A stretch of 64,000 bases of DNA from Dissulfurirhabdus thermomarina. GTDB lineage: Bacteria > Desulfobacterota > Dissulfuribacteria > Dissulfuribacterales > Dissulfurirhabdaceae. Positions 1-64,000 of the stretch are shown here, one piece after another (position 1 is the stretch's first letter; every line of letters starts with the position of its first letter). The DNA is taken from the NCBI RefSeq assembly GCF_012979235.1, contig NZ_JAATWC010000010.1, positions 1 through 64,000 on the forward strand, given 5' to 3'. Below the pieces are notes generated by a model. It saw only the letters and a list, made by a program, of their open reading frames with translations, did no database searches and was not told where the DNA came from. The position numbers were made by a program, and so were the translations under genes.

Positions 1-2
1 AT

Positions 3-38
3 ACTTGAGCTCTGCCGCAATGAAGAGGGCCTCGAAGC
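3..38. repeat. Partial copy of an interspersed repeat
   Basis: This stretch resembles 10736-10772: both start ACTTGAGCT, share GCCGCAATGA a few bases later and end CGAAGC. A second short similarity (TTTGCGA) follows at about 61 here and about 10791 in the other copy. The copy runs off the left edge of the window, so its extent is unknown. No gene is seen between it and hsp20 (39-279). Confidence 0.55.
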
Positions 39-279
39 AACGCAGAGCCACCCGCGCATCTTTGCGATGGCACCAACGCTTGAGCTGGCAGCAGGGCCTG
101 GGGGTGGCGCTGGCGGTGGCGGCCGGGGTCCTCCTCTCCTGGAAAGGTTTCTGAAAACGGGAAGTTGTCCGCCTCCGCCGCCGGGCCGGCCGGCCTTGAC
201 CCCGGCGGGGGGCATACTTAACTTTCAGCCGCGAGCAGGGAGTGAGGAGTGAAACCCGTTGGAGAAGGAGGTGAAGGCT

Positions 280-726
280 ATGTTCGAACTGGCACCCTGG
301 AAACCCTTCCCGGAACTTTCCAGCCTGCGCCGTGAGATGGATCGCCTGTGGGAGGAGTTCATGGGCCGTTCCGAGGCCCTTCCCGCCCTTGAGGCGACCT
401 GGGCGCCGGCCCTGGACGTCTCGGAGACCAAGGACGCCTTGGTCGTGAAGGCGGAGATCCCCGGCATGGATCCCAAGGACATCAAGATCCACCTCGCCGG
501 GGACACCCTGACCATCCGGGGCGAAAAGAAACAGGAGACCGAGGAGAAGGGCGAGAACTTCCACCGCGTGGAGCGGCGTTACGGGGCCTTCGCCCGGACG
601 CTGCGGCTGCCGGTGGAGGTGAAGCAGGACAAGGTGGACGCCCAGTACAAGAAGGGGGTCCTGAAGATCGTCCTTCCCAAGAAGGAGGCCGGGAAGGTCA
701 AGGAGATCGAGGTCAAGGAGGCCTGA
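280..726 (+). CDS. Small heat shock protein, Hsp20/alpha-crystallin family
   Basis: The 148-residue product is an ATP-independent holdase chaperone that binds unfolding proteins in the cytoplasm. The N-terminal arm (about 1-40, with WKPFPELSSLRREMDRLWEE) is followed by the alpha-crystallin domain at about 42-140, including ALDVSETKDALVVKAEIPGM and the GVLKIVLPK strand. The C-terminus carries an I-x-V motif (KEIEVKEA) of the type that docks onto a neighbouring dimer. The ATG at 280 is chosen because a strong GGAGAAGGAGG ribosome binding site precedes it. An in-frame TTG at 259 would place that site inside the gene. It stands alone and converges with the VWA gene downstream. Family assignment is secure; the client range cannot be read from sequence. 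Confidence 0.95.
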   Translation: MFELAPWKPFPELSSLRREMDRLWEEFMGRSEALPALEATWAPALDVSETKDALVVKAEIPGMDPKDIKIHLAGDTLTIRGEKKQETEEKGENFHRVERRYGAFARTLRLPVEVKQDKVDAQYKKGVLKIVLPKKEAGKVKEIEVKEA

Positions 727-752
727 ACCGCTGCGGGCTTGGACCGCCCTCC

Positions 753-3140
753 TCACGTGGTGAGCAGGCGGTAGATCTCCGGAATTCTCCGGTGCAGCAG
801 GTTCACCTCCGGGACGACCACGTAGTTCACCTCCCCGTACATGTGGGGGAGGTAGTCGCGGCCTTCCCGGTCGATGGTGATACAGAACGGCTTCACTCCC
901 TGTTCTTTCGCCTCGATGAGGGCCTTACGCGTATCCTCTATGGCGTAAGGCCCTTTATATTCGTCGTAGTCCTCCGGCTTCCCGTCGCTCAGGGTGAGCA
1001 GGACCCGCAGGCGGGAGTCCACCTCCCGGAACAGCCGGGTGGCGTGCCGGATGGCCGGCCCCATCCGGGTGTAGTCCCGGGCGTTGATTCCCGTGATCCG
1101 CCGCCCCACCTCGCCGTCGTAGGGCGCCCCGAAGTCCTTGATGCGGAAGAAGTGGCACCCCGTCCGCCGCATGCCGGAGAAGCCGTAGACGGCGAAGGGG
1201 TCCCGGAGCACCGTGAGCGCCTCGCAGAGGAGGACCAGGGATTCGCGGATGGCCCGGTTCACCCAGCCCTCCGTGGAGGCGCTCATGTCCACGAGGAAGG
1301 CCACCGCGATGTCCCGCCGGTCCCGCTGGCGGCGCACGTAGAGGTGCTCCGCGGCGGTCCCCGAGGCGAGGAGGTCCGCCCGGGCCTCCACCAGGGCGTC
1401 GATGTCCACCTCGTCCCCCTCGGCCTGGCGCGTTCGGAGCCGGTCCACGGTGCGGAGCATCTCGAACCGCCGCCGCAGTTCGAGGCGCTGGCCCCGGTAG
1501 CGCTCCAGGGTCCGCCGGATGAAGTCGCCGCCGGCCTCGGGCGGCGGCATCTCCGAGACGGTGCACCAGTCGCGCCGGTAGCCCCGCCGCCGGAAGTCCC
1601 ACTCCGGGTAGGTGAAGACCGGGCGTGAGGCGGCCGGGGCGGCGGGCGGCGCCTCTTCCGCCGCGCCCGTGACCCCGGGGTGGTAGGCCCCGGAGGCGAG
1701 TGCCTGGGCGGCGGCGACGTAGGCGGCCGGGATGCCGCCGTGGTCGGCCGCGGCCTCCTCGATGAGGGCCCGGAGTTCCTCCAGCCCCTCCACGGGGGCA
1801 TCCCCGCCGAGCCGCAGGCATTCCGCCGGGTCGAGAAGCGGCGCGTCCGGCCCCCGGCCCCTCCCCGGCGGCACGAGGAGGGCCACCCCGGAGTCGCCCT
1901 CGGTGCGGGGCCGGCCCTGGTGCCGTTCTTCCGCTTCCGCCGCCCCCCGGCGCCGCCCCGCCGGGCGCGCCGCCACCACCGCGGCCAGGAGCTCCACGAG
2001 GCGTTCCCGGACCTCTTCCCGGCGTTTCAGCAGGCCGCGGGCCACGGCCCCGGGGTGGAAGGCCCCGGCGTAGGGGAGGAGGGCCTTCGCGGCCTCGATG
2101 TCGCCGGGGTTCGTGAAACGCGCCAGGTGCAGGGCCGCCCGCGCGGTGTCCAGGGCGCCGGCCCAGGGCTCGAGCAGGCGCCGGAGGCGCGGGAGGGTGT
2201 CCCCGGAGGGGGCCGGGGGCGGGCCCTCGGTCCCCTCGAGGAGCCAGCGGGCCAGGCGGGCGGCGGGCCCGGGGACGCCGGGGGAGGGGGGCGCCGTGGC
2301 CGAGAGCAGGCCCTTCAGGCGGTGCAGGTCGCGGTCCAGGCCGGCGAACCCGCGCCGGAGGCCTGCCTCCACCCGGAGGGTGTCGAGAAGCACGAAGATC
2401 CAGGCGCCGCCGGGGGCCACGGCCTCGAGGGCGGCCGCCAGGCGCTCGATGCCGGTGGCGCCGGCGCGGCGGGCGGCCTCCCGGGCGCGCCGGGGGGCGG
2501 CCCCGATCAGCTCGTCCAGAGGCGCCGGGGGGAGGTGGAAGGACCGGTACCGCACCTGGGCGGCCTTGTGGACGGCCAGGACGCGGTAGTAGAGGGCGTT
2601 GTCCGCGCGGGCCGGGAACCGGTCCACCGTGGCGGGGGCGTAGATCGCCGTGGTGTCGGTGAAGGCCTCGGCCCCCTTCTTCAAGGGGAGCGGCCGCCCG
2701 GCGAGACCGGCGACCAGGAGGGAGAGCCGCCGGGCGGCCTCTTCGACGGTGACCGCCCCCGAGGCGCCCGTGACGCGGCGCGCCGTTCGGGCCGCGTCAC
2801 GGAGGTAGGCCAGGGCCGGGTGGAGGCCCTCGGCCTCGTAGACGGCCAGGGCCCCCCGCACCCAGTCCTCGAGCTGCTCGGTGGTCTCCAGGAATTCGAG
2901 GGCGCGGCCCGCGTGCTCCATGAATCCGAAGGCCAGGATGTCCGAGACGGAACCGGCGATGAGGCGGACCTGGGAGAGCACCGGCCCCACGTGGCGGCGG
3001 GGCAGCTCGAGGAGGTGTTCCACCGCGGCGTCCACGTGGCAGTGGCCCACGTGGTCGGTCCCGAAGATGGCCAGGAGGGCCCGTTGGAGGGCCTCGCCGC
3101 CGCGGTCGGGCCCCGGGGGCCGTCGCGGGGGACGCGGCAT
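753..3140 (-). CDS. VWA-domain protein, NorD/CbbO type
   Basis: The 795-residue protein has a long N-terminal region and a C-terminal von Willebrand factor A domain. The MIDAS metal-binding motif reads DMSAST in FLVDMSASTEGW. A later TLSDGKPEDYDEYKGPYA segment is typical of NorD/CbbO proteins. Together with the preceding MoxR-type ATPase it should form a metal-centre or cofactor-insertion chaperone acting on a partner enzyme; known pairs activate nitric oxide reductase (NorQ/NorD) or Rubisco (CbbQ/CbbO). The ATG overlaps the stop of the ATPase gene (TGATG), so the two are translationally coupled. No NorB, Rubisco or other obvious client lies in the window, so the target is unknown. A longer open frame upstream of this ATG is antisense-like and was not used. 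Confidence 0.85.
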   Translation of the reverse strand: MPRPPRRPPGPDRGGEALQRALLAIFGTDHVGHCHVDAAVEHLLELPRRHVGPVLSQVRLIAGSVSDILAFGFMEHAGRALEFLETTEQLEDWVRGALAVYEAEGLHPALAYLRDAARTARRVTGASGAVTVEEAARRLSLLVAGLAGRPLPLKKGAEAFTDTTAIYAPATVDRFPARADNALYYRVLAVHKAAQVRYRSFHLPPAPLDELIGAAPRRAREAARRAGATGIERLAAALEAVAPGGAWIFVLLDTLRVEAGLRRGFAGLDRDLHRLKGLLSATAPPSPGVPGPAARLARWLLEGTEGPPPAPSGDTLPRLRRLLEPWAGALDTARAALHLARFTNPGDIEAAKALLPYAGAFHPGAVARGLLKRREEVRERLVELLAAVVAARPAGRRRGAAEAEERHQGRPRTEGDSGVALLVPPGRGRGPDAPLLDPAECLRLGGDAPVEGLEELRALIEEAAADHGGIPAAYVAAAQALASGAYHPGVTGAAEEAPPAAPAASRPVFTYPEWDFRRRGYRRDWCTVSEMPPPEAGGDFIRRTLERYRGQRLELRRRFEMLRTVDRLRTRQAEGDEVDIDALVEARADLLASGTAAEHLYVRRQRDRRDIAVAFLVDMSASTEGWVNRAIRESLVLLCEALTVLRDPFAVYGFSGMRRTGCHFFRIKDFGAPYDGEVGRRITGINARDYTRMGPAIRHATRLFREVDSRLRVLLTLSDGKPEDYDEYKGPYAIEDTRKALIEAKEQGVKPFCITIDREGRDYLPHMYGEVNYVVVPEVNLLHRRIPEIYRLLTT

Positions 3141-3967
3141 CAGAAGACCGCCCGCACCATCTCCCGCAGGCCCTCCAGGATCTCGTGGTCGTCGGTGAGG
3201 GGTTCGCAGACGGCGGCCAGGCACGCCGCCTCCGGATCGATGCCGGCCCGCAGCAGGAGGCCGGCATGGACCAGGAGGCGGGTGCTCGCCCCTTCGAGGA
3301 GCCCCTGTTCCCGGAGCCCGCGGGTCAGCCCCCCCAGGTGCACCAGGCGGGCCGCCGTCTCCGGGTCGAGGCCCGCCTCGCGGGCCACGATCCGGGCCTC
3401 GATCTCCGGCGGCGGAAAGCCGAACTCCAGGGCCACGAAGCGCTGCCGGGTGCTGGGCTTGAGCTCCTTCAGGACGCTCTGGTAGCCGGGATTGTAGGAG
3501 ACGGCCAGCATGAAGTCCGCCGGCGCCCGGAGGAGTTCCCCCCGTTTCTCCACGGGCAGGGTCCGGCGGTCGTCGGCCAGCGGGTGCAGGACCACGGTGG
3601 TGTCCTTTCGGGCCTCCACCACCTCGTCGAGGTAGCAGATCCCGCCGGCCTTCACCGCCAGGGTCAGGGGGCCGTCCACCCAGACGGTCTCCCCGCCCCG
3701 GATGAGGTAGCGGCCGACGAGGTCGGCGGTGGTGAGGTCGTCGTGGCACGAGACGGTGACCAGGGGCCGGCCGAGGCGCCAGGCGAGGTATTCCATGAAG
3801 CGGGTTTTGCCGCACCCGGTGGGCCCCTTGAGGAGGAGGGGCAGCCGGTTGGCGTGGGCCGCCTCGGCCAGTTCCACCTCCCGGCCCTGCGGGAGGTAGA
3901 ATGGTTCTTCGGTGATAAAGAACTTGTCTATCGGGACGGCGCCGGGTGCGCCTTCTTTGCTTAACAT
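3140..3967 (-). CDS. MoxR-family AAA+ ATPase, NorQ/CbbQ type
   Basis: The 275-residue AAA+ ATPase shows Walker A GPTGCGKT (within LLLKGPTGCGKTRFMEYLAW), Walker B ICYLDEV and the sensor segment FMLAVSYNPGYQ. These match NorQ/CbbQ/GvpN proteins, which remodel a client enzyme together with a VWA partner. It is the first gene of a two-gene unit and its stop overlaps the start of the VWA gene by one base. The stretch upstream (about 3960-4025) is the only locally AT-richer stretch and probably holds the promoter. The start ATG at 3967 lacks a clear ribosome binding site, so the first 15 residues are uncertain. The neighbouring trpB2 gene, on the same strand and 172 bp upstream, is not a known client. 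Confidence 0.88.
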   Translation of the reverse strand: MLSKEGAPGAVPIDKFFITEEPFYLPQGREVELAEAAHANRLPLLLKGPTGCGKTRFMEYLAWRLGRPLVTVSCHDDLTTADLVGRYLIRGGETVWVDGPLTLAVKAGGICYLDEVVEARKDTTVVLHPLADDRRTLPVEKRGELLRAPADFMLAVSYNPGYQSVLKELKPSTRQRFVALEFGFPPPEIEARIVAREAGLDPETAARLVHLGGLTRGLREQGLLEGASTRLLVHAGLLLRAGIDPEAACLAAVCEPLTDDHEILEGLREMVRAVF

Positions 3968-4139
3968 TTCGGTATTGCTCGGGGAAAGATCCCGCCGGGT
4001 CTTCCGGCCTTGAAAGGAGAGTAATACCCGGGGGCCGGGTGTCAACCGCACGGAGCGGCGGGGGCGCGGACGCGGCGCCCCGGGGAGGGCGGGATGCACG
4101 GCACGGGGCGGTCTCCCGGGGGCGGGGCCGCCCCGGCGT

Positions 4140-5510
4140 CTAGATCCCGGTGGGGAATTTCGGCAGGTCGCCCAGGGCCTTTTGGATGAGTTCGTCCGGG
4201 TACTCGTAGTCCTCGAGGCGTCCCTCGAGGAAGGCGTCGTAGGCGGCCAGGTCGAAGTGGCCGTGCCCGCTGAAGCAGCAGACGATGCACTTTTCTTCCC
4301 CGGTCTCCTTGCACCGAAGGGCCTCGTCCACCACGGCCCGCAGGGCATGGGAGGTCTCGGGCGCCGGGATGATCCCCTCCGTCCGGGCGAAGAGGAGGGC
4401 GGCCTCGAAGACCGGGTTCTGGGTGTAGGCCCGGGCCTTGACGTAGCCCTCGTGGACCAGGTGGCAGAGCAGCGGGGCGTCGCCGTGGTAGCGCAACCCG
4501 CCGGCGTGGATCCCCGGGGGCTCGAAGGTGTGGCCCAGGGTGTACATGAGCATGAGGGGCGTCATGCCCGCCGTGTCGCCGAAGTCGTACCGGTAGGCTC
4601 CCTTGGTGAGGGTGGGGCAGGATTTCGGCTCCACGCCGATGATCTCGGCGTTGCTCTTCCCGTCGATGAGCTCCTTGACGAAGGGCAGGATGAAGCCGCC
4701 GAAGTTGGAGCCGCCGCCCACGCACCCGATGAGCATGTCGGGGCGTTCCCCGGCCAGGGCGAGCTGCTTCTGGGTCTCGAGGCCGATGACCGTCTGGTGG
4801 ATCAGGACGTGGTTGAGCACGCTGCCCAGGGCGTAGTTGGTGTCCTCCCGGGTGGCGGCGTCCTCCACCGCCTCGGAGATGGCGATGCCGAGGCTCCCGT
4901 TGGAGTCGGGGTTCCGCTCGCGGACGGCCCGGCCGGCGGCGGTGCGGTCGGTGGGGGAGGGGAAGACCTCGCCGCCCCAGACGTTCATCATGATGCGCCG
5001 GTAGGGTTTTTGCTCGTAGCTCACCTTCACCATGTAGACCGTGCACTCCATGTCGAAGAAACGGCAGGCGAAGGCGAGGGAGCTCCCCCATTGGCCGGCC
5101 CCGGTCTCGGTGGCCAGGCGGCGGATGCCGGCCTCCTTGTTGTAGTAGGCCTGGGCCACGGCGGTGTTGGGCTTGTGGCTGCCCGGGGGGCTGACGCCCT
5201 CGTTCTTGTAGTAGATGCGGGCCGGGGTCCCGAGGGCCCTTTCGAGGTTCCGGGCCCGGTGGAGCGGGCTCGGGCGCCAGAGGCGGAGGATCTCCCGGAC
5301 GGGGCCGGGGATCTCGATCCAGGGCTCGGTGCTCATCTCCTGGGCGATGAGGGCGTCGGGGAAGATGGGCTTGAGCTCGTCCGGCGTGACGGGTTTCCCG
5401 GTGGCCGGGTTGAGGGGCGGGGCCAGGGGCTTGGGAAGGTGGGGCAGGATGTTGTACCAGGCCTCGGGGAGCTCGGACTCGGGAAGCAGGATTCGGTAGC
5501 TGTCACTCAT
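4140..5510 (-). CDS. trpB2: Tryptophan synthase beta chain-like protein, TrpB2 type
   Basis: The 456-residue PLP enzyme joins indole and L-serine to make tryptophan. The PLP-lysine motif GSHKPNTA, the phosphate-binding loop [10 protein letters not shown] and the GAGQWGSS segment are all visible. The length and the insertions identify the TrpB2 subfamily (about 420-460 residues, versus about 400 for TrpB1). TrpB2 enzymes generally act without a tight TrpA partner and are thought to salvage free indole. No other trp gene is adjacent, which fits a stand-alone salvage role. The ATG has a weak upstream site. A 14-bp palindrome lies 64 bp upstream in the probable promoter region. Confidence 0.93.
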
Positions 5511-5574
5511 GCGTTCACTCCTGGAAGGCGCGGAATCGGCGGCCGGTTGCGGCCCCGAACCTTACCATGACACA

Positions 5575-5588
5575 TTGAAATGTTTCAA
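5575..5588. promoter_or_regulatory. 14-bp palindrome upstream of trpB2, possible operator
   Basis: TTGAAA and TTTCAA form perfect arms separated by TG. It sits 64-78 bp upstream of the trpB2 start inside a small AT-rich patch. On the minus strand, TTGAAA could also serve as a -35 element with TAAGGT about 18 bp downstream. No regulator is identified. Confidence 0.35.
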
Positions 5589-5669
5589 CTTTGACGGCCC
5601 CGCCGCGAAAAGGCTCCCGGGGCGACGGCCCCGACGGGATGCGCCGGCGGCCTTCGCCGCCCCGGCCCG

Positions 5670-6326
5670 TTACGAGGCGGCGCCCCGTGCCCCCGTCCCC
5701 CCCTTGGTCCCGTCCCGGCGCCGCCGGCCCGCCCGGGGCAGGAAGCGGCCCGTCCGTTCCATGTAGCGCCGGTAGTCGTCGCCGAAGCGCCGGAGCAGGC
5801 GCCGTTCCTCCAGCCGGGCCCCCACCACGAGGTAGAGGGTGATGAGGAGGGCGGAGCAGGCCTGGTGCACCTCGAGGCGGCGGCCCCAGACCAGGACGAT
5901 CCCGGAGGCGAAGAGCGGGTGGCGGATCCAGCGCCAGGGCCCCGTGGTGACCAGCCGGTCGGGCGGGTCCACCTCGCGGACGAGGATCTGCCGGATGCCC
6001 GCGAAGTGGAGGGGATCGGCCCGGAGGAGCGCCGAGGCGAAGAAGACGGCCGCCGCCGCGTCCGCCGCCAGGGTGAAGGGGGCGAGGGGGCCGGAGAGGG
6101 GGTCCCAGGCCACGGGGGTCTCCACGCGGTGTTCCAGGGCGACCAGGACGGCCACCCAGGCGGTGGAGGCGACGTTGTAGGCCAGGCGCCAGGCCGGGGC
6201 GAGGCGGGGGAGGTGCCGGGCGGCCCAGGCCTTCGGTCCGTCCGCGGCCAGGACGGAATGCCAGGCGAAGAAGGCGAGCCAGCCGGCCGCCAGGGCCAGG
6301 CACTGGAGGAAGAGACCTCGGGGCAC
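5670..6326 (-). CDS. Membrane methyltransferase of the isoprenylcysteine carboxyl methyltransferase/NnrU-like family
   Basis: The product is an integral membrane protein of about 218 residues with about five hydrophobic segments. Near the C-terminus it carries the family motif TTGPWRWIRHPLFASG and the segment ARLEERRLLRRFGDDYRRYM. These form the S-adenosylmethionine-binding part of ICMT/PEMT-type enzymes. The substrate in bacteria is mostly unknown, with lipids or membrane-bound isoprenoids as candidates. The GTG at 6326 is preferred because AAAGGA stands 10 bases before it. A GTG at 6410 would add 28 residues and has no ribosome binding site. The gene is divergent from the DUF2156 gene at 6473. 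Confidence 0.75.
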   Translation of the reverse strand: MPRGLFLQCLALAAGWLAFFAWHSVLAADGPKAWAARHLPRLAPAWRLAYNVASTAWVAVLVALEHRVETPVAWDPLSGPLAPFTLAADAAAAVFFASALLRADPLHFAGIRQILVREVDPPDRLVTTGPWRWIRHPLFASGIVLVWGRRLEVHQACSALLITLYLVVGARLEERRLLRRFGDDYRRYMERTGRFLPRAGRRRRDGTKGGTGARGAAS

Positions 6327-6472
6327 GGGAGCCGGATCCTTTCCGCCGCCCGGGAGACGGCGTAGAATGGAGTCGAGTTCGGGCAGGCGCCATACCCGGC
6401 GCGGGCCCACCCGGCATTAAACCCCGCCGTCCCGGTCACGGGAAGGCCGCAGCGGCGCCCGGAGGGCCCTGC

Positions 6473-7432
6473 ATGATCCCGTCCTTTCCGCGGTTCAAGG
6501 CCCTGGAGCTCGCCGACGCCGCGGAGGTGACGGAAGCCCTCCGTGCCGCGCCGCCGGTGACCTCTGAGCTCACCTTCACCAACCTCTTCATGTGGCGCCG
6601 CCGTTACCGGTTCCGCCTCTCCCGGATGGGCTCCGCCGTCGCCGTCTTCGCCGATCCCGCCACCGGGGGGTCCGCCTTTTTCCTCCCGCCCCTGGGGCCT
6701 GGGGCCACCGCGGCCGCGGTCCGGGAGCTCTTCGACTGGATGGCCGCCGAGGGCTTCGCCCCCCTCATGCGCCGCGTGTCCAAGGCCTGGGCCGAGGAAC
6801 TCGGCCTCGGCCCGGGGACGGGCTTCCGGGTGGAAGAGACCCGCGAGGACGCGGACTACGTCTACCGGGTGGCGGACCTGGCGGCCCTCCGCGGGCGGCG
6901 CCTGCGGAAGAAGAAGAACCACCTCAACCACTTTCTCGCGCGGGTCGATTTCGCCTTCGAGCTTCTGGACGCAGAGCGTGCGGCCGAGTGCCTCGAGCTG
7001 GAGGCGTACTGGTGCCGGTTCCGGGAGTGCGCCGGGCACGAGGACCTTCGCGCCGAGGACGAGGCGGTGGCCGAAGCCCTCCGACACTGGTCCGACCTAC
7101 CCCTCCGGGGCGGCCTCGTCCGGATCGGGGGGCGGGTGGCGGCCTTCAGCTTCGGGGAACCCCTCAACCCGGAGACCGCCGTGGTCCACGTGGAGAAGGC
7201 GGATCCGGAGGTCCGGGGTCTCTACGTGGCCGTCAACCACCTGTGCTGCCGCCAGGTCTGGAGGGAGTTCCGGTACGTCAACCGGGAGCAGGACCTGGGG
7301 GAGCCGGGCCTCCGCAAGGCCAAGCTCTCCTGGGACCCCGCCTTCCTGGTGGAGAAGGTGGCGGTGCGCCCGGCGGCCGGGGCCGTCGGGCCGGGCCCAC
7401 CCGCTACTGAACCGTGGCGTAATCGTCTTTAA
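6473..7432 (+). CDS. DUF2156 protein (phosphatidylglycerol lysyltransferase C-terminal-like)
   Basis: The 319-residue soluble protein matches the GNAT-fold tandem seen in DUF2156 and in the C-terminal half of MprF-type aminoacyl-lipid synthases. Recognisable parts are the N-terminal SELTFTNLFMWRRRYRF segment, the basic LRGRRLRKKKNHLNHF stretch that begins the second half, and the C-terminal YVNREQDLGEPGLRKAKLSW. No membrane segments are present, so it is not a full MprF. The biochemical role of stand-alone members is not established; aminoacyl transfer from tRNA is the usual suggestion. It is a single gene, divergent from the methyltransferase. Confidence 0.8.
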   Translation: MIPSFPRFKALELADAAEVTEALRAAPPVTSELTFTNLFMWRRRYRFRLSRMGSAVAVFADPATGGSAFFLPPLGPGATAAAVRELFDWMAAEGFAPLMRRVSKAWAEELGLGPGTGFRVEETREDADYVYRVADLAALRGRRLRKKKNHLNHFLARVDFAFELLDAERAAECLELEAYWCRFRECAGHEDLRAEDEAVAEALRHWSDLPLRGGLVRIGGRVAAFSFGEPLNPETAVVHVEKADPEVRGLYVAVNHLCCRQVWREFRYVNREQDLGEPGLRKAKLSWDPAFLVEKVAVRPAAGAVGPGPPATEPWRNRL

Positions 7433-7456
7433 CCGCAAGTCTATGCGCTTTTCCCA

Positions 7457-7462
7457 TATAAT
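7457..7462 (+). promoter_or_regulatory. Candidate -10 element before the cytochrome pair
   Basis: A perfect TATAAT occurs in a locally AT-rich stretch, 42 bp before the ATG of the tetraheme cytochrome gene. No convincing -35 box is found at 16-18 bp spacing, so an activator may be needed. Confidence 0.4.
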
Positions 7463-7504
7463 CGGGAATTGAACGGATGGACGATTCCCGGGAGGGTCCA
7501 GCCT

Positions 7505-8080
7505 ATGAAACAAGCGGAAGGGAAGAGGGGCCCGGTGGCGGCGGCCCTGGCGGTGGGCTTCGTCGCCGCCGCCGCCGCCGGATTGCTGACCGCGTCGCAA
7601 GTCCGGTCCACCAGCTCGGTGGAGTTTTGCGCCTCGTGCCACGAGATGACCCTCTTCAGGCGGACGTGGGAGACCGGGCCCCACGGCACGGCCAGGATGG
7701 GGGCCATAAAGGCGAGGTGCGTGGACTGTCACCTCCCCCACGAGGGGGTGGTCGGGTACTTGGCCGTCAAGACCAGGGCCGGGATCCACGACGTCCTCGC
7801 CCATCTGACGGGGAAGAAGACCGATTGGCTCTCCAAGTGGAAAAACAGGGGCCCCCACGTGCACGGCGCCTACGAATCCGGGTGCCGCCACTGCCACAAG
7901 GATCTCGTCGTCCCCGGCATCCCGATAAAGGCCTTTAGCGCTCACCGGGCCTACCGGCTCGGGGAGACCACCCTTCATTGCCTGGACTGTCACCAGAAGG
8001 CCGGGCATGGCGACATCGCCGCCGTGCTCCAGGCCGGGGGCGGGCAGGGGGACGGGCCGGCCGGGGGTGGAAGGCTATGA
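7505..8080 (+). CDS. haoC: Tetraheme cytochrome c, NapC/NrfH family (HaoC-like quinol dehydrogenase)
   Basis: The 191-residue membrane-anchored cytochrome has an N-terminal hydrophobic helix (about residues 10-32) and four CxxCH heme sites: CASCH, CVDCH, CRHCH and CLDCH. This is the NrfH/NapC layout, in which menaquinol is oxidised and electrons are passed to a periplasmic multiheme reductase. The partner is encoded 31 bp downstream. The ATG at 7505 is chosen because GGGAGG stands about 10 bases upstream; an in-frame ATG at 7469 adds 12 polar residues with no ribosome binding site. NrfH-HAO-like pairs are known as HaoCA in some Epsilonproteobacteria. Confidence 0.88.
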   Translation: MKQAEGKRGPVAAALAVGFVAAAAAGLLTASQVRSTSSVEFCASCHEMTLFRRTWETGPHGTARMGAIKARCVDCHLPHEGVVGYLAVKTRAGIHDVLAHLTGKKTDWLSKWKNRGPHVHGAYESGCRHCHKDLVVPGIPIKAFSAHRAYRLGETTLHCLDCHQKAGHGDIAAVLQAGGGQGDGPAGGGRL

Positions 8081-8111
8081 CAATCGATTTTTTTGATGAA
8101 AGGAAGGGGTC

Positions 8112-9476
8112 ATGAAGCGTCGTCCTGGGAGCGTGTCGTTGGGCCTGGCCTTGTTCCTGGCGGCCATGAGCTGTTGGTCCGCGGCCTTGGCCGAGGAGAA
8201 ACGGGCCTATCCAAACATGTCCAAGAGCGCGGACATCGTGATCAAGCGGGGCTACTCTCCCGAGGCCCTGAAGTGCATCGAGTGCCACGCCAAGGAGACC
8301 CCGGGGATCGTGGCCGGCTGGAAGGAGGGCAGGATGGCCCATGCCGGCGTCTCTTGTTACGACTGCCACGTGGTGGACGCGAGCAGCCCCATGGCCAGCC
8401 AGTGCAAGGGGCTCAAGGGCACCCGGATCTTCACCTCGCCCATGGTCTCCCCGAAGACCTGCGCCCGGTGCCACCCCACGGAGGTGGACCAGTTCTCCAA
8501 GAGCGGCCACGCCAAGCTGGCCTCGGCCCCCGTGGTGGAGAAGAAAAAGTTCAAGAACCTCATCTATGAACTCGAAGGCGGGACCTTCGCCGGTGTCCCG
8601 GGCGAGAGCAAGCTGCGCCTGGCCACCAGGCAGAGCGGCTGCCAGATGTGCCACGGCGCCGAGGTCCAGCTGGGCCCGGACCGCAAGCCCACCAATGACA
8701 GCTGGCCCGGCGGCATCGGCATGCGGTACCCGGACGGCGGCGTGGGCAACTGCGTGGTGTGTCACAACAGGCACCAGTTCAAGATCTCGGAGGCCAGGAA
8801 ACCCGAGGCCTGCGCCAAGTGTCACCTGGGCCCGGACCACCCGGACATAGAGATCTATTACGAGAGCAGCCACGGCCAGATCTTCCTCACCGACGGGGAG
8901 AACTGGAAGTGGGACAGCGCCCCGGACGCCTGGGAGCCCGGGGATTATACCGCTCCCACCTGCGCCACCTGCCACATGAGCGGCATCGGAGAGTTGAACA
9001 CCACGCACAACGTCAACGAGAGGCTGCACTGGGACCTGGTCCACCCAAAGAGCGTGGTGCGGAGCGGCGCCAGGGGTGACGGAGAAAAGGGGCGCCGCCT
9101 CATGAGGAAGGTGTGCGCCAACTGCCACTCCACCCTCCACATAGACAACCACTTCGCCAAGCTGGACCGGGCGGTGGAGCTCTACAACTTCTACTTCGAC
9201 AAGGCCACCGCCATGATCGACACCCTCAAGGCCAAGAGGTTGCTCAAGGCCGACCCGTGGAAGGACCCCGCCCAGGAACTCCACTACTACCTGTGGCATC
9301 ACACCGGGCGCCGCGCCCGCCACGGAGCGGCCATGGACGGGCCCGACTACGCCCATTGGCACGGCTTCTTCCAGATCTTCCAGGTCTACAAGGACATCGA
9401 GGACATCTACAACTACAGGCTCAAGCACAACGAGATCGAGGAGCTCAGTCCTGTCATGTCCACGGGCCCCCTTTGA
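8112..9476 (+). CDS. haoA: Octaheme cytochrome c, hydroxylamine oxidoreductase-like (HaoA type)
   Basis: The 454-residue secreted protein has a signal peptide (about 1-27, ending SAALAEE) and eight CxxCH motifs at about 55, 82, 117, 177, 214, 234, 284 and 335. The C-terminal helical region from about 345 to 445 has [10 protein letters not shown] and [12 protein letters not shown]. This is the HAO fold rather than NrfA, which has five hemes and a CxxCK site. With an NrfH-type partner next to it, the enzyme is likely reductive, converting nitrite or hydroxylamine to ammonium, as shown for epsilonproteobacterial HaoA. Whether the P460-forming tyrosine is present cannot be settled by reading alone. 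The ATG has an AAAGGAAGGGG ribosome binding site. Confidence 0.88.
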
Positions 9477-9694
9477 TGGCCCCGGGCCGGAGGCGGCCTC
9501 CGTGGCGGGCCGCCCCCCGGCCGTGTCGCGGCCGGATGGCGGCGTTGCACCGATCACCAGCTGCCGCGCGGCCCCCCGACGCCGTGCACGACATGCCTGA
9601 AGGCCTTCGCGCCTTCCACTCGGCGGCCGCCGGGGATCATCCCCCCCGGGCCCCGTCCCGGGTCCATCGGCCGATGGAGAGAGGAGGCCGGTGC

Positions 9695-10234
9695 ATGAAG
9701 GACTGGAACGTGGTGGCCACGGTCCACCGGCGGGGCTTCGTCCGCGGCTGCGAGCTCTTGGAGGAACTCGGGGAAGTGGCGCGGACCGACTTTCACAACG
9801 TCCTGGTCCTCAGGGCCCGGGATCCCTTGGAGGTGCCGGAGGCGGTGCGCGGGTGGATCCTGGAAGATCCCGGGGTCCGCTCCGTGCTCGCCCGGGTGGT
9901 CCCCGTCACGGTGACCTTTCCCTTCCGCGACGCGGAGGAGTTCCGGGCGAGGGCCGCGGCGGCGGTGCGGTGCTGGGTGCCGGATCTCCTGGGAAAGGCC
10001 TTCCACGTCCGGATGCACCGGCGGGGTTTCAGGGGGCGGCTTCGGAGCCCCGAGGAGGAGCGGCGGCTGGACGAGCTGCTCCTCGGGGAACTCGAGGCCC
10101 GGGGCGGGCCGGGGCGGATCGCCTTCGAAGACCCCGACGCCGTGATCGCCCTCGAGACCGTGGGCGGCCGGGCCGGGCTCTCCCTGTGGCGGCGGGAGGC
10201 CCTCCGGCGCTATCCCCTGCTGGGGCTCGACTGA
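9695..10234 (+). CDS. THUMP-domain protein
   Basis: The 179-residue protein matches stand-alone THUMP proteins related to Tan1 and archaeal homologues. The N-terminal NVVATVHRRGFVRGCELLEE segment begins the ferredoxin-like part. The THUMP half has FHVRMHRRGFRG and FEDPDAVIALETVGGRAGLS. THUMP domains bind the acceptor end of tRNA and normally deliver a modifying enzyme; no catalytic domain is fused here. The ATG at 9695 follows GAGAGGAGG. The 218-bp gap before it contains GC-rich inverted repeats but no gene that I can support. Confidence 0.78.
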   Translation: MKDWNVVATVHRRGFVRGCELLEELGEVARTDFHNVLVLRARDPLEVPEAVRGWILEDPGVRSVLARVVPVTVTFPFRDAEEFRARAAAAVRCWVPDLLGKAFHVRMHRRGFRGRLRSPEEERRLDELLLGELEARGGPGRIAFEDPDAVIALETVGGRAGLSLWRREALRRYPLLGLD

Positions 10235-10316
10235 GGGAGTGGTCCGGGGCGCCCGGGGGGCTTATCTTCTTGCCGAGATCGGCGCCGACCGGGGCGCCGG
10301 GCCGGAGGTCGTGACC

Positions 10317-10529
10317 ATGGAACGGGACGACAAGGCGGCGAAGGCGGCGGGGCGCCGCCGTCGGCGGAAGACCTTCCAGTGCCATTGCTGCGGCCGGGAG
10401 CTGCCCTTCTGCTGGAATTGTCCCTGCGGCTTCCAGATCTGCAACGACTGCATGGAAGAGAACCGCTGGGGCATGAGCAACGGGCCGACCTGGATCTGCC
10501 CGGATTGCGGCCGGGTGCGGATGTTTTGA
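10317..10529 (+). CDS. Small zinc-ribbon-like protein
   Basis: The 70-residue protein has a basic N-terminus (KAAGRRRRRK) and nine or so cysteines arranged as paired knuckles: CHCC, CWNCPCG, CNDC and CPDC. It is likely to bind two metal ions, probably zinc. A central GFQICNDCMEENRWG segment separates the knuckles. No enzymatic motif is seen. GGAGG lies 8 bases before the ATG. It may be co-transcribed with the THUMP gene (82 bp gap), suggesting an RNA-related role, but that is only inference. Confidence 0.65.
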   Translation: MERDDKAAKAAGRRRRRKTFQCHCCGRELPFCWNCPCGFQICNDCMEENRWGMSNGPTWICPDCGRVRMF

Positions 10530-10544
10530 GGGAGGGAAAGGAAT

Positions 10545-10645
10545 ATCCGCTTATAATAAGAATATTAACAGATAATACATCTTCTATAAGTCATTTTTTG
10601 TTTGCATTTTGGCGAAATCCCGCTAATCTGGATCTTATCCCGAAA
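10545..10645. other. AT-rich island in intergenic DNA
   Basis: About 100 bp of strongly AT-rich sequence (TTATAATAAG, AATATTAACAGATAATAC, TCATTTTTTG) interrupts a roughly 70% GC background. It includes a short palindrome, CTTAT-A-ATAAG. It ends at the interspersed repeat. It may hold promoters or mark an old insertion; no coding potential is seen. Confidence 0.5.
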
Positions 10646-10672
10646 AAAGGATGGCCTCGTGAAAAGGCCATC
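10643..10672 (-). terminator. Rho-independent terminator-like hairpin at the end of the interspersed repeat
   Basis: GATGGCCT and AGGCCATC form an 8-bp stem with a 7-base loop. On the minus strand the stem is followed by CTTTTTT. No minus-strand gene lies immediately upstream, so the hairpin may belong to the repeat itself or to a small transcript from it. Confidence 0.45.
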
Positions 10673-10800
10673 TGAGTGGATGGCTCAGCAAGAACCGCCG
10701 AAGGCAAGGCGCGAGGATGTCGAGGAATGAAGCGGACTTGAGCTACGCCGCAATGACGGGGGCATCCGAAGCCCGCGACTTTTGCGACGCCGTCAAAAAG
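10673..10800. repeat. Interspersed repeat, fuller copy
   Basis: The core at 10736-10772 matches the left edge of the window (3-38). The surrounding segment, from the hairpin at 10650 to CGTCAAAAAG at 10800, is non-coding in character and lies directly before the ribosome binding site of the next gene. It looks like a short mobile or regulatory repeat. An open frame through it is a chance reading, and the following gene starts at 10816. Confidence 0.5.
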
Positions 10801-10815
10801 GGGAGGTATCCAGAG

Positions 10816-11088
10816 ATGAAGGCCCTCGGCTTGTTGCATTGTTGGGAGGTCATGCAGTGCGGGGAACGGCGCTTTTCGTGCGCCGCCTACCACCACCCCG
10901 AGGTCCCCTGTTGGCAGGTGGCCCGTCCCCCCGATGACTACCGCCGCTACTACCACGTGTGCGAGGACTGCATCGTCCGCGTCCTGAAACGCAACCCCCT
11001 GGTCCTGGGCTTCCCCCGAGAGGCCATCCTGGCCCGCATCGGGAGCTATTCCCCCGTCGAGAAGCGGGAGGCCTCGCAGGCCTCCTGA
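10816..11088 (+). CDS. Small Cys-rich protein with a two-CW-like domain
   Basis: The 90-residue protein begins LLHCWEVMQCGERRFSC, continues with CWQVA and ends its cysteine set with CEDC. This resembles the two-CW domain often found attached to chemoreceptors and PAS proteins of anaerobic bacteria, here standing alone. The cysteines may bind metal or form disulfides. The start is set by GGGGAGG 9 bases upstream of the ATG. An in-frame ATG at 10717 lies within the repeat and is rejected. The physiological role is unknown. Confidence 0.6.
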   Translation: MKALGLLHCWEVMQCGERRFSCAAYHHPEVPCWQVARPPDDYRRYYHVCEDCIVRVLKRNPLVLGFPREAILARIGSYSPVEKREASQAS

Positions 11089-11149
11089 AGCACCCGGTCC
11101 GCGCCGTTTCCCGGGCCGCCGGAAGGGCCGCGGGCCGGGGGCTCCGGCC

Positions 11150-13543
11150 TCAGTTGCCGAGGATCCCCTTGAGGGCGTCGTCGAGGAGCCGCTCCTCGGG
11201 CCGTTGCCGGGCGCCGTCCGGTTGCCGCTTCTCTCCGTCCTTTTCCTTGAAGATCTCCTCGAGGACACGCTTCCGGATCTCGCCCTTGGCCCGCTCCTTC
11301 ACCTGTCGTTTCACGGCCTTGGCGTCCAGGGCGAACCGGGGGCGGTCCGCCGTGCCCCGGACCCGGAGGGGGAGCAGGGTCCAGCCCTCCGCGTCGGCGA
11401 GGTAGCGCGTCACCCCGCCCTTTCGGTCGAGGCGGGCGGCGAGCTTCGGCGAGAGCCGGGCGCCGAGGGCGAGATCCAGGGTGCCGTCGAGGCCCACCGT
11501 CCCCTTGGGGGCCAGGCGGACGTCGCCGCCGCCGAGCCGGGCGTCGAGGCGGACCTTGCCGTCCTTCACGGTGAAGCGGCCGTCGGCCTTCCGGAAGTGG
11601 AGGACCCGGAGGTCCTCGATCCCCACGAAGTCGGCCAGGCCCTGCACCAGCCCCGTGCCGGTGAGCCGGCCGTCGGCGAGCCGGACCGTTCCCGTGCCGG
11701 AAAGCGACCGGCGGACGGCCTCGGGCCGCGTGCCCCGGCCGGAGAGGCGGGCGTCGAGGGTGAGGGTGCCGAAGACGGTGCCCCGGGCCGCAGGGAGGAG
11801 GGCGGCCGTCACGGGCTCGGCCTGGATGCGGTCCAGGGCGAGCCGGGCCTGCCAGGCCAGGCCCCGGCGGCCGAGGTCCACGGCGGCCGTGCCCCGGAAG
11901 GCGCCGCCGGCGGCCCGGCCGGCGAGTTCCTCCACGGTGAGGACGTTCTTCTTGAGCCGCCAGCGGAGGCGGAAGTCCGTGACCGCGAGGCCCTTCAGGC
12001 GGGCCTCGGCCACCCGGACCGTCCCCCGCGCCGTGGCCGGGATGTCGAAGGGACCGACCTCACCCGCCGGGGCCGCGGCGGGTTTCCGGGCCGGCTCCGG
12101 CGCCTGGGCCGGCGCCGCCGCGGCCCCGGCCCCGCCGAGGAGCGGGTCGAGGTCCAGGCGGTCGGCGGTGACGTCCAGGCGGGCGGTCACGGGCCGGCCG
12201 AAGATGCCCGACGCCTCGAGGTCCAGGGCCGCCCGCCCGGCCTTTTCCAGGTCCAGGGCGAGGCCGCGGCTGTGCACCCGGTCCCCCTCCAGGCGGAGGG
12301 CGCCGTCGAGCCCGGGCCGGAGGCCCCCCGCCGAGACCCGGACGCCGGTGAAGGTGACGTTGCCGTCCCCGGCCAGCGCCAAGGGACGGTCGGCCGGGCC
12401 GGCCAGGTGCACCCGGGCCGAGACCGTCCCCGAGGGGTCGAGCCCGGCCGCGGGGGCGGCGAGGGCGGGGGGCAGGGCCTTCAGGGCGGCGCGGAGGTCG
12501 AGGGCCGGAAGCGCGGCGGTGAGGTCCAGGCGGGGGGTCCCGGCGAGATCCCGCACCGTGCCGGAGACCTCCACGGCGATCCCGTTGGCGTCCAGGCGGT
12601 TCTTGCCCAGGACCAGGGCCCCGGTGGCGAGGTCCGCGTTCACGTCGTAGTCCAGGGTGAGGGCGGCCCCCCGGATCGGGGCCTCCGGCAGGGCGGCCAG
12701 GTCGAGATCGAGACCGTGGACGCGGACGCGGCCGCGGGAGGCCGCGGTCTCGGCACCCGCGTCGGCGGTGAGGTCGAGGTCCAGGCGGGCGGCGCGGAGG
12801 CGGCCGGGGAGGGCGGCCGCGTAGTAGGGGGCGAAGGCGGTGACGTCGAGCCCCTTGAGGCGGACGGCGGCGCTCACCCGGCCCGCGGCGGGGCTCACCC
12901 GGCCCTCCGCGGTGAGCGGGGCCCCGTTCACCCGGGCCGAGAGGCGGAAGGGGAAACTCCCGGCCAGGGTGATGTCCTCGGCCTCCACCGACAGCTCCGC
13001 CACGTGGAAGCGGAAGGGGGCCTTCCCCGCCACGGCGCGGTCCTCGAAGGCGACGTCGCCGCCGGTGACCGAGACCCGCGAGACGAGGAGCCGGATGGGC
13101 GGGGCGCCGCCGCCCTTTTCCGGGGCGGCGGCCTTCGCGGGCGCCTCGGCGGGCGGCCCGGCCAGGTCGCTGAAGTTGAAGCGGCCGCCGGCCTCCCGGA
13201 CCACCCGGATCCGCGGTCTCTCCAGGCGGGCCTCGTCCACCACCACCTTGAGGACGAGGAGCGGCCAGAGCCGGTAGCGGAGCACCACCCGGTCGGCGGC
13301 CACGAAGGGCGGCGCCCCGCCGAGGCCGTGGACGGTGAGCCGCTCCAGGACGATCCCGGTGAAGGGCTGCACCTCGATCCGCCCGAGGTCCACCTTCCGG
13401 TGGAGGGCCTTTTCGGCGGCGGGCACCACCACGGCCCGCACCCGCTCCGGGGTGATGAGGACCTTGGCCAGCACGTAGAAGATGGCCGCGAGGACCAGGA
13501 CGGTCCCGGCGGCCGCGACGGCGATCTTTTGCCAGCGTTTCAT
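11150..13543 (-). CDS. AsmA-family outer-membrane biogenesis protein
   Basis: The 797-residue protein has one N-terminal membrane anchor (about 6-28) and a long periplasmic part made of repeated beta-strand units. The N-terminal AsmA signature region includes KALHRKVDLGRIEVQPFTGI and LERPRIRVVREAGGRFNFSDL. The C-terminal part (LSGTGTVRLADGRLTGTGLV, FVGIEDLRVLHFRKADGRF) matches the AsmA-like C-terminal domain. Family members are bridge-like proteins implicated in phospholipid movement to the outer membrane. It is a single leftward gene; its upstream region contains the nested inverted repeat at 13636-13775. A basic, Lys/Arg-rich C-terminal tail (ERAKGEIRKRVLEEIFKEKD) is present. Confidence 0.85.
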   Translation of the reverse strand: MKRWQKIAVAAAGTVLVLAAIFYVLAKVLITPERVRAVVVPAAEKALHRKVDLGRIEVQPFTGIVLERLTVHGLGGAPPFVAADRVVLRYRLWPLLVLKVVVDEARLERPRIRVVREAGGRFNFSDLAGPPAEAPAKAAAPEKGGGAPPIRLLVSRVSVTGGDVAFEDRAVAGKAPFRFHVAELSVEAEDITLAGSFPFRLSARVNGAPLTAEGRVSPAAGRVSAAVRLKGLDVTAFAPYYAAALPGRLRAARLDLDLTADAGAETAASRGRVRVHGLDLDLAALPEAPIRGAALTLDYDVNADLATGALVLGKNRLDANGIAVEVSGTVRDLAGTPRLDLTAALPALDLRAALKALPPALAAPAAGLDPSGTVSARVHLAGPADRPLALAGDGNVTFTGVRVSAGGLRPGLDGALRLEGDRVHSRGLALDLEKAGRAALDLEASGIFGRPVTARLDVTADRLDLDPLLGGAGAAAAPAQAPEPARKPAAAPAGEVGPFDIPATARGTVRVAEARLKGLAVTDFRLRWRLKKNVLTVEELAGRAAGGAFRGTAAVDLGRRGLAWQARLALDRIQAEPVTAALLPAARGTVFGTLTLDARLSGRGTRPEAVRRSLSGTGTVRLADGRLTGTGLVQGLADFVGIEDLRVLHFRKADGRFTVKDGKVRLDARLGGGDVRLAPKGTVGLDGTLDLALGARLSPKLAARLDRKGGVTRYLADAEGWTLLPLRVRGTADRPRFALDAKAVKRQVKERAKGEIRKRVLEEIFKEKDGEKRQPDGARQRPEERLLDDALKGILGN

Positions 13544-13620
13544 GGCGGTGGGCTCCTGGTTGAGGGCTGCCGGCGGCCCGCCCGGAGGCCGGGGGGCTCA
13601 CCTTCCGACGACGGATGCTG

Positions 13621-13626
13621 TATTAT
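13621..13626 (+). promoter_or_regulatory. Candidate -10 box beside the nested inverted repeat
   Basis: TATTAT sits at the left edge of the inverted repeat, about 210 bp before the NYN gene. It could also be part of the repeat unit. No clear -35 box is seen. Confidence 0.25.
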
Positions 13627-13635
13627 ACCTGCAAT

Positions 13636-13775
13636 CTGGATCCGTGGGCGTTCGAGAACGGGCCGGATGCAAGGCGGCGGCGATGTCGATGTATATCGAC
13701 GAGTTGCCAACGCCGCAGGTCGGCCCGTTATCGAGCGCCCCGAAGGGCGGCGGGGTGAGTCCGCCACGGATCCAG
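13636..13775. repeat. Nested inverted repeat, large hairpin-forming element
   Basis: Three roughly concentric inverted repeats are visible. The outer arms CTGGATCCGTGG/CCACGGATCCAG (13636-13647 and 13764-13775) are perfect. The inner arms CGAGAACGGGCCG/CGGCCCGTTATCG (13653-13665 and 13721-13733) match at 12 of 13 positions. The core is GTCGAT-GTAT-ATCGAC (13685-13700). The element lies between divergent asmA and NYN genes and looks like a MITE- or REP-type repeat or a structured RNA. No second copy is in the window. Confidence 0.65.
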
Positions 13776-13836
13776 GTGCAAATCACCGGGCGGGGGCCCA
13801 CCGGGCCCGCCGCGCCCCAACGGAGAGACAGCCAAC

Positions 13837-14658
13837 GTGAACGGTCAGCCCAAGACGGACAACCTGGCGGTGTTCTGCGACTTCGAGAACATCGCCCTCG
13901 GGGTCCGAGACGCCAAGTACGACAAGTTCGACATCCACCGGGTCCTGGAACGCCTGCTCCTCAAGGGCAACATCGTGGTCAAGAAGGCCTACTGCGACTG
14001 GGCCCGCTACAAGGAGTTCAAGGAGCCCATGCACGAGGCGGCCTTCGAGCTCATCGAGATCCCCCACGTGCGCCAGTCCGGCAAGAACTCCGCCGACATC
14101 CGCATGGTGGTGGACGCCCTGGACCTCTGCTACACCAAGGCCCACGTGGACACCTTCGTGATCATCAGCGGCGACTCCGACTTTTCGCCCCTGGTGAGCA
14201 AGCTCCGGGAGAACAACAAGGTGGTCATCGGCGTGGGGGTGAAGAACTCCTCCTCCGACCTCCTCATCGCCAACTGCGACGAGTTCATCTACTACGACGA
14301 TCTCGTCCGGAAGAAGGAGAAGAAGCGCTCCCGGGGCAAGAAGGCCGCCAAACCCCAGGCCGGGGCCGACGAGAAGGCCGCTCCGAAGAACGAGGAGGAG
14401 CGCAAGCAGGAGGCCTTGGACCTCGTCATGGAGACCGTGGAGGCCCTCTTCGAGGAACGGGGCGAGGAGGAGAAGATCTGGGGCTCCATGGTGAAGCAGA
14501 CCCTCAAGCGCCGGAAGCCCGGCTTCAACGAGTCGTACTACGGCTTCCGGACCTTCAGCAAGCTGCTGGAGGAGGCCGAGGCCCGCCGCCTCCTCGAGCT
14601 CGAGCGCGACGAGAAGTCCGGCGGCTACATCATCAAGGGCTACGCCCACGAGGAATGA
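13837..14658 (+). CDS. NYN-domain protein with C-terminal OST-HTH/LOTUS-like domain
   Basis: The 273-residue protein combines an N-terminal NYN (PIN-like) nuclease domain, about 8-150, with a C-terminal LOTUS/OST-HTH-like winged helix, about 185-270. Acidic metal-binding positions are seen in VFCDFENIALG, SADIRMVVDALDL and FVIISGDSDFSPLV. The linker (about 150-185) is highly charged (KKEKKRSRGKKAAK). Such proteins are predicted to cleave or bind RNA. The GTG start follows GGAGAG. It stands alone between the nested repeat and ettA. Substrate RNA is unknown. Confidence 0.85.
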   Translation: MNGQPKTDNLAVFCDFENIALGVRDAKYDKFDIHRVLERLLLKGNIVVKKAYCDWARYKEFKEPMHEAAFELIEIPHVRQSGKNSADIRMVVDALDLCYTKAHVDTFVIISGDSDFSPLVSKLRENNKVVIGVGVKNSSSDLLIANCDEFIYYDDLVRKKEKKRSRGKKAAKPQAGADEKAAPKNEEERKQEALDLVMETVEALFEERGEEEKIWGSMVKQTLKRRKPGFNESYYGFRTFSKLLEEAEARRLLELERDEKSGGYIIKGYAHEE

Positions 14659-14754
14659 GGCCGGCGCGCCGGGCCCGCGGTCTCCTCGGACCCTGCCGCC
14701 TCACGCGGGCGCCCGGGTGCCGCCATCCGGCCGGCGGCCCCTTGAACGAGAGCC

Positions 14755-16440
<1,686 letters not shown>

Positions 16441-16456
16441 GGCGGGGGAGGCGCGC

Positions 16457-16855
16457 ATGAAGGGACTCGCCGTCCGCTGGATCTTTCTCACCCTGGCCAT
16501 CCTGGCCGCGGCCTACCTCCTGGACGGCATCGAGGTGGCCGGCTTCTTCTCGGCCCTCTTCGCCGCGGGGGTCCTCGGCGTGCTGAACGTCTTCTTCCGC
16601 CCCATCCTGATCCTGCTCACCCTGCCCATCAACATCCTCACCCTGGGGCTCTTCACCTTCGTCATCAACGCCGTGCTCCTCATGATGGCCTCGGGGGTCA
16701 TCCGGGGCTTCCACGTGCGCGGGTTCTGGTGGGCGGTGCTGGGCTCGCTGGTGATCAGCCTGGTGAACTGGCTCCTGAACTCCCTGGTGAGCGACGAGGG
16801 CCGGTTCGACGGCACCATCGATCTCCGGCGCCGCGACGACGGGGGCTGGGAGTAG
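16457..16855 (+). CDS. Small four-helix membrane protein, phage-holin-4-like (PF04020 type)
   Basis: The 132-residue protein has four hydrophobic segments: about 6-26, 30-55, 58-80 and 90-112. The family-typical FRPILILLTLPINILTLGLFTFVINA stretch (cut here for length: LPINILTLGLF) is present. Despite the family name these are ordinary chromosomal membrane proteins with no proven lysis role. The C-terminus is soluble and acidic. It is probably co-transcribed with ettA. Confidence 0.8.
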   Translation: MKGLAVRWIFLTLAILAAAYLLDGIEVAGFFSALFAAGVLGVLNVFFRPILILLTLPINILTLGLFTFVINAVLLMMASGVIRGFHVRGFWWAVLGSLVISLVNWLLNSLVSDEGRFDGTIDLRRRDDGGWE

Positions 16856-16875
16856 GCGGCGCCCGGGCGGGCCGC

Positions 16876-17181
16876 TCAGCCCTTCCGGAAGAGGGCCTCC
16901 AGGGCCGCGCGGGCGGCGTCGGCCGCCCCGTCGGTGCCGGCCTCCCCGGCCGCGCCCGGCCGGAACCAGTCGCAGAAGTTGGCGCGCTCGGGGTCGCGGA
17001 CGGCCTCGGCGTTGGGCTCCCGGCAGCCCCGGCCGGCGCCGGGATCGCGGGCGGCGCACATCCGGCAGCAGTGGAGGTCCGCCCCGCAGGCCGGGCACTC
17101 CGCCCGGCGGCCGAGGGGCAGGGGGAGGTCGGCCACGGGGGCGCCGCAGCGCCAGCAGTGAAGGTCCGCGCCGGACGCCAT
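16876..17181 (-). CDS. Small Cys-rich zinc-ribbon-like protein
   Basis: The 101-residue protein has paired cysteines in its first half: HCWRCGAPV, CPACGADLHCCRMC and later GCREP and NFCDWF. The first two pairs form a probable zinc ribbon. The second half is low in complexity and rich in Ala and Asp. The ATG overlaps the stop of the upstream beta-barrel gene (TGATG), so it is the last gene of a three-gene operon with the barrel protein and a WYL regulator. Function unknown. Confidence 0.65.
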   Translation of the reverse strand: MASGADLHCWRCGAPVADLPLPLGRRAECPACGADLHCCRMCAARDPGAGRGCREPNAEAVRDPERANFCDWFRPGAAGEAGTDGAADAARAALEALFRKG

Positions 17182-17978
17182 CAGAAGCGGATGCCCAGCC
17201 GCACCCCGATTTCCGTGGACTCGTTCTCGGGCTCGTAGCCGAAGCCCACCACCGTGCCGTAGTAGGTGAGGAGCTCGAGGTCGGAACGTCTCACCCGCCA
17301 GTAGGCCGCGTAGGGGGTGAGCGCCAGGCGCACGCGCCGGAGCCGCGCCGCCAGGGTGAGGGCCCCCCGCACGCCGTAGCCGTGGTCCTGCCGGTTGTCG
17401 ATGTCCCCGTAGCCCGGGTCCGCGTCGCTCAGGTGGCTCTCCTGGCGTCCCCGCCAGAAGAAGTCGTATTCCGCCTCGGCCCGGAGGGACCAGGTGTCGT
17501 CCAGGGGGAGGGTGAGCTCGAGGCCCACGGGGCTGTAGAGGTAGTGGGACTCGCGCTCGTAGCCCAGGGCCCCGGTGGAGGAGAGGCGGCCCCCCGCGTC
17601 GTCTTGGAGGTAGCGGTAGCCGATGCCGGCGAAGGTCGTGAGGTGGGCCCCGCCCCCGGGCTCCAGGTCGATGCCCACGAGCTGGCGGGCCTCGATGAGG
17701 TAGTCGTCGATGTCGTCGATGGAACCCGAGTTCCGGTAGTCCACCCGGCCGTAGAGGGCGCGGGCCTCGGTGCGGAGAAAGAGGGCGCGCCGGTAGGTGT
17801 AGCCGCCGGAGAGGCCGTAGAACATCCCGCGTTCCTTCATGACCCCGGGCTCGGCGTAGCGGATGTGGGCCACGGCGGCCTCCGAGCGCCACTCGTGGCG
17901 GTCCGCGGCCGCCGCGGCGGGCCCGCCGCCGGCGGCGCCCAGCGCCAGGGCGCAGGCCAGGGCGAGGGGCGCCCTCAT
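17181..17978 (-). CDS. Outer-membrane beta-barrel protein, unknown function
   Basis: The 265-residue product has a signal peptide (about 1-25, ALALGAAGGGPAAAAA) and alternating amphipathic strands ending in a C-terminal phenylalanine (GVRLGIRF), the usual signal for outer-membrane barrel insertion. Strand-like segments include YGLSGGYTYRRALFLRTEAR and WSLRAEAEYDFFWRGR. Length suggests a 10-12 stranded barrel. The ATG overlaps the stop of the WYL regulator gene by 4 bp, so the regulator probably controls it. Its ligand is unknown. Confidence 0.75.
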   Translation of the reverse strand: MRAPLALACALALGAAGGGPAAAAADRHEWRSEAAVAHIRYAEPGVMKERGMFYGLSGGYTYRRALFLRTEARALYGRVDYRNSGSIDDIDDYLIEARQLVGIDLEPGGGAHLTTFAGIGYRYLQDDAGGRLSSTGALGYERESHYLYSPVGLELTLPLDDTWSLRAEAEYDFFWRGRQESHLSDADPGYGDIDNRQDHGYGVRGALTLAARLRRVRLALTPYAAYWRVRRSDLELLTYYGTVVGFGYEPENESTEIGVRLGIRF

Positions 17979-18934
17979 GCCCGGCCTCCCCCCCCGCCGT
18001 AAACGCGGGCCAGGGCCGCCGCCTCGCGGGCGGCGGCCGCGCGGATCTCGGGCGGTTCCAGCACCTCGGCCCGGGCCCCGAACTGGAGGACCTTCATGAG
18101 GAACTCCGTGTAGTCCGGCGCCACGGGCACGGTGAGGACCACGGCGCCCCCGTCCCCCGTGTCCTCCAGCACCTGGTCCTGGTGCCAGCGCTGGCGGCGG
18201 ACCACCTCGGCGGCGTCCCCGGTGAAGCGGACGCGGGCCCGGTGGCGCGGCGGGCCCTTGAAGATCCCGAAGCTCTTCCCGAGGAGGGCCCGGGCCGCCT
18301 CGATGTCCGGGGCGAAGCGGCCCTTTTCCGGCCGCGCCTCGGTGATGCGCGAGAGGAGGAAGATCCGCATCTCGTCCCGCAGCCGGCACCGGGCCAGGGT
18401 GTACCAGCGGCCCTGGTAGGTGATGAGGAGGTGGGGCTCGATGACCCGTTCCGTCCGCCGGCCCTTGGGGTCGGCGTAGCGGATGGCCAGGGGGCGGTCC
18501 TCGAGGAGGGCGGTGAGCACCCGATCCATCACCTCCGGGTCCGCCGGCTCCACCTCCACGAACTCGCAGTGGAGGCGCTCGAGGAGGTGGGCCTGGTCGC
18601 GCTGGAGGAGCGTTCCCAGCCGGCGGCGGAGGCGCTGGACCTCCTCCAGGCACGAGAGCCCCGTCTCCTCGGCCATGCGCTCGAGGAGGGCCAGGAAGAG
18701 GAGCACCCGCTGGGTGTCGTCGAAGGGGAGGCGGAACCCCCCGCCCTCGTACCGGTACCCGTTCCGGACCCGGTCGAAGGCCAGGGGCGCCAGCAGGCGG
18801 TCGCGCAGGTAGTCGATGTCGCGGCGGGCCGTGGAGAGGGAGACCTCGAACTGGTCGGCCAGGCTCCGGGCGTTGGGGTAGCGGCCCTTTCGGACCTGGT
18901 GGTGGAATTCGTAGATGCGTTCCAGGATGCTCAC
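17975..18934 (-). CDS. WYL-domain transcriptional regulator
   Basis: The 319-residue protein has an N-terminal winged helix-turn-helix (about 1-60, ARSLADQFEVSLSTARRDIDYLR), a central WYL ligand-binding domain (about 140-225, with GRWYTLARCR, where W-Y-x stands in place of strict W-Y-L) and a C-terminal WCX-like segment (about 235-310). Members sense nucleotides or other small ligands and act as repressors or activators. The GTG start at 18934 follows GGAGG. It heads an operon with the beta-barrel and zinc-ribbon proteins. Confidence 0.85.
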   Translation of the reverse strand: MSILERIYEFHHQVRKGRYPNARSLADQFEVSLSTARRDIDYLRDRLLAPLAFDRVRNGYRYEGGGFRLPFDDTQRVLLFLALLERMAEETGLSCLEEVQRLRRRLGTLLQRDQAHLLERLHCEFVEVEPADPEVMDRVLTALLEDRPLAIRYADPKGRRTERVIEPHLLITYQGRWYTLARCRLRDEMRIFLLSRITEARPEKGRFAPDIEAARALLGKSFGIFKGPPRHRARVRFTGDAAEVVRRQRWHQDQVLEDTGDGGAVVLTVPVAPDYTEFLMKVLQFGARAEVLEPPEIRAAAAREAAALARVYGGGGGRA

Positions 18935-19342
18935 GCCGGGGCCTCCATCCCCTCCTTTATGCCCCAAAAGGGCCCGCCGGGCAAGACGGGCCGGGCGGGG
19001 GCCGCTCACGCCGGCCGGTTTGTAAGGCGCAGGCCCGGAATCCGGCCGAAGCGGCCGGTGTCGCCGCCGGGCAGGGTCAGGTCGTTGGGCCGGGGCGATG
19101 GCGGCGGTCTCCAGGTCGGCCAGGGCGAGGGGGCCGCCCTTTCGAGCTCTGCCTGGAGGGTGCCGCGGGCCTGGGCGGCGGCCTTGGCGGCGAAGGCAGC
19201 GGCGCTGACCGCCGGAAGCGGTTGTTTCGGAGCACCGGCTGTCGCGGCGGGCCAGCCCCGCCGCCGGGCGCTCACTCCATGACCACCCGGCTGTGCTACT
19301 AAAGATAACAGAGAGGGGAGAGACCACCCGGGAGGTTCGGCC
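18935..19342. other. Intergenic region with possible gene remnant
   Basis: These 408 bp carry no gene that I can support. On the minus strand a frame around 19010-19230 reads like protein (AVSAAAFAAKAAAQARGTLQ, then LPGGDTGRFGRIPGLRL), but it has no start or ribosome binding site and is not recognised. It may be a decayed gene. The promoter of the WYL operon is expected at the left end. Confidence 0.35.
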
Positions 19343-19618
19343 ATGTCCATCAACATGCACCTCAGGGAGATCGTCGGCGAGCGGATCAAGGCGGTGGTGG
19401 TGGCCCGGATGCCCAGCTGGGGCACCCGGCACATCTACCTGGTCTTCGAGGACGGCGACGGCTGGTTCGAGATCTACGGAAGGGACGTGCACAACGCCAA
19501 GGGGGCGCGGGGCGGGGGGTTCGAGGTGCTGGGGAAGCTCCTTTCCGGGGCCGAGAACGTCTGGATCTACCAGGAGGGCGACCCCGTCCCGCCCCTAGAC
19601 CTGACGCTCTTTTTCTAA
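19343..19618 (+). CDS. Small conserved-looking protein, unknown function
   Basis: The 91-residue soluble protein has no known motif that I recognise. It has an ordered composition, with predicted strands in IKAVVVARM, RHIYLVFEDGDGWFEIYG and NVWIYQEGDPVPPLDLTLFF. GGGAGG stands 9 bases before the ATG. Codon use matches neighbouring genes. It is a single gene, followed by a G-rich spacer and the CRISPR island. Probably real, function not assigned. Confidence 0.6.
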   Translation: MSINMHLREIVGERIKAVVVARMPSWGTRHIYLVFEDGDGWFEIYGRDVHNAKGARGGGFEVLGKLLSGAENVWIYQEGDPVPPLDLTLFF

Positions 19619-19927
19619 AAGGTGAACCAGGGGCCCTGCCCGGTGCTATAGAAGGAAAGAGAGGGGAGGGTCGCCGGCCGAGGGGGACGGGGGTGGTGGG
19701 GGGGAGGAAGGCGGATTCTCAGGGAGGGGGCTTGGGGCTATAAAAAAAGAAGGCCGGGTGGGGGTGGGTTTGTTTTCTAGTAGCCCAGGGTCTTCACTCT
19801 GTCGGGGTACCGAATCTATCGGATCGGTTTCTCCAGCCGGCGGAGTCAAGCAACGTGGCGAAGGCGGCACACCCCGGAGGGAGGGAGTACCCTACACTCA
19901 CAGATATTCCTGTGGCTTTCGGGGAGG
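19619..19927. other. Purine/G-rich spacer before the cas6 remnant
   Basis: No gene is seen. From about 19655 to 19770 the plus strand is strongly purine-rich with several G runs (GGGGGACGGGGG at 19682-19693, then a run of seven G at about 19698), which could form a G-quadruplex. A run of seven A at about 19743-19749 follows. Base composition then drops towards the cas6 remnant, marking the left edge of an island. Confidence 0.5.
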
Positions 19928-19933
19928 ATGGCC

Positions 19934-20392
19934 ATGGATATTCAACGATTCCAGTTTACATGCACGTTCCGGGAAGCGTGCGCTTTGCCCCCTTTCAAGG
20001 GATCGGCCCTGAGAGGGCTTTTCGGGCGGGCGCTTAAACAGCTGACGTGTGCATTGCCTCGAAAGCCTTGTCCGGAATGCCCTTTGGCGTCGGCGTGTTG
20101 CTATGCTTTGGTCTTTGAAAACGTCTGTTCAGCGGGGTCTGGAGGGGAAGATCCAGGAGGGGCGCAGGGGACCTCACCCTATGTCTTGGAGCCCCCTCTA
20201 GATGGCCGGACGAGTTTTGCGGCTGGCGACATCTTTTCTTTCAGTTTGTTGATTTTTGGGCCTGCACTTCGGTTTCGTCCACATATCGTCTTTTCTGTGA
20301 TGCGTATGGGAGAAATAGGCATTGGCCGGAGGGGTCACAAAGGCCGCTTTAGGGTCGATCGGGTAACCTCCGATGAGGGATTACGACTCTAG
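19934..20392 (+). pseudogene. cas6: Truncated Cas6-family CRISPR endoribonuclease
   Basis: The 152 codons correspond to the N-terminal half of a Cas6 protein. They begin FQFTCTFREACALPPFKGSA, continue with LRGLFGRALKQLTC and a CPECPLASAC cysteine knuckle, and carry the family segment YVLEPPLDGRTSFAAGDIFS. Cas6 cuts pre-crRNA within repeats and normally has about 250-300 residues with a C-terminal ferredoxin-like domain. Here the frame ends right after GIGRRGHKGRFRVDRV, and the last codons (SDEGLRL) are encoded by a half CRISPR repeat and the first spacer bases. The C-terminal RNA-binding half is missing. GGGGAGG precedes the ATG at 19934. No other cas genes lie nearby. Base composition is AT-richer than the neighbours. 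Confidence 0.75.
20376..20387 (+). repeat. Half CRISPR repeat fused to cas6
   Basis: AGGGATTACGAC equals the last 12 bases of the array repeat. It lies 38 bp before the first full repeat, exactly one spacer length, so it is the surviving 3' part of a repeat whose 5' part is replaced by cas6 coding sequence. Confidence 0.75.
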
Positions 20393-20425
20393 AACCTGTT
20401 TCATTTTTTATGCCCTCCTTTTCTG

Positions 20426-20892
20426 GAAGGAATTGACCTGATTACTGAAGGGATTACGACCTCCTTTCACGTATAGGTTCGCATACCTGTCACCGGTGAA
20501 GGAATTGACCTGATTACTGAAGGGATTACGACCAAAATCCTCGAACGGATTGAGCCTACTAGTTCTTACTGAAGGAATTGACCTGATTACTGAAGGGATT
20601 ACGACGCTCCTTTCTTGAGATATTGACGAACGAAACTCGCGGAAGGAATTGACCTGATTACTGAAGGGATTACGACTCATATACTCCGCCGACTCTCCCG
20701 TTTATTGCGACAAGAAGGAATTGACCTGATTACTGAAGGGATTACGACGTTGACGCGGCGATGATCTCTTGCCGCGTCTCTTTCGAAGGAATTGACCTGA
20801 TTACTGAAGGGATTACGACCCGTCGAGCAAGAAACCTAAACGACGAAGCAGCTTATAGAAGGAATTGACCTGATTACTGAAGGGATTACGAC
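20426..20892 (+). CRISPR. CRISPR array, seven identical 35-nt repeats
   Basis: Seven perfect 35-nt repeats start at 20426, 20498, 20571, 20642, 20714, 20785 and 20858. Each begins GAAGGAATTGACCTGATTAC and ends TGAAGGGATTACGAC. The six full spacers are 36-38 nt and all differ. A further 38-nt spacer (20388-20425) lies between the half repeat and the first full repeat. Within the repeat, GAAGG and GATTAC each occur twice, so the repeat itself looks like an internal duplication. No leader is obvious, and the expected leader side has been lost into cas6. No cas1/cas2 or interference genes are in the window. Confidence 0.97.
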
Positions 20893-21558
20893 AGGATAAG
20901 CCCGCCCCATGTCGTGAGCCACTCAAGAGGGGTATCGGGGGCATTTGGCGGTGAGGAGGAGCTTTTTCGGGGTTTCATGGCCACGAAAGGACAGGCCGCT
21001 CCGTGGGGGATGAGGATTTTGTGGCCCGTCTTGAAAACCTAACCGGTCGGGTTTGAGACGCCGGAAGCCAGGGCGTCAGAAGAAGAGCAATAGGCAAGGT
21101 GTCCCAGGAATTTCGAGGCCGGCGAGGCAGCCATCGGTGAAGAGGAGCAGGAAGAGCCGCTCGGCTGCGGCGCGCCGGTGGTGCAGCAGCAAGACGCCGC
21201 CGGAGGCGCCGAGCAGGAGGGCCAGGGCGATGGACAGCGATACGGGCATGACACGCTCCCTCCGCGACGAGGACGGGCCCACGGCGTGGCTCGGCGTTGT
21301 GCAGGCCGGGGATCGAAGTACATCTTCGGCCTGTCTGCGCCGGCGGCCCGTGGGGGAAAGACGGCGGCGGCACGGACCGGCCAGCGTTCGACGAAGACGT
21401 GCACGCCGCGACGGGCCGCACCTCCCCGCCTGCGCGGACTAGGCGCCTCCCTGGCGCCCGGGCGGGGCGCCCCGGACACCCCAGAGGCAGGGCGGGAGCG
21501 GGCGCCACGGTGCACGGTGGGCGGCCGAGCCCCGCCCATCCCGTGCACACGTCGGGGG
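20893..21558. other. Region between CRISPR array and katG
   Basis: Composition returns to high GC after about 21100. Apart from one doubtful small membrane-protein frame on the minus strand (21076-21249), I see no gene. The right flank of the array (20893-20975) has no long AT-rich leader. Confidence 0.5.
21076..21249 (-). CDS. Possible small membrane protein
   Basis: The 57-residue frame starts MPVSLSIALALLLGASGGVL, giving one clear membrane helix, and ends with a second hydrophobic stretch (CLLLFF). A good GGAGGGAG ribosome binding site stands 8 bases before the ATG. It could be a real short protein or the surviving start of a longer gene. It is not recognised. Confidence 0.35.
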   Translation of the reverse strand: MPVSLSIALALLLGASGGVLLLHHRRAAAERLFLLLFTDGCLAGLEIPGTPCLLLFF

Positions 21559-23739
21559 CTATTTCAGGTCGAAGCGGTCCAGGTTCATGACCTTGTCCCA
21601 CGCGGCCACGAAGTCGTGGACCAGTTTTTCCCGGCCGTCTGCGGCACCGTAGACCTCGGCCACGGCCCGCAGCTCGTCGTGGTGGCCGAAGACCAGGTCC
21701 ACCCGGGTCGCCGTCCACTTCAACCCGCCCGTGTTCCTGTCGTAGCCGTTGTAGAGGTGGTGCCGGTCGTCGGCGGGTTTCCATTCCGTTCCCATGTCCA
21801 GGAGATTGACGAAGAAGTCGTTGGTGAGGGTGCCGGGTGCGGCGGTGAGGACCCCGTGTTTTTCGTAGTTGTACACGGCCCCCAGGACCCGCAGCCCGCC
21901 CACCAGGGCGGTCATCTCGGGCACGGTGAGGGTGAGGAGCTGGGCCTTGTCCACCAGGCAGTACTCCGGCGTGCCCAAGACATCGTCCTCGGCGACGGGG
22001 CCCCGATCCTGCCAGTAGTTGCGGAATCCGTCGGCCGAAGGCTCCATGGCCGAATAGAAGGCCTCGTCCGTCTGGTCCCGGCCCGCGTCCACCCTTCCCG
22101 GGGCGAAGGGCACGGTGATCTCAACCCCGGCCTTCCTGGCCGCAGCCTCCACAGCGGCGCACCCGCCCAGCACGATGAGGTCCGCCATGGAGACCCCCTT
22201 GCCCCCCCGCGCCCTTTCGTTGAACCTCTCCTGGATGCCCTCGTAGACGGAGAGCACCTTGGCCAGGTCCTGGGGGTGGTTGACCGCCCAGTCCTTCTGG
22301 GGGGCGAGGCGGAGACGGCCGCCGTTGGCCCCCCCGCGCCTGTCCGAATCCCTGTAGGTGGCGGCCGCGGACCAGGCCGTGTAGACGAGCCGGGCCACAT
22401 CCAGGCCCGAGGCCAGGATCTCCCTTTTCAGCGCCCGGATGTCGTCCTGATCGATCGGTTCGTGAACGCGCTCGGGCAGGGGATCCTGCCAGACGAAGAC
22501 CTCCTCGGGCACCTCGGGACCGAGGTAGCAGGAGCGGGGCCCGAGATCCCTGTGGATGAGCTTGAACCAGGCCTTTGCAAAGGCCGCCTCGAATTCCTCG
22601 GGGTTCTTCAGGAGCCGCCGGGCGATCTCGGAGTAGACCGGGTCGAACCGCAGGGCCAGGTCGGCCGTGAGCATCATGGGCGGGTGCTTCTTCTGCGGGT
22701 CGTGGGCGTCGGGAACGACGGCCTGCGCGTCCTTGGCCACCCACTGCTGCTTGCCCGCCGGGCTCTTGGTCAGTTCCCACTCGTTGTTGAAGAGCAGGTG
22801 GAGGTACTGGACGCCGAAACGCGTGGGGGTGGGCGACCAGGCAAGCTCGAACCCGGACGTGAAGGTGTCCGGCCCCTTGCCGGTCTTGTAGTCGAACTTC
22901 CAGCCCAGGCCCTGTTGTTCCGGGGGCGATGAGGCGGGGTCCGGCCCCAGGTGGATGTCCTCGGCCGCACCATGGCACTTGCCGAAGGCGTGCCCGCCGG
23001 CGATCAGGGCCACGGTCTCCTCGTCGTCCATGCCCATGCGCCCGAAGGCCACCCGGATCTCCTCGGCGGAGGCCACGGGGTCGGGATGGCCCCCGGGGCC
23101 CTCCGGGTTCACGTAGATCAGGCCCATCTCCGTGGCGGCGAAGGGCTTCTCCAGGCCCCCTCCCTTGAAGCGCTCCTTGCCGGTGAGCATCTCCTCTTCC
23201 GGGCCCCAGTCCGCCCCCTCGTCCGGTTCCCAGGCGTCCTCGCGCCCCAGGGCGAAGCCGATGACCTTGACGCCCATGGATTCCAGGGCCGCGTTGCCGG
23301 CGAGCACGATGAGGTCGGCCCAGGACAGCTTCCGGCCGTATTTCCGCTTCACGGGCCAGAGCAGACGGACGGCCTTGTCCAGGCTGATGTTGTCCGGCCA
23401 ATCGATGCGGGGGGCGAAGCGGATCCCGCCGCCCCTGGCCCCGCCCCTGCCGTCGTGGATCCGGTAGCTGCCCGCGCTGTGCCAGGCCAGGCGGATGAAG
23501 AGGGGCCCGTAGTGGCCGAAATCCGCCGGCCACCAGTCCTGGGACTGGGTCATGAGCTCCTGGAGGTCCTTCTTGACGGCTGCCAGGTCCAGTTGCCCGC
23601 ATTCCTTCCTGTAGTCATATTCCGGCCCGTAGGGGTTGGAATCCGGGCACTTCTGCCGCAGCACCTTGAGGTTCAACCTGTTTGGCCACCAGTCCGTGAT
23701 CCACCTCTTCTTCCTGACATTTTGGGTCTTCTCTTCCAT
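21559..23739 (-). CDS. katG: Catalase-peroxidase KatG
   Basis: The 726-residue heme enzyme breaks down hydrogen peroxide by catalase and peroxidase activity. The distal site [11 protein letters not shown] and proximal [11 protein letters not shown] are present. The Trp (in AWHS), Tyr (IYVNPEG) and Met (FGRMGM) of the KatG Met-Tyr-Trp crosslink are all conserved, so catalase activity is expected. The second, heme-free domain follows from about 420 ([20 protein letters not shown]). The proximal motif differs slightly from the usual GGHTFGKTHGA. GGAGGGAGCC precedes the ATG. The perR gene lies 149 bp upstream on the same strand. Confidence 0.97.
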
Positions 23740-23849
23740 GGCTCCCTCCTTGTTCCCCTCGGACCGAGGGCTCGTCCCGGGCCGCGCCCGCTTTCCCGGC
23801 CGTTACATCTTCGCCTGCACGGCCGCAAAGACCACCAACACCTCAAAAA

Positions 23850-23864
23850 GAAATAAATTCTCCA
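23850..23864. promoter_or_regulatory. Possible PerR operator before katG
   Basis: On the minus strand TGGAGAAT is followed by TTATTTC, an imperfect AT-rich inverted repeat. It shares the half site TGGAGAAT with the sequence upstream of perR at 24389. It lies 111-125 bp before the katG start. Confidence 0.35.
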
Positions 23865-23888
23865 GATAATCGTTCTCGATCATAGGGC

Positions 23889-24347
23889 TCAAGGCAGCAC
23901 TGACTTCCGGTTTTTCTCTTGGCATTCCGGGCAGATGCCGAAGAAGTCCACGCGGTGGTTGACGATCCTGAACCCGGTCTTCGCGCTCACCTCCCGGCTG
24001 AGCCCTTCGAAGCCTGCCAGGTCCAGGTCCATGATCTTCCGGCACCGGATGCAGACCACGTGGGGGTGCGGATAGGGTCTGTTCCCGTCATAGCGGTTTC
24101 CCCCCTCGGGGAACCCCAGTTCCAGCACCTCGCCCAGTTCCTTCAAAAGCGAGATCGTCTTGTAGATGGTGGCCAGGCTGGTGGTGGGGAAGTCCCTTTG
24201 CACCTGCCTGTAGATGGCCTCGACACCGGGGTGGCCTCGGCTCTCGGAGAGGATCTTGAGGACCGCCAGCCGCTGGGGCGTGATGCGGAACTTGCGCTCC
24301 CGCAACCGCGCGAGCATCGCTTCCAGTCTTGTCCGGGGGTCTCCCAA
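23889..24347 (-). CDS. perR: Fur-family peroxide-responsive repressor, PerR-like
   Basis: The 152-residue protein has an N-terminal winged helix (KFRITPQRLAVLKILSESRGHP; shown here in part as RITPQRLAVLKIL) with the recognition region TSLATIYKTISLLKELG. The metal-sensing C-terminal part has HPHVVCIRCRK and ICPEC, giving two CxxC pairs for structural zinc. Adjacent katG on the same strand supports a PerR rather than a Fur role. The start may be TTG 24347, preceded by GAGGAGGAGG at about 13 bases, or ATG 24317; family alignment fits either. A 15-bp imperfect palindrome 42 bp upstream may be an autoregulatory operator. Confidence 0.88.
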   Translation of the reverse strand: MGDPRTRLEAMLARLRERKFRITPQRLAVLKILSESRGHPGVEAIYRQVQRDFPTTSLATIYKTISLLKELGEVLELGFPEGGNRYDGNRPYPHPHVVCIRCRKIMDLDLAGFEGLSREVSAKTGFRIVNHRVDFFGICPECQEKNRKSVLP

Positions 24348-24388
24348 TGGAGCGGCGGTCCTCCTCCTCGTTTCCGGAACCTAGTTTT

Positions 24389-24403
24389 GGAGAATAATTT
24401 TCC
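24389..24403. promoter_or_regulatory. Possible PerR operator before perR
   Basis: GGAGAATAATTTTCC matches its own reverse complement at 12 of 15 positions in a 7-1-7 layout, as expected for Fur/PerR boxes. It shares TGGAGAAT with a site before katG. Confidence 0.4.
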
Positions 24404-24940
24404 GTTAAAAACAAGTCAATAAAAAAATCGGGCGCCGCCCCGGGGAGGGGGATCGGGGTGGGTGCCTCCGAAATCCATGGGGTCCCGGGCGGTTCGAGGT
24501 GCCGCGGCACGGCCCGCCCGGACCTGCGACGCCCGGGAGCCCCCGATGCGGCGCTGACTGCTGCGTCCGAAATACCTGGGCGCCAAGGGGTTGGCGGCGC
24601 TCCGGCGGGAGGGACCCTCGGCCAGGGCGGCGCCGGCGGGGACGAGGCTGCCGCCGTCACCCGCAGCTGGAACGCTCCCGGGTGCTTGCCGATCCTGTGG
24701 CCGGGATCGCCGCCGTCCTGCCGGGGCGGCACGCCGGCGGGGTCGCCGAAGAGTGGATGACTTTTGATGTAAAAATATCAAGTTATACAATCCCGCCGCC
24801 GGCCGGCGAGCTCTCCCCGTTTTTTTTGTCCCCCTGCAAAATCTTCTTGCTTTCTCTGCGGGGGATACATATATGGGGGGAGAGGATCCCCTCCCCGTGG
24901 GGGGGCGAAGATCATCGTCCTGGAGAGGCCAGAAAAAACG
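24404..24940. other. Intergenic region before the kamA operon
   Basis: No gene is supported in these 537 bp. An AT-rich patch at 24760-24790 contains the inverted repeat TTGAT...ATCAA (24764-24781) and TTATACAAT, a likely promoter or operator. Further on, a T-run (24821-24828), GATACATATAT (about 24864) and a hairpin with GGGGAG/CTCCCC arms (24877-24896) lie just before kamA and could act on its mRNA. Confidence 0.45.
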
Positions 24941-26344
24941 ATGAAAGAGACCAGAAGCTTCACAGTCAAAGGCGCCAGACCGTGCCCCACCACGGAGGCA
25001 AGCGTCCTGGAAAGCGAGGACGACGAACCTCCGTCGACAGCCGCGGCAAAGTCCCCTTCGCCCACTTCCGCCTTCCGCCCGTTCAGGGCCATCCCCTCCG
25101 CCAACCGCACCTCCTCCCTCTCTCCCGCCGGTTTCTGCGCCAAATCCTGGGATTCCTGGCGGTGGCAGCTCAAGAGGCGGTTCCGCAACCTGACCGAGCT
25201 GGCCCGCGCATTTCCCGAGATCGATATCGTCCCGGAAATGGTGGAAGCGGCCCTCAAGTTCCCGCTGGCCATCACGCCGTACTATGCCTCATTGATCCGG
25301 GAATGGAACCCGTCCGACCCCGTGTACCGGATGGCCGTGCCCCAGCCCGAGGAGTTGTACGACCCTCCCTTTCTCCAGAACGACCCCCTGGAGGAAGACC
25401 ACGACATGGCGGTCCCGGGCCTGGTCCACCGCTATGCCGACCGGGCGCTCCTCCTGGCCACCTCGATGTGCGCCATGTATTGCCGCCACTGCACCCGCAA
25501 GCGGGTGGCGGGGCGGCGGGAATGGTCCCTCGCCCCGTCCCGGCTGAAGAGGATCGTCGACTATCTCCGCGCCAATCCCCAGATCCGTGACGTGATCATC
25601 TCCGGCGGCGACCCCCTGACCATGGCAACCGAACGGCTGGAAACCATCCTGGCGGCCGTCCGTTCGGTGGAGTCGGTGGAGATCATCCGGATCGGCAGCC
25701 GGACGCCGGTCACCCTCCCCATGCGGATCACCGACGAACTCACCGCCATGCTCCGCCGGTACCAGCCGATATGGCTGAACACCCATTTCAACCATCCCAA
25801 CGAGCTCACCACTACGGCGAGCCAGGCCCTGGCAAGGCTGGTGGACGCCGGCATCCAGGTGGGGAACCAGACCGTCCTCCTCAAGGGGGTGAACGACGAT
25901 CCGCAGGTGCTCGAGACCCTTTTCCGCGCCCTGGTCCGCAACCGGGTCCGGCCGTACTACCTTTTCCAGTGTGACCTGGTCCGGGGGGTGGAACACTTCC
26001 GCACCTCCATCAGCCAGGGTATCGCCATCATGGAATACCTGCGGGGGCGGCTGAGCGGCCTCGCCATCCCCACGTACGTGGTGGACGCCCCGGGGGGCGG
26101 CGGCAAGATCCCGGTCCTTCCCAACTACGTGGTCACCGTGAGCCCCACCCACACGGTGCTCAGGAACTTCGAGGGGATGCTGGTGAGCTACCCCGAGCCC
26201 CGGCAGGACAACGGAGGCCAAGGGCCTTGCGCCGGCACCGCCGCTGAGGCGCCGACGGTCTTCGATCTCGCCGCCGGCGGCTGCGGCACGATCCTGCCCG
26301 AGAGGTCGGCCAGGATCCTCCGGCGGGCCCGACGCCGTTCTTGA
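24941..26344 (+). CDS. kamA: Lysine 2,3-aminomutase family radical SAM enzyme
   Basis: The 467-residue enzyme is predicted to convert L-lysine to L-beta-lysine using S-adenosylmethionine, a 4Fe-4S cluster and PLP. The cluster motif is CAMYCRHC (Cys 177, 181, 184). GGDPL follows at about 222. The PLP lysine is K389 in APGGGGKIPVLPN. The acidic substrate contacts of true lysine aminomutases appear conserved (VDAGIQVGNQ and CDLVRG), unlike EpmB. The first 65 or so residues are low in complexity and may be poorly predicted; ATG 24941 has GGAG about 14 bases upstream. It is the first gene of a five-gene operon with acyltransferase, deacetylase and ATP-grasp domains. Confidence 0.9.
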   Translation: MKETRSFTVKGARPCPTTEASVLESEDDEPPSTAAAKSPSPTSAFRPFRAIPSANRTSSLSPAGFCAKSWDSWRWQLKRRFRNLTELARAFPEIDIVPEMVEAALKFPLAITPYYASLIREWNPSDPVYRMAVPQPEELYDPPFLQNDPLEEDHDMAVPGLVHRYADRALLLATSMCAMYCRHCTRKRVAGRREWSLAPSRLKRIVDYLRANPQIRDVIISGGDPLTMATERLETILAAVRSVESVEIIRIGSRTPVTLPMRITDELTAMLRRYQPIWLNTHFNHPNELTTTASQALARLVDAGIQVGNQTVLLKGVNDDPQVLETLFRALVRNRVRPYYLFQCDLVRGVEHFRTSISQGIAIMEYLRGRLSGLAIPTYVVDAPGGGGKIPVLPNYVVTVSPTHTVLRNFEGMLVSYPEPRQDNGGQGPCAGTAAEAPTVFDLAAGGCGTILPERSARILRRARRRS

Positions 26345-26356
26345 ACCGGGGGCGAT

Positions 26357-28078
26357 ATGATCCGTATCCGAAGGATTTTCAGTTCCTTTCGACAGGAAGG
26401 GACCATCGCCCAGGTGCAGGATCTCTTCCTGGCGAACTTCAGCGGTGCTGCCGAGGTGGCCGACCAGATCCCCCAGCGGCTGGACGACCCTCTGAGCGCG
26501 GGCTACCGCACCGTGCTGCTGGTGGCGGAACGCCCCACGGGCAAGGTGGTGGGGTTCGCGCTGCTGCTCCACTTCACCGACGCCCACTTCGCCTTCCTGG
26601 ACTTCATGGCCGTGGCGGGTGGGCTCCGCGGCGGCGGGGTCGGCGGCGCCCTTTACGAGGCGGTGCGGGAGTTCTGCCGAGGAGTGGGCTGTCACGGCCT
26701 CTACCTCGAGGCGCTCCCCGACAACCCCCTGCCCGGCATGGACGAAGCCACCCTTGCCGAAAACCGGAAACGGCTCCGCTTTTACGAACGGTATTCCGTG
26801 CTGCCGGTGGTGGGCACCGCCTACGAGACCCCCATCGGGGAAGGCCCGGCGCCCATGCTCCTTTTCGACGGGCTCGGCCGGACCTCACCCTTGCGGCGGA
26901 AGGAGGCGCAGGCCGCGGTACGGTTGATCCTCTCCCGCAAATACGCCGCCATCACCGACCGGAAGTACATCAGGCTGGTGGTGGAGTCCTTTACCGACGA
27001 CCCGGTCCGCCTGCGGCCGCCGCGGTACATCAAGCGCACCGCGCAGAAGGACGGGGTGGCCACCGGCCGTCTCGCCAAGCCCTTCGCCCTGTTCATCACC
27101 CGGGAGCACATCATCCACCATGTCCATGACACCGGCTACGTGGAACGACCGACCAGGGTCAACGCCCTGGCGGAGGCCGTCCAAGGCCTGGAACTCTTCC
27201 AGGAGCAGCCCATCCGCCATTACGGCGACCAGTTCATCACCGCGGTGCACGACGCCGAGTTCCTCGCCTATCTCAAGAAGGTGTGCAAGGGGCTGCCGCC
27301 GAACAAGGCGGTCTATCCGTACGTCTTCCCGGTGCGCCGCCCCGAGCGGAGGCCCAGGGAGCTCGCCGTCCGCGCCGGCTACTACTGCATCGACACCTTC
27401 ACCCCCCTCACCCGGAACGCCTTCGATGCCGCGCGCAAGGCGGTGGACGCCGCCTTGAGCGGCGCCGATGCCATCTTGAAAGGCGCGCCGGTGGCCTACG
27501 TGCTCTGCAGGCCGCCTGGGCACCACGCGGAACACAGGCTGTTCGGCGGGTTCTGTTACATGAACAACAGCGCCATCGCCGCCAACCGGCTGAGCGCCAT
27601 GGGGCGGACCGCCGTTCTCGACATCGACTTCCACCACGGCAACGGCACCCAGGATATCTTCTACCGCCGCGGCGACGTGCTCACCGTTTCCATCCACGGC
27701 CACCCCAACCACGCCTATCCCTACTTCAGCGGCTTTGCCGACGAAACCGGCGAGGGGGAAGGGAAGGGGGCCAACCTCAACCTGCCCTTGCCGGAGAATA
27801 CCGGCGGCCGCGACTATCTGGCGGCGCTGGATGAGGCCCTCCGGCGGATCGGCCGGTTCGCGCCGCAGTTCCTCGTGGTCAGCCTGGGGTTCGACACCAT
27901 GGCCGGCGACCCCACCGGGTCGTTCCGCCTTTCCGCCCGGGCTCTTGAGGAGATCGGGCGCAAGCTCGCCTCCCTCAGGCGCCCCCTCCTGCTGGTGCAG
28001 GAAGGAGGCTACAGCATCGCCAACCTCAAGCGGGGGGCCAAGGCGCTCTTCCGCGGCGTCGCCTCCCGCATCCGCTAA
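26357..28078 (+). CDS. GNAT acetyltransferase fused to HDAC-type acetylpolyamine amidohydrolase
   Basis: The 573-residue protein is a fusion. Residues about 1-170 form a GNAT N-acetyltransferase (FMAVAGGLRGGGVGGALYEA, the acetyl-CoA loop). Residues about 240-573 form a histone-deacetylase-fold amidohydrolase with RPPGHHAE (385), GFCYMNNSAIAA (398) and DIDFHHGNGTQ (422). Zinc ligands D424, H426 and D513 (GFDTMAGDP) and the catalytic Tyr552 (EGGY) are present, so the deacetylase should be active. The closest known activities remove acetyl groups from acetylated polyamines and lysine-like amines. Having acetylase and deacetylase in one chain, next to kamA, suggests reversible acetylation of a beta-lysine product. 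It starts 13 bp after kamA. Confidence 0.85.
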   Translation: MIRIRRIFSSFRQEGTIAQVQDLFLANFSGAAEVADQIPQRLDDPLSAGYRTVLLVAERPTGKVVGFALLLHFTDAHFAFLDFMAVAGGLRGGGVGGALYEAVREFCRGVGCHGLYLEALPDNPLPGMDEATLAENRKRLRFYERYSVLPVVGTAYETPIGEGPAPMLLFDGLGRTSPLRRKEAQAAVRLILSRKYAAITDRKYIRLVVESFTDDPVRLRPPRYIKRTAQKDGVATGRLAKPFALFITREHIIHHVHDTGYVERPTRVNALAEAVQGLELFQEQPIRHYGDQFITAVHDAEFLAYLKKVCKGLPPNKAVYPYVFPVRRPERRPRELAVRAGYYCIDTFTPLTRNAFDAARKAVDAALSGADAILKGAPVAYVLCRPPGHHAEHRLFGGFCYMNNSAIAANRLSAMGRTAVLDIDFHHGNGTQDIFYRRGDVLTVSIHGHPNHAYPYFSGFADETGEGEGKGANLNLPLPENTGGRDYLAALDEALRRIGRFAPQFLVVSLGFDTMAGDPTGSFRLSARALEEIGRKLASLRRPLLLVQEGGYSIANLKRGAKALFRGVASRIR

Positions 28079-28105
28079 CAAACCCTTTTCCCCATGGAGA
28101 CTCCT

Positions 28106-29098
28106 ATGAAACCCGTCATCGGTTTCGCCTACGACCTTCGCAGCGACGCCCTGGCCGAAGGGCTCAGCCCTGAAGAAGCGGCGGAATTCGACTCCGCCGA
28201 GACCATCGACGCCATCGCCGCAGCCCTTGCCGGAAACGGCTTCGACGTCGACCGCATCGGCAACGGCCGGGCCCTGTGCGCCCGGCTCGCCCAGGGCCAT
28301 CGCTGGGACCTGGTCTTCAACATCGCCGAGGGCCGCGGCGGCCGGTGCCGCGAGGCGCAGGTCCCGGCGCTGCTGGAGCTTTTCTCGATCCCCTACACCT
28401 TTTCCGATCCGCTCACCTGCGCGCTCACCCTGGACAAGGAGATGGCCAAGCAGGTGATCAGGGCGGCAGGGCTTCCGACCCCCGCCTCCCGGGTGATCGC
28501 CTCCCTGGACGACCTCGACCCTCTTTCCCTGGGCTACCCCCTTTTCGCCAAGCCCCTTGCGGAAGGGACCGGGAAGGGGATCGACGGAGCGAGCCGGGTG
28601 GACGACGGCCGGGCGCTGGCCGCCGTCTGCGGTCGGCTGCTCGAGACCTTCCGCCAGCCGGTGCTGGTGGAGGAATATCTCCCCGGCCGGGAGTTCACCA
28701 CCTCCATCCTCGGCACCGGCAGGGAGGCCAGGGTCCTGGGGACCCTGGAAGTCCGCCTCCGCCCGGACGCCCCCGACGGCGACTACTCCTTCAAGGTCAA
28801 GGAGGAATGCGAACAGTACGTGGATTACCTCCTGGTCACCCATGATCCGGTCCTCCCCGCCGTCGAGGAACTGGCGCTTGCGTCCTACCGCGCCCTGCAG
28901 TGCCGCGACGCCGGCCGGGTGGACATCCGCCTCGACGCGGACGGCAACCCCGCCTTTCTCGAGATCAACCCCCTGCCCGGACTCCACCCCACCCACTCGG
29001 ATCTCCCCATGACCGCCACCGCCTGCGGCATGGAATACGGGGAACTCATCGGCGCCATCGTCGCCTCGGCGCGGAAGAGGCTCGGCCATGGCGGCTGA
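28106..29098 (+). CDS. ATP-grasp ligase, D-alanine-D-alanine ligase-like
   Basis: The 330-residue protein has the ATP-grasp fold. It has an N-terminal DLVFNIAEGRGGRCREAQVP region, the small loop GTGKGIDGASRV, the ATP-binding segment VLVEEYLPGREFTTSI and the metal/phosphate site FLEINPLPGLHPTHS, as in D-Ala-D-Ala ligases. Such enzymes join a carboxylate to an amine through an acyl phosphate. No mur or van genes are nearby, so cell-wall dipeptide synthesis is unlikely. An amino-acid conjugate of beta-lysine is a more plausible product. The ATG at 28106 is chosen because GGAG lies 5 bases upstream; an ATG at 28094 has no site. The 3' end overlaps the next gene by 11 bp. Confidence 0.85.
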   Translation: MKPVIGFAYDLRSDALAEGLSPEEAAEFDSAETIDAIAAALAGNGFDVDRIGNGRALCARLAQGHRWDLVFNIAEGRGGRCREAQVPALLELFSIPYTFSDPLTCALTLDKEMAKQVIRAAGLPTPASRVIASLDDLDPLSLGYPLFAKPLAEGTGKGIDGASRVDDGRALAAVCGRLLETFRQPVLVEEYLPGREFTTSILGTGREARVLGTLEVRLRPDAPDGDYSFKVKEECEQYVDYLLVTHDPVLPAVEELALASYRALQCRDAGRVDIRLDADGNPAFLEINPLPGLHPTHSDLPMTATACGMEYGELIGAIVASARKRLGHGG

Positions 29099-30620
29099 AC
29101 CGCTTCCCGGGGTCATCATCCTCTACAACCGACCCGGCGAGAACGCCCCCGAAAGCGACCGGGGCGTCCTCGACGAGGTGGAGGCCGTGGCCAGGGCGCT
29201 CGCCGGGAAGGGGTTTCGCGTGCGCACGGCGCCAGCCGACCGCCTCGAGGAGGTGCTGCCGCTGCTCCAGGCCGGCCAGGAGCCGGTGGTCTTCAACCTG
29301 GTGGAATCCTTTCCCGGCCGGCCGGAGGACGCCGTCCACGTGCCCTCCATCTGCCGGGCCCTGGGACGCGGCTGCACCGGTTCGGAGACCGCCTGCCTCG
29401 CCCTGACCCTGGACAAGGCCTGGACCCGCGGCGCCCTGGCCGAGGCCGGCATCCCCGTCCCCCCCGGGGTGGTGGTCCCTCCCGGCACCCAGGCGGACGG
29501 TGCCAGGCTGCCCCGAGGTCCCTTGCTGGTCAAGCCGGTCCGCGCCGACGCCAGCGAAGGCATCCGGGCCGACGAGTCGGTGGTGGACGGGCCCGGCCGG
29601 AGGCTGGACGATGCCATCGGCGCCGTCCACGAGCGTTTCGGCCAACCGGCGCTGGTGGAGGCGTTGGTGGGCGACCGGGAGCTGAACGTCTCGGTGGTGG
29701 ACCTGGGCGGGGGGCCGGTGGTGCTGCCCCTGGCGGAGATCGACTTCTCCCGCCTTCCCGAGGGAACCCCGCGGGTGGTGGACTACAGCGCCAAGTGGGA
29801 AGAAGACTCGTTCGCCTTCCACAACACCCCGCGGATCCTCCCCGCGCCCCTGGACGAAGGGACGGCCGCCCTGGTGCGGCGGACCGCCCTGGCCGCCTTT
29901 CGGGCGACCGGCGCCCGGGGATACGCCCGGGTGGACATGCGGCTCGAGAGTGCGACCGGCGCCCTCTTCGTCCTCGAAGTGAACGCCAACCCGGACATCT
30001 CGCCCGAGGCGGGGTTCGCCGCCGCCCTGGAGGCGGGCGAGATCCCTTACGCCGATTTCGTCGCCGCCATGGTGCGTACCTCGATGAAGGCCGCTCCGGG
30101 AAGCCTCCCGGCAGGGCACTCCGCCGCGCTCCCCACGGCGCCCCTCAGCTTGCGCGAGGCGGTGAAGGGCGACCAGGAGGCGGTGATGGATATCCTGTAC
30201 GAAGCCGGGGTGTTCCGGCCGGAGGAGTGCCTGGTGGGGCGCGAGGTGTTCGAGGATGCGATCAGCCGCGGGGCCGCCTCCGGCTACCATTCCCTGGTGG
30301 CCGAGGACGGGATCGGTGTCTGCGGCTGGATCTGCCACGGTCCCACCCCCTGCACCGTGGGCACCCATGACGTCTACTGGCTGGTCACCGCCCGGCGCGC
30401 CCGGCGTCGCGGCGTGGCCTCGGCGCTCCTGGCGGAGGCGGAACGGCGGATCGCCGGCCAGGGAGGCCGGCTGGTGGTGGTGGAGACATCGAGCAGCCCG
30501 CCCTACGCCCCGGCGCGCGCCTTCTACCTGGCCCACGGATTCAGGGAGGAGGCGCTGGTCCGCGATTTCTATCTCGCCGGCGACCACCGGGTGATCCTGA
30601 CCAAACGGCTCTCCCCATGA
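29088..30620 (+). CDS. ATP-grasp ligase fused to a GNAT acetyltransferase
   Basis: The 510-residue fusion begins with a D-Ala-D-Ala-ligase-like ATP-grasp domain (about 1-335, with LLVKPVRADASEGIRADE, ALVEALVGDRELNVSV and FVLEVNANPDISPEAG). It ends with a GNAT domain (about 350-510, with VTARRARRRGVASALLAEAE). The order is the reverse of the GNAT-ATP-grasp fusion known from N-acetylglutaminylglutamine amide synthesis, but the logic is the same: ligate two amino acids and acetylate one end. Together with the preceding ATP-grasp enzyme it suggests two ligation steps or alternative partners. The start overlaps the upstream gene and the stop overlaps the permease gene by 4 bp. Confidence 0.85.
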   Translation: MAAEPLPGVIILYNRPGENAPESDRGVLDEVEAVARALAGKGFRVRTAPADRLEEVLPLLQAGQEPVVFNLVESFPGRPEDAVHVPSICRALGRGCTGSETACLALTLDKAWTRGALAEAGIPVPPGVVVPPGTQADGARLPRGPLLVKPVRADASEGIRADESVVDGPGRRLDDAIGAVHERFGQPALVEALVGDRELNVSVVDLGGGPVVLPLAEIDFSRLPEGTPRVVDYSAKWEEDSFAFHNTPRILPAPLDEGTAALVRRTALAAFRATGARGYARVDMRLESATGALFVLEVNANPDISPEAGFAAALEAGEIPYADFVAAMVRTSMKAAPGSLPAGHSAALPTAPLSLREAVKGDQEAVMDILYEAGVFRPEECLVGREVFEDAISRGAASGYHSLVAEDGIGVCGWICHGPTPCTVGTHDVYWLVTARRARRRGVASALLAEAERRIAGQGGRLVVVETSSSPPYAPARAFYLAHGFREEALVRDFYLAGDHRVILTKRLSP

Positions 30621-31849
30621 CCTCCGTGACCGGACCGCTGGAGGCCTGGGTCTTCGGCCTCGTCTACCTGGGGATGATGGCGGGCAGGTTCCCCAGGCTG
30701 CGGCTCGACCGCACCGGCATCGCCCTCCTGGGCGCCATCGTCCTGGTGGCCTCCGGCCGGACCACCCTCGGGCAGGCGGTCACGGCGGTGGACATCCCCA
30801 CCGTCTCCCTGCTGTTCGCCATGATGGTGGTTTCGGCCCAGCTCCGCCTGGGCGGCTTCTACGCCTTCTGCGCCCGGAAGACCGCGGAGCTCCGCCTCGC
30901 GCCGCCGTTGTGGCTCGCCGCGGTGATCTTCCTGGCCGGCATCCTTTCCGCGGTCTTCAGCAACGACATCATCTGCCTCGCCATGGCGCCGGTGCTCATC
31001 GACGGCTGCCGCAAGCAACGGCTCGACCCGCTTCCCTTCCTCCTCGCCCTGGCCTGCGCCGCCAACATCGGCTCCGCCGCCACCCTGATCGGCAACCCCC
31101 AGAACATGCTGATCGGCCAGAGCTTCCGGCTGGATTTCGTGGCCTTCGCCGAGGCGGCATCGCTGCCGGCCGCGGCCGGCCTTCTGATCACCTGGGGGGT
31201 GATCGTCTTCCAGTTCCGCGGCCGCTGGGAAGAGACGCCCGGAAAGAGCGTTCCGGAAACCGCGGCGGCGGGGATCCCGCCTCTCGACCTCGAGCAGACC
31301 TTCAAGGGGCTCCTGGTCGCCTCGGTCCTCTTCGCCCTCTTCCTCTTCTCCGGCATCCCCAGGGAGATCGCCGCCCTCGGCGGCGCCGGGGTGCTCCTCG
31401 CCAGCCGCAGGGTCTACTCGAGGGACATGCTCAACCTCGTCGATTGGCAGCTCCTGGTCCTGTTCATCGGCCTCTTCGTGGTGAACCACGCCTTCGAGCA
31501 GACCGGTCTTCCCGCCCGGGCGCTGGCAGGGCTCCAGGGGCTCGGCGCGGATCCCTCCCGGCCGGGGTGGCTCTTCGCGGTCACCGTCCTCTTGAGCAAC
31601 GCCGTCTCCAACGTCCCGGCGGTGATGCTCCTCATACCCGCGGCCACCGATCCGGCGGCGCCGCTGATCCTCGCCGTGGCCAGCACCCTGGCGGGCAACC
31701 TCCTGCTCGTGGGCAGCATCGCCAACATCATCGTCGCCGACGCGGCCGCGCGTTCCGGGGTCGCCTTCACCTACCGGAACCACGCCCGCACCGGCGTTCC
31801 GGTCACCCTCCTGACCCTGGCCGTGACGGCCTTGTTCCTGTCGGCGTGA
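30617..31849 (+). CDS. SLC13/ArsB-NhaD-superfamily membrane permease
   Basis: The 410-residue protein has about ten to twelve hydrophobic segments and the repeated inner motifs of the ion-transporter superfamily: FSNDIICLAMAPVL, NIGSAATLIGNPQNMLIG in the first half and LLSNAVSNVPAVMLL, NLLLVGSIANIIVAD in the second. Members move dicarboxylates, arsenite or sodium/protons. As the last gene of the kamA operon it may import or export the operon product or a counter-ion. The 4-bp overlap (ATGA) with the ATP-grasp-GNAT gene shows tight coupling. Substrate not assignable. Confidence 0.82.
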   Translation: MTSVTGPLEAWVFGLVYLGMMAGRFPRLRLDRTGIALLGAIVLVASGRTTLGQAVTAVDIPTVSLLFAMMVVSAQLRLGGFYAFCARKTAELRLAPPLWLAAVIFLAGILSAVFSNDIICLAMAPVLIDGCRKQRLDPLPFLLALACAANIGSAATLIGNPQNMLIGQSFRLDFVAFAEAASLPAAAGLLITWGVIVFQFRGRWEETPGKSVPETAAAGIPPLDLEQTFKGLLVASVLFALFLFSGIPREIAALGGAGVLLASRRVYSRDMLNLVDWQLLVLFIGLFVVNHAFEQTGLPARALAGLQGLGADPSRPGWLFAVTVLLSNAVSNVPAVMLLIPAATDPAAPLILAVASTLAGNLLLVGSIANIIVADAAARSGVAFTYRNHARTGVPVTLLTLAVTALFLSA

Positions 31850-31936
31850 TCCCCGGGGATGCCCCCGAGGTCCCTCGGCGCCGGAACGCGGCGCGTCCCT
31901 TCCGCCGCACCGTGGGTGAGGCGGCGCCATCGACTT

Positions 31937-31964
31937 TTAACCCGCCCCTAACCGTTCTCTTACA
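31937..31964 (+). promoter_or_regulatory. Putative PhoB operator before the porin gene
   Basis: TTAACC, CTAACC and CTTACA start at 31937, 31948 and 31959, an exact 11-bp period. That is the spacing of Pho-box direct repeats. A closely similar pair precedes pstS. Confidence 0.7.
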
Positions 31965-31993
31965 AGGGCCCGCTAGGCTCGTCCTGAAACTCG

Positions 31994-32009
31994 GGGTGCC
32001 GAGGCACCC
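31994..32009 (+). promoter_or_regulatory. 5' leader hairpin of the porin mRNA
   Basis: GGGTGC-CGAG-GCACCC forms a 6-bp stem directly before the GAGGAGGG ribosome binding site. The same hairpin-plus-site module precedes pstS (33394-33410). Confidence 0.55.
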
Positions 32010-32029
32010 GGGAGAGGAGGGACGACACC

Positions 32030-33322
32030 ATGCGCGATCCGAAACCCCGATTCCCCAAGTGGCTCCCGGGCATGCTCGCCCTGGCCCTGGCCCTGGCCGT
32101 GCTCGCGGCCGCCGCGGCGCCGGCGCGGGCGGCGGACGATGCCCTGGTCGATACCCTGGTCCGCAAGGGGGTCCTCACCCCCTCCGAGGCGGCCCGCATC
32201 CGCGGCGAGGCCGAAGCGGCGCCGCCGGCCGAGCTCCCGCCCGCCCTCCAGGGGCTCAAGGTGGGGGTCCTGGCCTACCTGGACTACGCCGCCGGCGAGG
32301 CCGCGGCCCCGGCGGACGCCTCGACGAGCTTCAACCGCTTCACCCTCACCCGCGGCTACCTCACCGTGCAGAAGACCCTCGCCCCCTGGCTCGGCGCCCG
32401 GATCACCACCGACATCCACCGGGACGCCGATGAAGACTGGAAGGTTCGCCTCAAGTACCTCTACGCCGAGATCCGGCCCGGCGACCTCGGCCCCCTCACC
32501 GGGCTCAAGCTCGAGATCGGCCAGGGCCACATCCCCTGGCTCGACTTCGAGGAGCACGTCAACCCGTACCGGTGCCAGGGGACCATGGCCGTCGAGCGGG
32601 CCGGGATCTTCAACTCCGCCGACATCGGCGTGAGCCTCCGGGGCGGGTTCCTCGGCCGCCTCGCCGGCGCCGCCCGGCGCACCGGCAACCCCCACTACGA
32701 CGGCCGGTACGGGAGCTGGCACGTCGGCGTCTACAACGGCTCCGGCTACCACGCCTCGGAGAAGAACGGGAACAAGGTGCTGGAGGGCCGCTTCACGCTG
32801 CGGCCGCTGCCGGACCTCGTCCCGGGGTTCCAGCTGAGCTACCTCGGGATCCGCGGCGAGGGCAACACCGCCTTCGTCCCCACGGGCGGGTACCCGGACT
32901 ACGCCGTGCACCTCGGCATGGCGAGCTTCGAGCACCCGTGGGTGATCGCCACGGCCCAGGTCTTCACCACCGAGGGCAACGCCCAGGGCACCTACGTGGA
33001 CGCCCTGGGCCGGGCCCTGGACACCGGGGGCTATTCCTTCTTCTGCCGGGTGGCCATGCCGGTGCCCGGCCGGCGCCTGGCCCTCCTCGGCCGCTTCGAC
33101 CACTTCGACGCCGACACCGACGGCCGGGTGGCCCGCGACGCCGGCTACGACATGTGGATCGCCGGCCTCTCCTACGACTTCCACAAGGGGAACATGCTGC
33201 TCCTGGCCTGGGAGGCCACGGACTACGGGCGGGACAGCGGCGGGAAGGGAAAGGCCCCGGTCCCCGGAAACCGCCTGGGCGACGAGCACAAGGTGCAGGC
33301 GGTCTGGCAGGTGAAGTTCTGA
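32030..33322 (+). CDS. Outer-membrane porin, probably phosphate-selective (OprO/OprP-like)
   Basis: The 430-residue protein has a signal peptide (about 1-35, ending AAPARAAD), a short N-terminal segment (LVDTLVRKGVLTPSEAARIR) typical of porin-like proteins, and a beta-barrel of about 16 strands ending in a terminal Phe (VWQVKF). Such porins let anions cross the outer membrane. The upstream 11-bp direct repeats and the pstS operon 106 bp downstream point to phosphate uptake under phosphate limitation. No basic arginine ladder was traced, so selectivity is inferred from context. Confidence 0.82.
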   Translation: MRDPKPRFPKWLPGMLALALALAVLAAAAAPARAADDALVDTLVRKGVLTPSEAARIRGEAEAAPPAELPPALQGLKVGVLAYLDYAAGEAAAPADASTSFNRFTLTRGYLTVQKTLAPWLGARITTDIHRDADEDWKVRLKYLYAEIRPGDLGPLTGLKLEIGQGHIPWLDFEEHVNPYRCQGTMAVERAGIFNSADIGVSLRGGFLGRLAGAARRTGNPHYDGRYGSWHVGVYNGSGYHASEKNGNKVLEGRFTLRPLPDLVPGFQLSYLGIRGEGNTAFVPTGGYPDYAVHLGMASFEHPWVIATAQVFTTEGNAQGTYVDALGRALDTGGYSFFCRVAMPVPGRRLALLGRFDHFDADTDGRVARDAGYDMWIAGLSYDFHKGNMLLLAWEATDYGRDSGGKGKAPVPGNRLGDEHKVQAVWQVKF

Positions 33323-33358
33323 TGACGTCGCCGTCCCTTGCGCGAATCTCATCCCGGC

Positions 33359-33375
33359 CTAACACGATCCTAACA
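33359..33375 (+). promoter_or_regulatory. Putative PhoB operator before pstS
   Basis: CTAACA occurs at 33359 and again at 33370, an 11-bp direct repeat. TATCTA at 33381 could be the -10 element. The site matches the layout before the porin gene. Confidence 0.75.
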
Positions 33376-33393
33376 ATCGATATCTAGAAACGA

Positions 33394-33410
33394 GGGTGCC
33401 GTCGGTACCC
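33394..33410 (+). promoter_or_regulatory. 5' leader hairpin of the pst mRNA
   Basis: GGGTGCC-GTC-GGTACCC pairs over 7 bp including one G-U pair, just before GGAAGGGAGGG and the pstS ATG. Loop and one pair differ from the porin leader while the stem is kept. Confidence 0.55.
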
Positions 33411-33428
33411 GGAAGGGAGGGAAGACCC

Positions 33429-34292
33429 ATGAAGAGGCATATCCCGACACTGTTCCTGCTGGCCGCCGCGGCCGCGCTCCTCGCCGCGGCCGCCGGTCCC
33501 GCCCGCGCGGGGCAGGAGGCCCGCTACCTCACGGTGAAGGGCTCCGACACCATGGTGCACCTTGCCAGCACCTGGGCCGAGGCCTTCATGAAGGCCCACC
33601 CGGGCGTGGAGGTCTCGGTCACGGGCGGGGGCTCGGGCACGGGGATCGCCGCGCTCCTGAACGGCACCACAGACATCTGCGCGGCCTCGCGCGCCATCCG
33701 GCCCCGGGAACTCCAGCTGGCCGCCCGGCGCGGGATCCAGCCCGTGGCCACCGTGGTGGCCCGGGACGCCATCGCCGTGGTGGTGAACCCGGCGAACCCC
33801 GTCTCCACCCTCACCCTGGAGCAGCTTCGGAAGATCTTCACCGGGGCCGTGACCCGCTGGAACCAGGTGGGCGGCCCCGACGCCCCCATCCTCGTCCTCT
33901 CCCGCGACAACAGCTCCGGGACCTTCGTCTTCTTCCTGGAGCACGTCCTCCAGAAGGAGGACTACACCCCCCGGGCCCGGTTCATGCCCGCCACCTCGGC
34001 CATCGTCCAGGCCGCGGCGGCCGACCGCTGGGCCATCGGCTACGTGGGCCTGGGCTACGCGGTGGAGGCCAAGGGGCGGGTGAAGACCGTGCGCATCCGG
34101 AAGGACGCGGCCGCCCCGGCGGTGGCGCCCTCCGAGGCCGCCGTGCGCGACGGGAGCTACCCCATCGCCCGCCCGCTCCGCTTCTACACCAACGGGGCGC
34201 CCCGGGGCCTGGCCAAGGCCTTCGTGGACTTCTGCCTGGGGCCCGAGGGCCAGCGGATCGTCCGCGAGACGGGGTACGTGCCGGTCCGGTAG
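33429..34292 (+). CDS. pstS: Phosphate ABC transporter substrate-binding protein PstS
   Basis: The 287-residue periplasmic protein binds phosphate and delivers it to PstCA. It has a signal peptide (about 1-28, ending GPARAGQ), a TVKGSDTMVHLASTWAEAF phosphate-loop region, SVTGGGSGTGIAAL and SRDNSSGTFVFFLE, the usual PstS phosphate contacts. It is the shorter PstS type (about 270-290 residues). ATG 33429 follows GGAAGGGAGGG; an earlier ATG is inside the leader hairpin region. First gene of pstSCAB-phoU, under a predicted PhoB box. Confidence 0.94.
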   Translation: MKRHIPTLFLLAAAAALLAAAAGPARAGQEARYLTVKGSDTMVHLASTWAEAFMKAHPGVEVSVTGGGSGTGIAALLNGTTDICAASRAIRPRELQLAARRGIQPVATVVARDAIAVVVNPANPVSTLTLEQLRKIFTGAVTRWNQVGGPDAPILVLSRDNSSGTFVFFLEHVLQKEDYTPRARFMPATSAIVQAAAADRWAIGYVGLGYAVEAKGRVKTVRIRKDAAAPAVAPSEAAVRDGSYPIARPLRFYTNGAPRGLAKAFVDFCLGPEGQRIVRETGYVPVR

Positions 34293-34299
34293 GGGGGCG

Positions 34300-35166
34300 A
34301 TGTTCCGGGAAAGGGCCATCCACCTCCTGCTGCTCGCGGCGGCCTCCACCAGCATCCTGGTGGTGGCGCTCATCTTCGTCTTCCTCGGCAAGGAGGCCCT
34401 CCCGTTCCTCAAAGAGCCGGGGCTCGGGGCGCTCCTCGACACCCGCTGGGCCCCGGTCTCCTTCGTCCGGGAACGCTACGGCCTGGCCCCCCTGGCGGCG
34501 GGCTCCACGCTGGTGACGGCGCTCGCCACGGTCTTCAGCGTGCCCTTCTCCGTCTTCGGGGCCGTCTACATCGCCGAGGTGGCCCGGCCCGCCGAGCGCG
34601 AGTTCCTGAAGCCCTTCATCGAGATCCTGGCCTCCATCCCCTCGGTGGTGCTGGGCTTCTTCGGCCTGGTGGTGGTGGCGCCCCTGGTGAAGCGGGCCTT
34701 CGGGCTCTACACGGGGCTCAACGCCCTGACCGGCGCCCTGCTGCTGGCCCTCATGGCGGTGCCCACCATCATCTCCATCTCCGAGGACGCCATCAACAGC
34801 GTGCCCCGCTCGTACAAGCAGGCCTCGCTGGCCCTGGGGGCGAGCCCCTTCCAGACCATCTGGCGGGTCACGGTGCCGGCGGCGCTGCCGGGCATCATCG
34901 CCGCGGTGATGCTGGGCATGGGGCGCATCGTCGGCGAGACCATGGCGGTCATGATGGTCACCGGCAACTCCCCCATCATCACCTTCTCGCCCCTGGACCC
35001 GGTCCGCACCATGACCGCCACCATCGCGGCGGAGATGGGGGAGGTGCCCTTCGGGAGCGACCACTACCGGGCCCTCTTCTGCGTGGGCGTGGTGCTGCTC
35101 GCCGCCACCTTCGCCATCAACCTGGTGGCCCAGCGGGTCCTCAAGCGCTACGGGATGATGAAATGA
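34300..35166 (+). CDS. pstC: Phosphate ABC transporter permease PstC
   Basis: The 288-residue inner-membrane permease has about six transmembrane helices. The ABC-permease coupling loop EDAINSVPRSYKQASLALGA is visible at about 165 (EDAINSVPRSYKQASLALGA spans 20 residues). The PstC hallmark ASIPSVVLGFFGLVVVAPLV precedes it. It pairs with PstA to form the channel. It lies 7 bp after pstS and overlaps pstA by 4 bp. Confidence 0.94.
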   Translation: MFRERAIHLLLLAAASTSILVVALIFVFLGKEALPFLKEPGLGALLDTRWAPVSFVRERYGLAPLAAGSTLVTALATVFSVPFSVFGAVYIAEVARPAEREFLKPFIEILASIPSVVLGFFGLVVVAPLVKRAFGLYTGLNALTGALLLALMAVPTIISISEDAINSVPRSYKQASLALGASPFQTIWRVTVPAALPGIIAAVMLGMGRIVGETMAVMMVTGNSPIITFSPLDPVRTMTATIAAEMGEVPFGSDHYRALFCVGVVLLAATFAINLVAQRVLKRYGMMK

Positions 35167-36014
35167 GGCGGGAACACCTCGAGCGCGCGGGCTTCTGGGG
35201 CCTCCGCCTGGTCACCTACCTCATCGTGGCCGTGGTGGGCTACATCCTCTTCGACGTGATCCGGCACGGGCTGCCGGTGATGAGCTGGGAGTTCGTGACC
35301 GGCTTCCCCCGCCGGAGCGGCGCGGAGGGCGGGATCCTCCCCGCCATCGTGGGTACCCTCTGCCTCTCGGCGGGCACCATCGCGGCGGCGCTCCCCCTGG
35401 GCATCGGGGCCGCGGTGTACCTTTCGGAGTACGCCCGGCAGGGGCGCTTCACCCGGCTCGTGCGGCTGGCCGTGGTGACCCTGGCCGGCGTCCCCTCCAT
35501 CGTCTTCGGCCTCTTCGGCCTGGGCCTCTTCGTGATCTTCCTGGATTTCGGCGCCTCCATCCTGGCCGGCAGCCTGACCCTGGCCTGCATGGTGCTGCCG
35601 ACCATCGTGGTGGCCAGCGAGGAGGCCCTCCAGGCGGTCCCGAAGGGGCTCCGGGAGGCGAGCCTGGCCCTGGGCGCCACCAAGTGGCAGACCATCCGGA
35701 CCAACGTCCTGCCCTACGCCGTCTCGGGGATGATCACCGGCTCCATCCTGGCCATCGGCCGCGCGGCCGGCGAGACGGCGCCCATCCTGCTCACCGTGGC
35801 GGCCTTCTACCTCCCGCAGCTGCCGAAGTCCGTCTTTGACCAGGTGATGGCGCTGCCGTACCATCTCTACGTGCTGGCCACCCAACACCCGGAGGCCGAG
35901 AAGGTGCTCCCCATGCAGTACGGGACGGCCTTCGTGCTGCTCGTCCTGGTGCTCGGCATGAGCCTCGGGGCGGTGCTGCTCCGCCTCCACTACCGGAAAA
36001 GATACCGATGGTAG
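35163..36014 (+). CDS. pstA: Phosphate ABC transporter permease PstA
   Basis: The 283-residue permease has about six transmembrane helices and the coupling loop [20 protein letters not shown] at about 155. The preceding [20 protein letters not shown] is the PstA counterpart of the PstC signature. It forms the phosphate channel with PstC and contacts PstB. The start overlaps pstC (ATGA) and the stop overlaps pstB by 7 bp. Confidence 0.94.
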
Positions 36015-36793
36015 CGCGACGCATCCGCCGGCCGTCCGGCGAGATCAAGATCCAGGTCCGGGGCCTCAACTTCTACTACGGGGCCACCCAGGCCCTCTTC
36101 GGCATCGACATGGACGTCGAGGCCCGGCGGGTGACCGCCCTCATCGGGCCCTCCGGGTGCGGAAAATCCACCTTCCTCCGCACCCTGGACCGCATGAACG
36201 ACATCGTGGACGGGGCCCGGGTGGAGGGCCGGGTCCTGATCGACGGGGAGGACATCTACGCCCCGGGAACCGACGTGGTGCGGCTCAGGAAGCGCGTGGG
36301 CATGGTCTTCCAGAAGTCCAACCCCTTCCCCAAGTCCATCTTCGACAACGTGGCCTACGGTCCCCGGATCCACGGGGTGCGGAACCGCCGCCAGCTGGCC
36401 GAGATCGTGGAGCGGAGCCTCGTCCGGGCCGGGCTCTGGGACGAGGTCAAGGACCGGCTCGACGCCAACGCCATGGGCCTTTCCGGCGGGCAGCAGCAGC
36501 GGCTCTGCATCGCCCGGGCCCTGGCGGTGGGGCCGGAGATCCTCCTCATGGACGAGCCGGCCTCGGCCCTGGACCCCCGCTCCACGGCGCGGGTGGAGGA
36601 GCTCATCGGGGAACTGCGCGCCGACTACACCATCGTCATCGTCACCCACAACATGCAGCAGGCGGCCCGGGTCTCGGACTACACCGCCTTCTTCTACGAG
36701 GGCCGCCTGGTGGAGTTCGGCGCCACGGAGCAGATCTTCACCAATCCTTCCAAGAAACAGACCGAGGACTACATCACCGGGCGGTTCGGGTAA
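36008..36793 (+). CDS. pstB: Phosphate ABC transporter ATP-binding protein PstB
   Basis: The 261-residue ATPase powers phosphate import. Walker A is GPSGCGKST, the PstB-specific [17 protein letters not shown] follows, the signature is LSGGQQQR and Walker B is [13 protein letters not shown]. The C-terminus [12 protein letters not shown] is the normal PstB ending. Length matches the family. It overlaps pstA and is 19 bp before phoU. Confidence 0.96.
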
Positions 36794-36812
36794 GGCGAAC
36801 CGGGAGGCCCCC

Positions 36813-37481
36813 ATGTCCAAGCATCTCCAGCGCGACATCGAAAACCTCAAGAAGCAGCTCCTGGCCATGAGCGCCGTGGTGGAGGAAAGCGTCCACAAGG
36901 CCACCCAGGCCGTCATGGAACGCAACGCCCCGATGGCCGAGGAGGTCATCCAGGGCGACATCGAGGTGGATCAGATGGAGGTGGACATCGAGGAGGAGTG
37001 CCTCAAACTCCTCGCCCTCTACCAGCCGGTGGCCATCGACCTCCGGTTCATCATCGCCGTCTTGAAGATCAACAGCGACCTCGAGCGCGTCGGCGACCTC
37101 GCGGTGAACATCGCCGAGCGGGCCGCCTTCCTCGCCACCCAGGAGCGGATCTGCATGCCCTTCGACTTCGAGGGCATGGCCGAGAAGGCCCAGGGGATGC
37201 TCTCGCGGAGCATCGACGCCCTGGTGAACCTCGACGTCCGGCTGGCTCACCGGGTGCGGGCCGAGGACGACGACGTGGACGCCATGAACCGCGAGATGTA
37301 CGCCGTCATGAAGGAGGAACTCGCACGGCACCCCGACCGGGTCAACTGCCTGATCCACATGCTCTCCATCGGGCGTCACCTCGAGCGCATCGCCGACCAT
37401 GCCACCAACATCGCCGAGGACGTGGTCTACCTGGTGGAGGCGGAGATCGTCCGCCACACGCCCGAGGTCTTCAAGGAGTGA
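36813..37481 (+). CDS. phoU: Phosphate signalling protein PhoU
   Basis: The 222-residue all-helical protein has two PhoU repeats. The metal-binding helices carry DLERVGDLAVNIAERA (about 90) and HLERIADHATNIAEDV (about 190), the standard E/D-x-x-R-x-x-D signatures. PhoU binds PstB and the PhoR kinase and shuts down Pho signalling when phosphate is sufficient. It is the last gene of the pst operon. No phoBR genes are in the window. Confidence 0.95.
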   Translation: MSKHLQRDIENLKKQLLAMSAVVEESVHKATQAVMERNAPMAEEVIQGDIEVDQMEVDIEEECLKLLALYQPVAIDLRFIIAVLKINSDLERVGDLAVNIAERAAFLATQERICMPFDFEGMAEKAQGMLSRSIDALVNLDVRLAHRVRAEDDDVDAMNREMYAVMKEELARHPDRVNCLIHMLSIGRHLERIADHATNIAEDVVYLVEAEIVRHTPEVFKE

Positions 37482-37515
37482 CCGGCCGCCGCGCCGGCGG
37501 CGAACGAGATCCCCC

Positions 37516-38382
37516 ATGCATGCCGCATCCCTCCACATCAGATGCTTCGACCGGCTCCGGGCCGGATGGGAATCGCCCCGGCTCCGCCCCGTGCTCGGGA
37601 CGGGGCTCGCCCTGGCCTTCCTGGGCGCGGTGCTCCTCATCGAGGCCAACCGCCGGCACCTCCTGCCGGCGCCGGCCGCCGGGATCCTTCCCGTCAACCA
37701 CCTGGCCGCGGTGCGCTTCGCCTTCACCCTGCTCCTGGTGGTGGAGGTCCTCTCCCTCATCTTCACCCTGGCGCAGTCGGTCTCCGTCTCCCTGGGCAAG
37801 CAGTTCGAGGTGCTCTCCCTGATCCTCCTTCGGGACACCTTCAAGGAATTCGCGGAGTTCACGGAGCCCCTGGCGTGGCCCCAGATCGGCGGGGCCGTCG
37901 GCGGCATGGCCGCGGCGGCCGCGGCCGCCCTGGTGATCTTCGTGGTGCTCGGCCTGTACTACAGGGCGCTCCGGCGCGACCCCATGCAGGCCGAGGAGGC
38001 CGACTGCGCCGCCTTCGTGGCGGCCAAGAAGGGGGTGGCCCTGGCGCTGCTGGCCGCCTTCACCGGGATGGGCCTCCTGGACCTCGGCCGCCTGGTGATG
38101 AGCGGCGGGGATGTGGACACCTTCGCTTCCTTCTACACGCTGCTCATCTTCAGCGACATCCTGATCGTCTTGCTCTCCCTCCGGTACGGTTCCGGGTACC
38201 GGATGGCCTTCCGGAACTCCGCCTTCGCCGTGTCCACGGTCTTCATCCGCCTGGCCCTCATGGCCCCGGTGGCCGTGGCCGCCCTCCTGGGCGCCGGGAC
38301 GGCGCTCTTCGCCCTGGGGGTGGTGGCCGCCTTCAACCACTTCGCCCCGGCGCTGCCGCCGGACGACACGGAACCCGTCTGA
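37516..38382 (+). CDS. Multi-span membrane protein, unknown function
   Basis: The 288-residue protein has about seven hydrophobic segments (for example about 25-45, 63-88, 127-150, 172-192 and 255-280) linked by short loops. The loop SVSLGKQFEVLSLILLRDTF is well conserved in appearance, and RYGSGYRMAFRNSAFAVSTV precedes the last helices. I do not recognise the family. It lies between phoU (34 bp upstream) and the potassium transporter genes, so a role linked to ion or phosphate homeostasis is possible but unproven. Confidence 0.7.
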   Translation: MHAASLHIRCFDRLRAGWESPRLRPVLGTGLALAFLGAVLLIEANRRHLLPAPAAGILPVNHLAAVRFAFTLLLVVEVLSLIFTLAQSVSVSLGKQFEVLSLILLRDTFKEFAEFTEPLAWPQIGGAVGGMAAAAAAALVIFVVLGLYYRALRRDPMQAEEADCAAFVAAKKGVALALLAAFTGMGLLDLGRLVMSGGDVDTFASFYTLLIFSDILIVLLSLRYGSGYRMAFRNSAFAVSTVFIRLALMAPVAVAALLGAGTALFALGVVAAFNHFAPALPPDDTEPV

Positions 38383-38497
38383 GCCGCCGCCCCCGTGCAC
38401 CCCGGCGGCTTTGCCGGCCGGCCCCCGCCGTGGTAGAAGGTCCGTGGCCGGCGGCGGACGGGAGAGCCGCCGTGCCCGAAGGGAGGACCGGCGTACC

Positions 38498-39847
38498 ATG
38501 GTCGGGTTCAGGCGTCCCGGGGTCCAGATCGTCTCGACGTTCCTGCTGCTCATCGCGGCGGGGGCCGTCCTGCTGGACCGGTACGGGTTCGCCGGGCACC
38601 CCGGGGGTCTCGCCGCCGCCTTCATGGCCACCAGCGCCGTCTGCGTCACGGGGCTCAGCGTGGTGGACGTCGGCACCGGGCTGACCTTCCGGGGGCAGGT
38701 GATCCTCCTGCTCCTCATCCAGGCCGGGGGGCTCGGGCTGCTCACCATCTCCAACTTCATCCTGCTCTCCGTCCGGGGCCGGATGGGGGCGGCCGGGGCC
38801 GCCGGCACCCGGGACGTCTTCGGCGCCCTCTACGCCACCCCGCCGGCCAAGGTCCTGTGCGGGGTCATCCTCTTCACGGCGGCGGCGGAAGGGGCCGGCG
38901 CCGCGTGTCTCGCCGCCCGGTTCGCCGCGGACTACCCCGCCCGCAAGGCCCTCTGGCTGGGCGTTTTCCATTCCATCTCCGCCTTCTGCAACGCCGGCTT
39001 CAGCCCCTTTCCCGACAGCCTCTCCCGCTACCAGGCGGACCCCGTGGTCAACGCCGTGGTGATGGCCCTGGTGGTGGCGGGCGGGATGGGGTTCGTGGTG
39101 GCCGTGGACCTCGTGGAACAGGCCCGGGCGCGCCTGGCCGGCCGCCGGCGCCGGCTCTCCTTCCACAGCCGGTTCGTCCTGCGGCTCACCGCCGGGCTGG
39201 TGGCCTGCGGGGCCGCCCTCTTCCTGGCCTTCGAGTGGGACAACCCCGCCTTCCACCAGTCCTGGGGCATCAAGTGCCTCGAGGCGGCCTTCCTCTCGGT
39301 GATGGCGCGGACCGCGGGCTTCAACACCGTCCCCACCGGGCAGCTCACCAACATGAGCCTGCTGGTGCTCATGGTACTCATGTTCGTGGGTGCCTCCCCC
39401 GGCTCCACGGGCGGAGGGGTCAAGACCACCACCCTGGGCGTCGTGGGGGCGCTGGTCCGGGCCCGGCTCCGGAACCGCCCCCGCCCCGAGGCCCTGGGGC
39501 GGAGCATCCCCTTCGAGGTGGTCTCCAAGGCCCTCGGCGTGGTGGTGCTCTACGCGGCCGTGGTGCTGCTCGCCATGACGGTGCTCCAGGCCACGGAGTT
39601 CGGGGAGGTGCCCCACGTGGCCAGCCGGGGTCTCTTCCTCGAGCACCTCTTCGAGGTGATGAGCGCCGTGGGGACGGTGGGTCTCTCCACGGGCGTCACC
39701 GGGCAGCTCAGCGAGGCCGGGCGGGTGGTCCTCATGGCATGCATGTTCACCGGGCGGATCGGGCCCCTGGTGCTGGTGTCGTCCCTGGTGGGGGAGCGGC
39801 CGCGGCTGTTCTATACCTACCCAGAGGAGGATCTCATGGTGGGGTAG
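38498..39847 (+). CDS. Potassium transporter membrane subunit, KtrB/TrkH type
   Basis: The 449-residue membrane protein has the four pore loops of the Trk/Ktr superfamily: TSAVCVTGLSVVD, SAFCNAGFSPFP, ARTAGFNTVPTG and SAVGTVGLSTGVT, each with its selectivity-filter glycine. The length and the absence of an extra N-terminal helix pair suit KtrB more than TrkH. It works with the RCK subunit encoded 29 bp downstream to import potassium, in KtrB usually with sodium. GGGAGG stands before the ATG at 38498. Confidence 0.9.
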   Translation: MVGFRRPGVQIVSTFLLLIAAGAVLLDRYGFAGHPGGLAAAFMATSAVCVTGLSVVDVGTGLTFRGQVILLLLIQAGGLGLLTISNFILLSVRGRMGAAGAAGTRDVFGALYATPPAKVLCGVILFTAAAEGAGAACLAARFAADYPARKALWLGVFHSISAFCNAGFSPFPDSLSRYQADPVVNAVVMALVVAGGMGFVVAVDLVEQARARLAGRRRRLSFHSRFVLRLTAGLVACGAALFLAFEWDNPAFHQSWGIKCLEAAFLSVMARTAGFNTVPTGQLTNMSLLVLMVLMFVGASPGSTGGGVKTTTLGVVGALVRARLRNRPRPEALGRSIPFEVVSKALGVVVLYAAVVLLAMTVLQATEFGEVPHVASRGLFLEHLFEVMSAVGTVGLSTGVTGQLSEAGRVVLMACMFTGRIGPLVLVSSLVGERPRLFYTYPEEDLMVG

Positions 39848-39876
39848 CCGGGCGCGCCCCGCGGAGGTGCCGTGAC

Positions 39877-40560
39877 ATGAAGAAACCTTCGGAAAGCTTC
39901 GCCGTTCTCGGCCTCAGCAAGTTCGGCTTCCAGGTGGCCGCGGAACTGTGCCGGGCGGGGGCCGACGTGCTGGCCGCCGACCGCGACCCGCGGCTCGTCC
40001 AGCAGGTGGCCAACCTGGCGGGCCGGGCCGTGGCCGCCGATCTCATGGACTTCGCCGCCCTGGAGCACCTCGGCGTCTTCGAAATGGACACCGTGGTCAT
40101 CGGGCTGCGGCATTCCTTCGACGTCTCGGTCCTGCTGGTGAACCACCTGCGGCAGCACACCGGGGTCCGGCGGGTGGTGGCCCAGGTGGACACCCGGGAG
40201 AAGGGCGAGGCCCTCCGGCTCATGGGGGCCGACCTGGTGGTCTTCCCGGAAAGGGACATGGCCGACCGGGTGGCGCGGCAGCTCCTCTTGCCGAACCTCG
40301 TGGACCACATCGCCCTCTCGCCCGAGACCGCCATCGTGGAGGTCCCGGCCCCCGAGGGCTTCGTCGGCAAGTCCCTGGTGGAGCTGGCGATCCGGAGCCG
40401 GTTCGGCGTCTACGTCATCGGGGTCAAGCGGGCCGGCGATGAAGAGGTCACCATCGCGCCCCCGCCCTCCATCCGGTTCCGGGCCGGCGACACCCTCCTG
40501 GTGCTCGGCCGCCGGGACGACCTCGACCGCTTCGTGGCCGAGGCCGCGGGGGGCGGGTAG
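39877..40560 (+). CDS. Potassium transport regulatory subunit, KtrA/TrkA RCK type
   Basis: The 227-residue cytoplasmic protein has one RCK_N Rossmann domain (about 5-135, FAVLGLSKFGFQVAAELCRA with G-x-x-x-F-G and acidic ADRD for nucleotide binding) and one RCK_C domain (about 145-225). A single RCK unit is the KtrA arrangement; TrkA has two. It gates the membrane subunit in response to ATP/ADP or NAD(H). The ATG follows GCGGAGGTG. Confidence 0.92.
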   Translation: MKKPSESFAVLGLSKFGFQVAAELCRAGADVLAADRDPRLVQQVANLAGRAVAADLMDFAALEHLGVFEMDTVVIGLRHSFDVSVLLVNHLRQHTGVRRVVAQVDTREKGEALRLMGADLVVFPERDMADRVARQLLLPNLVDHIALSPETAIVEVPAPEGFVGKSLVELAIRSRFGVYVIGVKRAGDEEVTIAPPPSIRFRAGDTLLVLGRRDDLDRFVAEAAGGG

Positions 40561-40669
40561 GGGCGGCGCGGGGGCGCCCGGCTTGACCCCGCGGCCGGGA
40601 TCGGTCACCATGCAGGGGCCGGGGGCGGCGGCGCTCCCGCGCGGTATTCCTCCGCAACCGGGACGGCGC

Positions 40670-41464
40670 ATGGGCATCTTCCGCATCTTCGAGTGGATCG
40701 GCGACAACGCCCTCTACTACCTCAACCAGTACGGGCGGATGGGGATCTTCCTCGGGCAGTGCTGCGTCCAGGCGCTCCTGCCCCCCTACAAGTTCCGGCC
40801 CATCCTGCGCCAGATCCACTTCATCGGGGCCAAGTCGGTCTTCGTGATCCTCTTCACCGGGGCCTTCACCGGGATGGTCCTGGGCCTCCAGGGCTACTAC
40901 ACCCTGCGGCAGTACGGGTCGGAGGGGGCGCTGGGCTCCGCCGTGGCCCTGAGCCTCATCCGGGAGCTGGGGCCGGTGCTCACCGCCCTCATGGTGACGG
41001 GCCGGGCGGGGTCGGCCATGTGCGCCGAGATCGGCATCATGCGGAACTCCGAGCAGATCGACGCCCTGGAGTGCATGGCCATCGACCCCCACAAGTACCT
41101 CATGGTGCCCAAGTTCGTGGCGGCCCTGGTCTGCCTGCCGCTCTTGACCAGCATCTTCGACGTGGTGGGCATCGCCGGCGGGCGCTTCGTGGGGGTCAAC
41201 CTCCTCGGGGTCAGCGCGGGCGCCTACTACCAGGGCATGGTCCACAGCGTGGTCTGGAAGGACGTCTCCATGGGGCTGGTGAAATCCCTGTGCTTCGGGC
41301 TCCTGGTGGTCTGGATCTCCACCTCCAAGGGCTACTTCCTCCACCACGAGCGCTCCGGCGGCTTCGGCGCCGAGGGGGTCAGCCGGGTCACCACCAACGC
41401 CGTGGTGGCCTCGTCCGTGGCGGTGCTCGTCATGGACTACCTCATCACGGCCATCCTGATGTGA
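40670..41464 (+). CDS. mlaE: Phospholipid transport permease MlaE
   Basis: The 264-residue inner-membrane permease belongs to the MlaE family. It has about five hydrophobic segments, the segment FTGMVLGLQGYYTLRQYGSE, the conserved ELGPVLTALMVTGRAGSAMC with EIGIMRNSEQIDALE, and a terminal helix pair. With MlaF, MlaD and MlaC it moves phospholipids between inner and outer membranes and preserves outer-membrane asymmetry. The ATG at 40670 lacks a strong ribosome binding site; an ATG at about 40610 in the same frame is also possible. First gene of the Mla cluster. Confidence 0.92.
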   Translation: MGIFRIFEWIGDNALYYLNQYGRMGIFLGQCCVQALLPPYKFRPILRQIHFIGAKSVFVILFTGAFTGMVLGLQGYYTLRQYGSEGALGSAVALSLIRELGPVLTALMVTGRAGSAMCAEIGIMRNSEQIDALECMAIDPHKYLMVPKFVAALVCLPLLTSIFDVVGIAGGRFVGVNLLGVSAGAYYQGMVHSVVWKDVSMGLVKSLCFGLLVVWISTSKGYFLHHERSGGFGAEGVSRVTTNAVVASSVAVLVMDYLITAILM

Positions 41465-41472
41465 GCGGCGGC

Positions 41473-42264
41473 ATGGAAGCGACACGGCCCATCATCCAGA
41501 TGATCGGGGTGGAGAAGTCCTTCGGGCGCCAGAAGGTCCTGGACGGCGTGGACCTCGACGTGGCCGAGGGGAAGACCACCGTCATCGTGGGGGCGAGCGG
41601 CGAGGGCAAGTCCGTCATCATCAAGCACATGCTGGGGCTGCTCCGCCCGGACCGGGGGCGGATCCTCTTCGACGGCCGGGACATCACGCGCATGAAGACC
41701 CGGGAGCTCCGCCGGGTCCGGCTGAACTTCGGGGTCCTCTTCCAGGGCGTGGCCCTCTTCGACTCCATGAACATCTACGACAACGTGGCCCTCCCCCTCC
41801 GGGAGCGGACGCGGCTCCCGGAGGACGAGGTCCGTCGCATCGTCCGGGAGAAGCTCGCCATGATGGACCTCGAGGGCGTGGAGGAGAAGTACCCCGCCCA
41901 GCTCAGCGGCGGCATGCAGAAGCGGGCGGGGCTCGCCCGGGCCCTGGTGCTCGACCCCAAGGTGGTCTTCTTCGACGAGCCCACCACCGGCCTGGACGTC
42001 AAGCGGAGCACCGAGATCTACCGCCTCTTCTACCGGGCGCAGCAGCAGCTGGGCTACACGGCGGTGATCGTGAGCCACGACGCCCCGAAGATCTTCAAAC
42101 TGGCCGACTACGTGGCCCTCGTGGCCGGCGGCAAGGTCCAGGCCTGCCTCCCGCCCGAGGAATTCCAGCTCTCCTCCAACCCCTACGTGAAGGACTTCAT
42201 TGAATCCACCATGGGGACCATTTATGATACGGACGAGTTCCGGGAAGGAATGATGCCCCTGTGA
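41473..42264 (+). CDS. mlaF: Phospholipid transport ATP-binding protein MlaF
   Basis: The 263-residue ATPase has Walker A GASGEGKS (GEGKS variant normal in MlaF), the signature LSGGMQKR, Walker B VVFFDEPTTGLD and switch His in IVSHD. It drives the MlaE permease. The start may instead be GTG 41461, which overlaps the mlaE stop (GTGA). Its stop overlaps mlaD by 4 bp. Confidence 0.94.
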   Translation: MEATRPIIQMIGVEKSFGRQKVLDGVDLDVAEGKTTVIVGASGEGKSVIIKHMLGLLRPDRGRILFDGRDITRMKTRELRRVRLNFGVLFQGVALFDSMNIYDNVALPLRERTRLPEDEVRRIVREKLAMMDLEGVEEKYPAQLSGGMQKRAGLARALVLDPKVVFFDEPTTGLDVKRSTEIYRLFYRAQQQLGYTAVIVSHDAPKIFKLADYVALVAGGKVQACLPPEEFQLSSNPYVKDFIESTMGTIYDTDEFREGMMPL

Positions 42265-42704
42265 AACGCTTCAACCTTGAAACCGTGGTGGGTCTCTTCC
42301 TGGTGGCCGGTTTCGCCTGCCTGGCCTACCTGGCCGTGCGTCTCGGCGACGTGGGGCTCTTCCGGGACGAGAGCTACCCGGTGGTGGCCCGGTTCACCTC
42401 GGTCTCGGGCCTCAAAAAGGACGCCACCGTGGAGATCGCCGGGGTCCCCGTGGGCAATGTGGCCGACATCCGCCTCGATCCGGACCGCTTCGAGGCGGTG
42501 GTCCGCCTCCGGATCCGGAAGGGCGTCCCCCTCCAGGAGGACTGCATCGCCTCCATCCGGACCGCCGGGATCATCGGGGATCGCTTCGTGGAGATCAAGC
42601 CCGGCGGCAGCCCCGACCTCATTCCCCCGGGCGGCGAGATCATGGAGACCGAGTCGGCCGTGAACCTCGAGGAGCTGATCAGCAAGTATGTCTTCGAAAA
42701 ATAG
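42261..42704 (+). CDS. mlaD: Phospholipid transport MCE protein MlaD
   Basis: The 147-residue protein has an N-terminal membrane anchor (about 8-28) and a single MCE domain (about 38-118: VSGLKKDATVEIAGVPVGNV, RTAGIIGDRFVEIKPG). It should form the hexameric ring that holds lipid at the permease. It is a little shorter than E. coli MlaD (183 residues) because the C-terminal helix is reduced. The gene overlaps mlaF by 4 bp and mlaC by 17 bp. Confidence 0.93.
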   Translation: MKRFNLETVVGLFLVAGFACLAYLAVRLGDVGLFRDESYPVVARFTSVSGLKKDATVEIAGVPVGNVADIRLDPDRFEAVVRLRIRKGVPLQEDCIASIRTAGIIGDRFVEIKPGGSPDLIPPGGEIMETESAVNLEELISKYVFEK

Positions 42705-43314
42705 ACCCGTTTCCCGGGCCGCCGCCCTCCTGCTCGCCGGGCTTGCCCTGGTCCTCTCCCCCGTCCTCCCGGCGCCCGCCGCCGGCCCGACCCCCGGCGC
42801 CCTCATCCGGCAGACGGTGGACGGGGTGGTGGCGGTCCTCAAGCAGGATCTCCCCCGGCCGGAGCGCCGGGCCCGCATCCGGGCCCTGGTCCGGGCGCGC
42901 TTCGACTTCGAGGAGATGTCGCGCCGGGTCCTCGGGGTGAACTGGCGGCGCCTTTCGCCCGAGGAACAGCGGCAGTTCATCGAGCTCTTCACCCGGCTCC
43001 TCGAGGCCTCCTACCTCGACAAGATCGATACCTACCACAACGAGACCATCCTCTACCCCAAGGAGGAAACCCGGGGGAGGTACGCCCGGGTCTTCACCGT
43101 GATCCGCACCGAGACCAAGGAGATCCCCGTGACCTACCACCTCCTCCAGCGCGGCGGCGCCTGGTGGGTCTACGACGTGATCATCGAGGGGATCAGCCTG
43201 GTCTCCAACTACCGGGCCAGCTACGCGACCATCCTCAAGCGGGAGGGCTACGACGGGCTCATCCGCCGCATGCGGACCAAGGTGGAAGAACTCGACCGGC
43301 CCTCCGCCTCCTGA
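42688..43314 (+). CDS. mlaC: Phospholipid-binding periplasmic protein MlaC
   Basis: The 208-residue periplasmic protein has a signal peptide (about 1-32, ending APAAG) and the MlaC/Ttg2D fold: ALVRARFDFEEMSRRVLGVN, LSPEEQRQFIELFTRLLEAS and YHLLQRGGAWWVYDVIIEGI. It shuttles phospholipid between MlaD and the outer-membrane MlaA. It overlaps mlaD by 17 bp. A CNMP-domain gene follows after 25 bp. Confidence 0.92.
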   Translation: MSSKNRPVSRAAALLLAGLALVLSPVLPAPAAGPTPGALIRQTVDGVVAVLKQDLPRPERRARIRALVRARFDFEEMSRRVLGVNWRRLSPEEQRQFIELFTRLLEASYLDKIDTYHNETILYPKEETRGRYARVFTVIRTETKEIPVTYHLLQRGGAWWVYDVIIEGISLVSNYRASYATILKREGYDGLIRRMRTKVEELDRPSAS

Positions 43315-43339
43315 GGGGCGGGTCGGAACCGGAGGCCAC

Positions 43340-43861
43340 ATGGAGACCAAGGGAGCCGAAACCGCCCGCCGGGCCGACTTCCAGGAGGCCGTCCGGGCGC
43401 CCCGTCCCGAGGGGACCTGCCTGGAGCTCAAGGAAGAGATGGAGCTCTTCCGCTTCCTCGCCGAGGCGGAGGCCGACGGCATCTACTGTTACTTCGAACG
43501 GCGCGACCTCGAGCCGGGCGAGGCCCTCTACCGCGAGAACGAGCCGGCGGACTTCGTGGCCTTCATCCTCTCGGGCCGGGTGAAGATCGTCAAGGAGACC
43601 GAGTTCAAGGGCCACTCCGTGGTGATGGCCGTCCACGGGCCCGGTTCCTTCGTGGGGGAGTTCGCCCTGGTGGAGGGGACCCGGCGCTGCACCAGCGCGG
43701 TGGCCATGGAACCCACCCGGGTGGCGGTGCTCCACCGGGACCGCTTCGACGAGCTGGCCGGCCGGCATCCCGACTTCGCCCTGAGGCTCCTGAAGACGGT
43801 GCTCCGGGTGGTCTACATGCGGCTCCGGGGGCTGTCCTCCCGGCTGACCTCGGTGTTCTGA
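43340..43861 (+). CDS. Cyclic nucleotide-binding domain protein within the mla cluster
   Basis: The 173-residue protein has one CNMP/Crp-type beta-barrel (about 48-165). Recognisable parts are LEPGEALYRENEPADFVAFI, LSGRVKIVKE and PGSFVGEFALVEGTRRCTSA, the phosphate-binding cassette region. No helix-turn-helix follows, so it is not a Crp regulator. The R-x-x-x-S/A pair in RRCTSA fits nucleotide binding. Its place between mlaC and mlaA, 17 bp before mlaA, suggests a regulatory or sensing role in lipid transport. This is not a standard Mla component. Confidence 0.82.
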   Translation: METKGAETARRADFQEAVRAPRPEGTCLELKEEMELFRFLAEAEADGIYCYFERRDLEPGEALYRENEPADFVAFILSGRVKIVKETEFKGHSVVMAVHGPGSFVGEFALVEGTRRCTSAVAMEPTRVAVLHRDRFDELAGRHPDFALRLLKTVLRVVYMRLRGLSSRLTSVF

Positions 43862-43878
43862 TCCCGGCCCGCCCGTCC

Positions 43879-44700
43879 ATGCGGATCGCCCCGTGCATCG
43901 TGATGGTGGGGTGCCTCGGCCTGGCCGCGGCCGGCCTCGTGGCCGCCGCGCCGGCGCGGGCGGCGGGGCCTCCGGCGGTGGGGGCGCCCGAGCCGGTGGA
44001 GCCCGGTGCCGGGCCCGGAGTCGAGGCAGGATCAGGGCCTGGGGAAGAGCCGTGGGCCGAGGAGGCCCCGCCCTGGGAAGAGGCGGCCGCCCCGGCCGCC
44101 GTGGCAGATCCCCTCGAGCCCATCAACCGGGCCGTCTTCGCCTTCAACGACAAGGTCTACTTCTGGTTCCTGAAGCCGGTGGCCCGGGGCTACGCCTTCG
44201 TCGTCCCGAAGCCCGCCCGGAACGCCCTCTCGCGCCTCTTCCACAACGTGGCCGCCCCCATCCGGTTCGCCAACTGCCTCTTCCAGCTCCGGCCCGTGGC
44301 CGGGGCCCGGGTGCTCGGCCGCTTCGTGGTCAATTCCACCGTGGGCGTGGCGGGTCTCTTCGACCCGGCCGGCTCGTGGCTCCACCTCCGGGACCAGGAG
44401 GAGGACTTCGGCCAGACCCTCGGGGCCTACGGCGCCGGGCACGGCTTCTACCTCGTGCTGCCCCTGCTCGGTCCCTCGAGCCTCCGGGACGGCATCGGCC
44501 TGGCGGGCGACGTCTTCCTGGATCCCCTGGCCTGGGTGCTCGATCCCTGGCAGAGCCTCGCCTGGCGGGGAGCCGAGGTCGTCAACCGGACGTCGCTCGA
44601 GATCGGCCAGTACGAGGACATCAAGCGCCACGCCCTCGACCCCTACCTCACCATCCGGGACGGCTACGCCCAGTACCGGGCGCACCAGGTCGAGGAGTAG
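43879..44700 (+). CDS. mlaA: Outer-membrane phospholipid transport protein MlaA (VacJ)
   Basis: The 273-residue protein matches MlaA/VacJ: DPLEPINRAVFAFNDKVYFW at about 76, VPKPARNALSRLFHNVAAPI, and the C-terminal DPWQSLAWRGAEVVNRTSLE. MlaA sits in the outer membrane and removes mislocalised phospholipid. The N-terminus offers a possible lipobox (VGC, Cys12) but a longer hydrophobic stretch ending APARA suggests a type I signal; which is used is open. Residues about 30-70 are an Ala/Pro/Glu-rich linker longer than in E. coli. Confidence 0.9.
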   Translation: MRIAPCIVMVGCLGLAAAGLVAAAPARAAGPPAVGAPEPVEPGAGPGVEAGSGPGEEPWAEEAPPWEEAAAPAAVADPLEPINRAVFAFNDKVYFWFLKPVARGYAFVVPKPARNALSRLFHNVAAPIRFANCLFQLRPVAGARVLGRFVVNSTVGVAGLFDPAGSWLHLRDQEEDFGQTLGAYGAGHGFYLVLPLLGPSSLRDGIGLAGDVFLDPLAWVLDPWQSLAWRGAEVVNRTSLEIGQYEDIKRHALDPYLTIRDGYAQYRAHQVEE

Positions 44701-44719
44701 GCCCCCGGCCGCCCTGCGC

Positions 44720-45136
44720 CTACGGCGCCACCTCCCGCGTCTCCATGCGCCCGGTCGCCGGGTCCCGGTAGCGGATCTCGCCCCGGAGGCGGGCCGTTGC
44801 GCCCGGGGGTTCCAGGCGGAACCGCACCCGGATCTTCCCGGTCCGTCCCGCCTTGAACAGCCACTTGGCCCGCCCGCGGGCCTCGTCCACCCCGGCCGGC
44901 GCCGGGTCGGCCTCCAGGAGGCGGGTCCCGGGCGGGAAACGCTGGACGAGGATCACGGTGGCGGGGGCGGGATCGGTCAGCTCGAGCACCAGGCGGCACG
45001 CGCCTCGGTGAATCTTGGCGTAGCGGGCGGTGACGCCGGCGCCGGCGGCCGGCGGCAGGCCCATCCAGAGGGCGGCGGCCAGGGCGAGCACGACGGCGGC
45101 CTGGGTCCTGCGGGCGGGGCGGGGGTCAGTCTTCAC
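44720..45136 (-). CDS. Secreted protein with DUF11-like beta domain
   Basis: The 138-residue exported protein has a signal peptide (about 1-33, ALAAALWMGLPPAAGAG) and one beta-sandwich-like domain. Its core VQRFPPGTRLLEADPAPAG and AKWLFKAGRTGKIRVRF lines up with a segment of the adjacent XRE-TM protein (RERLPAGCTLLRADPPP, ELVWIFPANRPRLTFGY), so the two are paralogous in this domain. The GTG start lies inside the upstream gene (11-bp overlap). Possibly a soluble partner or decoy of the regulator. Function unknown. Confidence 0.7.
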   Translation of the reverse strand: MKTDPRPARRTQAAVVLALAAALWMGLPPAAGAGVTARYAKIHRGACRLVLELTDPAPATVILVQRFPPGTRLLEADPAPAGVDEARGRAKWLFKAGRTGKIRVRFRLEPPGATARLRGEIRYRDPATGRMETREVAP

Positions 45137-46043
45137 CTTCGAACTCCTTCCGGTCCTCGTTCCATCGGTATCCGCTGGCGGCCCAGAGGGCCTCTATCTC
45201 CTTCAACCCGATATCGAGCTTCGTGGCCGGGGCCAGCACGTCGTAGACGGTGAGGATCTCCTGGTCGTCGATGACGTGGTTGCCGTCGAGGTCGGCCCAG
45301 TGCAGGGGGCGCACCTCGAGCGCCGCCGTGCCGCCGGTCTCGTGGCGGCCGCGGGCCATGCCGCCGCGGTAGTTCACGCGGCCCGAGAAGGCGAGCCGGC
45401 TGCCCATGGGGATCCCGGGGGCGAGGCGCGCCACGTAGCCGAAGGTGAGCCGGGGCCGGTTGGCCGGGAAGATCCAGACCAGCTCCCGGCCGTCCGCCGC
45501 GGTGGAGGTGGGCGGCGGGTCGGCCCGCAGGAGGGTGCAGCCCGCCGGGAGCCGCTCCCGGAGGATCAGGGAGTAGTCGCCCGGGCGTTCCACCTGGAGG
45601 CGGAGCAGCACGGGGAAGGCGGCGCCCGGGGCGGCGTGGGGCGGCAGCCGCCGCTCGGCCACGATACGCCCGTGGGCGGGCCCCCGGGCCAGCCACCAGG
45701 CCGCGCCCCCGGCCAGCGCCGCCGCCAGGACGGCCAGGAGGAGCACGAGGGGCCGGGACGGGCGGCGGCCGGTCGCCGTCTCGCCTTCTGCCGCTTCCGC
45801 CGGCTGGAGGGCCTCCAGGGGCATCTCCAGGGCCTCGGCCAGCCGGAGGGCGTTGTCCCGCTTGATGGAGGGGCTTCGCCGGTTCTCCCAACGGGAGATG
45901 GTGTCCGTGGTGACGCCCACGGCGGTGGCCACGTAGAGCTGGGTGAGGCCGAGCTCTTCCCGCCTCCGCCGGGCGGCCCGGCCGTCGATGCGCACCATGG
46001 GTGCGCCCTGCCCGTGGTTGTCGTCCAGGTGTTCCATGTGCAA
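45126..46043 (-). CDS. Membrane-tethered XRE-family regulator with periplasmic DUF11-like and EF-hand segments
   Basis: The 305-residue protein has an N-terminal XRE helix-turn-helix (about 18-75: RREELGLTQLYVATAVGVTT, DTISRWENRRSPS), one transmembrane helix (about 97-118, LVLLLAVLAAALAGGAAWWL), then a periplasmic part. The periplasmic part contains a DUF11-like domain (about 125-235) and an EF-hand loop DLDGNHVIDDQE with all calcium-ligand positions. DNA binding is therefore inside the cell and the sensor is outside. ATG 45998 is an alternative start that removes 15 residues. It is divergent from a triheme cytochrome, with three CCGATGTC motifs between them. Confidence 0.82.
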   Translation of the reverse strand: MHMEHLDDNHGQGAPMVRIDGRAARRRREELGLTQLYVATAVGVTTDTISRWENRRSPSIKRDNALRLAEALEMPLEALQPAEAAEGETATGRRPSRPLVLLLAVLAAALAGGAAWWLARGPAHGRIVAERRLPPHAAPGAAFPVLLRLQVERPGDYSLILRERLPAGCTLLRADPPPTSTAADGRELVWIFPANRPRLTFGYVARLAPGIPMGSRLAFSGRVNYRGGMARGRHETGGTAALEVRPLHWADLDGNHVIDDQEILTVYDVLAPATKLDIGLKEIEALWAASGYRWNEDRKEFEGED

Positions 46044-46059
46044 GGGGCCCGGGACCGGG

Positions 46060-46122
46060 CCGATGTCGACCCGGCGCCGGCCGAAGCCGGCCCGACATCG
46101 GGCGGCACGCGGCCCGATGTCC
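46060..46122. promoter_or_regulatory. Three-copy operator-like motif between XRE-TM gene and cytochrome
   Basis: CCGATGTC occurs at 46060 and 46114 on the plus strand and inverted as CGACATCGG at 46093. The first two copies form an inverted repeat around a GCCGGC-rich loop. The arrangement suggests binding sites for the divergent XRE regulator. A CCCCTT/AAGGGG hairpin follows at 46121-46138. Confidence 0.5.
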
Positions 46123-46230
46123 CCTTCAGGCTAAGGGGTTCGGGGCCTAGAGTCAAACCAGGAAAGGCGGGCGCCGCGCCAGGCGCCCCTCGGGACACGG
46201 ACGACAACGACGAACGAAAGGAGACGAACC

Positions 46231-46707
46231 ATGAAGCGACACCCAGGCCCACGAACCACCCCGTTGCTCCTCCCCTGGATCGCGGCCGCCTTGATCCTGG
46301 CGGTTGCTCCGGCCCCGGCGGCGGAGCCGCCGGAGACCCTCACCCTGGATCTCCAGGCCATGTGCCCGGACATCCCGGGCCTTCCGGCGAACAAGAAGGC
46401 GGTGACGGACTTCAGCCACCGGCGGCACGCGGAGGTCTACCTCCCGGGGAACCAGGCGGCCTCGGGCCTCGCCTACCGGGACGACTTCACCTGCGCGGCC
46501 TGCCACCCGGGCGCGGCCTCGAAGGCGGAGCTGCTCGGCGCGGATCCCTGCCGGCGGGTGGAGGAACGGCTTCGGGGCGCGGGCGGGCCCGCGCGGTTCG
46601 CCGCCGGCTACCACAAGACCTGCAAGGGCTGCCACAAGGCCATGAAGGCCGCGGGGAAGGCGGCGGGCCCCACGAAGTGCGCGGGCTGCCACGGCAGGAA
46701 GCGCTAA
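46231..46707 (+). CDS. Small periplasmic multiheme cytochrome c (three CxxCH)
   Basis: The 158-residue exported protein has a signal peptide (about 1-31) and three heme sites: CAACH (about 89), CKGCH (about 130) and CAGCH (about 149). FSHRRHAEVYL supplies extra His ligands, as in cytochrome c7/c3-like proteins. A lone cysteine at DPCRRV is not part of a CxxCH. It probably carries electrons in the periplasm. AAAGGAG precedes the ATG. Divergent from the membrane-tethered regulator; the next gene follows after 58 bp. Confidence 0.8.
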   Translation: MKRHPGPRTTPLLLPWIAAALILAVAPAPAAEPPETLTLDLQAMCPDIPGLPANKKAVTDFSHRRHAEVYLPGNQAASGLAYRDDFTCAACHPGAASKAELLGADPCRRVEERLRGAGGPARFAAGYHKTCKGCHKAMKAAGKAAGPTKCAGCHGRKR

Positions 46708-46765
46708 GGCGGGGATGCATCCCCTGCCGGAACGGGCCGACGGCCCGGAAGAAAAGGAGGACATC

Positions 46766-47272
46766 ATGAAACGACATGCGAAGTGGGAGAAGACACGTGG
46801 GCGCAAGGGCATCCTGCTGGCCGGGGCCGTCGCCCTGGTGATCCTGGCGGGCGGCCTCCGGGCGGAGGCCGGTACGGTGACGGCGGTCTTCCCGGAAGGG
46901 ACGCCCGCCTGCGAGGCGGCCGCCGCCGTGGCCGGCCCGGGCTGCACGGCCGCGGGCACCACCGGGCCGCTGGTGGTGGTCCGGGACGACAAGGCCGTTC
47001 GGGGCGCCAAGCCGGGTCGAACCGTGCTGCTCCTCCCGGACGGCGGCACCAAGGCCGTCGGGCAGGTGATCGGGCTGGTGCCGGCCGGGGCTTCCCCGGA
47101 CGATGTGGCCGCGGCCCTGGTGAAGGCGGCCTCTCCCGCCGTGGCCTGGACCGGGACGAAGGGCGGTGAGGTCCTCGTCATCGGGACGGAGAAGCCGCTC
47201 GGCGTGAGACAGGGCGACACCGTCCGCTGCAAGGTGCGCCGGGCGGCGCGCCGGAAGATCGAGGGCTGCTGA
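46766..47272 (+). CDS. Exported protein of unknown function
   Basis: The 168-residue protein has a signal peptide (about 1-36, ILLAGAVALVILAGGLRAEA) and a compact domain of predicted strands with three cysteines near TPACEAAAAVAGPGCT and a final Cys. Segments such as GKPGRTVLLLP-like turn sequences (AKPGRTVLLLPDGG) give no clear family. AAAAGGAGG precedes the ATG. It is probably co-transcribed with the cytochrome and under the same regulator. The C-terminal end is basic (KVRRAARRKIEGC). Confidence 0.65.
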   Translation: MKRHAKWEKTRGRKGILLAGAVALVILAGGLRAEAGTVTAVFPEGTPACEAAAAVAGPGCTAAGTTGPLVVVRDDKAVRGAKPGRTVLLLPDGGTKAVGQVIGLVPAGASPDDVAAALVKAASPAVAWTGTKGGEVLVIGTEKPLGVRQGDTVRCKVRRAARRKIEGC

Positions 47273-47282
47273 ACCGAGCCCC

Positions 47283-47317
47283 GGAGGGACCCGTCCACTG
47301 GCCGGGCGGGTCCCTCC
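47283..47317. terminator. Bidirectional terminator hairpin
   Basis: GGAGGGACCCG pairs with CGGGTCCCTCC over 11 bp, between two convergent genes. A short GTTT follows on the plus strand. Confidence 0.7.
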
Positions 47318-47320
47318 GTT

Positions 47321-48094
47321 TCAGGTGCCGGCGAAGGGGGGCGGAAGCCGCCGCCCCGCCAGCTCCGCCATCCGGAGGGCGTCCGAGGCGGCGTCCCCGG
47401 AGGCGGTGTTGTCGAAGAAACAGAAGGTCTCGACACCCCACGAGCGGATGGTCTCGAGCCAGGCCCCGAGGCGCTCGTCGCCGTAGCGGCCCCGGTAGAG
47501 CCCCTCGGCTCCGTGGAGGCGCACGTAGGCGAAGTCGGCGGTGACCCGGACGCTCATGGGATAACGGCCGGCGGTGTCGGCCACCACCCAGGCCACGTTC
47601 CGCGCCTCGAGGCACCGCCACGCCGCCGGGGCGTGCCAGGAGGAGTGGCGGGCCTCCAGGGCGAGGCGGCCGCCGCCGGCGGCCAGGTCCAGGAACCGCC
47701 CGAGGCGGTCCGGGTCGAAGGGAAGGTCGGGGGGCAGTTGGACCAGGGCCACGGCGAGCTTCTCCCCCAGGGGGGCGGGGTCGGCCCAGATCCGGCGGGC
47801 GGAGTCGGGCTCCACCTCCAGGCGGCGGACGTGGGTGAGGTAGCGGTGGACCTTCACGGCCCAGAGGAAGCCCGGGGGCGTCCGCCGGGCCCAGCCCTCC
47901 CAGGTCTTGGCCGGGAAGGAGCGGTAGAAGGAGGCGTTGAGCTCCACGGCCCCGAAGACGCCCGCGTAGAACTCGAGGCGCCGGGCCTGCGGGAGCCCCG
48001 GCGGGTAGAGGCGCCCTTCGAACTCGGGGTAGTTCCAGCCGCTGGTCCCCACGTGGATCGGGGGGGCGTGGCGGTCGGCGCGGCTCCTTGGCAT
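47321..48094 (-). CDS. DUF72 domain protein
   Basis: The 257-residue protein is a TIM-barrel-like DUF72 member. It shows the opening HVGTSGWNYPEFEGRLYPPG, the ELNASFYRSFPAKTWEGW segment, the LALEARHSSW site and the C-terminal CFFDNTASGDAASDALRM. Charged residues at the barrel mouth suggest an enzyme, possibly a nuclease, but no activity is proven for the family. It is a single leftward gene ending at the shared terminator. Confidence 0.88.
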   Translation of the reverse strand: MPRSRADRHAPPIHVGTSGWNYPEFEGRLYPPGLPQARRLEFYAGVFGAVELNASFYRSFPAKTWEGWARRTPPGFLWAVKVHRYLTHVRRLEVEPDSARRIWADPAPLGEKLAVALVQLPPDLPFDPDRLGRFLDLAAGGGRLALEARHSSWHAPAAWRCLEARNVAWVVADTAGRYPMSVRVTADFAYVRLHGAEGLYRGRYGDERLGAWLETIRSWGVETFCFFDNTASGDAASDALRMAELAGRRLPPPFAGT

Positions 48095-48193
48095 GGCGGG
48101 CGGTGATGGGGTATGAATGGCCCCGGGACCGGTTTCGATTATGAGCGGCCGCCGGGGCCGCCGTCAACCGGGTCCGTCCAGAGGAGGGGCGCC

Positions 48194-48676
48194 ATGACCG
48201 TTCACCCACCGGGGCCGCATCGGGAGGGTTGGCGGGACCGCCTGGAGCGGTTCAAGCCGGGGGCCTGCCGCCGGACGCACCTCATGGTCTCCGGTCTGGT
48301 CTGGGCCGTGGTGGGCGCCGTCATGCTGGCCCGCGGCGCGGCCTGGCTCCGGCCGTGGGGCGATCTCACCCGCGGCCTCGTCCTGGTGGGGGCGCTGGCC
48401 GCCGGCGCCGCCAAGGCCCGGTGGGTCCTCGACGGGGTGGCCGGCCGGATCGCGGCACGCATCGAGCGACGGGGGGACGGCCGGTGCCTCGGCGGGTTCC
48501 TCTCCCTTTCCAACTGGGCCCTGGTGGCCCTCATGATCCTCTTCGGCCGGGGGCTCCGGGCCGTCGGTGTCCCGGCGGCCCCGGCGGGCTGCCTCTACAT
48601 CGCCGTGGGCTTCGGCCTCTTGGTTTCCAGCCGGGTCGTCTGGCGGGCCTGGGCCGGGTCGGCCGCGCCGGGCTGA
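48194..48676 (+). CDS. Small membrane protein, unknown function
   Basis: The 160-residue protein has about four hydrophobic helices (about 35-55, 60-80, 103-122 and 130-150) and a basic N-terminus. RFKPGACRRTHLMVSGLVWA and VGAVMLARG mark the first helix. No known family is recognised. GAGGAGGGG precedes ATG 48194. It converges with the MinD-like gene, 18 bp away. Confidence 0.65.
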   Translation: MTVHPPGPHREGWRDRLERFKPGACRRTHLMVSGLVWAVVGAVMLARGAAWLRPWGDLTRGLVLVGALAAGAAKARWVLDGVAGRIAARIERRGDGRCLGGFLSLSNWALVALMILFGRGLRAVGVPAAPAGCLYIAVGFGLLVSSRVVWRAWAGSAAPG

Positions 48677-48694
48677 CAGCCGCGGCCGCCCCGG

Positions 48695-49591
48695 TCAGGC
48701 CGCGGCCGCCAGCCGGGCGACCTTCTCCGCCACGGCCGTGCCGATCTCCTCCAGGGCCCGGGCGGCCGGGGAGGCCGGCGCCGCTTCCAGGACGGGCAGG
48801 TAGGCCCGGACCGCCGCGGTCACCGCCGGGTCTTCCGGGATGGCCCCCAGGAGCGGGAGATCCACCCCCACGTAGCCGGCCAGGAGCCGCCGGAGCTGCG
48901 CGATGTTCAGGTGCGACTTGGCCCCCACCCGGTTGAGCACCAGGTGGGGGATGAAGCCCGCGAGCGCCGCTTCCGCGGCGGCCCGGGTCTCGGGCCCTTC
49001 CCGGCTCGCCAGCTCGAAGATCTCGTCCATGCGGTTGAAGTCCGCCTCGGAGAGCGGCGCACCCAGCGGTCCCCGGGCGGTGAGCACGCCCAGGACCTTC
49101 CGGATGGCGGCCAGCTTCACGAACCGGTAGAGGTCCAGGATGGACGTGGGATCCGGCGTCGCGATGCAGACGGGAAGGTCCGCCATGAGAAAGAAGTCGA
49201 GGGCGTGGTAGTTGGTGCCGGCGCCCACGTCGGCCACCACCACGTCGGCCTCCAGCCTTCGGACGTGGCGGATGAGGCGCTGCTTCGAGGCATAGGGGAG
49301 GTTGGAGGTCTTGAGGGTCTCTCCGGTCCCGGTGATCACCCGCAGCCCGTGGAAGGCCGGGAGCGGCTCCGCCACGGCGTCGAGGTCGTCCACCTTCCGG
49401 GCCAGGAAGTCGGTGAGGGTGTGGGCCGGGTGGAAGAGGCCGTAGAGCATGTGGACGTCCGCCCCGCCCACGTCCAGGTCCACCAGCACCACCCGCCGCC
49501 CGGCCCGTGCGAGGTGGAGGGCCAGGTTGGCGGAGAGTATCGTTTTGCCGACGCCGCCCTTGCCCGAGGCGACGGACAGGACGATTGCCAT
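48695..49591 (-). CDS. MinD/ParA-family ATPase (FlhG-like)
   Basis: The 298-residue ATPase begins SVASGKGGVGKTILSANLAL, a deviant Walker A with the signature lysine. Walker A' is VVLVDLDVGGADVHM, and the region ADVVVADVGAGTNYHALDFF is the switch II part. Such ATPases place or load large complexes (flagella, pili, division proteins) or deliver iron-sulfur clusters. The C-terminal third, FIPHLVLNRVGAKSHLNIAQ, is typical of FlhG-like or unclassified members. No flagellar genes are nearby, so the partner is unknown. ATG 49591 is chosen at the start of homology. Confidence 0.85.
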   Translation of the reverse strand: MAIVLSVASGKGGVGKTILSANLALHLARAGRRVVLVDLDVGGADVHMLYGLFHPAHTLTDFLARKVDDLDAVAEPLPAFHGLRVITGTGETLKTSNLPYASKQRLIRHVRRLEADVVVADVGAGTNYHALDFFLMADLPVCIATPDPTSILDLYRFVKLAAIRKVLGVLTARGPLGAPLSEADFNRMDEIFELASREGPETRAAAEAALAGFIPHLVLNRVGAKSHLNIAQLRRLLAGYVGVDLPLLGAIPEDPAVTAAVRAYLPVLEAAPASPAARALEEIGTAVAEKVARLAAAA

Positions 49592-49796
49592 GGAGTGCCT
49601 TCCGGTCCGCGGTGGATGGGTCGCCTCCGCCGGGCGGGGTCGTCCCGGCGGGTCTCTTCTCTCATCGACCTTCACGGGGCGGCGGTTAAACGGGGCTTCT
49701 CGACGTTTCGCGTGGAGGGGTTCTCCGGGCCCGAATCTGCACGGCGGGATGTGAAGCCGGGGCCCCGGTGGGGGTGCGGGCCCATCGGCCCGGCCG

Positions 49797-50567
49797 TCAT
49801 CGTGCCGGTCTTCTGCCCTTCGTCCCGGTCGCCGGCCCCGTCCCCGGGGGGGCGTGGATGGCCGTCAGCTCCGCGGTGAAGCGGCCCACGATCACCTCGG
49901 TCTCCACCTTGACGGGGAGACGCCGGTCGTCGTCCGTGAGCCAGACCCAGAGCCGCGCCCCCGGGCTCTTGCGGAAGACGCCGCCGATGCCCTCCATCCG
50001 GGGTTCCACCAGGATGGCGTCGAACCGGCCGGCGGGCGTCTCCACCCGTTCCCGCCGGTGGACCACGGCGACGCCGGTCACCACCCGCTTGCCGTCGGTG
50101 ACGGCCAGGGTGAAGTTGCCCTCCGTGGCCTCGGGCCGGGTGCGGTAGGCGAGGAAGCAGGAGAGGGGATCCTGCACGCCGGGCGGGACGGGGACGATCC
50201 GGGCGAGCCGTTCTCCCTGGTAGCGGCGGGCGAGGCCGGCCGCGGGGTCGAAGTGGACCTCCACGGGGGGGCGGCGGCGCCATCCCTCCCGGACGAACTT
50301 CGAGTAGAGGAGGGGGCGGCCGGTGGCGAGGTCCACGGTGGTCTCCACGAGGTCCCGCACCGGGAAGACCGCGTCGAGGTAGGCCAGGGTCCGGGCCCGG
50401 GCCCGGAAGACCACGGTCCCCGGCGGGCCCGGGGCCACCTCGAGCTCGGCCCTGGCCGCCGGGACGAGGCCCCACCGGATCCGGTACTCGAGCCGCTCCC
50501 CCACCAGGCCGGCCAGGGAGGCCGCCCCGGCCGGGGCGGCGGGCAGGAGGAGGCAGAGCGCCAGCAT
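49797..50567 (-). CDS. DUF3108 domain exported protein
   Basis: The 256-residue protein has a signal peptide (about 1-17, LALCLLLPAAPAGAAS) and a periplasmic beta-rich domain with the DUF3108 pattern: GERLEYRIRWGLVPAARAEL, RARTLAYLDAVFPVRDLVET and VWLTDDDRRLPVKVETEVIV. Homologues are common in Desulfobacterota and are often linked to envelope biogenesis, but none has a clear function. The ATG at 50567 lacks a strong site. Divergent from dinB. Confidence 0.82.
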   Translation of the reverse strand: MLALCLLLPAAPAGAASLAGLVGERLEYRIRWGLVPAARAELEVAPGPPGTVVFRARARTLAYLDAVFPVRDLVETTVDLATGRPLLYSKFVREGWRRRPPVEVHFDPAAGLARRYQGERLARIVPVPPGVQDPLSCFLAYRTRPEATEGNFTLAVTDGKRVVTGVAVVHRRERVETPAGRFDAILVEPRMEGIGGVFRKSPGARLWVWLTDDDRRLPVKVETEVIVGRFTAELTAIHAPPGTGPATGTKGRRPAR

Positions 50568-50684
50568 CCAGGCCGCGGCGCGGGACGGGGGGGCTCCGCG
50601 GCGGCGCGGGGGTGGGGTATCATGGGAAGGGTGCCCGCGGCCCGGGGAGGGCCGGGACCGCCGCGCGCCCCGCGGGGAGGTGCC

Positions 50685-51890
50685 ATGGACGGCGGCCGAG
50701 ACAGGGAACTCCGGTGCATCGTGCACCTCGACATGGACGCCTTCTTCGCGTCCGTGGAGGCGCTCGACCGCCCGGAGCTCCGCGGGCGCCCGGTGATCGT
50801 GGGCGGGACCGGGCCCCGGGGGGTGGTGGCCGCCGCCTCCTACGAGGCGCGCCGCCACGGCGTCCACTCGGCCATGCCCATGACCCGCGCCCGGCGCCTC
50901 TGCCCGGGGGCCGTGGTCCTGCCGCCCCGAGCGGCCCGCTACCGGGAGGTCTCCCGGGCCGTCTTCGAGATCTTCCGTTCCTTCACCCCCCTGGTGGAGC
51001 CGGTCTCCATCGACGAGGCCTTCCTGGATCTCACCGGCACGGAGGCGCTCCACGGGCCGCCGGCGGCGGCCGCCGCCGAGATCCGCCGCCGCGTCCGCGG
51101 GGAGACCGGCCTCACGGTCTCGGCCGGGGTCGCCCCGAACAAGCTCCTGGCGAAGATCGCCTCCGACCTCGGCAAACCCGACGGGCTCGTGGTGGTGCCG
51201 CCCGGCCGGGAGCAGGAATTCCTGGACCCCCTGCCCGTGGGACGGATCTGGGGGGTGGGCGAGGTGACCCGGCGGGTCCTCGGGCGGATGGGGGTCCGGA
51301 CCGTCCGGGACCTCCGGGCCTTGGACCGGGAGGGCCTGGTGCGCCGGTTCGGGGCGGCGGGGCACCGGCTCTACCTCCGGGCCCGCGGGCGGGACGCCTC
51401 GCCGGTGGCGCCGCCGGGGCCGCCGAAGTCCGTGGGCCGGGAGGAGACCTTCCCCCGGGATCTCCGGGGAGAGGCGGCCCTCCGGCCGGTGCTCCTCCGG
51501 CTGGCGGGGGAGGTGGGCCGCCGGCTCCGCCGGCGCGGCCTGGCGGGCCGGACCGTGGTGCTCAAGGTCCGCTTCGGGGATTTTTCCACGGTGACCCGCT
51601 CCGTCACCCTGCCGGCCCCGGTGGACGACGACGGGGCCGTCTTCCATGCCGGCCTGGAGCTCCTGGGCCGGGTGCCGCCGGAGCGGCCGGTGCGGCTTTT
51701 GGGGCTCACCGTCACCGGGTTCGGACCGGAGGGGGCGTGGCGCCAACTCTCTCTCTTCGGGGGGCCGGGGGCTGCGGCGTCACGGGAGGCGCTCAACCGG
51801 GCCCTGGACCGGCTGCGGGAGCGCTACGGCGGGGACGTGGTGGTGCCGGGGAGCCTGCTCCCGGGCGGGGAGGAGGGACCCGGCGGCTGA
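50685..51890 (+). CDS. dinB: DNA polymerase IV (Y-family)
   Basis: The 401-residue polymerase performs translesion synthesis. Catalytic acidic residues are in HLDMDAFFASVEALDRPELR and PVSIDEAFLDLTG. Finger-domain YEARRHGVHSAMPMTRARRL and thumb GVAPNKLLAKIASDLGKPDG are normal. The little-finger domain is about 245-360, ending with a QLSLFG clamp-binding motif at about 366. The last 35 or so residues are variable. CGGGGAGG precedes the ATG. Its final 111 bp overlap the 3' end of prc on the other strand. Confidence 0.95.
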   Translation: MDGGRDRELRCIVHLDMDAFFASVEALDRPELRGRPVIVGGTGPRGVVAAASYEARRHGVHSAMPMTRARRLCPGAVVLPPRAARYREVSRAVFEIFRSFTPLVEPVSIDEAFLDLTGTEALHGPPAAAAAEIRRRVRGETGLTVSAGVAPNKLLAKIASDLGKPDGLVVVPPGREQEFLDPLPVGRIWGVGEVTRRVLGRMGVRTVRDLRALDREGLVRRFGAAGHRLYLRARGRDASPVAPPGPPKSVGREETFPRDLRGEAALRPVLLRLAGEVGRRLRRRGLAGRTVVLKVRFGDFSTVTRSVTLPAPVDDDGAVFHAGLELLGRVPPERPVRLLGLTVTGFGPEGAWRQLSLFGGPGAAASREALNRALDRLRERYGGDVVVPGSLLPGGEEGPGG

Positions 51891-54098
51891 AGGGGCCTTG
51901 CGGGCCGAGGCGGGGCCGCCGAGGTCCGCCAGGACCTGGATGGCCTCCCGGACCACGGGGTCTTCGCGGACGGCCTTCCGCCAGGCGTCGGGGCCGGTGG
52001 CGTTGTCGTCCGCCTCGGGCGGCGGCAGGGCGTCGTCGAAGGGGGCGGCCTGGTGCGGCGCGGTGCGGCTGCGGGCGCGGTCGCTGGCGAGGGCGGCCCG
52101 GATGGCGGCCAGGTCCAGGGACCGGCGCGTGTCGGCCTGCCGCTGGGCGCTTTCCTCCATGGCCCGCCGGATCTCGGCGAAGGCCGGGTCGGTGGCCACG
52201 CGGCGGGCGCTGGCCGCCTTCACCGCCGCCAGGCGCCCGCGGATCGGCCCCGGCCACGGTGTGAAGGCCACGGGCGGCACCGTGTCCCAGGGGAGGGCGA
52301 AGTCGAGGTAGCGCTCCCCGGTCTTGAGGGCGTTGAGCCGGTCGGGCAGGACGATGTCCGGCACCACCCCCTTGAACTGGGTGGTCTCCCCGGTCACCCG
52401 GTAGAACTTCTGTATGGTGATCATGAGGGCGCCCAGGGGCTTGTACTTGGCGAAACGACCGTTGCGGACCATGTAGTCCATGTCCACCATGGCCTGGACG
52501 GTGCCCTTGCCGTGGGTGTGTTCCCCTCCCATGATCACCGCGCGGCCGTAGTCCTGGAGGGCCGCCGCGAGGATCTCGGAGGCCGAGGCGCTGAACTGGT
52601 TGACCAGGACCACCACCGGGCCGTCGTAGACCACGGCGGGGTCGTCGTCGGCGAGGACCTGGACGCTCCCGTCGCTGTTCTTGACCTGCACCACCGGGCC
52701 GGAGGGAATGAAGAGGCCGGTGATGTCCACGGCGTCCACCAGGGAACCGCCCCCGTTGTTGCGGATGTCCAGGACCAGGCCCCGGATGTGCCGGGCCTCG
52801 AGGGCCTTGAGGGCCTTTCGCACGTCGTCGGTGGAGCTGCGGCCCTTGCCGCCGTTGTTGATGGCCTGGAAATCCCGGTAGAAGGAGGGGATCCGGAGGT
52901 AGCCCACCGGGCGGTCCGCCGGTCCGAGGACCATGTCCTTCACGAAGGTCTCCTCGATCTGGACCACGTCCCGGACGATGGGGATGACCTTGATGGTGCC
53001 GTCCGGCTTGCGGACCGTGAGCCGGACCTCGGAACCCTTCCGGCCGCGGATGAGCTCCACCGCGTCCCGGAGCCGCATGCCGGTGATCTCCACGGGTTCG
53101 GCGCCGGCCTCTCCCACCTTGAGGATGGCGTCCTCGGGCTCGAGCTCGCCCTGGCGGTAGGCCGCCCCGCCGGGGATGACCCGCACCACCTTGACGTAGC
53201 CGTCCTCCTCCCGGAGGAGGGCGCCGATCCCCTCCAGGGAGCCCTTCATGCTGATGTCGAAGTCTTCCTTCTGGAGGGGGGCGAGGTAGTTCGTGTGCGG
53301 GTCGAAGGCCCGGGCCACCGCGTCGAAGAGCCGGTCGTAGTAGTCGCGTTCCTTCTCCTTGAGCAGCCGGTCGAAGAACTGCTCGTAGGCCGCGCGGACC
53401 TTCTCGCGCGCCTTGGCACGAAGGGCCGGGTCCTCGGCCGGCGGGGCGGCGTCCTTCGCCCCGGGGGCGCCGGCCTCCGTCCGGGCCATGTCGAGGAGGT
53501 CGAGGTAGCGCAACGCCACCTGGTAGTGGAGGATCCGGCGCCAGCGCTGGTTCAGCTCCTTCCGGGAGCGGCAGAAATCGAGCTTCTCCGGGTCGGTCTC
53601 GAGGGTCTCCCGGGACGAGAGGGGGAAGTCCGCGGCCAGGAGGCCGCGGACCATCTCCCGGACCTCCTTCACCCGGGCCTTCATGAGGGAGGCGCTCAGA
53701 TCCACGAGGGGCATGCTGCGACCGGCCAGTTCCTGGTCGATGTCGGTCTCGAAGGCCCGAAGCCGCGTCACGTCGTCCTGGAGCAGGAAGCGCTTCTGGA
53801 AGTCCAGGGTCTTCAGGTAGAGGGCGAAGGCGTGCCGCGAGAGCTCGTCGTCGATCCGCTTGTGGCTGAAGTGGTGGCTCTCGAGCTGGGTCCGGACGAG
53901 GAGCCCGAGGAGGCGGGCACGGTTGGCCTCGAAGTCGAAGCCGGAGAAGGCCGGGGCCGCCCGCGGGACCGCGGCCAGGAGGGCGGCCGCCAGGACCAGG
54001 AGGGGCAGGAGACGGAGGCACCGGGGCGTGGCGGCCCGGGCTTGCCTGTGGGCGTGGAGCTTTTCGAACAAGGGATGGATATCCGTGTATCTGCCCAA
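51780..54098 (-). CDS. prc: Carboxy-terminal processing protease Prc (Tsp)
   Basis: The 772-residue periplasmic serine protease degrades proteins from their C-termini. It has a signal region (about 25-50), an N-terminal helical domain, a PDZ domain (about 270-350, GSLEGIGALLREEDGYVKVV) and the S41 core with catalytic Ser in NQFSASASEILAAAL and Lys in HTHGKGTVQ. The tail after about 690 is low in complexity. The last 37 codons are antisense to dinB, so the natural end may have been lost and the frame extended. The start is uncertain: TTG 54098 or a TTG a few codons later; no ATG fits. Confidence 0.9.
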   Translation of the reverse strand: MGRYTDIHPLFEKLHAHRQARAATPRCLRLLPLLVLAAALLAAVPRAAPAFSGFDFEANRARLLGLLVRTQLESHHFSHKRIDDELSRHAFALYLKTLDFQKRFLLQDDVTRLRAFETDIDQELAGRSMPLVDLSASLMKARVKEVREMVRGLLAADFPLSSRETLETDPEKLDFCRSRKELNQRWRRILHYQVALRYLDLLDMARTEAGAPGAKDAAPPAEDPALRAKAREKVRAAYEQFFDRLLKEKERDYYDRLFDAVARAFDPHTNYLAPLQKEDFDISMKGSLEGIGALLREEDGYVKVVRVIPGGAAYRQGELEPEDAILKVGEAGAEPVEITGMRLRDAVELIRGRKGSEVRLTVRKPDGTIKVIPIVRDVVQIEETFVKDMVLGPADRPVGYLRIPSFYRDFQAINNGGKGRSSTDDVRKALKALEARHIRGLVLDIRNNGGGSLVDAVDITGLFIPSGPVVQVKNSDGSVQVLADDDPAVVYDGPVVVLVNQFSASASEILAAALQDYGRAVIMGGEHTHGKGTVQAMVDMDYMVRNGRFAKYKPLGALMITIQKFYRVTGETTQFKGVVPDIVLPDRLNALKTGERYLDFALPWDTVPPVAFTPWPGPIRGRLAAVKAASARRVATDPAFAEIRRAMEESAQRQADTRRSLDLAAIRAALASDRARSRTAPHQAAPFDDALPPPEADDNATGPDAWRKAVREDPVVREAIQVLADLGGPASARKAPSAAGSLLPAREQAPRHHHVPAVALPQPVQGPVERLP

Positions 54099-54243
54099 CC
54101 GGTGGGGAATTTTCCCTCACACTATCCGGTCGGTGCCGGTTTGGCAACGGGGCGGGGGCCGCCGCGGCGTTCCCGGTCCCCTTCACCTCATCGGCGTCGC
54201 CCCCGGCGAGGGTAAATGCCCCGGGGCGGCGTCATCCCGGCGG

Positions 54244-55461
54244 CTACGGCCGCAGGAAGAGGGTGTGGACGAGGCGGTAGCCCCCGAGCCACGTGCCCAC
54301 CAGGCTGCCGATGCTCGGGAGCACGAAGGAGAGGAAGACCCGGAGGAGGCGGTTGCGCCACCAGGCCGTCGGGCGGGTGATGTCGGCGCCGGCCCGCTCG
54401 AAGTCGGCCACCAGAGGCGGGCGGACGTAGGCCTGGACCAGGGCGGTGACGTACCCGGCGCCGATCACGGGGGTGAGGCTGGTGACGGGCGCCGCCAGGA
54501 AGGCGGCGGCCAGGGTGGCCGGGTGGGCGAGGGCCAGGAGGGCCCCGGCGGCGCTGGGGATCCCGTTGGCGAGGACCCAGTAGACGAGGTCGTCCCCGGC
54601 GGCCGCCGCGCCCTTGCGGACGGCCACGGCGGCGAGAAGGGCGAGGATGAGCCCCGGCACCCCCCATGCCGCGGCCCGGGCCGCGGGGGACGGAGGCGGC
54701 ACCTCCTCCAAGGCCGCGAGGTCCGCACCCCGCCCCTCGATGAGGCGGCGGCGGATCCCCGCCACGTGTCCGGCCCCCACCACGGCCGCCACGCGGCCGC
54801 CCGGCGCCCGGCGGATCCTCTCGGCGATGTAGGCGTCCCGTTCGTCGATGAGCACCTCCTTGAGGGAGGGGAGGGTCTCGCCGAGCTCGCGGATGAGCCC
54901 GTTCAGGACGTCGGACCGCTTGAGTTCCTCCACCCGCTCGGGGGTGAGATCCACGCGCTCGAAGAGCCCGGCGGCGAGCGAGGCGGCGAGGGTGAGCCTC
55001 CGGAGGACGGGGGTCCGGCGCCAGGCCCGCTTCAACGTGATCCGGACGTCCCGGTCGGCGAGCACCACCTCGGCCCCGGCCGCCTCGGCCCAGCGGGCGG
55101 CCTCGAGGAATTCCGTCCCGGGCGGGACGCCGAGGCGGTGGCCGATGCGGCGCTGGTAGGCGGCCAGGGCCAGGTTGGCGACGAGGGTCGCCAGCTGGCG
55201 CTGCCGGATGACGGCCTTGAGGTCCAGGGCCGTCCACCACTCCCGCTGTGACATGGCCCGGTACCGGCGGGGATCGAGCTCCACGCACACAGCGTCCGGG
55301 CGCTCGGCCTCGAGGGTGCGGCGGACGAGATCCACCGACGACCGGGAGACGTGGGCCGTGCCGATCAGCACGATCTCCCGCCGGCCGAGGCGGACCCGGT
55401 GGACGTCGGCGGGGTCCTGGCCGGCGGGCGGAGCCGGGTTCGGTTCGGGGCGATCCATCAT
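54244..55461 (-). CDS. TraB/PrgY-family membrane protein
   Basis: The 405-residue protein has the TraB domain (about 28-230) with IVLIGTAHVSRSSVDLVRRT, VCVELDPRRYRAM and the second motif VVGAGHVAGI, where His/Glu residues may bind metal. The C-terminal part (about 265-400) has four or five hydrophobic segments. Enterococcal TraB/PrgY reduces peptide pheromone activity and homologues occur widely in bacteria, archaea and mitochondria; the bacterial role is unclear. It lies 37 bp after ubiD and may end the operon. Confidence 0.85.
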   Translation of the reverse strand: MMDRPEPNPAPPAGQDPADVHRVRLGRREIVLIGTAHVSRSSVDLVRRTLEAERPDAVCVELDPRRYRAMSQREWWTALDLKAVIRQRQLATLVANLALAAYQRRIGHRLGVPPGTEFLEAARWAEAAGAEVVLADRDVRITLKRAWRRTPVLRRLTLAASLAAGLFERVDLTPERVEELKRSDVLNGLIRELGETLPSLKEVLIDERDAYIAERIRRAPGGRVAAVVGAGHVAGIRRRLIEGRGADLAALEEVPPPSPAARAAAWGVPGLILALLAAVAVRKGAAAAGDDLVYWVLANGIPSAAGALLALAHPATLAAAFLAAPVTSLTPVIGAGYVTALVQAYVRPPLVADFERAGADITRPTAWWRNRLLRVFLSFVLPSIGSLVGTWLGGYRLVHTLFLRP

Positions 55462-55498
55462 GACGCGCCCCGGAATCTACACCGGGCGGGGCGGAGCG

Positions 55499-57352
55499 TC
55501 ACGCCTCCACGTCGAGGATCCCGTGGAGGGACCGGCCCGGGGCCGCCAGGGCCTCGATGCGCCGGATGACCGCCGGGTCTTCCTCCAGCGGCGGGGCGTG
55601 GTGGGGCTTGCGCCGGGCGTCGATGACGAGCGGCCCCTCGCAGCCCCAGTGCTTGGCCCGGGTGAAGGCGCCGGCGCCGTAGACGTCGCCGGCAGGGTCC
55701 GCCCGGGTGAAGGTGGTCCAGAGGAAGTCGTCCAGGGAGCGGGCCGCGGCCGCCGAGTCGTCCGCCACCACCACCAGGGCGAAGGAGCGGAGCGGGTGCC
55801 CGGCGGCGAGCGCCGCGGCGAGCCGCTCCATCTCCGGGTCGCGGCCCGGGCGCCAGTGGCGGCACGGCGGGCCCGTGACCGCCGCCACCCCCGGAAGGCA
55901 GGCGGCCGGGGACCGGAAGCCCACCGGGAGCGGCAGCCGCGCCGGGACCGCCTCCGGCAGCTTGCGGCGCTTGGGCCCCGCGGCGGCGATCACCACCTTG
56001 GAACCCCGGTGGAGGCCGGTCCCGGTGTAGTCCAGGGTGTCCACGGTGGTCCGGGTCTGAAAGTGGAGGTCCCGGCGCCAGTCCACCCGCTCGAGCACGT
56101 GGCGGAAGAAGGCGGCCACGTCCCGGGGGTCGAGGTCCGGGTCGTCCTCCCGGGCGGCGATGAGGAGGAACTTGGCCAGGGAGAGCTGGCCCGTCCCGAG
56201 GATGGCGTTGGCCTGGGTGAGGATCTCCATGGGCCCCCGGCGTTCGGCGTAGGGGACGTAGCGCTCGCTGCCCACGGCGAGGAGGAGGGGGTGCACACCG
56301 GCGGCGTCCACGGCGTGGACGGCCTTCACCCCGGGGATGACCCGGGGGATGGCGGGGGCGGTCAGCTCGTGCACGAGGGCGCCGAGGTGGGTGTCCTCCT
56401 GGGGCGGCCGGCCCACCGTGGTGAAGGGCCAGACGGCCCCCGGGCGGTGGGTGACCCGTTCCACCCGGAGCACCGGGAACTCGTGCACCAGGCTGTAGTA
56501 GCCGAGGTGGTCTCCGAAGGGGCCCTCGGGCAGGGTGCGCCCGGGTTCCACGGTGCCGCTGATGCAGAAGTCGGCCTCGGCGGGCACCGGAAGTTCCCCG
56601 GGGCGCCGGACGAGGCGGAGCCGCCGGCCGCCGAGGAGCCCGGCGAAGGCGATTTCGGGGACCCCCTCCGGAAGCGGCATCACCGCGGCCACGGCGAGGC
56701 ACGGCGGGCCGCCGACGAAGACGTTGACCCGGAGGGGGACCCCCCGCTCCAGGGCCTCGGCGTGGTGGACGCCGATGCCGCGGTGGATCTGGTAGTGGAG
56801 GCCCGCCTCCAGGCCCGGCCGGTAGCGCCCGCCGGTGATCTGGATGCGGTACATGCCGAGGTTGGAGCCCCTGAGGCCCGGGCGGGCGGGGCTTTCGGAG
56901 TAGACCTGGGGCAGGGTGACGAAGGCGCCGCCGTCCCCCGGCCAGCACCGGAGGCGGGGGAGGTCCAGGAGGCCGGCCCGGTGGGCCAGCACGGGGCCGT
57001 TCGGGACGATCCGGGGCCACATGCGGAGGGCGGCCGGCAGGAGCGAAAGGGCCCGCCCCGGGGACCGGAGGGCCTCGGCGGGCCGGGCCAGGAGCGCCGC
57101 CGCCCGTTCCAGGTCCTCCAGGGTGTCCCGGAAGAGGTACCGGGTGCGTTCCATGGTGCCGAACAGGTTGGCGAGCAGGGGGAAGCGGCAGCCCTTGACC
57201 CGGGTGAAGAGGAGGGCGGGCCCCCCCGCCCGGAAGACGCGGCGCTGGATGGCCGCCGCCTCGAGATCCGGGTCCACCGGCTCCCGCACCCGGACGAGGT
57301 CGCCCCGGGCCTCGAGGTCGTGGATGCACTCGGCGAGGTTCCGGTAGCCCAC
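55499..57352 (-). CDS. UbiD-family prenylated-FMN decarboxylase
   Basis: The 617-residue protein belongs to the UbiD family, which uses prenylated FMN to decarboxylate aromatic or unsaturated acids. Family parts include GSNLGMYRIQITGGRYRPGL, the GIGVHHAEALERG metal/flavin region and the LPEGPFGDHLGYYS motif carrying the catalytic acidic residues. It is longer than E. coli UbiD (497), nearer to menaquinone-pathway and other long forms; a futalosine-type menaquinone role is possible. GTG 57352 starts just 4 bp after the NUDIX stop. UbiX, which makes the cofactor, is not in the window. Confidence 0.88.
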   Translation of the reverse strand: MGYRNLAECIHDLEARGDLVRVREPVDPDLEAAAIQRRVFRAGGPALLFTRVKGCRFPLLANLFGTMERTRYLFRDTLEDLERAAALLARPAEALRSPGRALSLLPAALRMWPRIVPNGPVLAHRAGLLDLPRLRCWPGDGGAFVTLPQVYSESPARPGLRGSNLGMYRIQITGGRYRPGLEAGLHYQIHRGIGVHHAEALERGVPLRVNVFVGGPPCLAVAAVMPLPEGVPEIAFAGLLGGRRLRLVRRPGELPVPAEADFCISGTVEPGRTLPEGPFGDHLGYYSLVHEFPVLRVERVTHRPGAVWPFTTVGRPPQEDTHLGALVHELTAPAIPRVIPGVKAVHAVDAAGVHPLLLAVGSERYVPYAERRGPMEILTQANAILGTGQLSLAKFLLIAAREDDPDLDPRDVAAFFRHVLERVDWRRDLHFQTRTTVDTLDYTGTGLHRGSKVVIAAAGPKRRKLPEAVPARLPLPVGFRSPAACLPGVAAVTGPPCRHWRPGRDPEMERLAAALAAGHPLRSFALVVVADDSAAAARSLDDFLWTTFTRADPAGDVYGAGAFTRAKHWGCEGPLVIDARRKPHHAPPLEEDPAVIRRIEALAAPGRSLHGILDVEA

Positions 57353-57356
57353 GGGC

Positions 57357-57890
57357 CTACCCGTCGTGCCCCGGGCCGGGCCCTTCGCCGGCCTCCGCCA
57401 GGAGGCGTCGGAGGGCGGCGAGCCCGTCCGGGGTGAAGGGCTCGCCGCGGGCCGCCATGGCCAGGACCTCTGGGATCTCCATGAAGGCGCCGCTTTCGAC
57501 TTCTTCCGGCTGGAGGACCACCGGCCCGTCGTGGACGCAGGTGAAGACCCGGCCGAAGACGTGGTTGCCGGCCTCCCGGTGCTCGAAGTCGAAGCGGCGG
57601 TCCAGGGCCACGCCCCGGATGCCGAGTTCCTCGGCGAGCTCCCGCGCCGCGGCCGCCTCGTAGGTCTCGCCCTCGAGCACCACGCCGCCGGCCGCCACGT
57701 CGTGGCAGCCGGGGTAGACGTCCTTCGTCCGGGTGCGCCGGTGGACGAAGAGGCGGCCCGCGCCGTCGAAGACGAAGACGTAGGCCGCCCGGTGGGGGAG
57801 GGCCCGTTCCCGCATGCGCCGGCGCGGCAGGGCACCCACCACCCGGTTGGCCCCGTCCACGATCGCCACCCGTTCCTCGGCGGGGTTCAC
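57357..57890 (-). CDS. NUDIX hydrolase, isopentenyl-diphosphate isomerase-like
   Basis: The 177-residue protein shows the Nudix box GVVLEGETYEAAAARELAEE followed by LGI, within a fold close to IDI-type and YfcD-like enzymes (HRRTRTKDVYPGCHDVAAGG). The substrate is a nucleoside or isoprenoid diphosphate and cannot be fixed by reading. GTG 57890 overlaps the pyk stop (GTGA), so the two are coupled. It precedes ubiD by 4 bp. Confidence 0.85.
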   Translation of the reverse strand: MNPAEERVAIVDGANRVVGALPRRRMRERALPHRAAYVFVFDGAGRLFVHRRTRTKDVYPGCHDVAAGGVVLEGETYEAAAARELAEELGIRGVALDRRFDFEHREAGNHVFGRVFTCVHDGPVVLQPEEVESGAFMEIPEVLAMAARGEPFTPDGLAALRRLLAEAGEGPGPGHDG

Positions 57891-59320
57891 GGCGCCGCCT
57901 CCGCCCCGGGGGCCTGGGCCACCTTCAGGAGGTTCGTGGTGCCAGGGATCCCGGGCGGGAGCCCGGCGGTGACCACCAGCCGCTCGCCCGGGCGGAGCCA
58001 CCCGGACTCCATGGCCCGGGCCACGGCCTCCCGCTCCATCTCTTCCTCGGCGCCCACGGCCTCGGCGAGCACGGGGAAGGCCCCCCAGGTGAGGGCCAGC
58101 CGGCGGTAGGTCTCGACCTTCGGGGTGAGCGCGAGCACGGGCTGGCGGGGCCGGTACTTGGCCACGAGGCGGGTGGTGCTCCCGGTCTGGGTATAGGTGG
58201 CGATGGCCGAGGCCCCTACCTCCGCGGCCATGCGGCCGGCGGCCCGGGCCACGGCCTCCTGGACGTCGAGGAAGCGCCCGCCGGGCAGGCGGGCGGCCCA
58301 GGTGTCGTAGGGGAAGGTGGCCTCCGCCTCCTCGGCGATCCGGGCCATGGTCTCCACCGCCCGGACCGGGTGCCGCCCGGCGGCGGTCTCCTCGGAGAGC
58401 ATGACGGCGTCGCTGCCGTCGAGGATGGCGTTGGCCACGTCGGTGACCTCGGCCCGGGTGGGCCGCGGGCTCTCCACCATGGACCGGAGCATCTGGGTGG
58501 CGGTGATCACGGGTTTGCCGGCGGCGTTGGCCCGGGCGATGAGGTCCTTCTGGACACGGGGGATCCGTTCCACCGGGATCTCCACCCCGAGGTCGCCCCG
58601 GGCCACCATGAGTCCGTCCACCTCCTGGAGGATCTCGTCGATGCGGCCGAGGGCCTCGTGTTTTTCGATCTTGGCGATGAGGGGGAGATCCCCGCCGAGG
58701 GACCGCATGAGCCGGCGCGCCTCCCGGACCTCCGCCGCCGAGCGCACGAAGGAGAGGGCCACCAGGTCCACCCCCTCCCGGAGCCCGAAGGCGAGGTCCG
58801 CCCGGTCCTTCCCGGTGAGGGCGGGCACCTGGAGCGATCGGGTCGGCAGGTTGATCCCCTTGTGGGCGCCGAGGGGCCCGCCCACCACCACGCGGCAGCG
58901 GATGTCCGTCTCGGTGGTCTCGTCCACCGACAACTCCAGGGCGCCGTCGCTCAGGAGCAGGGTGTCGCCTGGCCGGACCTGGCGCGGCAGCTCCGGCCAG
59001 GTGAGGGAGACCTCGTGCGCGTCGCCGGGGACGTCCCGGCTGGTGAGGGTGAAGGGACGCCCCGATTCCAGGTGGACGGTGCCGGCCGCGAGGGGCCCGG
59101 TGCGGATCTTGGGGCCGGCGAGGTCCTGGAGCACGGCCACCGGGCGCCCGGCCTCGGCGGCGAGGCGCCGGACGCGGGCGATGACCTCCCGGTGCTCGTC
59201 GTGGGTGCCGTGCGAGAAGTTGAGGCGGGCCACGTCCACCCCGGCCCGGATGAGGGCCGAGAGGATCCCTTCATCCCGGGACGCCGGGCCGATGGTGGCG
59301 ATGATCTTGGTGCGCCGCAT
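57887..59320 (-). CDS. pyk: Pyruvate kinase
   Basis: The 477-residue glycolytic enzyme converts phosphoenolpyruvate and ADP to pyruvate and ATP. It opens with RTKIIATIGPASRDEGILSA, has ARLNFSHGTHDEH and KIRTGPL, the active-site MVARGDLGVEIP and the ATQMLRSMVESPRPTRAEVT motif. The lysine that contacts the phosphate is in IAKIEKHEAL. Length matches bacterial type I enzymes. It lies 18 bp after the Cys-rich protein gene and overlaps the NUDIX gene. Confidence 0.97.
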   Translation of the reverse strand: MRRTKIIATIGPASRDEGILSALIRAGVDVARLNFSHGTHDEHREVIARVRRLAAEAGRPVAVLQDLAGPKIRTGPLAAGTVHLESGRPFTLTSRDVPGDAHEVSLTWPELPRQVRPGDTLLLSDGALELSVDETTETDIRCRVVVGGPLGAHKGINLPTRSLQVPALTGKDRADLAFGLREGVDLVALSFVRSAAEVREARRLMRSLGGDLPLIAKIEKHEALGRIDEILQEVDGLMVARGDLGVEIPVERIPRVQKDLIARANAAGKPVITATQMLRSMVESPRPTRAEVTDVANAILDGSDAVMLSEETAAGRHPVRAVETMARIAEEAEATFPYDTWAARLPGGRFLDVQEAVARAAGRMAAEVGASAIATYTQTGSTTRLVAKYRPRQPVLALTPKVETYRRLALTWGAFPVLAEAVGAEEEMEREAVARAMESGWLRPGERLVVTAGLPPGIPGTTNLLKVAQAPGAEAAP

Positions 59321-59338
59321 GGGGCTCTCCGGCCGGGC

Positions 59339-59728
59339 TCAGCGGACGGTGACCGAGAGATCCCCCTGGATCTCGCAGCCGATGGTGACCCGTGAGTTGC
59401 CGAGGGGCAGGGTCTTCGGGGGGCCGTGGAAGTCCGTCTCGCCCTCGCCCAGGACCTTGCCGTCGAGGAGGATCCGGTAGCGGCCGATGCAGTGGTCGTT
59501 GCGGAGGTACATGGCGACCTTCCGGCACTTCCGGCACTTCTTGCAGCACTTGCAGGCCCTGCACGGGGTGACCCGCTCCTCGGTCACCACGCCGCAGGCC
59601 CCGTCGGCGATCCGGAAGTAGCGCCCGGCGGCCGCGGGCGCCGCGGCGAAGAGGCAGGCGCAGAGAGCCGCCGCCACGGCCGGGGCCCGCCGCCGGAAGG
59701 TCAGGTGTCGTCGTCGCTGCAGCCGCAC
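59339..59728 (-). CDS. Secreted Cys-rich protein with dense cysteine-lysine cluster
   Basis: The 129-residue protein has a basic N-terminus and signal peptide (about 1-35, AAALCACLFAAAPAAAG), then GACGVVTEERVTPCRACKCC and KKCRKCRK, giving six cysteines in about thirteen residues. Further cysteines follow at NDHC and GCE. The cluster could bind metal or iron-sulfur. The C-terminal half (about 75-129) is a beta-like domain, VTIGCEIQGDLSVTVR. GTG 59728 is chosen because GGGGGAG stands 8 bases upstream; it then overlaps the upstream zinc-ribbon gene by 28 bp. A GTG at 59764 is possible. Not recognised. Confidence 0.6.
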   Translation of the reverse strand: MRLQRRRHLTFRRRAPAVAAALCACLFAAAPAAAGRYFRIADGACGVVTEERVTPCRACKCCKKCRKCRKVAMYLRNDHCIGRYRILLDGKVLGEGETDFHGPPKTLPLGNSRVTIGCEIQGDLSVTVR

Positions 59729-59871
59729 GTGTCGCGCTCCCCCCGGCACCAGGGGCAGAGCCACTCCCCCGAGGCCTCGTCCAGGACCAGCTCCCGCACC
59801 GGGAGCCGGGCTCCGCAGGCGGTGCAGGCGGCCTCCTCCGGTGCGCCGCCTTCCGGGGCCTCCGGCGTCAC
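59701..59871 (-). CDS. Very small zinc-ribbon protein
   Basis: The 56-residue protein has a four-cysteine knuckle pair: ACTACGARLP and LCPWC, followed by TCGCSDDDT. It should bind one zinc ion, perhaps more. GTG 59871 overlaps the stop of the NUDIX gene (GTGA), evidence for a real coupled gene despite its size. Similar short proteins are often found near nucleic-acid or metal genes. Function unknown. Confidence 0.65.
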   Translation of the reverse strand: MTPEAPEGGAPEEAACTACGARLPVRELVLDEASGEWLCPWCRGERDTCGCSDDDT

Positions 59872-60311
59872 CGGCGCCGCCGCCCGAGGGCCTGCGCCAC
59901 CAGGCGCCGTTCCCCGGGGTAGTCGAGGAGGGCCAGGGCCTTCCTGGGCCGGAGCCACCGGACCTCGGCCACCTCGTCGTCGTCCATGGGCCCGGCGGGC
60001 CCGGCCGGCCGCATGTGCCAGAAGCGGACCACCTTGGGGCGGCCGTCCACCTGGTAGCGGATCTCCCCGGCGAAGGCCCCCAGGCGGACCGGCATCCCCG
60101 TCTCTTCCCGGACCTCCCGCGCGGCGGCCTCGGCGAAGGTCTCGCCGTCGTCGAGCTTGCCCTTGGGGAGGCACCAGTCCCCGTAGCGATGGCGGCGGAT
60201 CACGGCGAGGCGCCTGAAGAGGCGGCCTTTCCAGAGCAGCCCGCCGGCCGCCCGGATGGCGAAGTCCGGGATGTCGTCCTCGCCGGTCTCTTCGGGACGT
60301 GGATGGTTCAT
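59868..60311 (-). CDS. NUDIX hydrolase (MutT-like)
   Basis: The 147-residue protein has an intact Nudix box, GKLDDGETFAEAAAREVREE followed by TGM, within AAGGLLWKGRLFRRLAVIRR and WCLPKGK. It probably hydrolyses a dinucleoside polyphosphate (Ap4A type) or an oxidised nucleotide. It lies 88 bp downstream of selD and is coupled to a 56-residue zinc-ribbon gene. Confidence 0.9.
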   Translation of the reverse strand: MNHPRPEETGEDDIPDFAIRAAGGLLWKGRLFRRLAVIRRHRYGDWCLPKGKLDDGETFAEAAAREVREETGMPVRLGAFAGEIRYQVDGRPKVVRFWHMRPAGPAGPMDDDEVAEVRWLRPRKALALLDYPGERRLVAQALGRRRR

Positions 60312-60399
60312 GGCGTGTCCGGGCCGGCGGCCGCCGCGCGGCCGCCCGTCAGGATCATATAGTGGATGCGGGCCGGATCGTCAAACGGGTTCGGCGGGG

Positions 60400-61446
60400 T
60401 CACGGCAGCACCCGGATCCAGGGCGGCCCGCCGGCGGCGGCCCGGCCCACCCGGGCCGCCCGTACCCCGGCCGCCCGGAGGCGCGAGACCAGGGCCTCGG
60501 CGTCCGCCTCGGGGAGGGCGAAGAGGAGCCCCCCGGAGGTCTGGGGGTCGAAGAGGAGTTCCTCCCGGGCCGCCTCCAGGTCGGCCAGGCGTTCCCATGC
60601 CCCGGCCACCAGGGCCCGGTTGGGGCGGTTGCTCCCGGTGGTCTCCCCCTTCCGGTACATCTCGAGGGCATGGGGGTAGAAGGAAAGGGCGGCGTAGGAG
60701 ATCTCCAGGCGGACGCCGCTGCCCTTGGCCATCTCCAGGGCGTGGCCGAGGAGGCCGAACCCCGTGACATCGGTGCAGGCGTGGACCTCGAGGCCGCCGG
60801 CCGCCTCCATGGCCGGCCCGTTCAGGGAGGCGAGTTCCGGGAGGACGGCCTCCATCTCGGGCCAGGGCAGGCGGCCGGAGCGGCAGGCGTTGAAGAGGAC
60901 GCCGGAGCCCAGGGACTTGGTGAGGACCAGGGCGTCCCCGGGCCGGGCCCCGCAGTTGGTGAGCACCCGGTCCGGGTGGACGAGCCCGGTGACGGCCAGG
61001 CCGTACTTGGGTTCGAGGTCGTCCACGGAATGCCCCCCCACCAGGGAGGCCCCCGCCTCGCGGACCTTGTCGTTCCCGCCCCGGAGGATCTCCCGGAGAA
61101 GGCCGAGATCCAGCTTCTTGCTGGGGAACATCACGAGGTTGAGGGCCGTGACGGGGCGCCCCCCCATGGCGTAGACGTCGGAGAGGGCGTTGGCCGCGGC
61201 CACCTGGCCGAACCAGTAGGGGTCGTCCACCGGGGGCGTGATGAAGTCCGCGGTGCTGATCACGGCAAGGTCGGGCCGGACCCGGTAGACCGCGGCGTCG
61301 TCGGCGGTCTCGTAGCCGACGATGAGGTCCGGGTCCGAGGGCGGCACGAGGCCGGCCAGGGCGTCCGACAGCACGGTCGGGCCGATCTTGGCCGCTCAGC
61401 CGCAGGTCCGGGACAGCCGGGTGAGTGTCTTCTTCTGGAACCACAT
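60400..61446 (-). CDS. selD: Selenide, water dikinase SelD with in-frame UGA (selenocysteine)
   Basis: The 348-residue enzyme makes selenophosphate from selenide and ATP for selenoprotein and selenium-tRNA synthesis. The N-terminus reads WFQKKTLTRLSRTCG, then UGA, then AAKIGPTVLSDALAG; SelD has Cys or Sec followed by a Lys at this site, so codon 17 (61396-61398) is read as selenocysteine. The rest is normal: GYETADDAAVYRVRPDLAVI, ANALSDVYAMGGRPVTALNL and GGHSVDDLEPKYGLAVTG. ATG 61446 has a weak GGAG upstream. A frame starting at 61374 is only the part after the UGA and is not complete. Confidence 0.93.
61365..61380 (-). promoter_or_regulatory. Candidate SECIS hairpin in selD mRNA
   Basis: Starting 16 bases after the UGA, CCGAC-CGTGCT-GTCGG can form a 5-bp stem with a 6-base loop containing GU. 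The position matches bacterial SECIS elements read by SelB. Confidence 0.5.
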
Positions 61447-61575
61447 GGCGCCGTGCCGCGCTCCTTTCGAATGTTTCCATTTAGCCGGATCGGGGCGCGG
61501 ACGGCAACTCGGATAGGCGGCGGCGATGGAGGACCCGGATTGGATCGAGCCGGGCGATGACGGGCGCAAGAGAAA

Positions 61576-61597
61576 GGGGCCGGCTGTCGCCGGCCCC
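61576..61597 (-). terminator. Rho-independent terminator of the small membrane-protein gene
   Basis: GGGGCCGGC and GCCGGCCCC form a 9-bp stem with a 4-base loop. On the minus strand TTTCTCTT follows. It lies 48 bp after the stop at 61645. Confidence 0.8.
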
Positions 61598-61644
61598 GGA
61601 TCTTTCGCGAACAGGCCGGGCGCGCCGCCCGGCTCGAACCCGGA

Positions 61645-61872
61645 CTAGCCGCCCGTCACGGCACCCCACCAGCTGTGGATGAAGCCCAGGGGACCGCCGG
61701 CTTCCACCATGCCGCCCACGATGCTGGCCAGGACCCAGAGCGCGAAGAGCCCGAAGGCGATGAAGCCCATGGCGAAGGAAGCGGTGACCAGGGGATAGAG
61801 CAACCGGCGGGTCCGGAGACCGGCAAAGCTTTCTTCGTACCAACTTCTGGCCGCAGCGATGGTTTCCTGCAT
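61645..61872 (-). CDS. Small single- or double-span membrane protein, unknown function
   Basis: The 75-residue protein has a soluble start (MQETIAAARSWYEESFAGLR) and a long hydrophobic part (about 25-58: LLYPLVTASFAMGFIAFGLF and ALWVLASIVGG). The C-terminus is short and glycine-rich. AAGGAGG stands before the ATG. It has its own terminator and an AT-rich upstream region with two inverted repeats, so it is a single-gene unit under its own control. Not recognised. Confidence 0.75.
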   Translation of the reverse strand: MQETIAAARSWYEESFAGLRTRRLLYPLVTASFAMGFIAFGLFALWVLASIVGGMVEAGGPLGFIHSWWGAVTGG

Positions 61873-62234
61873 GGCGTCCTCCTTGCTGAGTAGGTGGTAT
61901 GAGCCCCGTCTTTAAGCTTTGGCCTTAAACTAACACCATTATCGGCGCCTGTCAAGAAAAAATTAAATAAAAACAATATGTTATTGTAAATTCAAACTGG
62001 CAGGAAAAGAACTCATGGGAAGTCATGGTTTCCCCAAAAAAGAAAATACCAGCATTTTGGTCAGAAAAGATGTCAAGAAACCGTGCACCACGGGGGCGTT
62101 TCTCCGAGCCCGTGGGAGGGGGGCGCGTGGTGCGGCCCGCGCGTTCTCAAGGCCCGGGCCGCCCGTGCCGATGAAATACGGGGAAGGGGCGCGCCGCCGG
62201 CGCGCCCCTTGCCGACATCTCCCCAGGAGCCCCC
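61873..62234. other. AT-rich divergent regulatory region
   Basis: No gene is supported. Two inverted repeats lie here: TTTAAG-7-CTTAAA (61911-61929) and ACAATA-TGT-TATTGT (61973-61987). Both are in the most AT-rich segment of this part of the window and are operator candidates for the 75-residue protein. A GC-rich hairpin lies at 62186-62208. Confidence 0.5.
62186..62208 (+). terminator. Strong GC hairpin before slt
   Basis: GGGGCGCGCC and GGCGCGCCCC form a 10-bp stem with a 3-base loop, followed by only TT. It lies 26 bp before the slt start. It may end a short upstream transcript or affect slt translation. Confidence 0.5.
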
Positions 62235-64000
62235 GTGCGACGCATGTTCTCCGCCATAGGCCTTGCCGCGCTCCTGTGGGCGTGGGCGGGGCCGGCCGCC
62301 GCCGTTCCGCCCATGAGGGAGGCGCAGCGCGAGGCCTTCCTGGCGGCCGAGGCCGCCCTCGCCGCCGGGGACGAGGCGGCCTACTGGCGCCACCTCGAGG
62401 GTCTCCGCGACTACCCCCTCTTTCCTTATCTCCGCTACCAGTGGCTCCGGGCCCGCCTCGATCGGGCCCGGCCCCTGGAGGTCAAGGTCTTCCTGTGCCT
62501 CTACGGCGACACCCCGGTGGCCGGCGACCTCCAGCGGGCCTGGCTGGAATCCCTGGCGTCGCGGGAACGGTGGGAGGAATTCCTCCGGGCCTACGACCCC
62601 GGCGTCGCGGATCTCTCCCTCGACTGCCTCCGGCGCCGGGCCCTGCTCCATGCGGGCCGTGCCGGAGAGGCCCTGGACGGCATCGAGGAGATCTACGCCT
62701 CGGCGGTTCCCGAGCCGGAGGCCTGCACCCCCGTCTTCGCGGCCTGGGAGGCGGCGGGGGGGCCGGGCGAGGCGGTCAAGTGGCGCCGCATCCGGACCGC
62801 CATGGCCGCCGGCCGGGGGGACCTCGCCCTGGAGCTGGCCGGTGGCATCTCCCGCGGGGCCCGGGCCGCCGTGGCGGCCTGGCAGGAGGCGCGTGCCCAT
62901 CCCGGCCGCCTGGCGGCCCTGGTGGCCGGGATGCCGCGGGGCCCCGCCCGGGAGTGGGTGATCCGGGACGGGCTCGCGGCCCTCGCCCGGCGGGACCCGG
63001 GCGCCGCCCTGGCCGTCTGGCGGCGGAACCGGGCCCGGTGGCGTCTCCCGGCGGAGGCGGCGCGGGCGGTGGAGACCGGGATCGCCCTGGCGCTCGCGGC
63101 GGACCGGGACCCGGCGCACCGGCGGGACCTCGAGACCCTGGCCGCGCGGCTGGAGGATCCGCGCCTCGTGGAATGGTGCGTGCGGCTCTCCCTCCTGGAC
63201 CGCGACTGGCGGGGGGTGCTCAAGTGGACGGCGCGGCTCCCGGCGGGACGGCGGTCCCGCCCGGCGTGGCGGTACTGGCGGGCCCGGGCGCTCGCCGCCC
63301 TGGGCCGGAAGGGGGACGCCCGGCGGATCTACGAGGAATTGGCCCGTGACCGCTCCTACTACGGCTTCCTCGCCGCCGACCGCGCCGGGCGGCCCTATGC
63401 CCTGGAGACCCGGCCCCTGGAGGCCGACCCCGGCGTGGCGGCCGAGGTGGCGGCACTGCCCGGCGTGCAGCGGGCCCGTGAACTCCTGTTCCTGGGGCGG
63501 CGGGAGGCGGCGCGGCGCGAATGGGCGGCCGCCGTCCGGGGGCTCGACCGGGACCACCTCCTCCAGGCCGCCCGGCTCGCCCACTCGTGGGGCTGGTACG
63601 ACCGCGCCATCGCCGCCCTGGGCCGTGCCGGCTGCCTGGACGACCTCGCCCTCCGGTTCCCCCTGGCCTACCTCCCGGAGGTGTCCGCCCGGGCCGCCCG
63701 GGCCGACATCGATCCCGCCTGGGCCCTGGCCCTCATGCGCCAGGAGAGCGCCTTCGACACCCGGGCCCGGTCCCGATCCGGGGCCCTGGGGCTCATGCAG
63801 CTCATGCCCGGGACCGCCCGGTTCGTGGCGCGTCGCCGGGATCTGCCCCTCCGTTCCCTGGACGAGGTCTTCCGGGCGGAGACCAACATCCGCCTGGGCA
63901 TCGGTTACCTCGAGATGGTCCGGGACCGCTTCGGGGGGAATCCCGTGCTGGCCACCGCCGCCTACAACGCCGGCCCCGCGCGGGTCGAGGAGTGGCTGCC
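62235..64000 (+). CDS. slt: Soluble lytic murein transglycosylase Slt, partial at window end
   Basis: The visible 588 codons encode a periplasmic Slt70-type enzyme that cleaves the glycan backbone of peptidoglycan, forming anhydromuramic ends. It has a signal peptide (about 1-23), a long helical superhelix domain (about 30-490) and the start of the catalytic domain. Catalytic Glu is in WALALMRQESAFDTRARS, followed by GALGLMQLMPGTARFVARR, TNIRLGIGYLEM and AAYNAGPARV. GTG 62235 is chosen because CAGGAG stands 5-6 bases before it. The gene continues past the window. Confidence 0.92.
   Translation, partial: MRRMFSAIGLAALLWAWAGPAAAVPPMREAQREAFLAAEAALAAGDEAAYWRHLEGLRDYPLFPYLRYQWLRARLDRARPLEVKVFLCLYGDTPVAGDLQRAWLESLASRERWEEFLRAYDPGVADLSLDCLRRRALLHAGRAGEALDGIEEIYASAVPEPEACTPVFAAWEAAGGPGEAVKWRRIRTAMAAGRGDLALELAGGISRGARAAVAAWQEARAHPGRLAALVAGMPRGPAREWVIRDGLAALARRDPGAALAVWRRNRARWRLPAEAARAVETGIALALAADRDPAHRRDLETLAARLEDPRLVEWCVRLSLLDRDWRGVLKWTARLPAGRRSRPAWRYWRARALAALGRKGDARRIYEELARDRSYYGFLAADRAGRPYALETRPLEADPGVAAEVAALPGVQRARELLFLGRREAARREWAAAVRGLDRDHLLQAARLAHSWGWYDRAIAALGRAGCLDDLALRFPLAYLPEVSARAARADIDPAWALALMRQESAFDTRARSRSGALGLMQLMPGTARFVARRRDLPLRSLDEVFRAETNIRLGIGYLEMVRDRFGGNPVLATAAYNAGPARVEEWL

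Follow-up and report, generated by a model that had tools for sequence, protein, structure and literature searches.

Comparison with the closest described systems

Two osmolyte pathways provide the nearest parallels to the locus described here. The N-epsilon-acetyl-beta-lysine pathway consists of a lysine 2,3-aminomutase (AblA/KamA) and a GNAT acetyltransferase (AblB) and occurs in methanogens and some bacteria. The N-acetylglutaminylglutamine amide (NAGGN) system contains a protein in which a GNAT is followed by an ATP-grasp domain, together with an asparagine-synthetase-like partner.

We analyzed a five-gene run in a 64,000-nucleotide stretch of DNA, the whole of which is called the window (Table 1). 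Like the N-epsilon-acetyl-beta-lysine pathway, it contains a radical-SAM lysine 2,3-aminomutase and a GNAT and likely yields an intracellular acetylated beta-lysine, but it also encodes two amide ligases of the ATP-grasp type and a Zn deacetylase. As in the NAGGN synthetase (TIGR03103), an acetyltransferase and an ATP-grasp peptide ligase are joined in one protein, but in the window the ATP-grasp precedes the GNAT, the ligase is of the D-Ala-D-Ala ligase (Ddl) type and the partner is KamA. The TIGR03103 match scored 21 bits against a cutoff of 569, which ruled out membership in the NAGGN system. The parts are known, and their combination resembles both osmolyte pathways but belongs to neither.

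The first-pass annotation of this DNA knew of no described pathway with this gene set, and we likewise found none in the open full-text literature that was searched. Since the 2009 amidoligase survey by Iyer, Aravind and colleagues, which may cover related gene neighbourhoods, lies outside the coverage of that literature, novelty is not proven. The gene set was absent from PMC2922099, PMC4001038, PMC5686539 and PMC11532494. The core of the operon probably makes a small molecule that contains acetylated beta-lysine and is apparently undescribed.

Organization of the operon

All five open reading frames were found on a single strand where the first-pass annotation had placed them, and Pfam and NCBIfam gave concordant domain calls for each. 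The intergenic spacings were +12, +15, -11 and -4 bp, with the next gene 180 bp beyond the permease; the annotated overlaps were thus recovered, but the gaps, put earlier at 12-27 bp, measured +12 and +15 bp. The five-gene run is a real operon and not a chance arrangement, since many genomes, from two phyla, share its core. A search for RNA control elements gave no Rfam match in the window.

Table 1. Features of the operon and its upstream region, in window coordinates.
Feature	Position	Strand	Basis
Sigma70-like promoter candidate, TTGATG-16-TACAAT, upstream of kamA	24764..24791	+	Consensus match only
kamA, KamA family radical SAM/PLP lysine 2,3-aminomutase, 467 aa	24941..26344	+	Pfam Radical_SAM + LAM_C, NCBIfam
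GNATa (residues ~1-190) + HDAC-family APAH-like Zn deacetylase (residues ~191-573)	26357..28078	+	Pfam Acetyltransf_1 + Hist_deacetyl
g1, ATP-grasp ligase, D-Ala-D-Ala ligase superfamily, loop NPLPGLHPTHSDLP	28094..29098	+	Pfam Dala_Dala_lig_C
g2-GNATb, ATP-grasp ligase (loop NANPDISPEAGFAAA) + C-terminal GNAT	29088..30620	+	Pfam Dala_Dala_lig_C + GNAT
CitMHS (citrate/ArsB-type) permease	30617..31849	+	Pfam CitMHS

Conservation of a four-gene core

The g2-GNATb protein was searched against 297 genomes of the window's phylum, and the neighbourhoods were then extracted. KamA was present in 58/73 and GNATb in 59/73 of the loci of this phylum with at least two ATP-grasps, and KamA was present in 14/18 loci of the phylum of 'Candidatus Kuenenia'; the loci were picked by a g2 or g1 match, and these counts express linkage given the ligases, not prevalence. 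The prevalence of g1 was 103/297 genomes and 73/198 genera in the window's phylum (E<=1e-40) and 45/246 genomes in the Kuenenia phylum. KamA, g1, g2 and a GNAT form a conserved four-gene core in scores of genomes of the two phyla. The co-conservation on which the earlier annotation depended was upheld for this core, but not as a strict five-gene order, as the GNATa-HDAC fusion is adjacent in only some of its carriers.

The full-length GNATa-HDAC fusion was detected in 27/297 genomes from 18 families, often away from the core. Within the window's phylum, 12 genomes, including that of the window and that of locus L132, carry it close to the core, as do two loci (L147 and L154) of the Kuenenia phylum. 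Twenty-six of the 27 fusion genomes carry g1, against 35% expected (103/297; Fisher p=2.1e-12, a value inflated by the relatedness of the genomes), and the remaining one (G072) has KamA beside g2-GNATb plus a partial g1. In three families (f46, f48 and f42), g1 and the fusion each occur in a single sampled genome, and it is the same one (G040, G193 and G275, respectively). This genome-wide co-occurrence, mostly without adjacency, places the fusion in the same pathway as g1, as the earlier annotation had claimed, and the within-family pattern argues for a functional link. Other gene fusions were g2-GNATb (the window and at least seven other loci), GNATa-HDAC-GNATb (three loci) and g1-g2; they connect ligases, acetyltransferases and deacetylase in one pathway.

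The permease is probably co-transcribed with the operon here, given its 4-bp overlap with g2. The window is the one place where it adjoins the core; the other loci examined in the two phyla lack it, and its earlier assignment to the system was dropped.

KamA and predicted beta-lysine formation

The window KamA aligns to the L-lysine 2,3-aminomutase structure PDB 2A5H with E=7e-128. It keeps C125/C129/C132 of the CxxxCxxC motif, which we take to be the cluster motif, R134, D293 and D330, presumably the lysine-binding residues, and K337, presumably the PLP lysine (2A5H numbering). All of these residues are kept in 80/80 complete cluster KamAs, the only departures being one truncated fragment and three module-less KamAs on plasmid records. 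The score was 311.6 bits against the NCBIfam KamA subfamily (cutoff 199.2) and 484.1 bits against the lysine-2,3-aminomutase equivalog, which is under its cutoff of 525.4, so lysine specificity is not certified; with the anchors intact, it is likely. The earlier view of KamA as the beta-lysine maker is supported by its substrate anchors. An N-terminal extension of ~68 aa precedes the conserved WDSWRWQ start, and similar extensions occur in relatives.

The same genome contains a second KamA-family gene (G000:C3:16363-17307; L125:6729-7907) with lysine-type residues. It scored under all equivalog cutoffs, and its identification as EpmB was ruled out.

ATP-grasp ligases g1 and g2

We compared the two ligases with DdlB. 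The fold is alike, with an AlphaFold model of g1 (pLDDT 91) giving Ddl structures as top fold matches at a TM of about 0.8, and the ATP/Mg residues equivalent to DdlB K215, R255, D257, E270 and N272 are kept in both proteins. The substrate pocket and acceptor loop, in contrast, are unlike those of DdlB. At the Tyr216 position g1 has Glu and g2 has Trp, the Ser281 loop is missing from g2, and the D-Ala pocket signature (Tyr216, Ser281/Leu282) was not found. The acceptor loop of g2 reads NxNPxxSxxAGF, and the loops of g1 differ between KamA-linked proteins (for example, NPLPGLHPTHSDLP) and proteins linked to the pyruvoyl arginine decarboxylase PdaD (for example, NPLPGILP with NSCFPKA).

It is extremely improbable that g1 and g2 are cell-wall enzymes of the D-Ala-D-Ala type whose linkage to KamA is incidental. 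Homology to Ddl at the family level would suit such a role, but both proteins score under all Ddl family cutoffs (NCBIfam), and a canonical Ddl (45% to E. coli DdlB) is encoded elsewhere in the genome at C3:205610. The altered pocket and this separate Ddl led us to reject a cell-wall role; g1 and g2 are distinct from the cell-wall Ddl of the genome, which agrees with the earlier annotation.

Acetyltransferases and the GNAT-deacetylase fusion

The HDAC part of the fusion is closest to acetylpolyamine amidohydrolases (APAHs). It shares with Mycoplana ramosa APAH (3Q9B) the Zn/His/Tyr catalytic set and the L2-loop framework, and the catalytic HH, the Zn D-H-D and the Tyr were invariant in 14/14 fusions. 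It differs from that enzyme in having an N-terminal GNAT and in the replacement of two residues, with Glu106 changed to P/S/A/T in 14/14 fusions and Glu117 to Phe. Glu106 of APAH is polyamine-selecting (PMC11532494), and its loss weakly suggests that the substrate of the HDAC part is not an ordinary acetylpolyamine; the argument is weak because another characterized APAH also has no Glu106, carrying His instead (PMC11532494). The predicted structure of the GNAT-HDAC protein was of moderate quality (pLDDT 80), and GNATa, with a best PDB match of E=0.002, showed no tie to a characterized acetyltransferase.

GNATb (window 30123-30620) has PDB 2R7H, a 'putative D-alanine N-acetyltransferase', as its closest solved relative (E=1.4e-32). 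2R7H is a stand-alone protein, whereas GNATb is fused to g2. We know of no established substrate for 2R7H, and its label was probably taken from its ligase neighbours.

Proposed product and role

We propose that the product of the operon is an N-acetylated amide conjugate of beta-lysine that stays inside the cell and is turned over by deacetylation; to us this seems as likely to be right as wrong. KamA would convert L-lysine to L-beta-lysine, as its strong homology and intact specificity residues suggest, and g1 and g2 would each form one ATP-driven amide bond, giving a di- or tripeptide-like conjugate of beta-lysine. GNATb, judging by its fusions and constant linkage, would acetylate an amino group of the product, and GNATa-HDAC may act at the beta-lysine side by adding an acetyl group, removing one or both; its simplest purpose would be to switch the compound between two forms or to recycle it. 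The least certain step is the last, in which the cell would retain the product as a metabolite of the stress or compatible-solute type. It is probably intracellular, since no conserved exporter, transporter or peptidase accompanied the core in the loci read. The presence of two acetyltransferases and one deacetylase exceeds the needs of a simple pathway and counts against the proposal. The first-pass annotation had also predicted an acetylated beta-lysine conjugate; the KamA anchors, the co-conservation, the non-Ddl ligases and the link to the fusion favor that prediction, but its permease and five-gene order did not hold.

We examined the association of g1 with osmolyte genes. Ectoine synthase (ectC) was found in 10 genomes, of which 8/10 carry g1 (p=0.004; p=2e-4 for KamA-type g1), a co-occurrence that is clumped, with 6/8 genomes coming from two families. 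BCCT transporters showed no association with g1 (7/22, p=0.69). An osmolyte role is therefore plausible with mixed support, given by ectC but not by BCCT.

The ectC association and the known pairing of KamA with a GNAT would also fit an N-epsilon-acetyl-beta-lysine osmolyte system of the AblA/AblB kind, in which the ligases and the deacetylase serve a separate purpose. This has a small chance of being correct, as neither GNAT-bearing protein gave an AblB-type NCBIfam match at E<=0.001, nearly all genomes with the fusion also have g1, GNATb is joined to g2 and not to KamA, and the BCCT association is lacking.

A variant with arginine decarboxylase

A sister variant was found in which PdaD lies ahead of g1-g2 in seven loci from five families. 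Agmatinase (SpeB) is upstream in five of them (L040, L043, L047, L048 and L072), and GNATb is present in six of the seven. In L048 (5484-10507) and L072 (6473-10756), agmatinase, PdaD, two ATP-grasps and GNATb form an operon-like run; the PdaD and agmatinase of L048 pass NCBIfam cutoffs, and this locus also holds a deoxyhypusine-synthase-like gene. The GNAT-HDAC fusion was found in 0/7 PdaD loci. The PdaD-linked g1 proteins are related, and the PdaD label requires only two changes on the g1 tree. As PdaD and agmatinase replace KamA in this variant, beta-lysine is not the sole possible precursor. Most simply, the trio of two ligases and a GNAT would be an interchangeable module that conjugates a diamine-bearing unit supplied by different routes.

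These loci bear on another explanation, in which g1-g2-GNATb is a general diamine-capping module that attaches a ligase-built short peptide to a diamine acceptor, namely beta-lysine with KamA and agmatine/putrescine with PdaD-SpeB. The product would then be a polyamine-like conjugate instead of an osmolyte, with the APAH-like deacetylase stripping the acetyl group from the diamine end. We regard this as unlikely, though with an appreciable chance. The seven loci with their related g1, the similarity of the HDAC part to APAHs and the deoxyhypusine-synthase-like gene of L048 agree with it, but the replacement of Glu106 and the lack of the fusion from PdaD loci do not, and PdaD-SpeB may be merely a neighbouring polyamine operon.

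We also tentatively suggest, though as less likely than not, a widespread undescribed class of metabolites. It would be built by a portable module of two ligases and an acetyltransferase with swappable diamines (beta-lysine from KamA, or putrescine/agmatine from PdaD-SpeB) and an acetyltransferase-deacetylase switch, in about one-third of the sampled genomes of one phylum and one-fifth of those of another. If the conjugate proposal holds, a common small molecule would be shared by numerous environmental bacteria in both phyla, an anammox-related genome among them, and could be an important solute or stress metabolite of anoxic habitats. The GNAT-HDAC fusion would then stand out as a bacterial HDAC whose small-molecule substrate can be predicted, which is rare. 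With only a few enzymes involved, apparently soluble ones that lend themselves to simple assays, the question can be tested directly.

Origin and surroundings of the locus

A maximum-likelihood tree of g1 groups the window sequence with six others, all from the Kuenenia phylum, in a clade supported at 97% SH-aLRT. One of them, L147, has the order KamA, GNAT-HDAC, g1 as in the window. Within the window's own order, g1 was found in 1/11 sampled relatives. The g1 locus was likely transferred between phyla, since it is nested in a Kuenenia-phylum clade and is rare in its own order. In the five clade relatives with upstream sequence, kamA is immediately preceded by a TetR-type gene, an assignment checked against NCBIfam for two of the five; the window has no such gene there.

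Transfer between phyla and a patchy distribution would suit a beta-lysine-containing low-molecular-weight cofactor, redox buffer or secondary (antibiotic-like) metabolite, and antibiotics such as streptothricin contain beta-lysine. On a Thioflavicoccus plasmid, KamA also lies near ATP-grasp and diaminopropionate genes, and on a Bradyrhizobium plasmid it lies near ATP-grasp and gamma-glutamyltransferase genes. Such a product is nonetheless improbable, as the core is conserved widely across many families and the loci read showed no carrier protein, NRPS or conserved exporter close to it.

On plasmids, the rhizobial ATP-grasp and KamA genes are mostly not side by side. The Bradyrhizobium barranii plasmid (L118:3066-7831) has a lysine 2,3-aminomutase, a gamma-glutamyltransferase, a 7TM protein and an ATP-grasp in a row. 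The Thioflavicoccus mobilis plasmid (L113:2467-7948) has a diaminobutyrate aminotransferase, SbnA, an ornithine-cyclodeaminase-like gene and an ATP-grasp, with KamA on the opposite strand; this run possibly makes a peptide of several diamino acids.

Upstream of the operon and divergent from it, a KatG catalase-peroxidase gene lies beside a PerR/Fur-type regulator (window 21559-24347). At window 20426-20902, a ~35-nt repeat, GAAGGAATTGACCTGATTACTGAAGGGATTACGAC, occurs seven times at a spacing of 71-73 bp in a CRISPR-like array, and a short open reading frame ahead of it (19928-20392) appears Cas6-like by eye.
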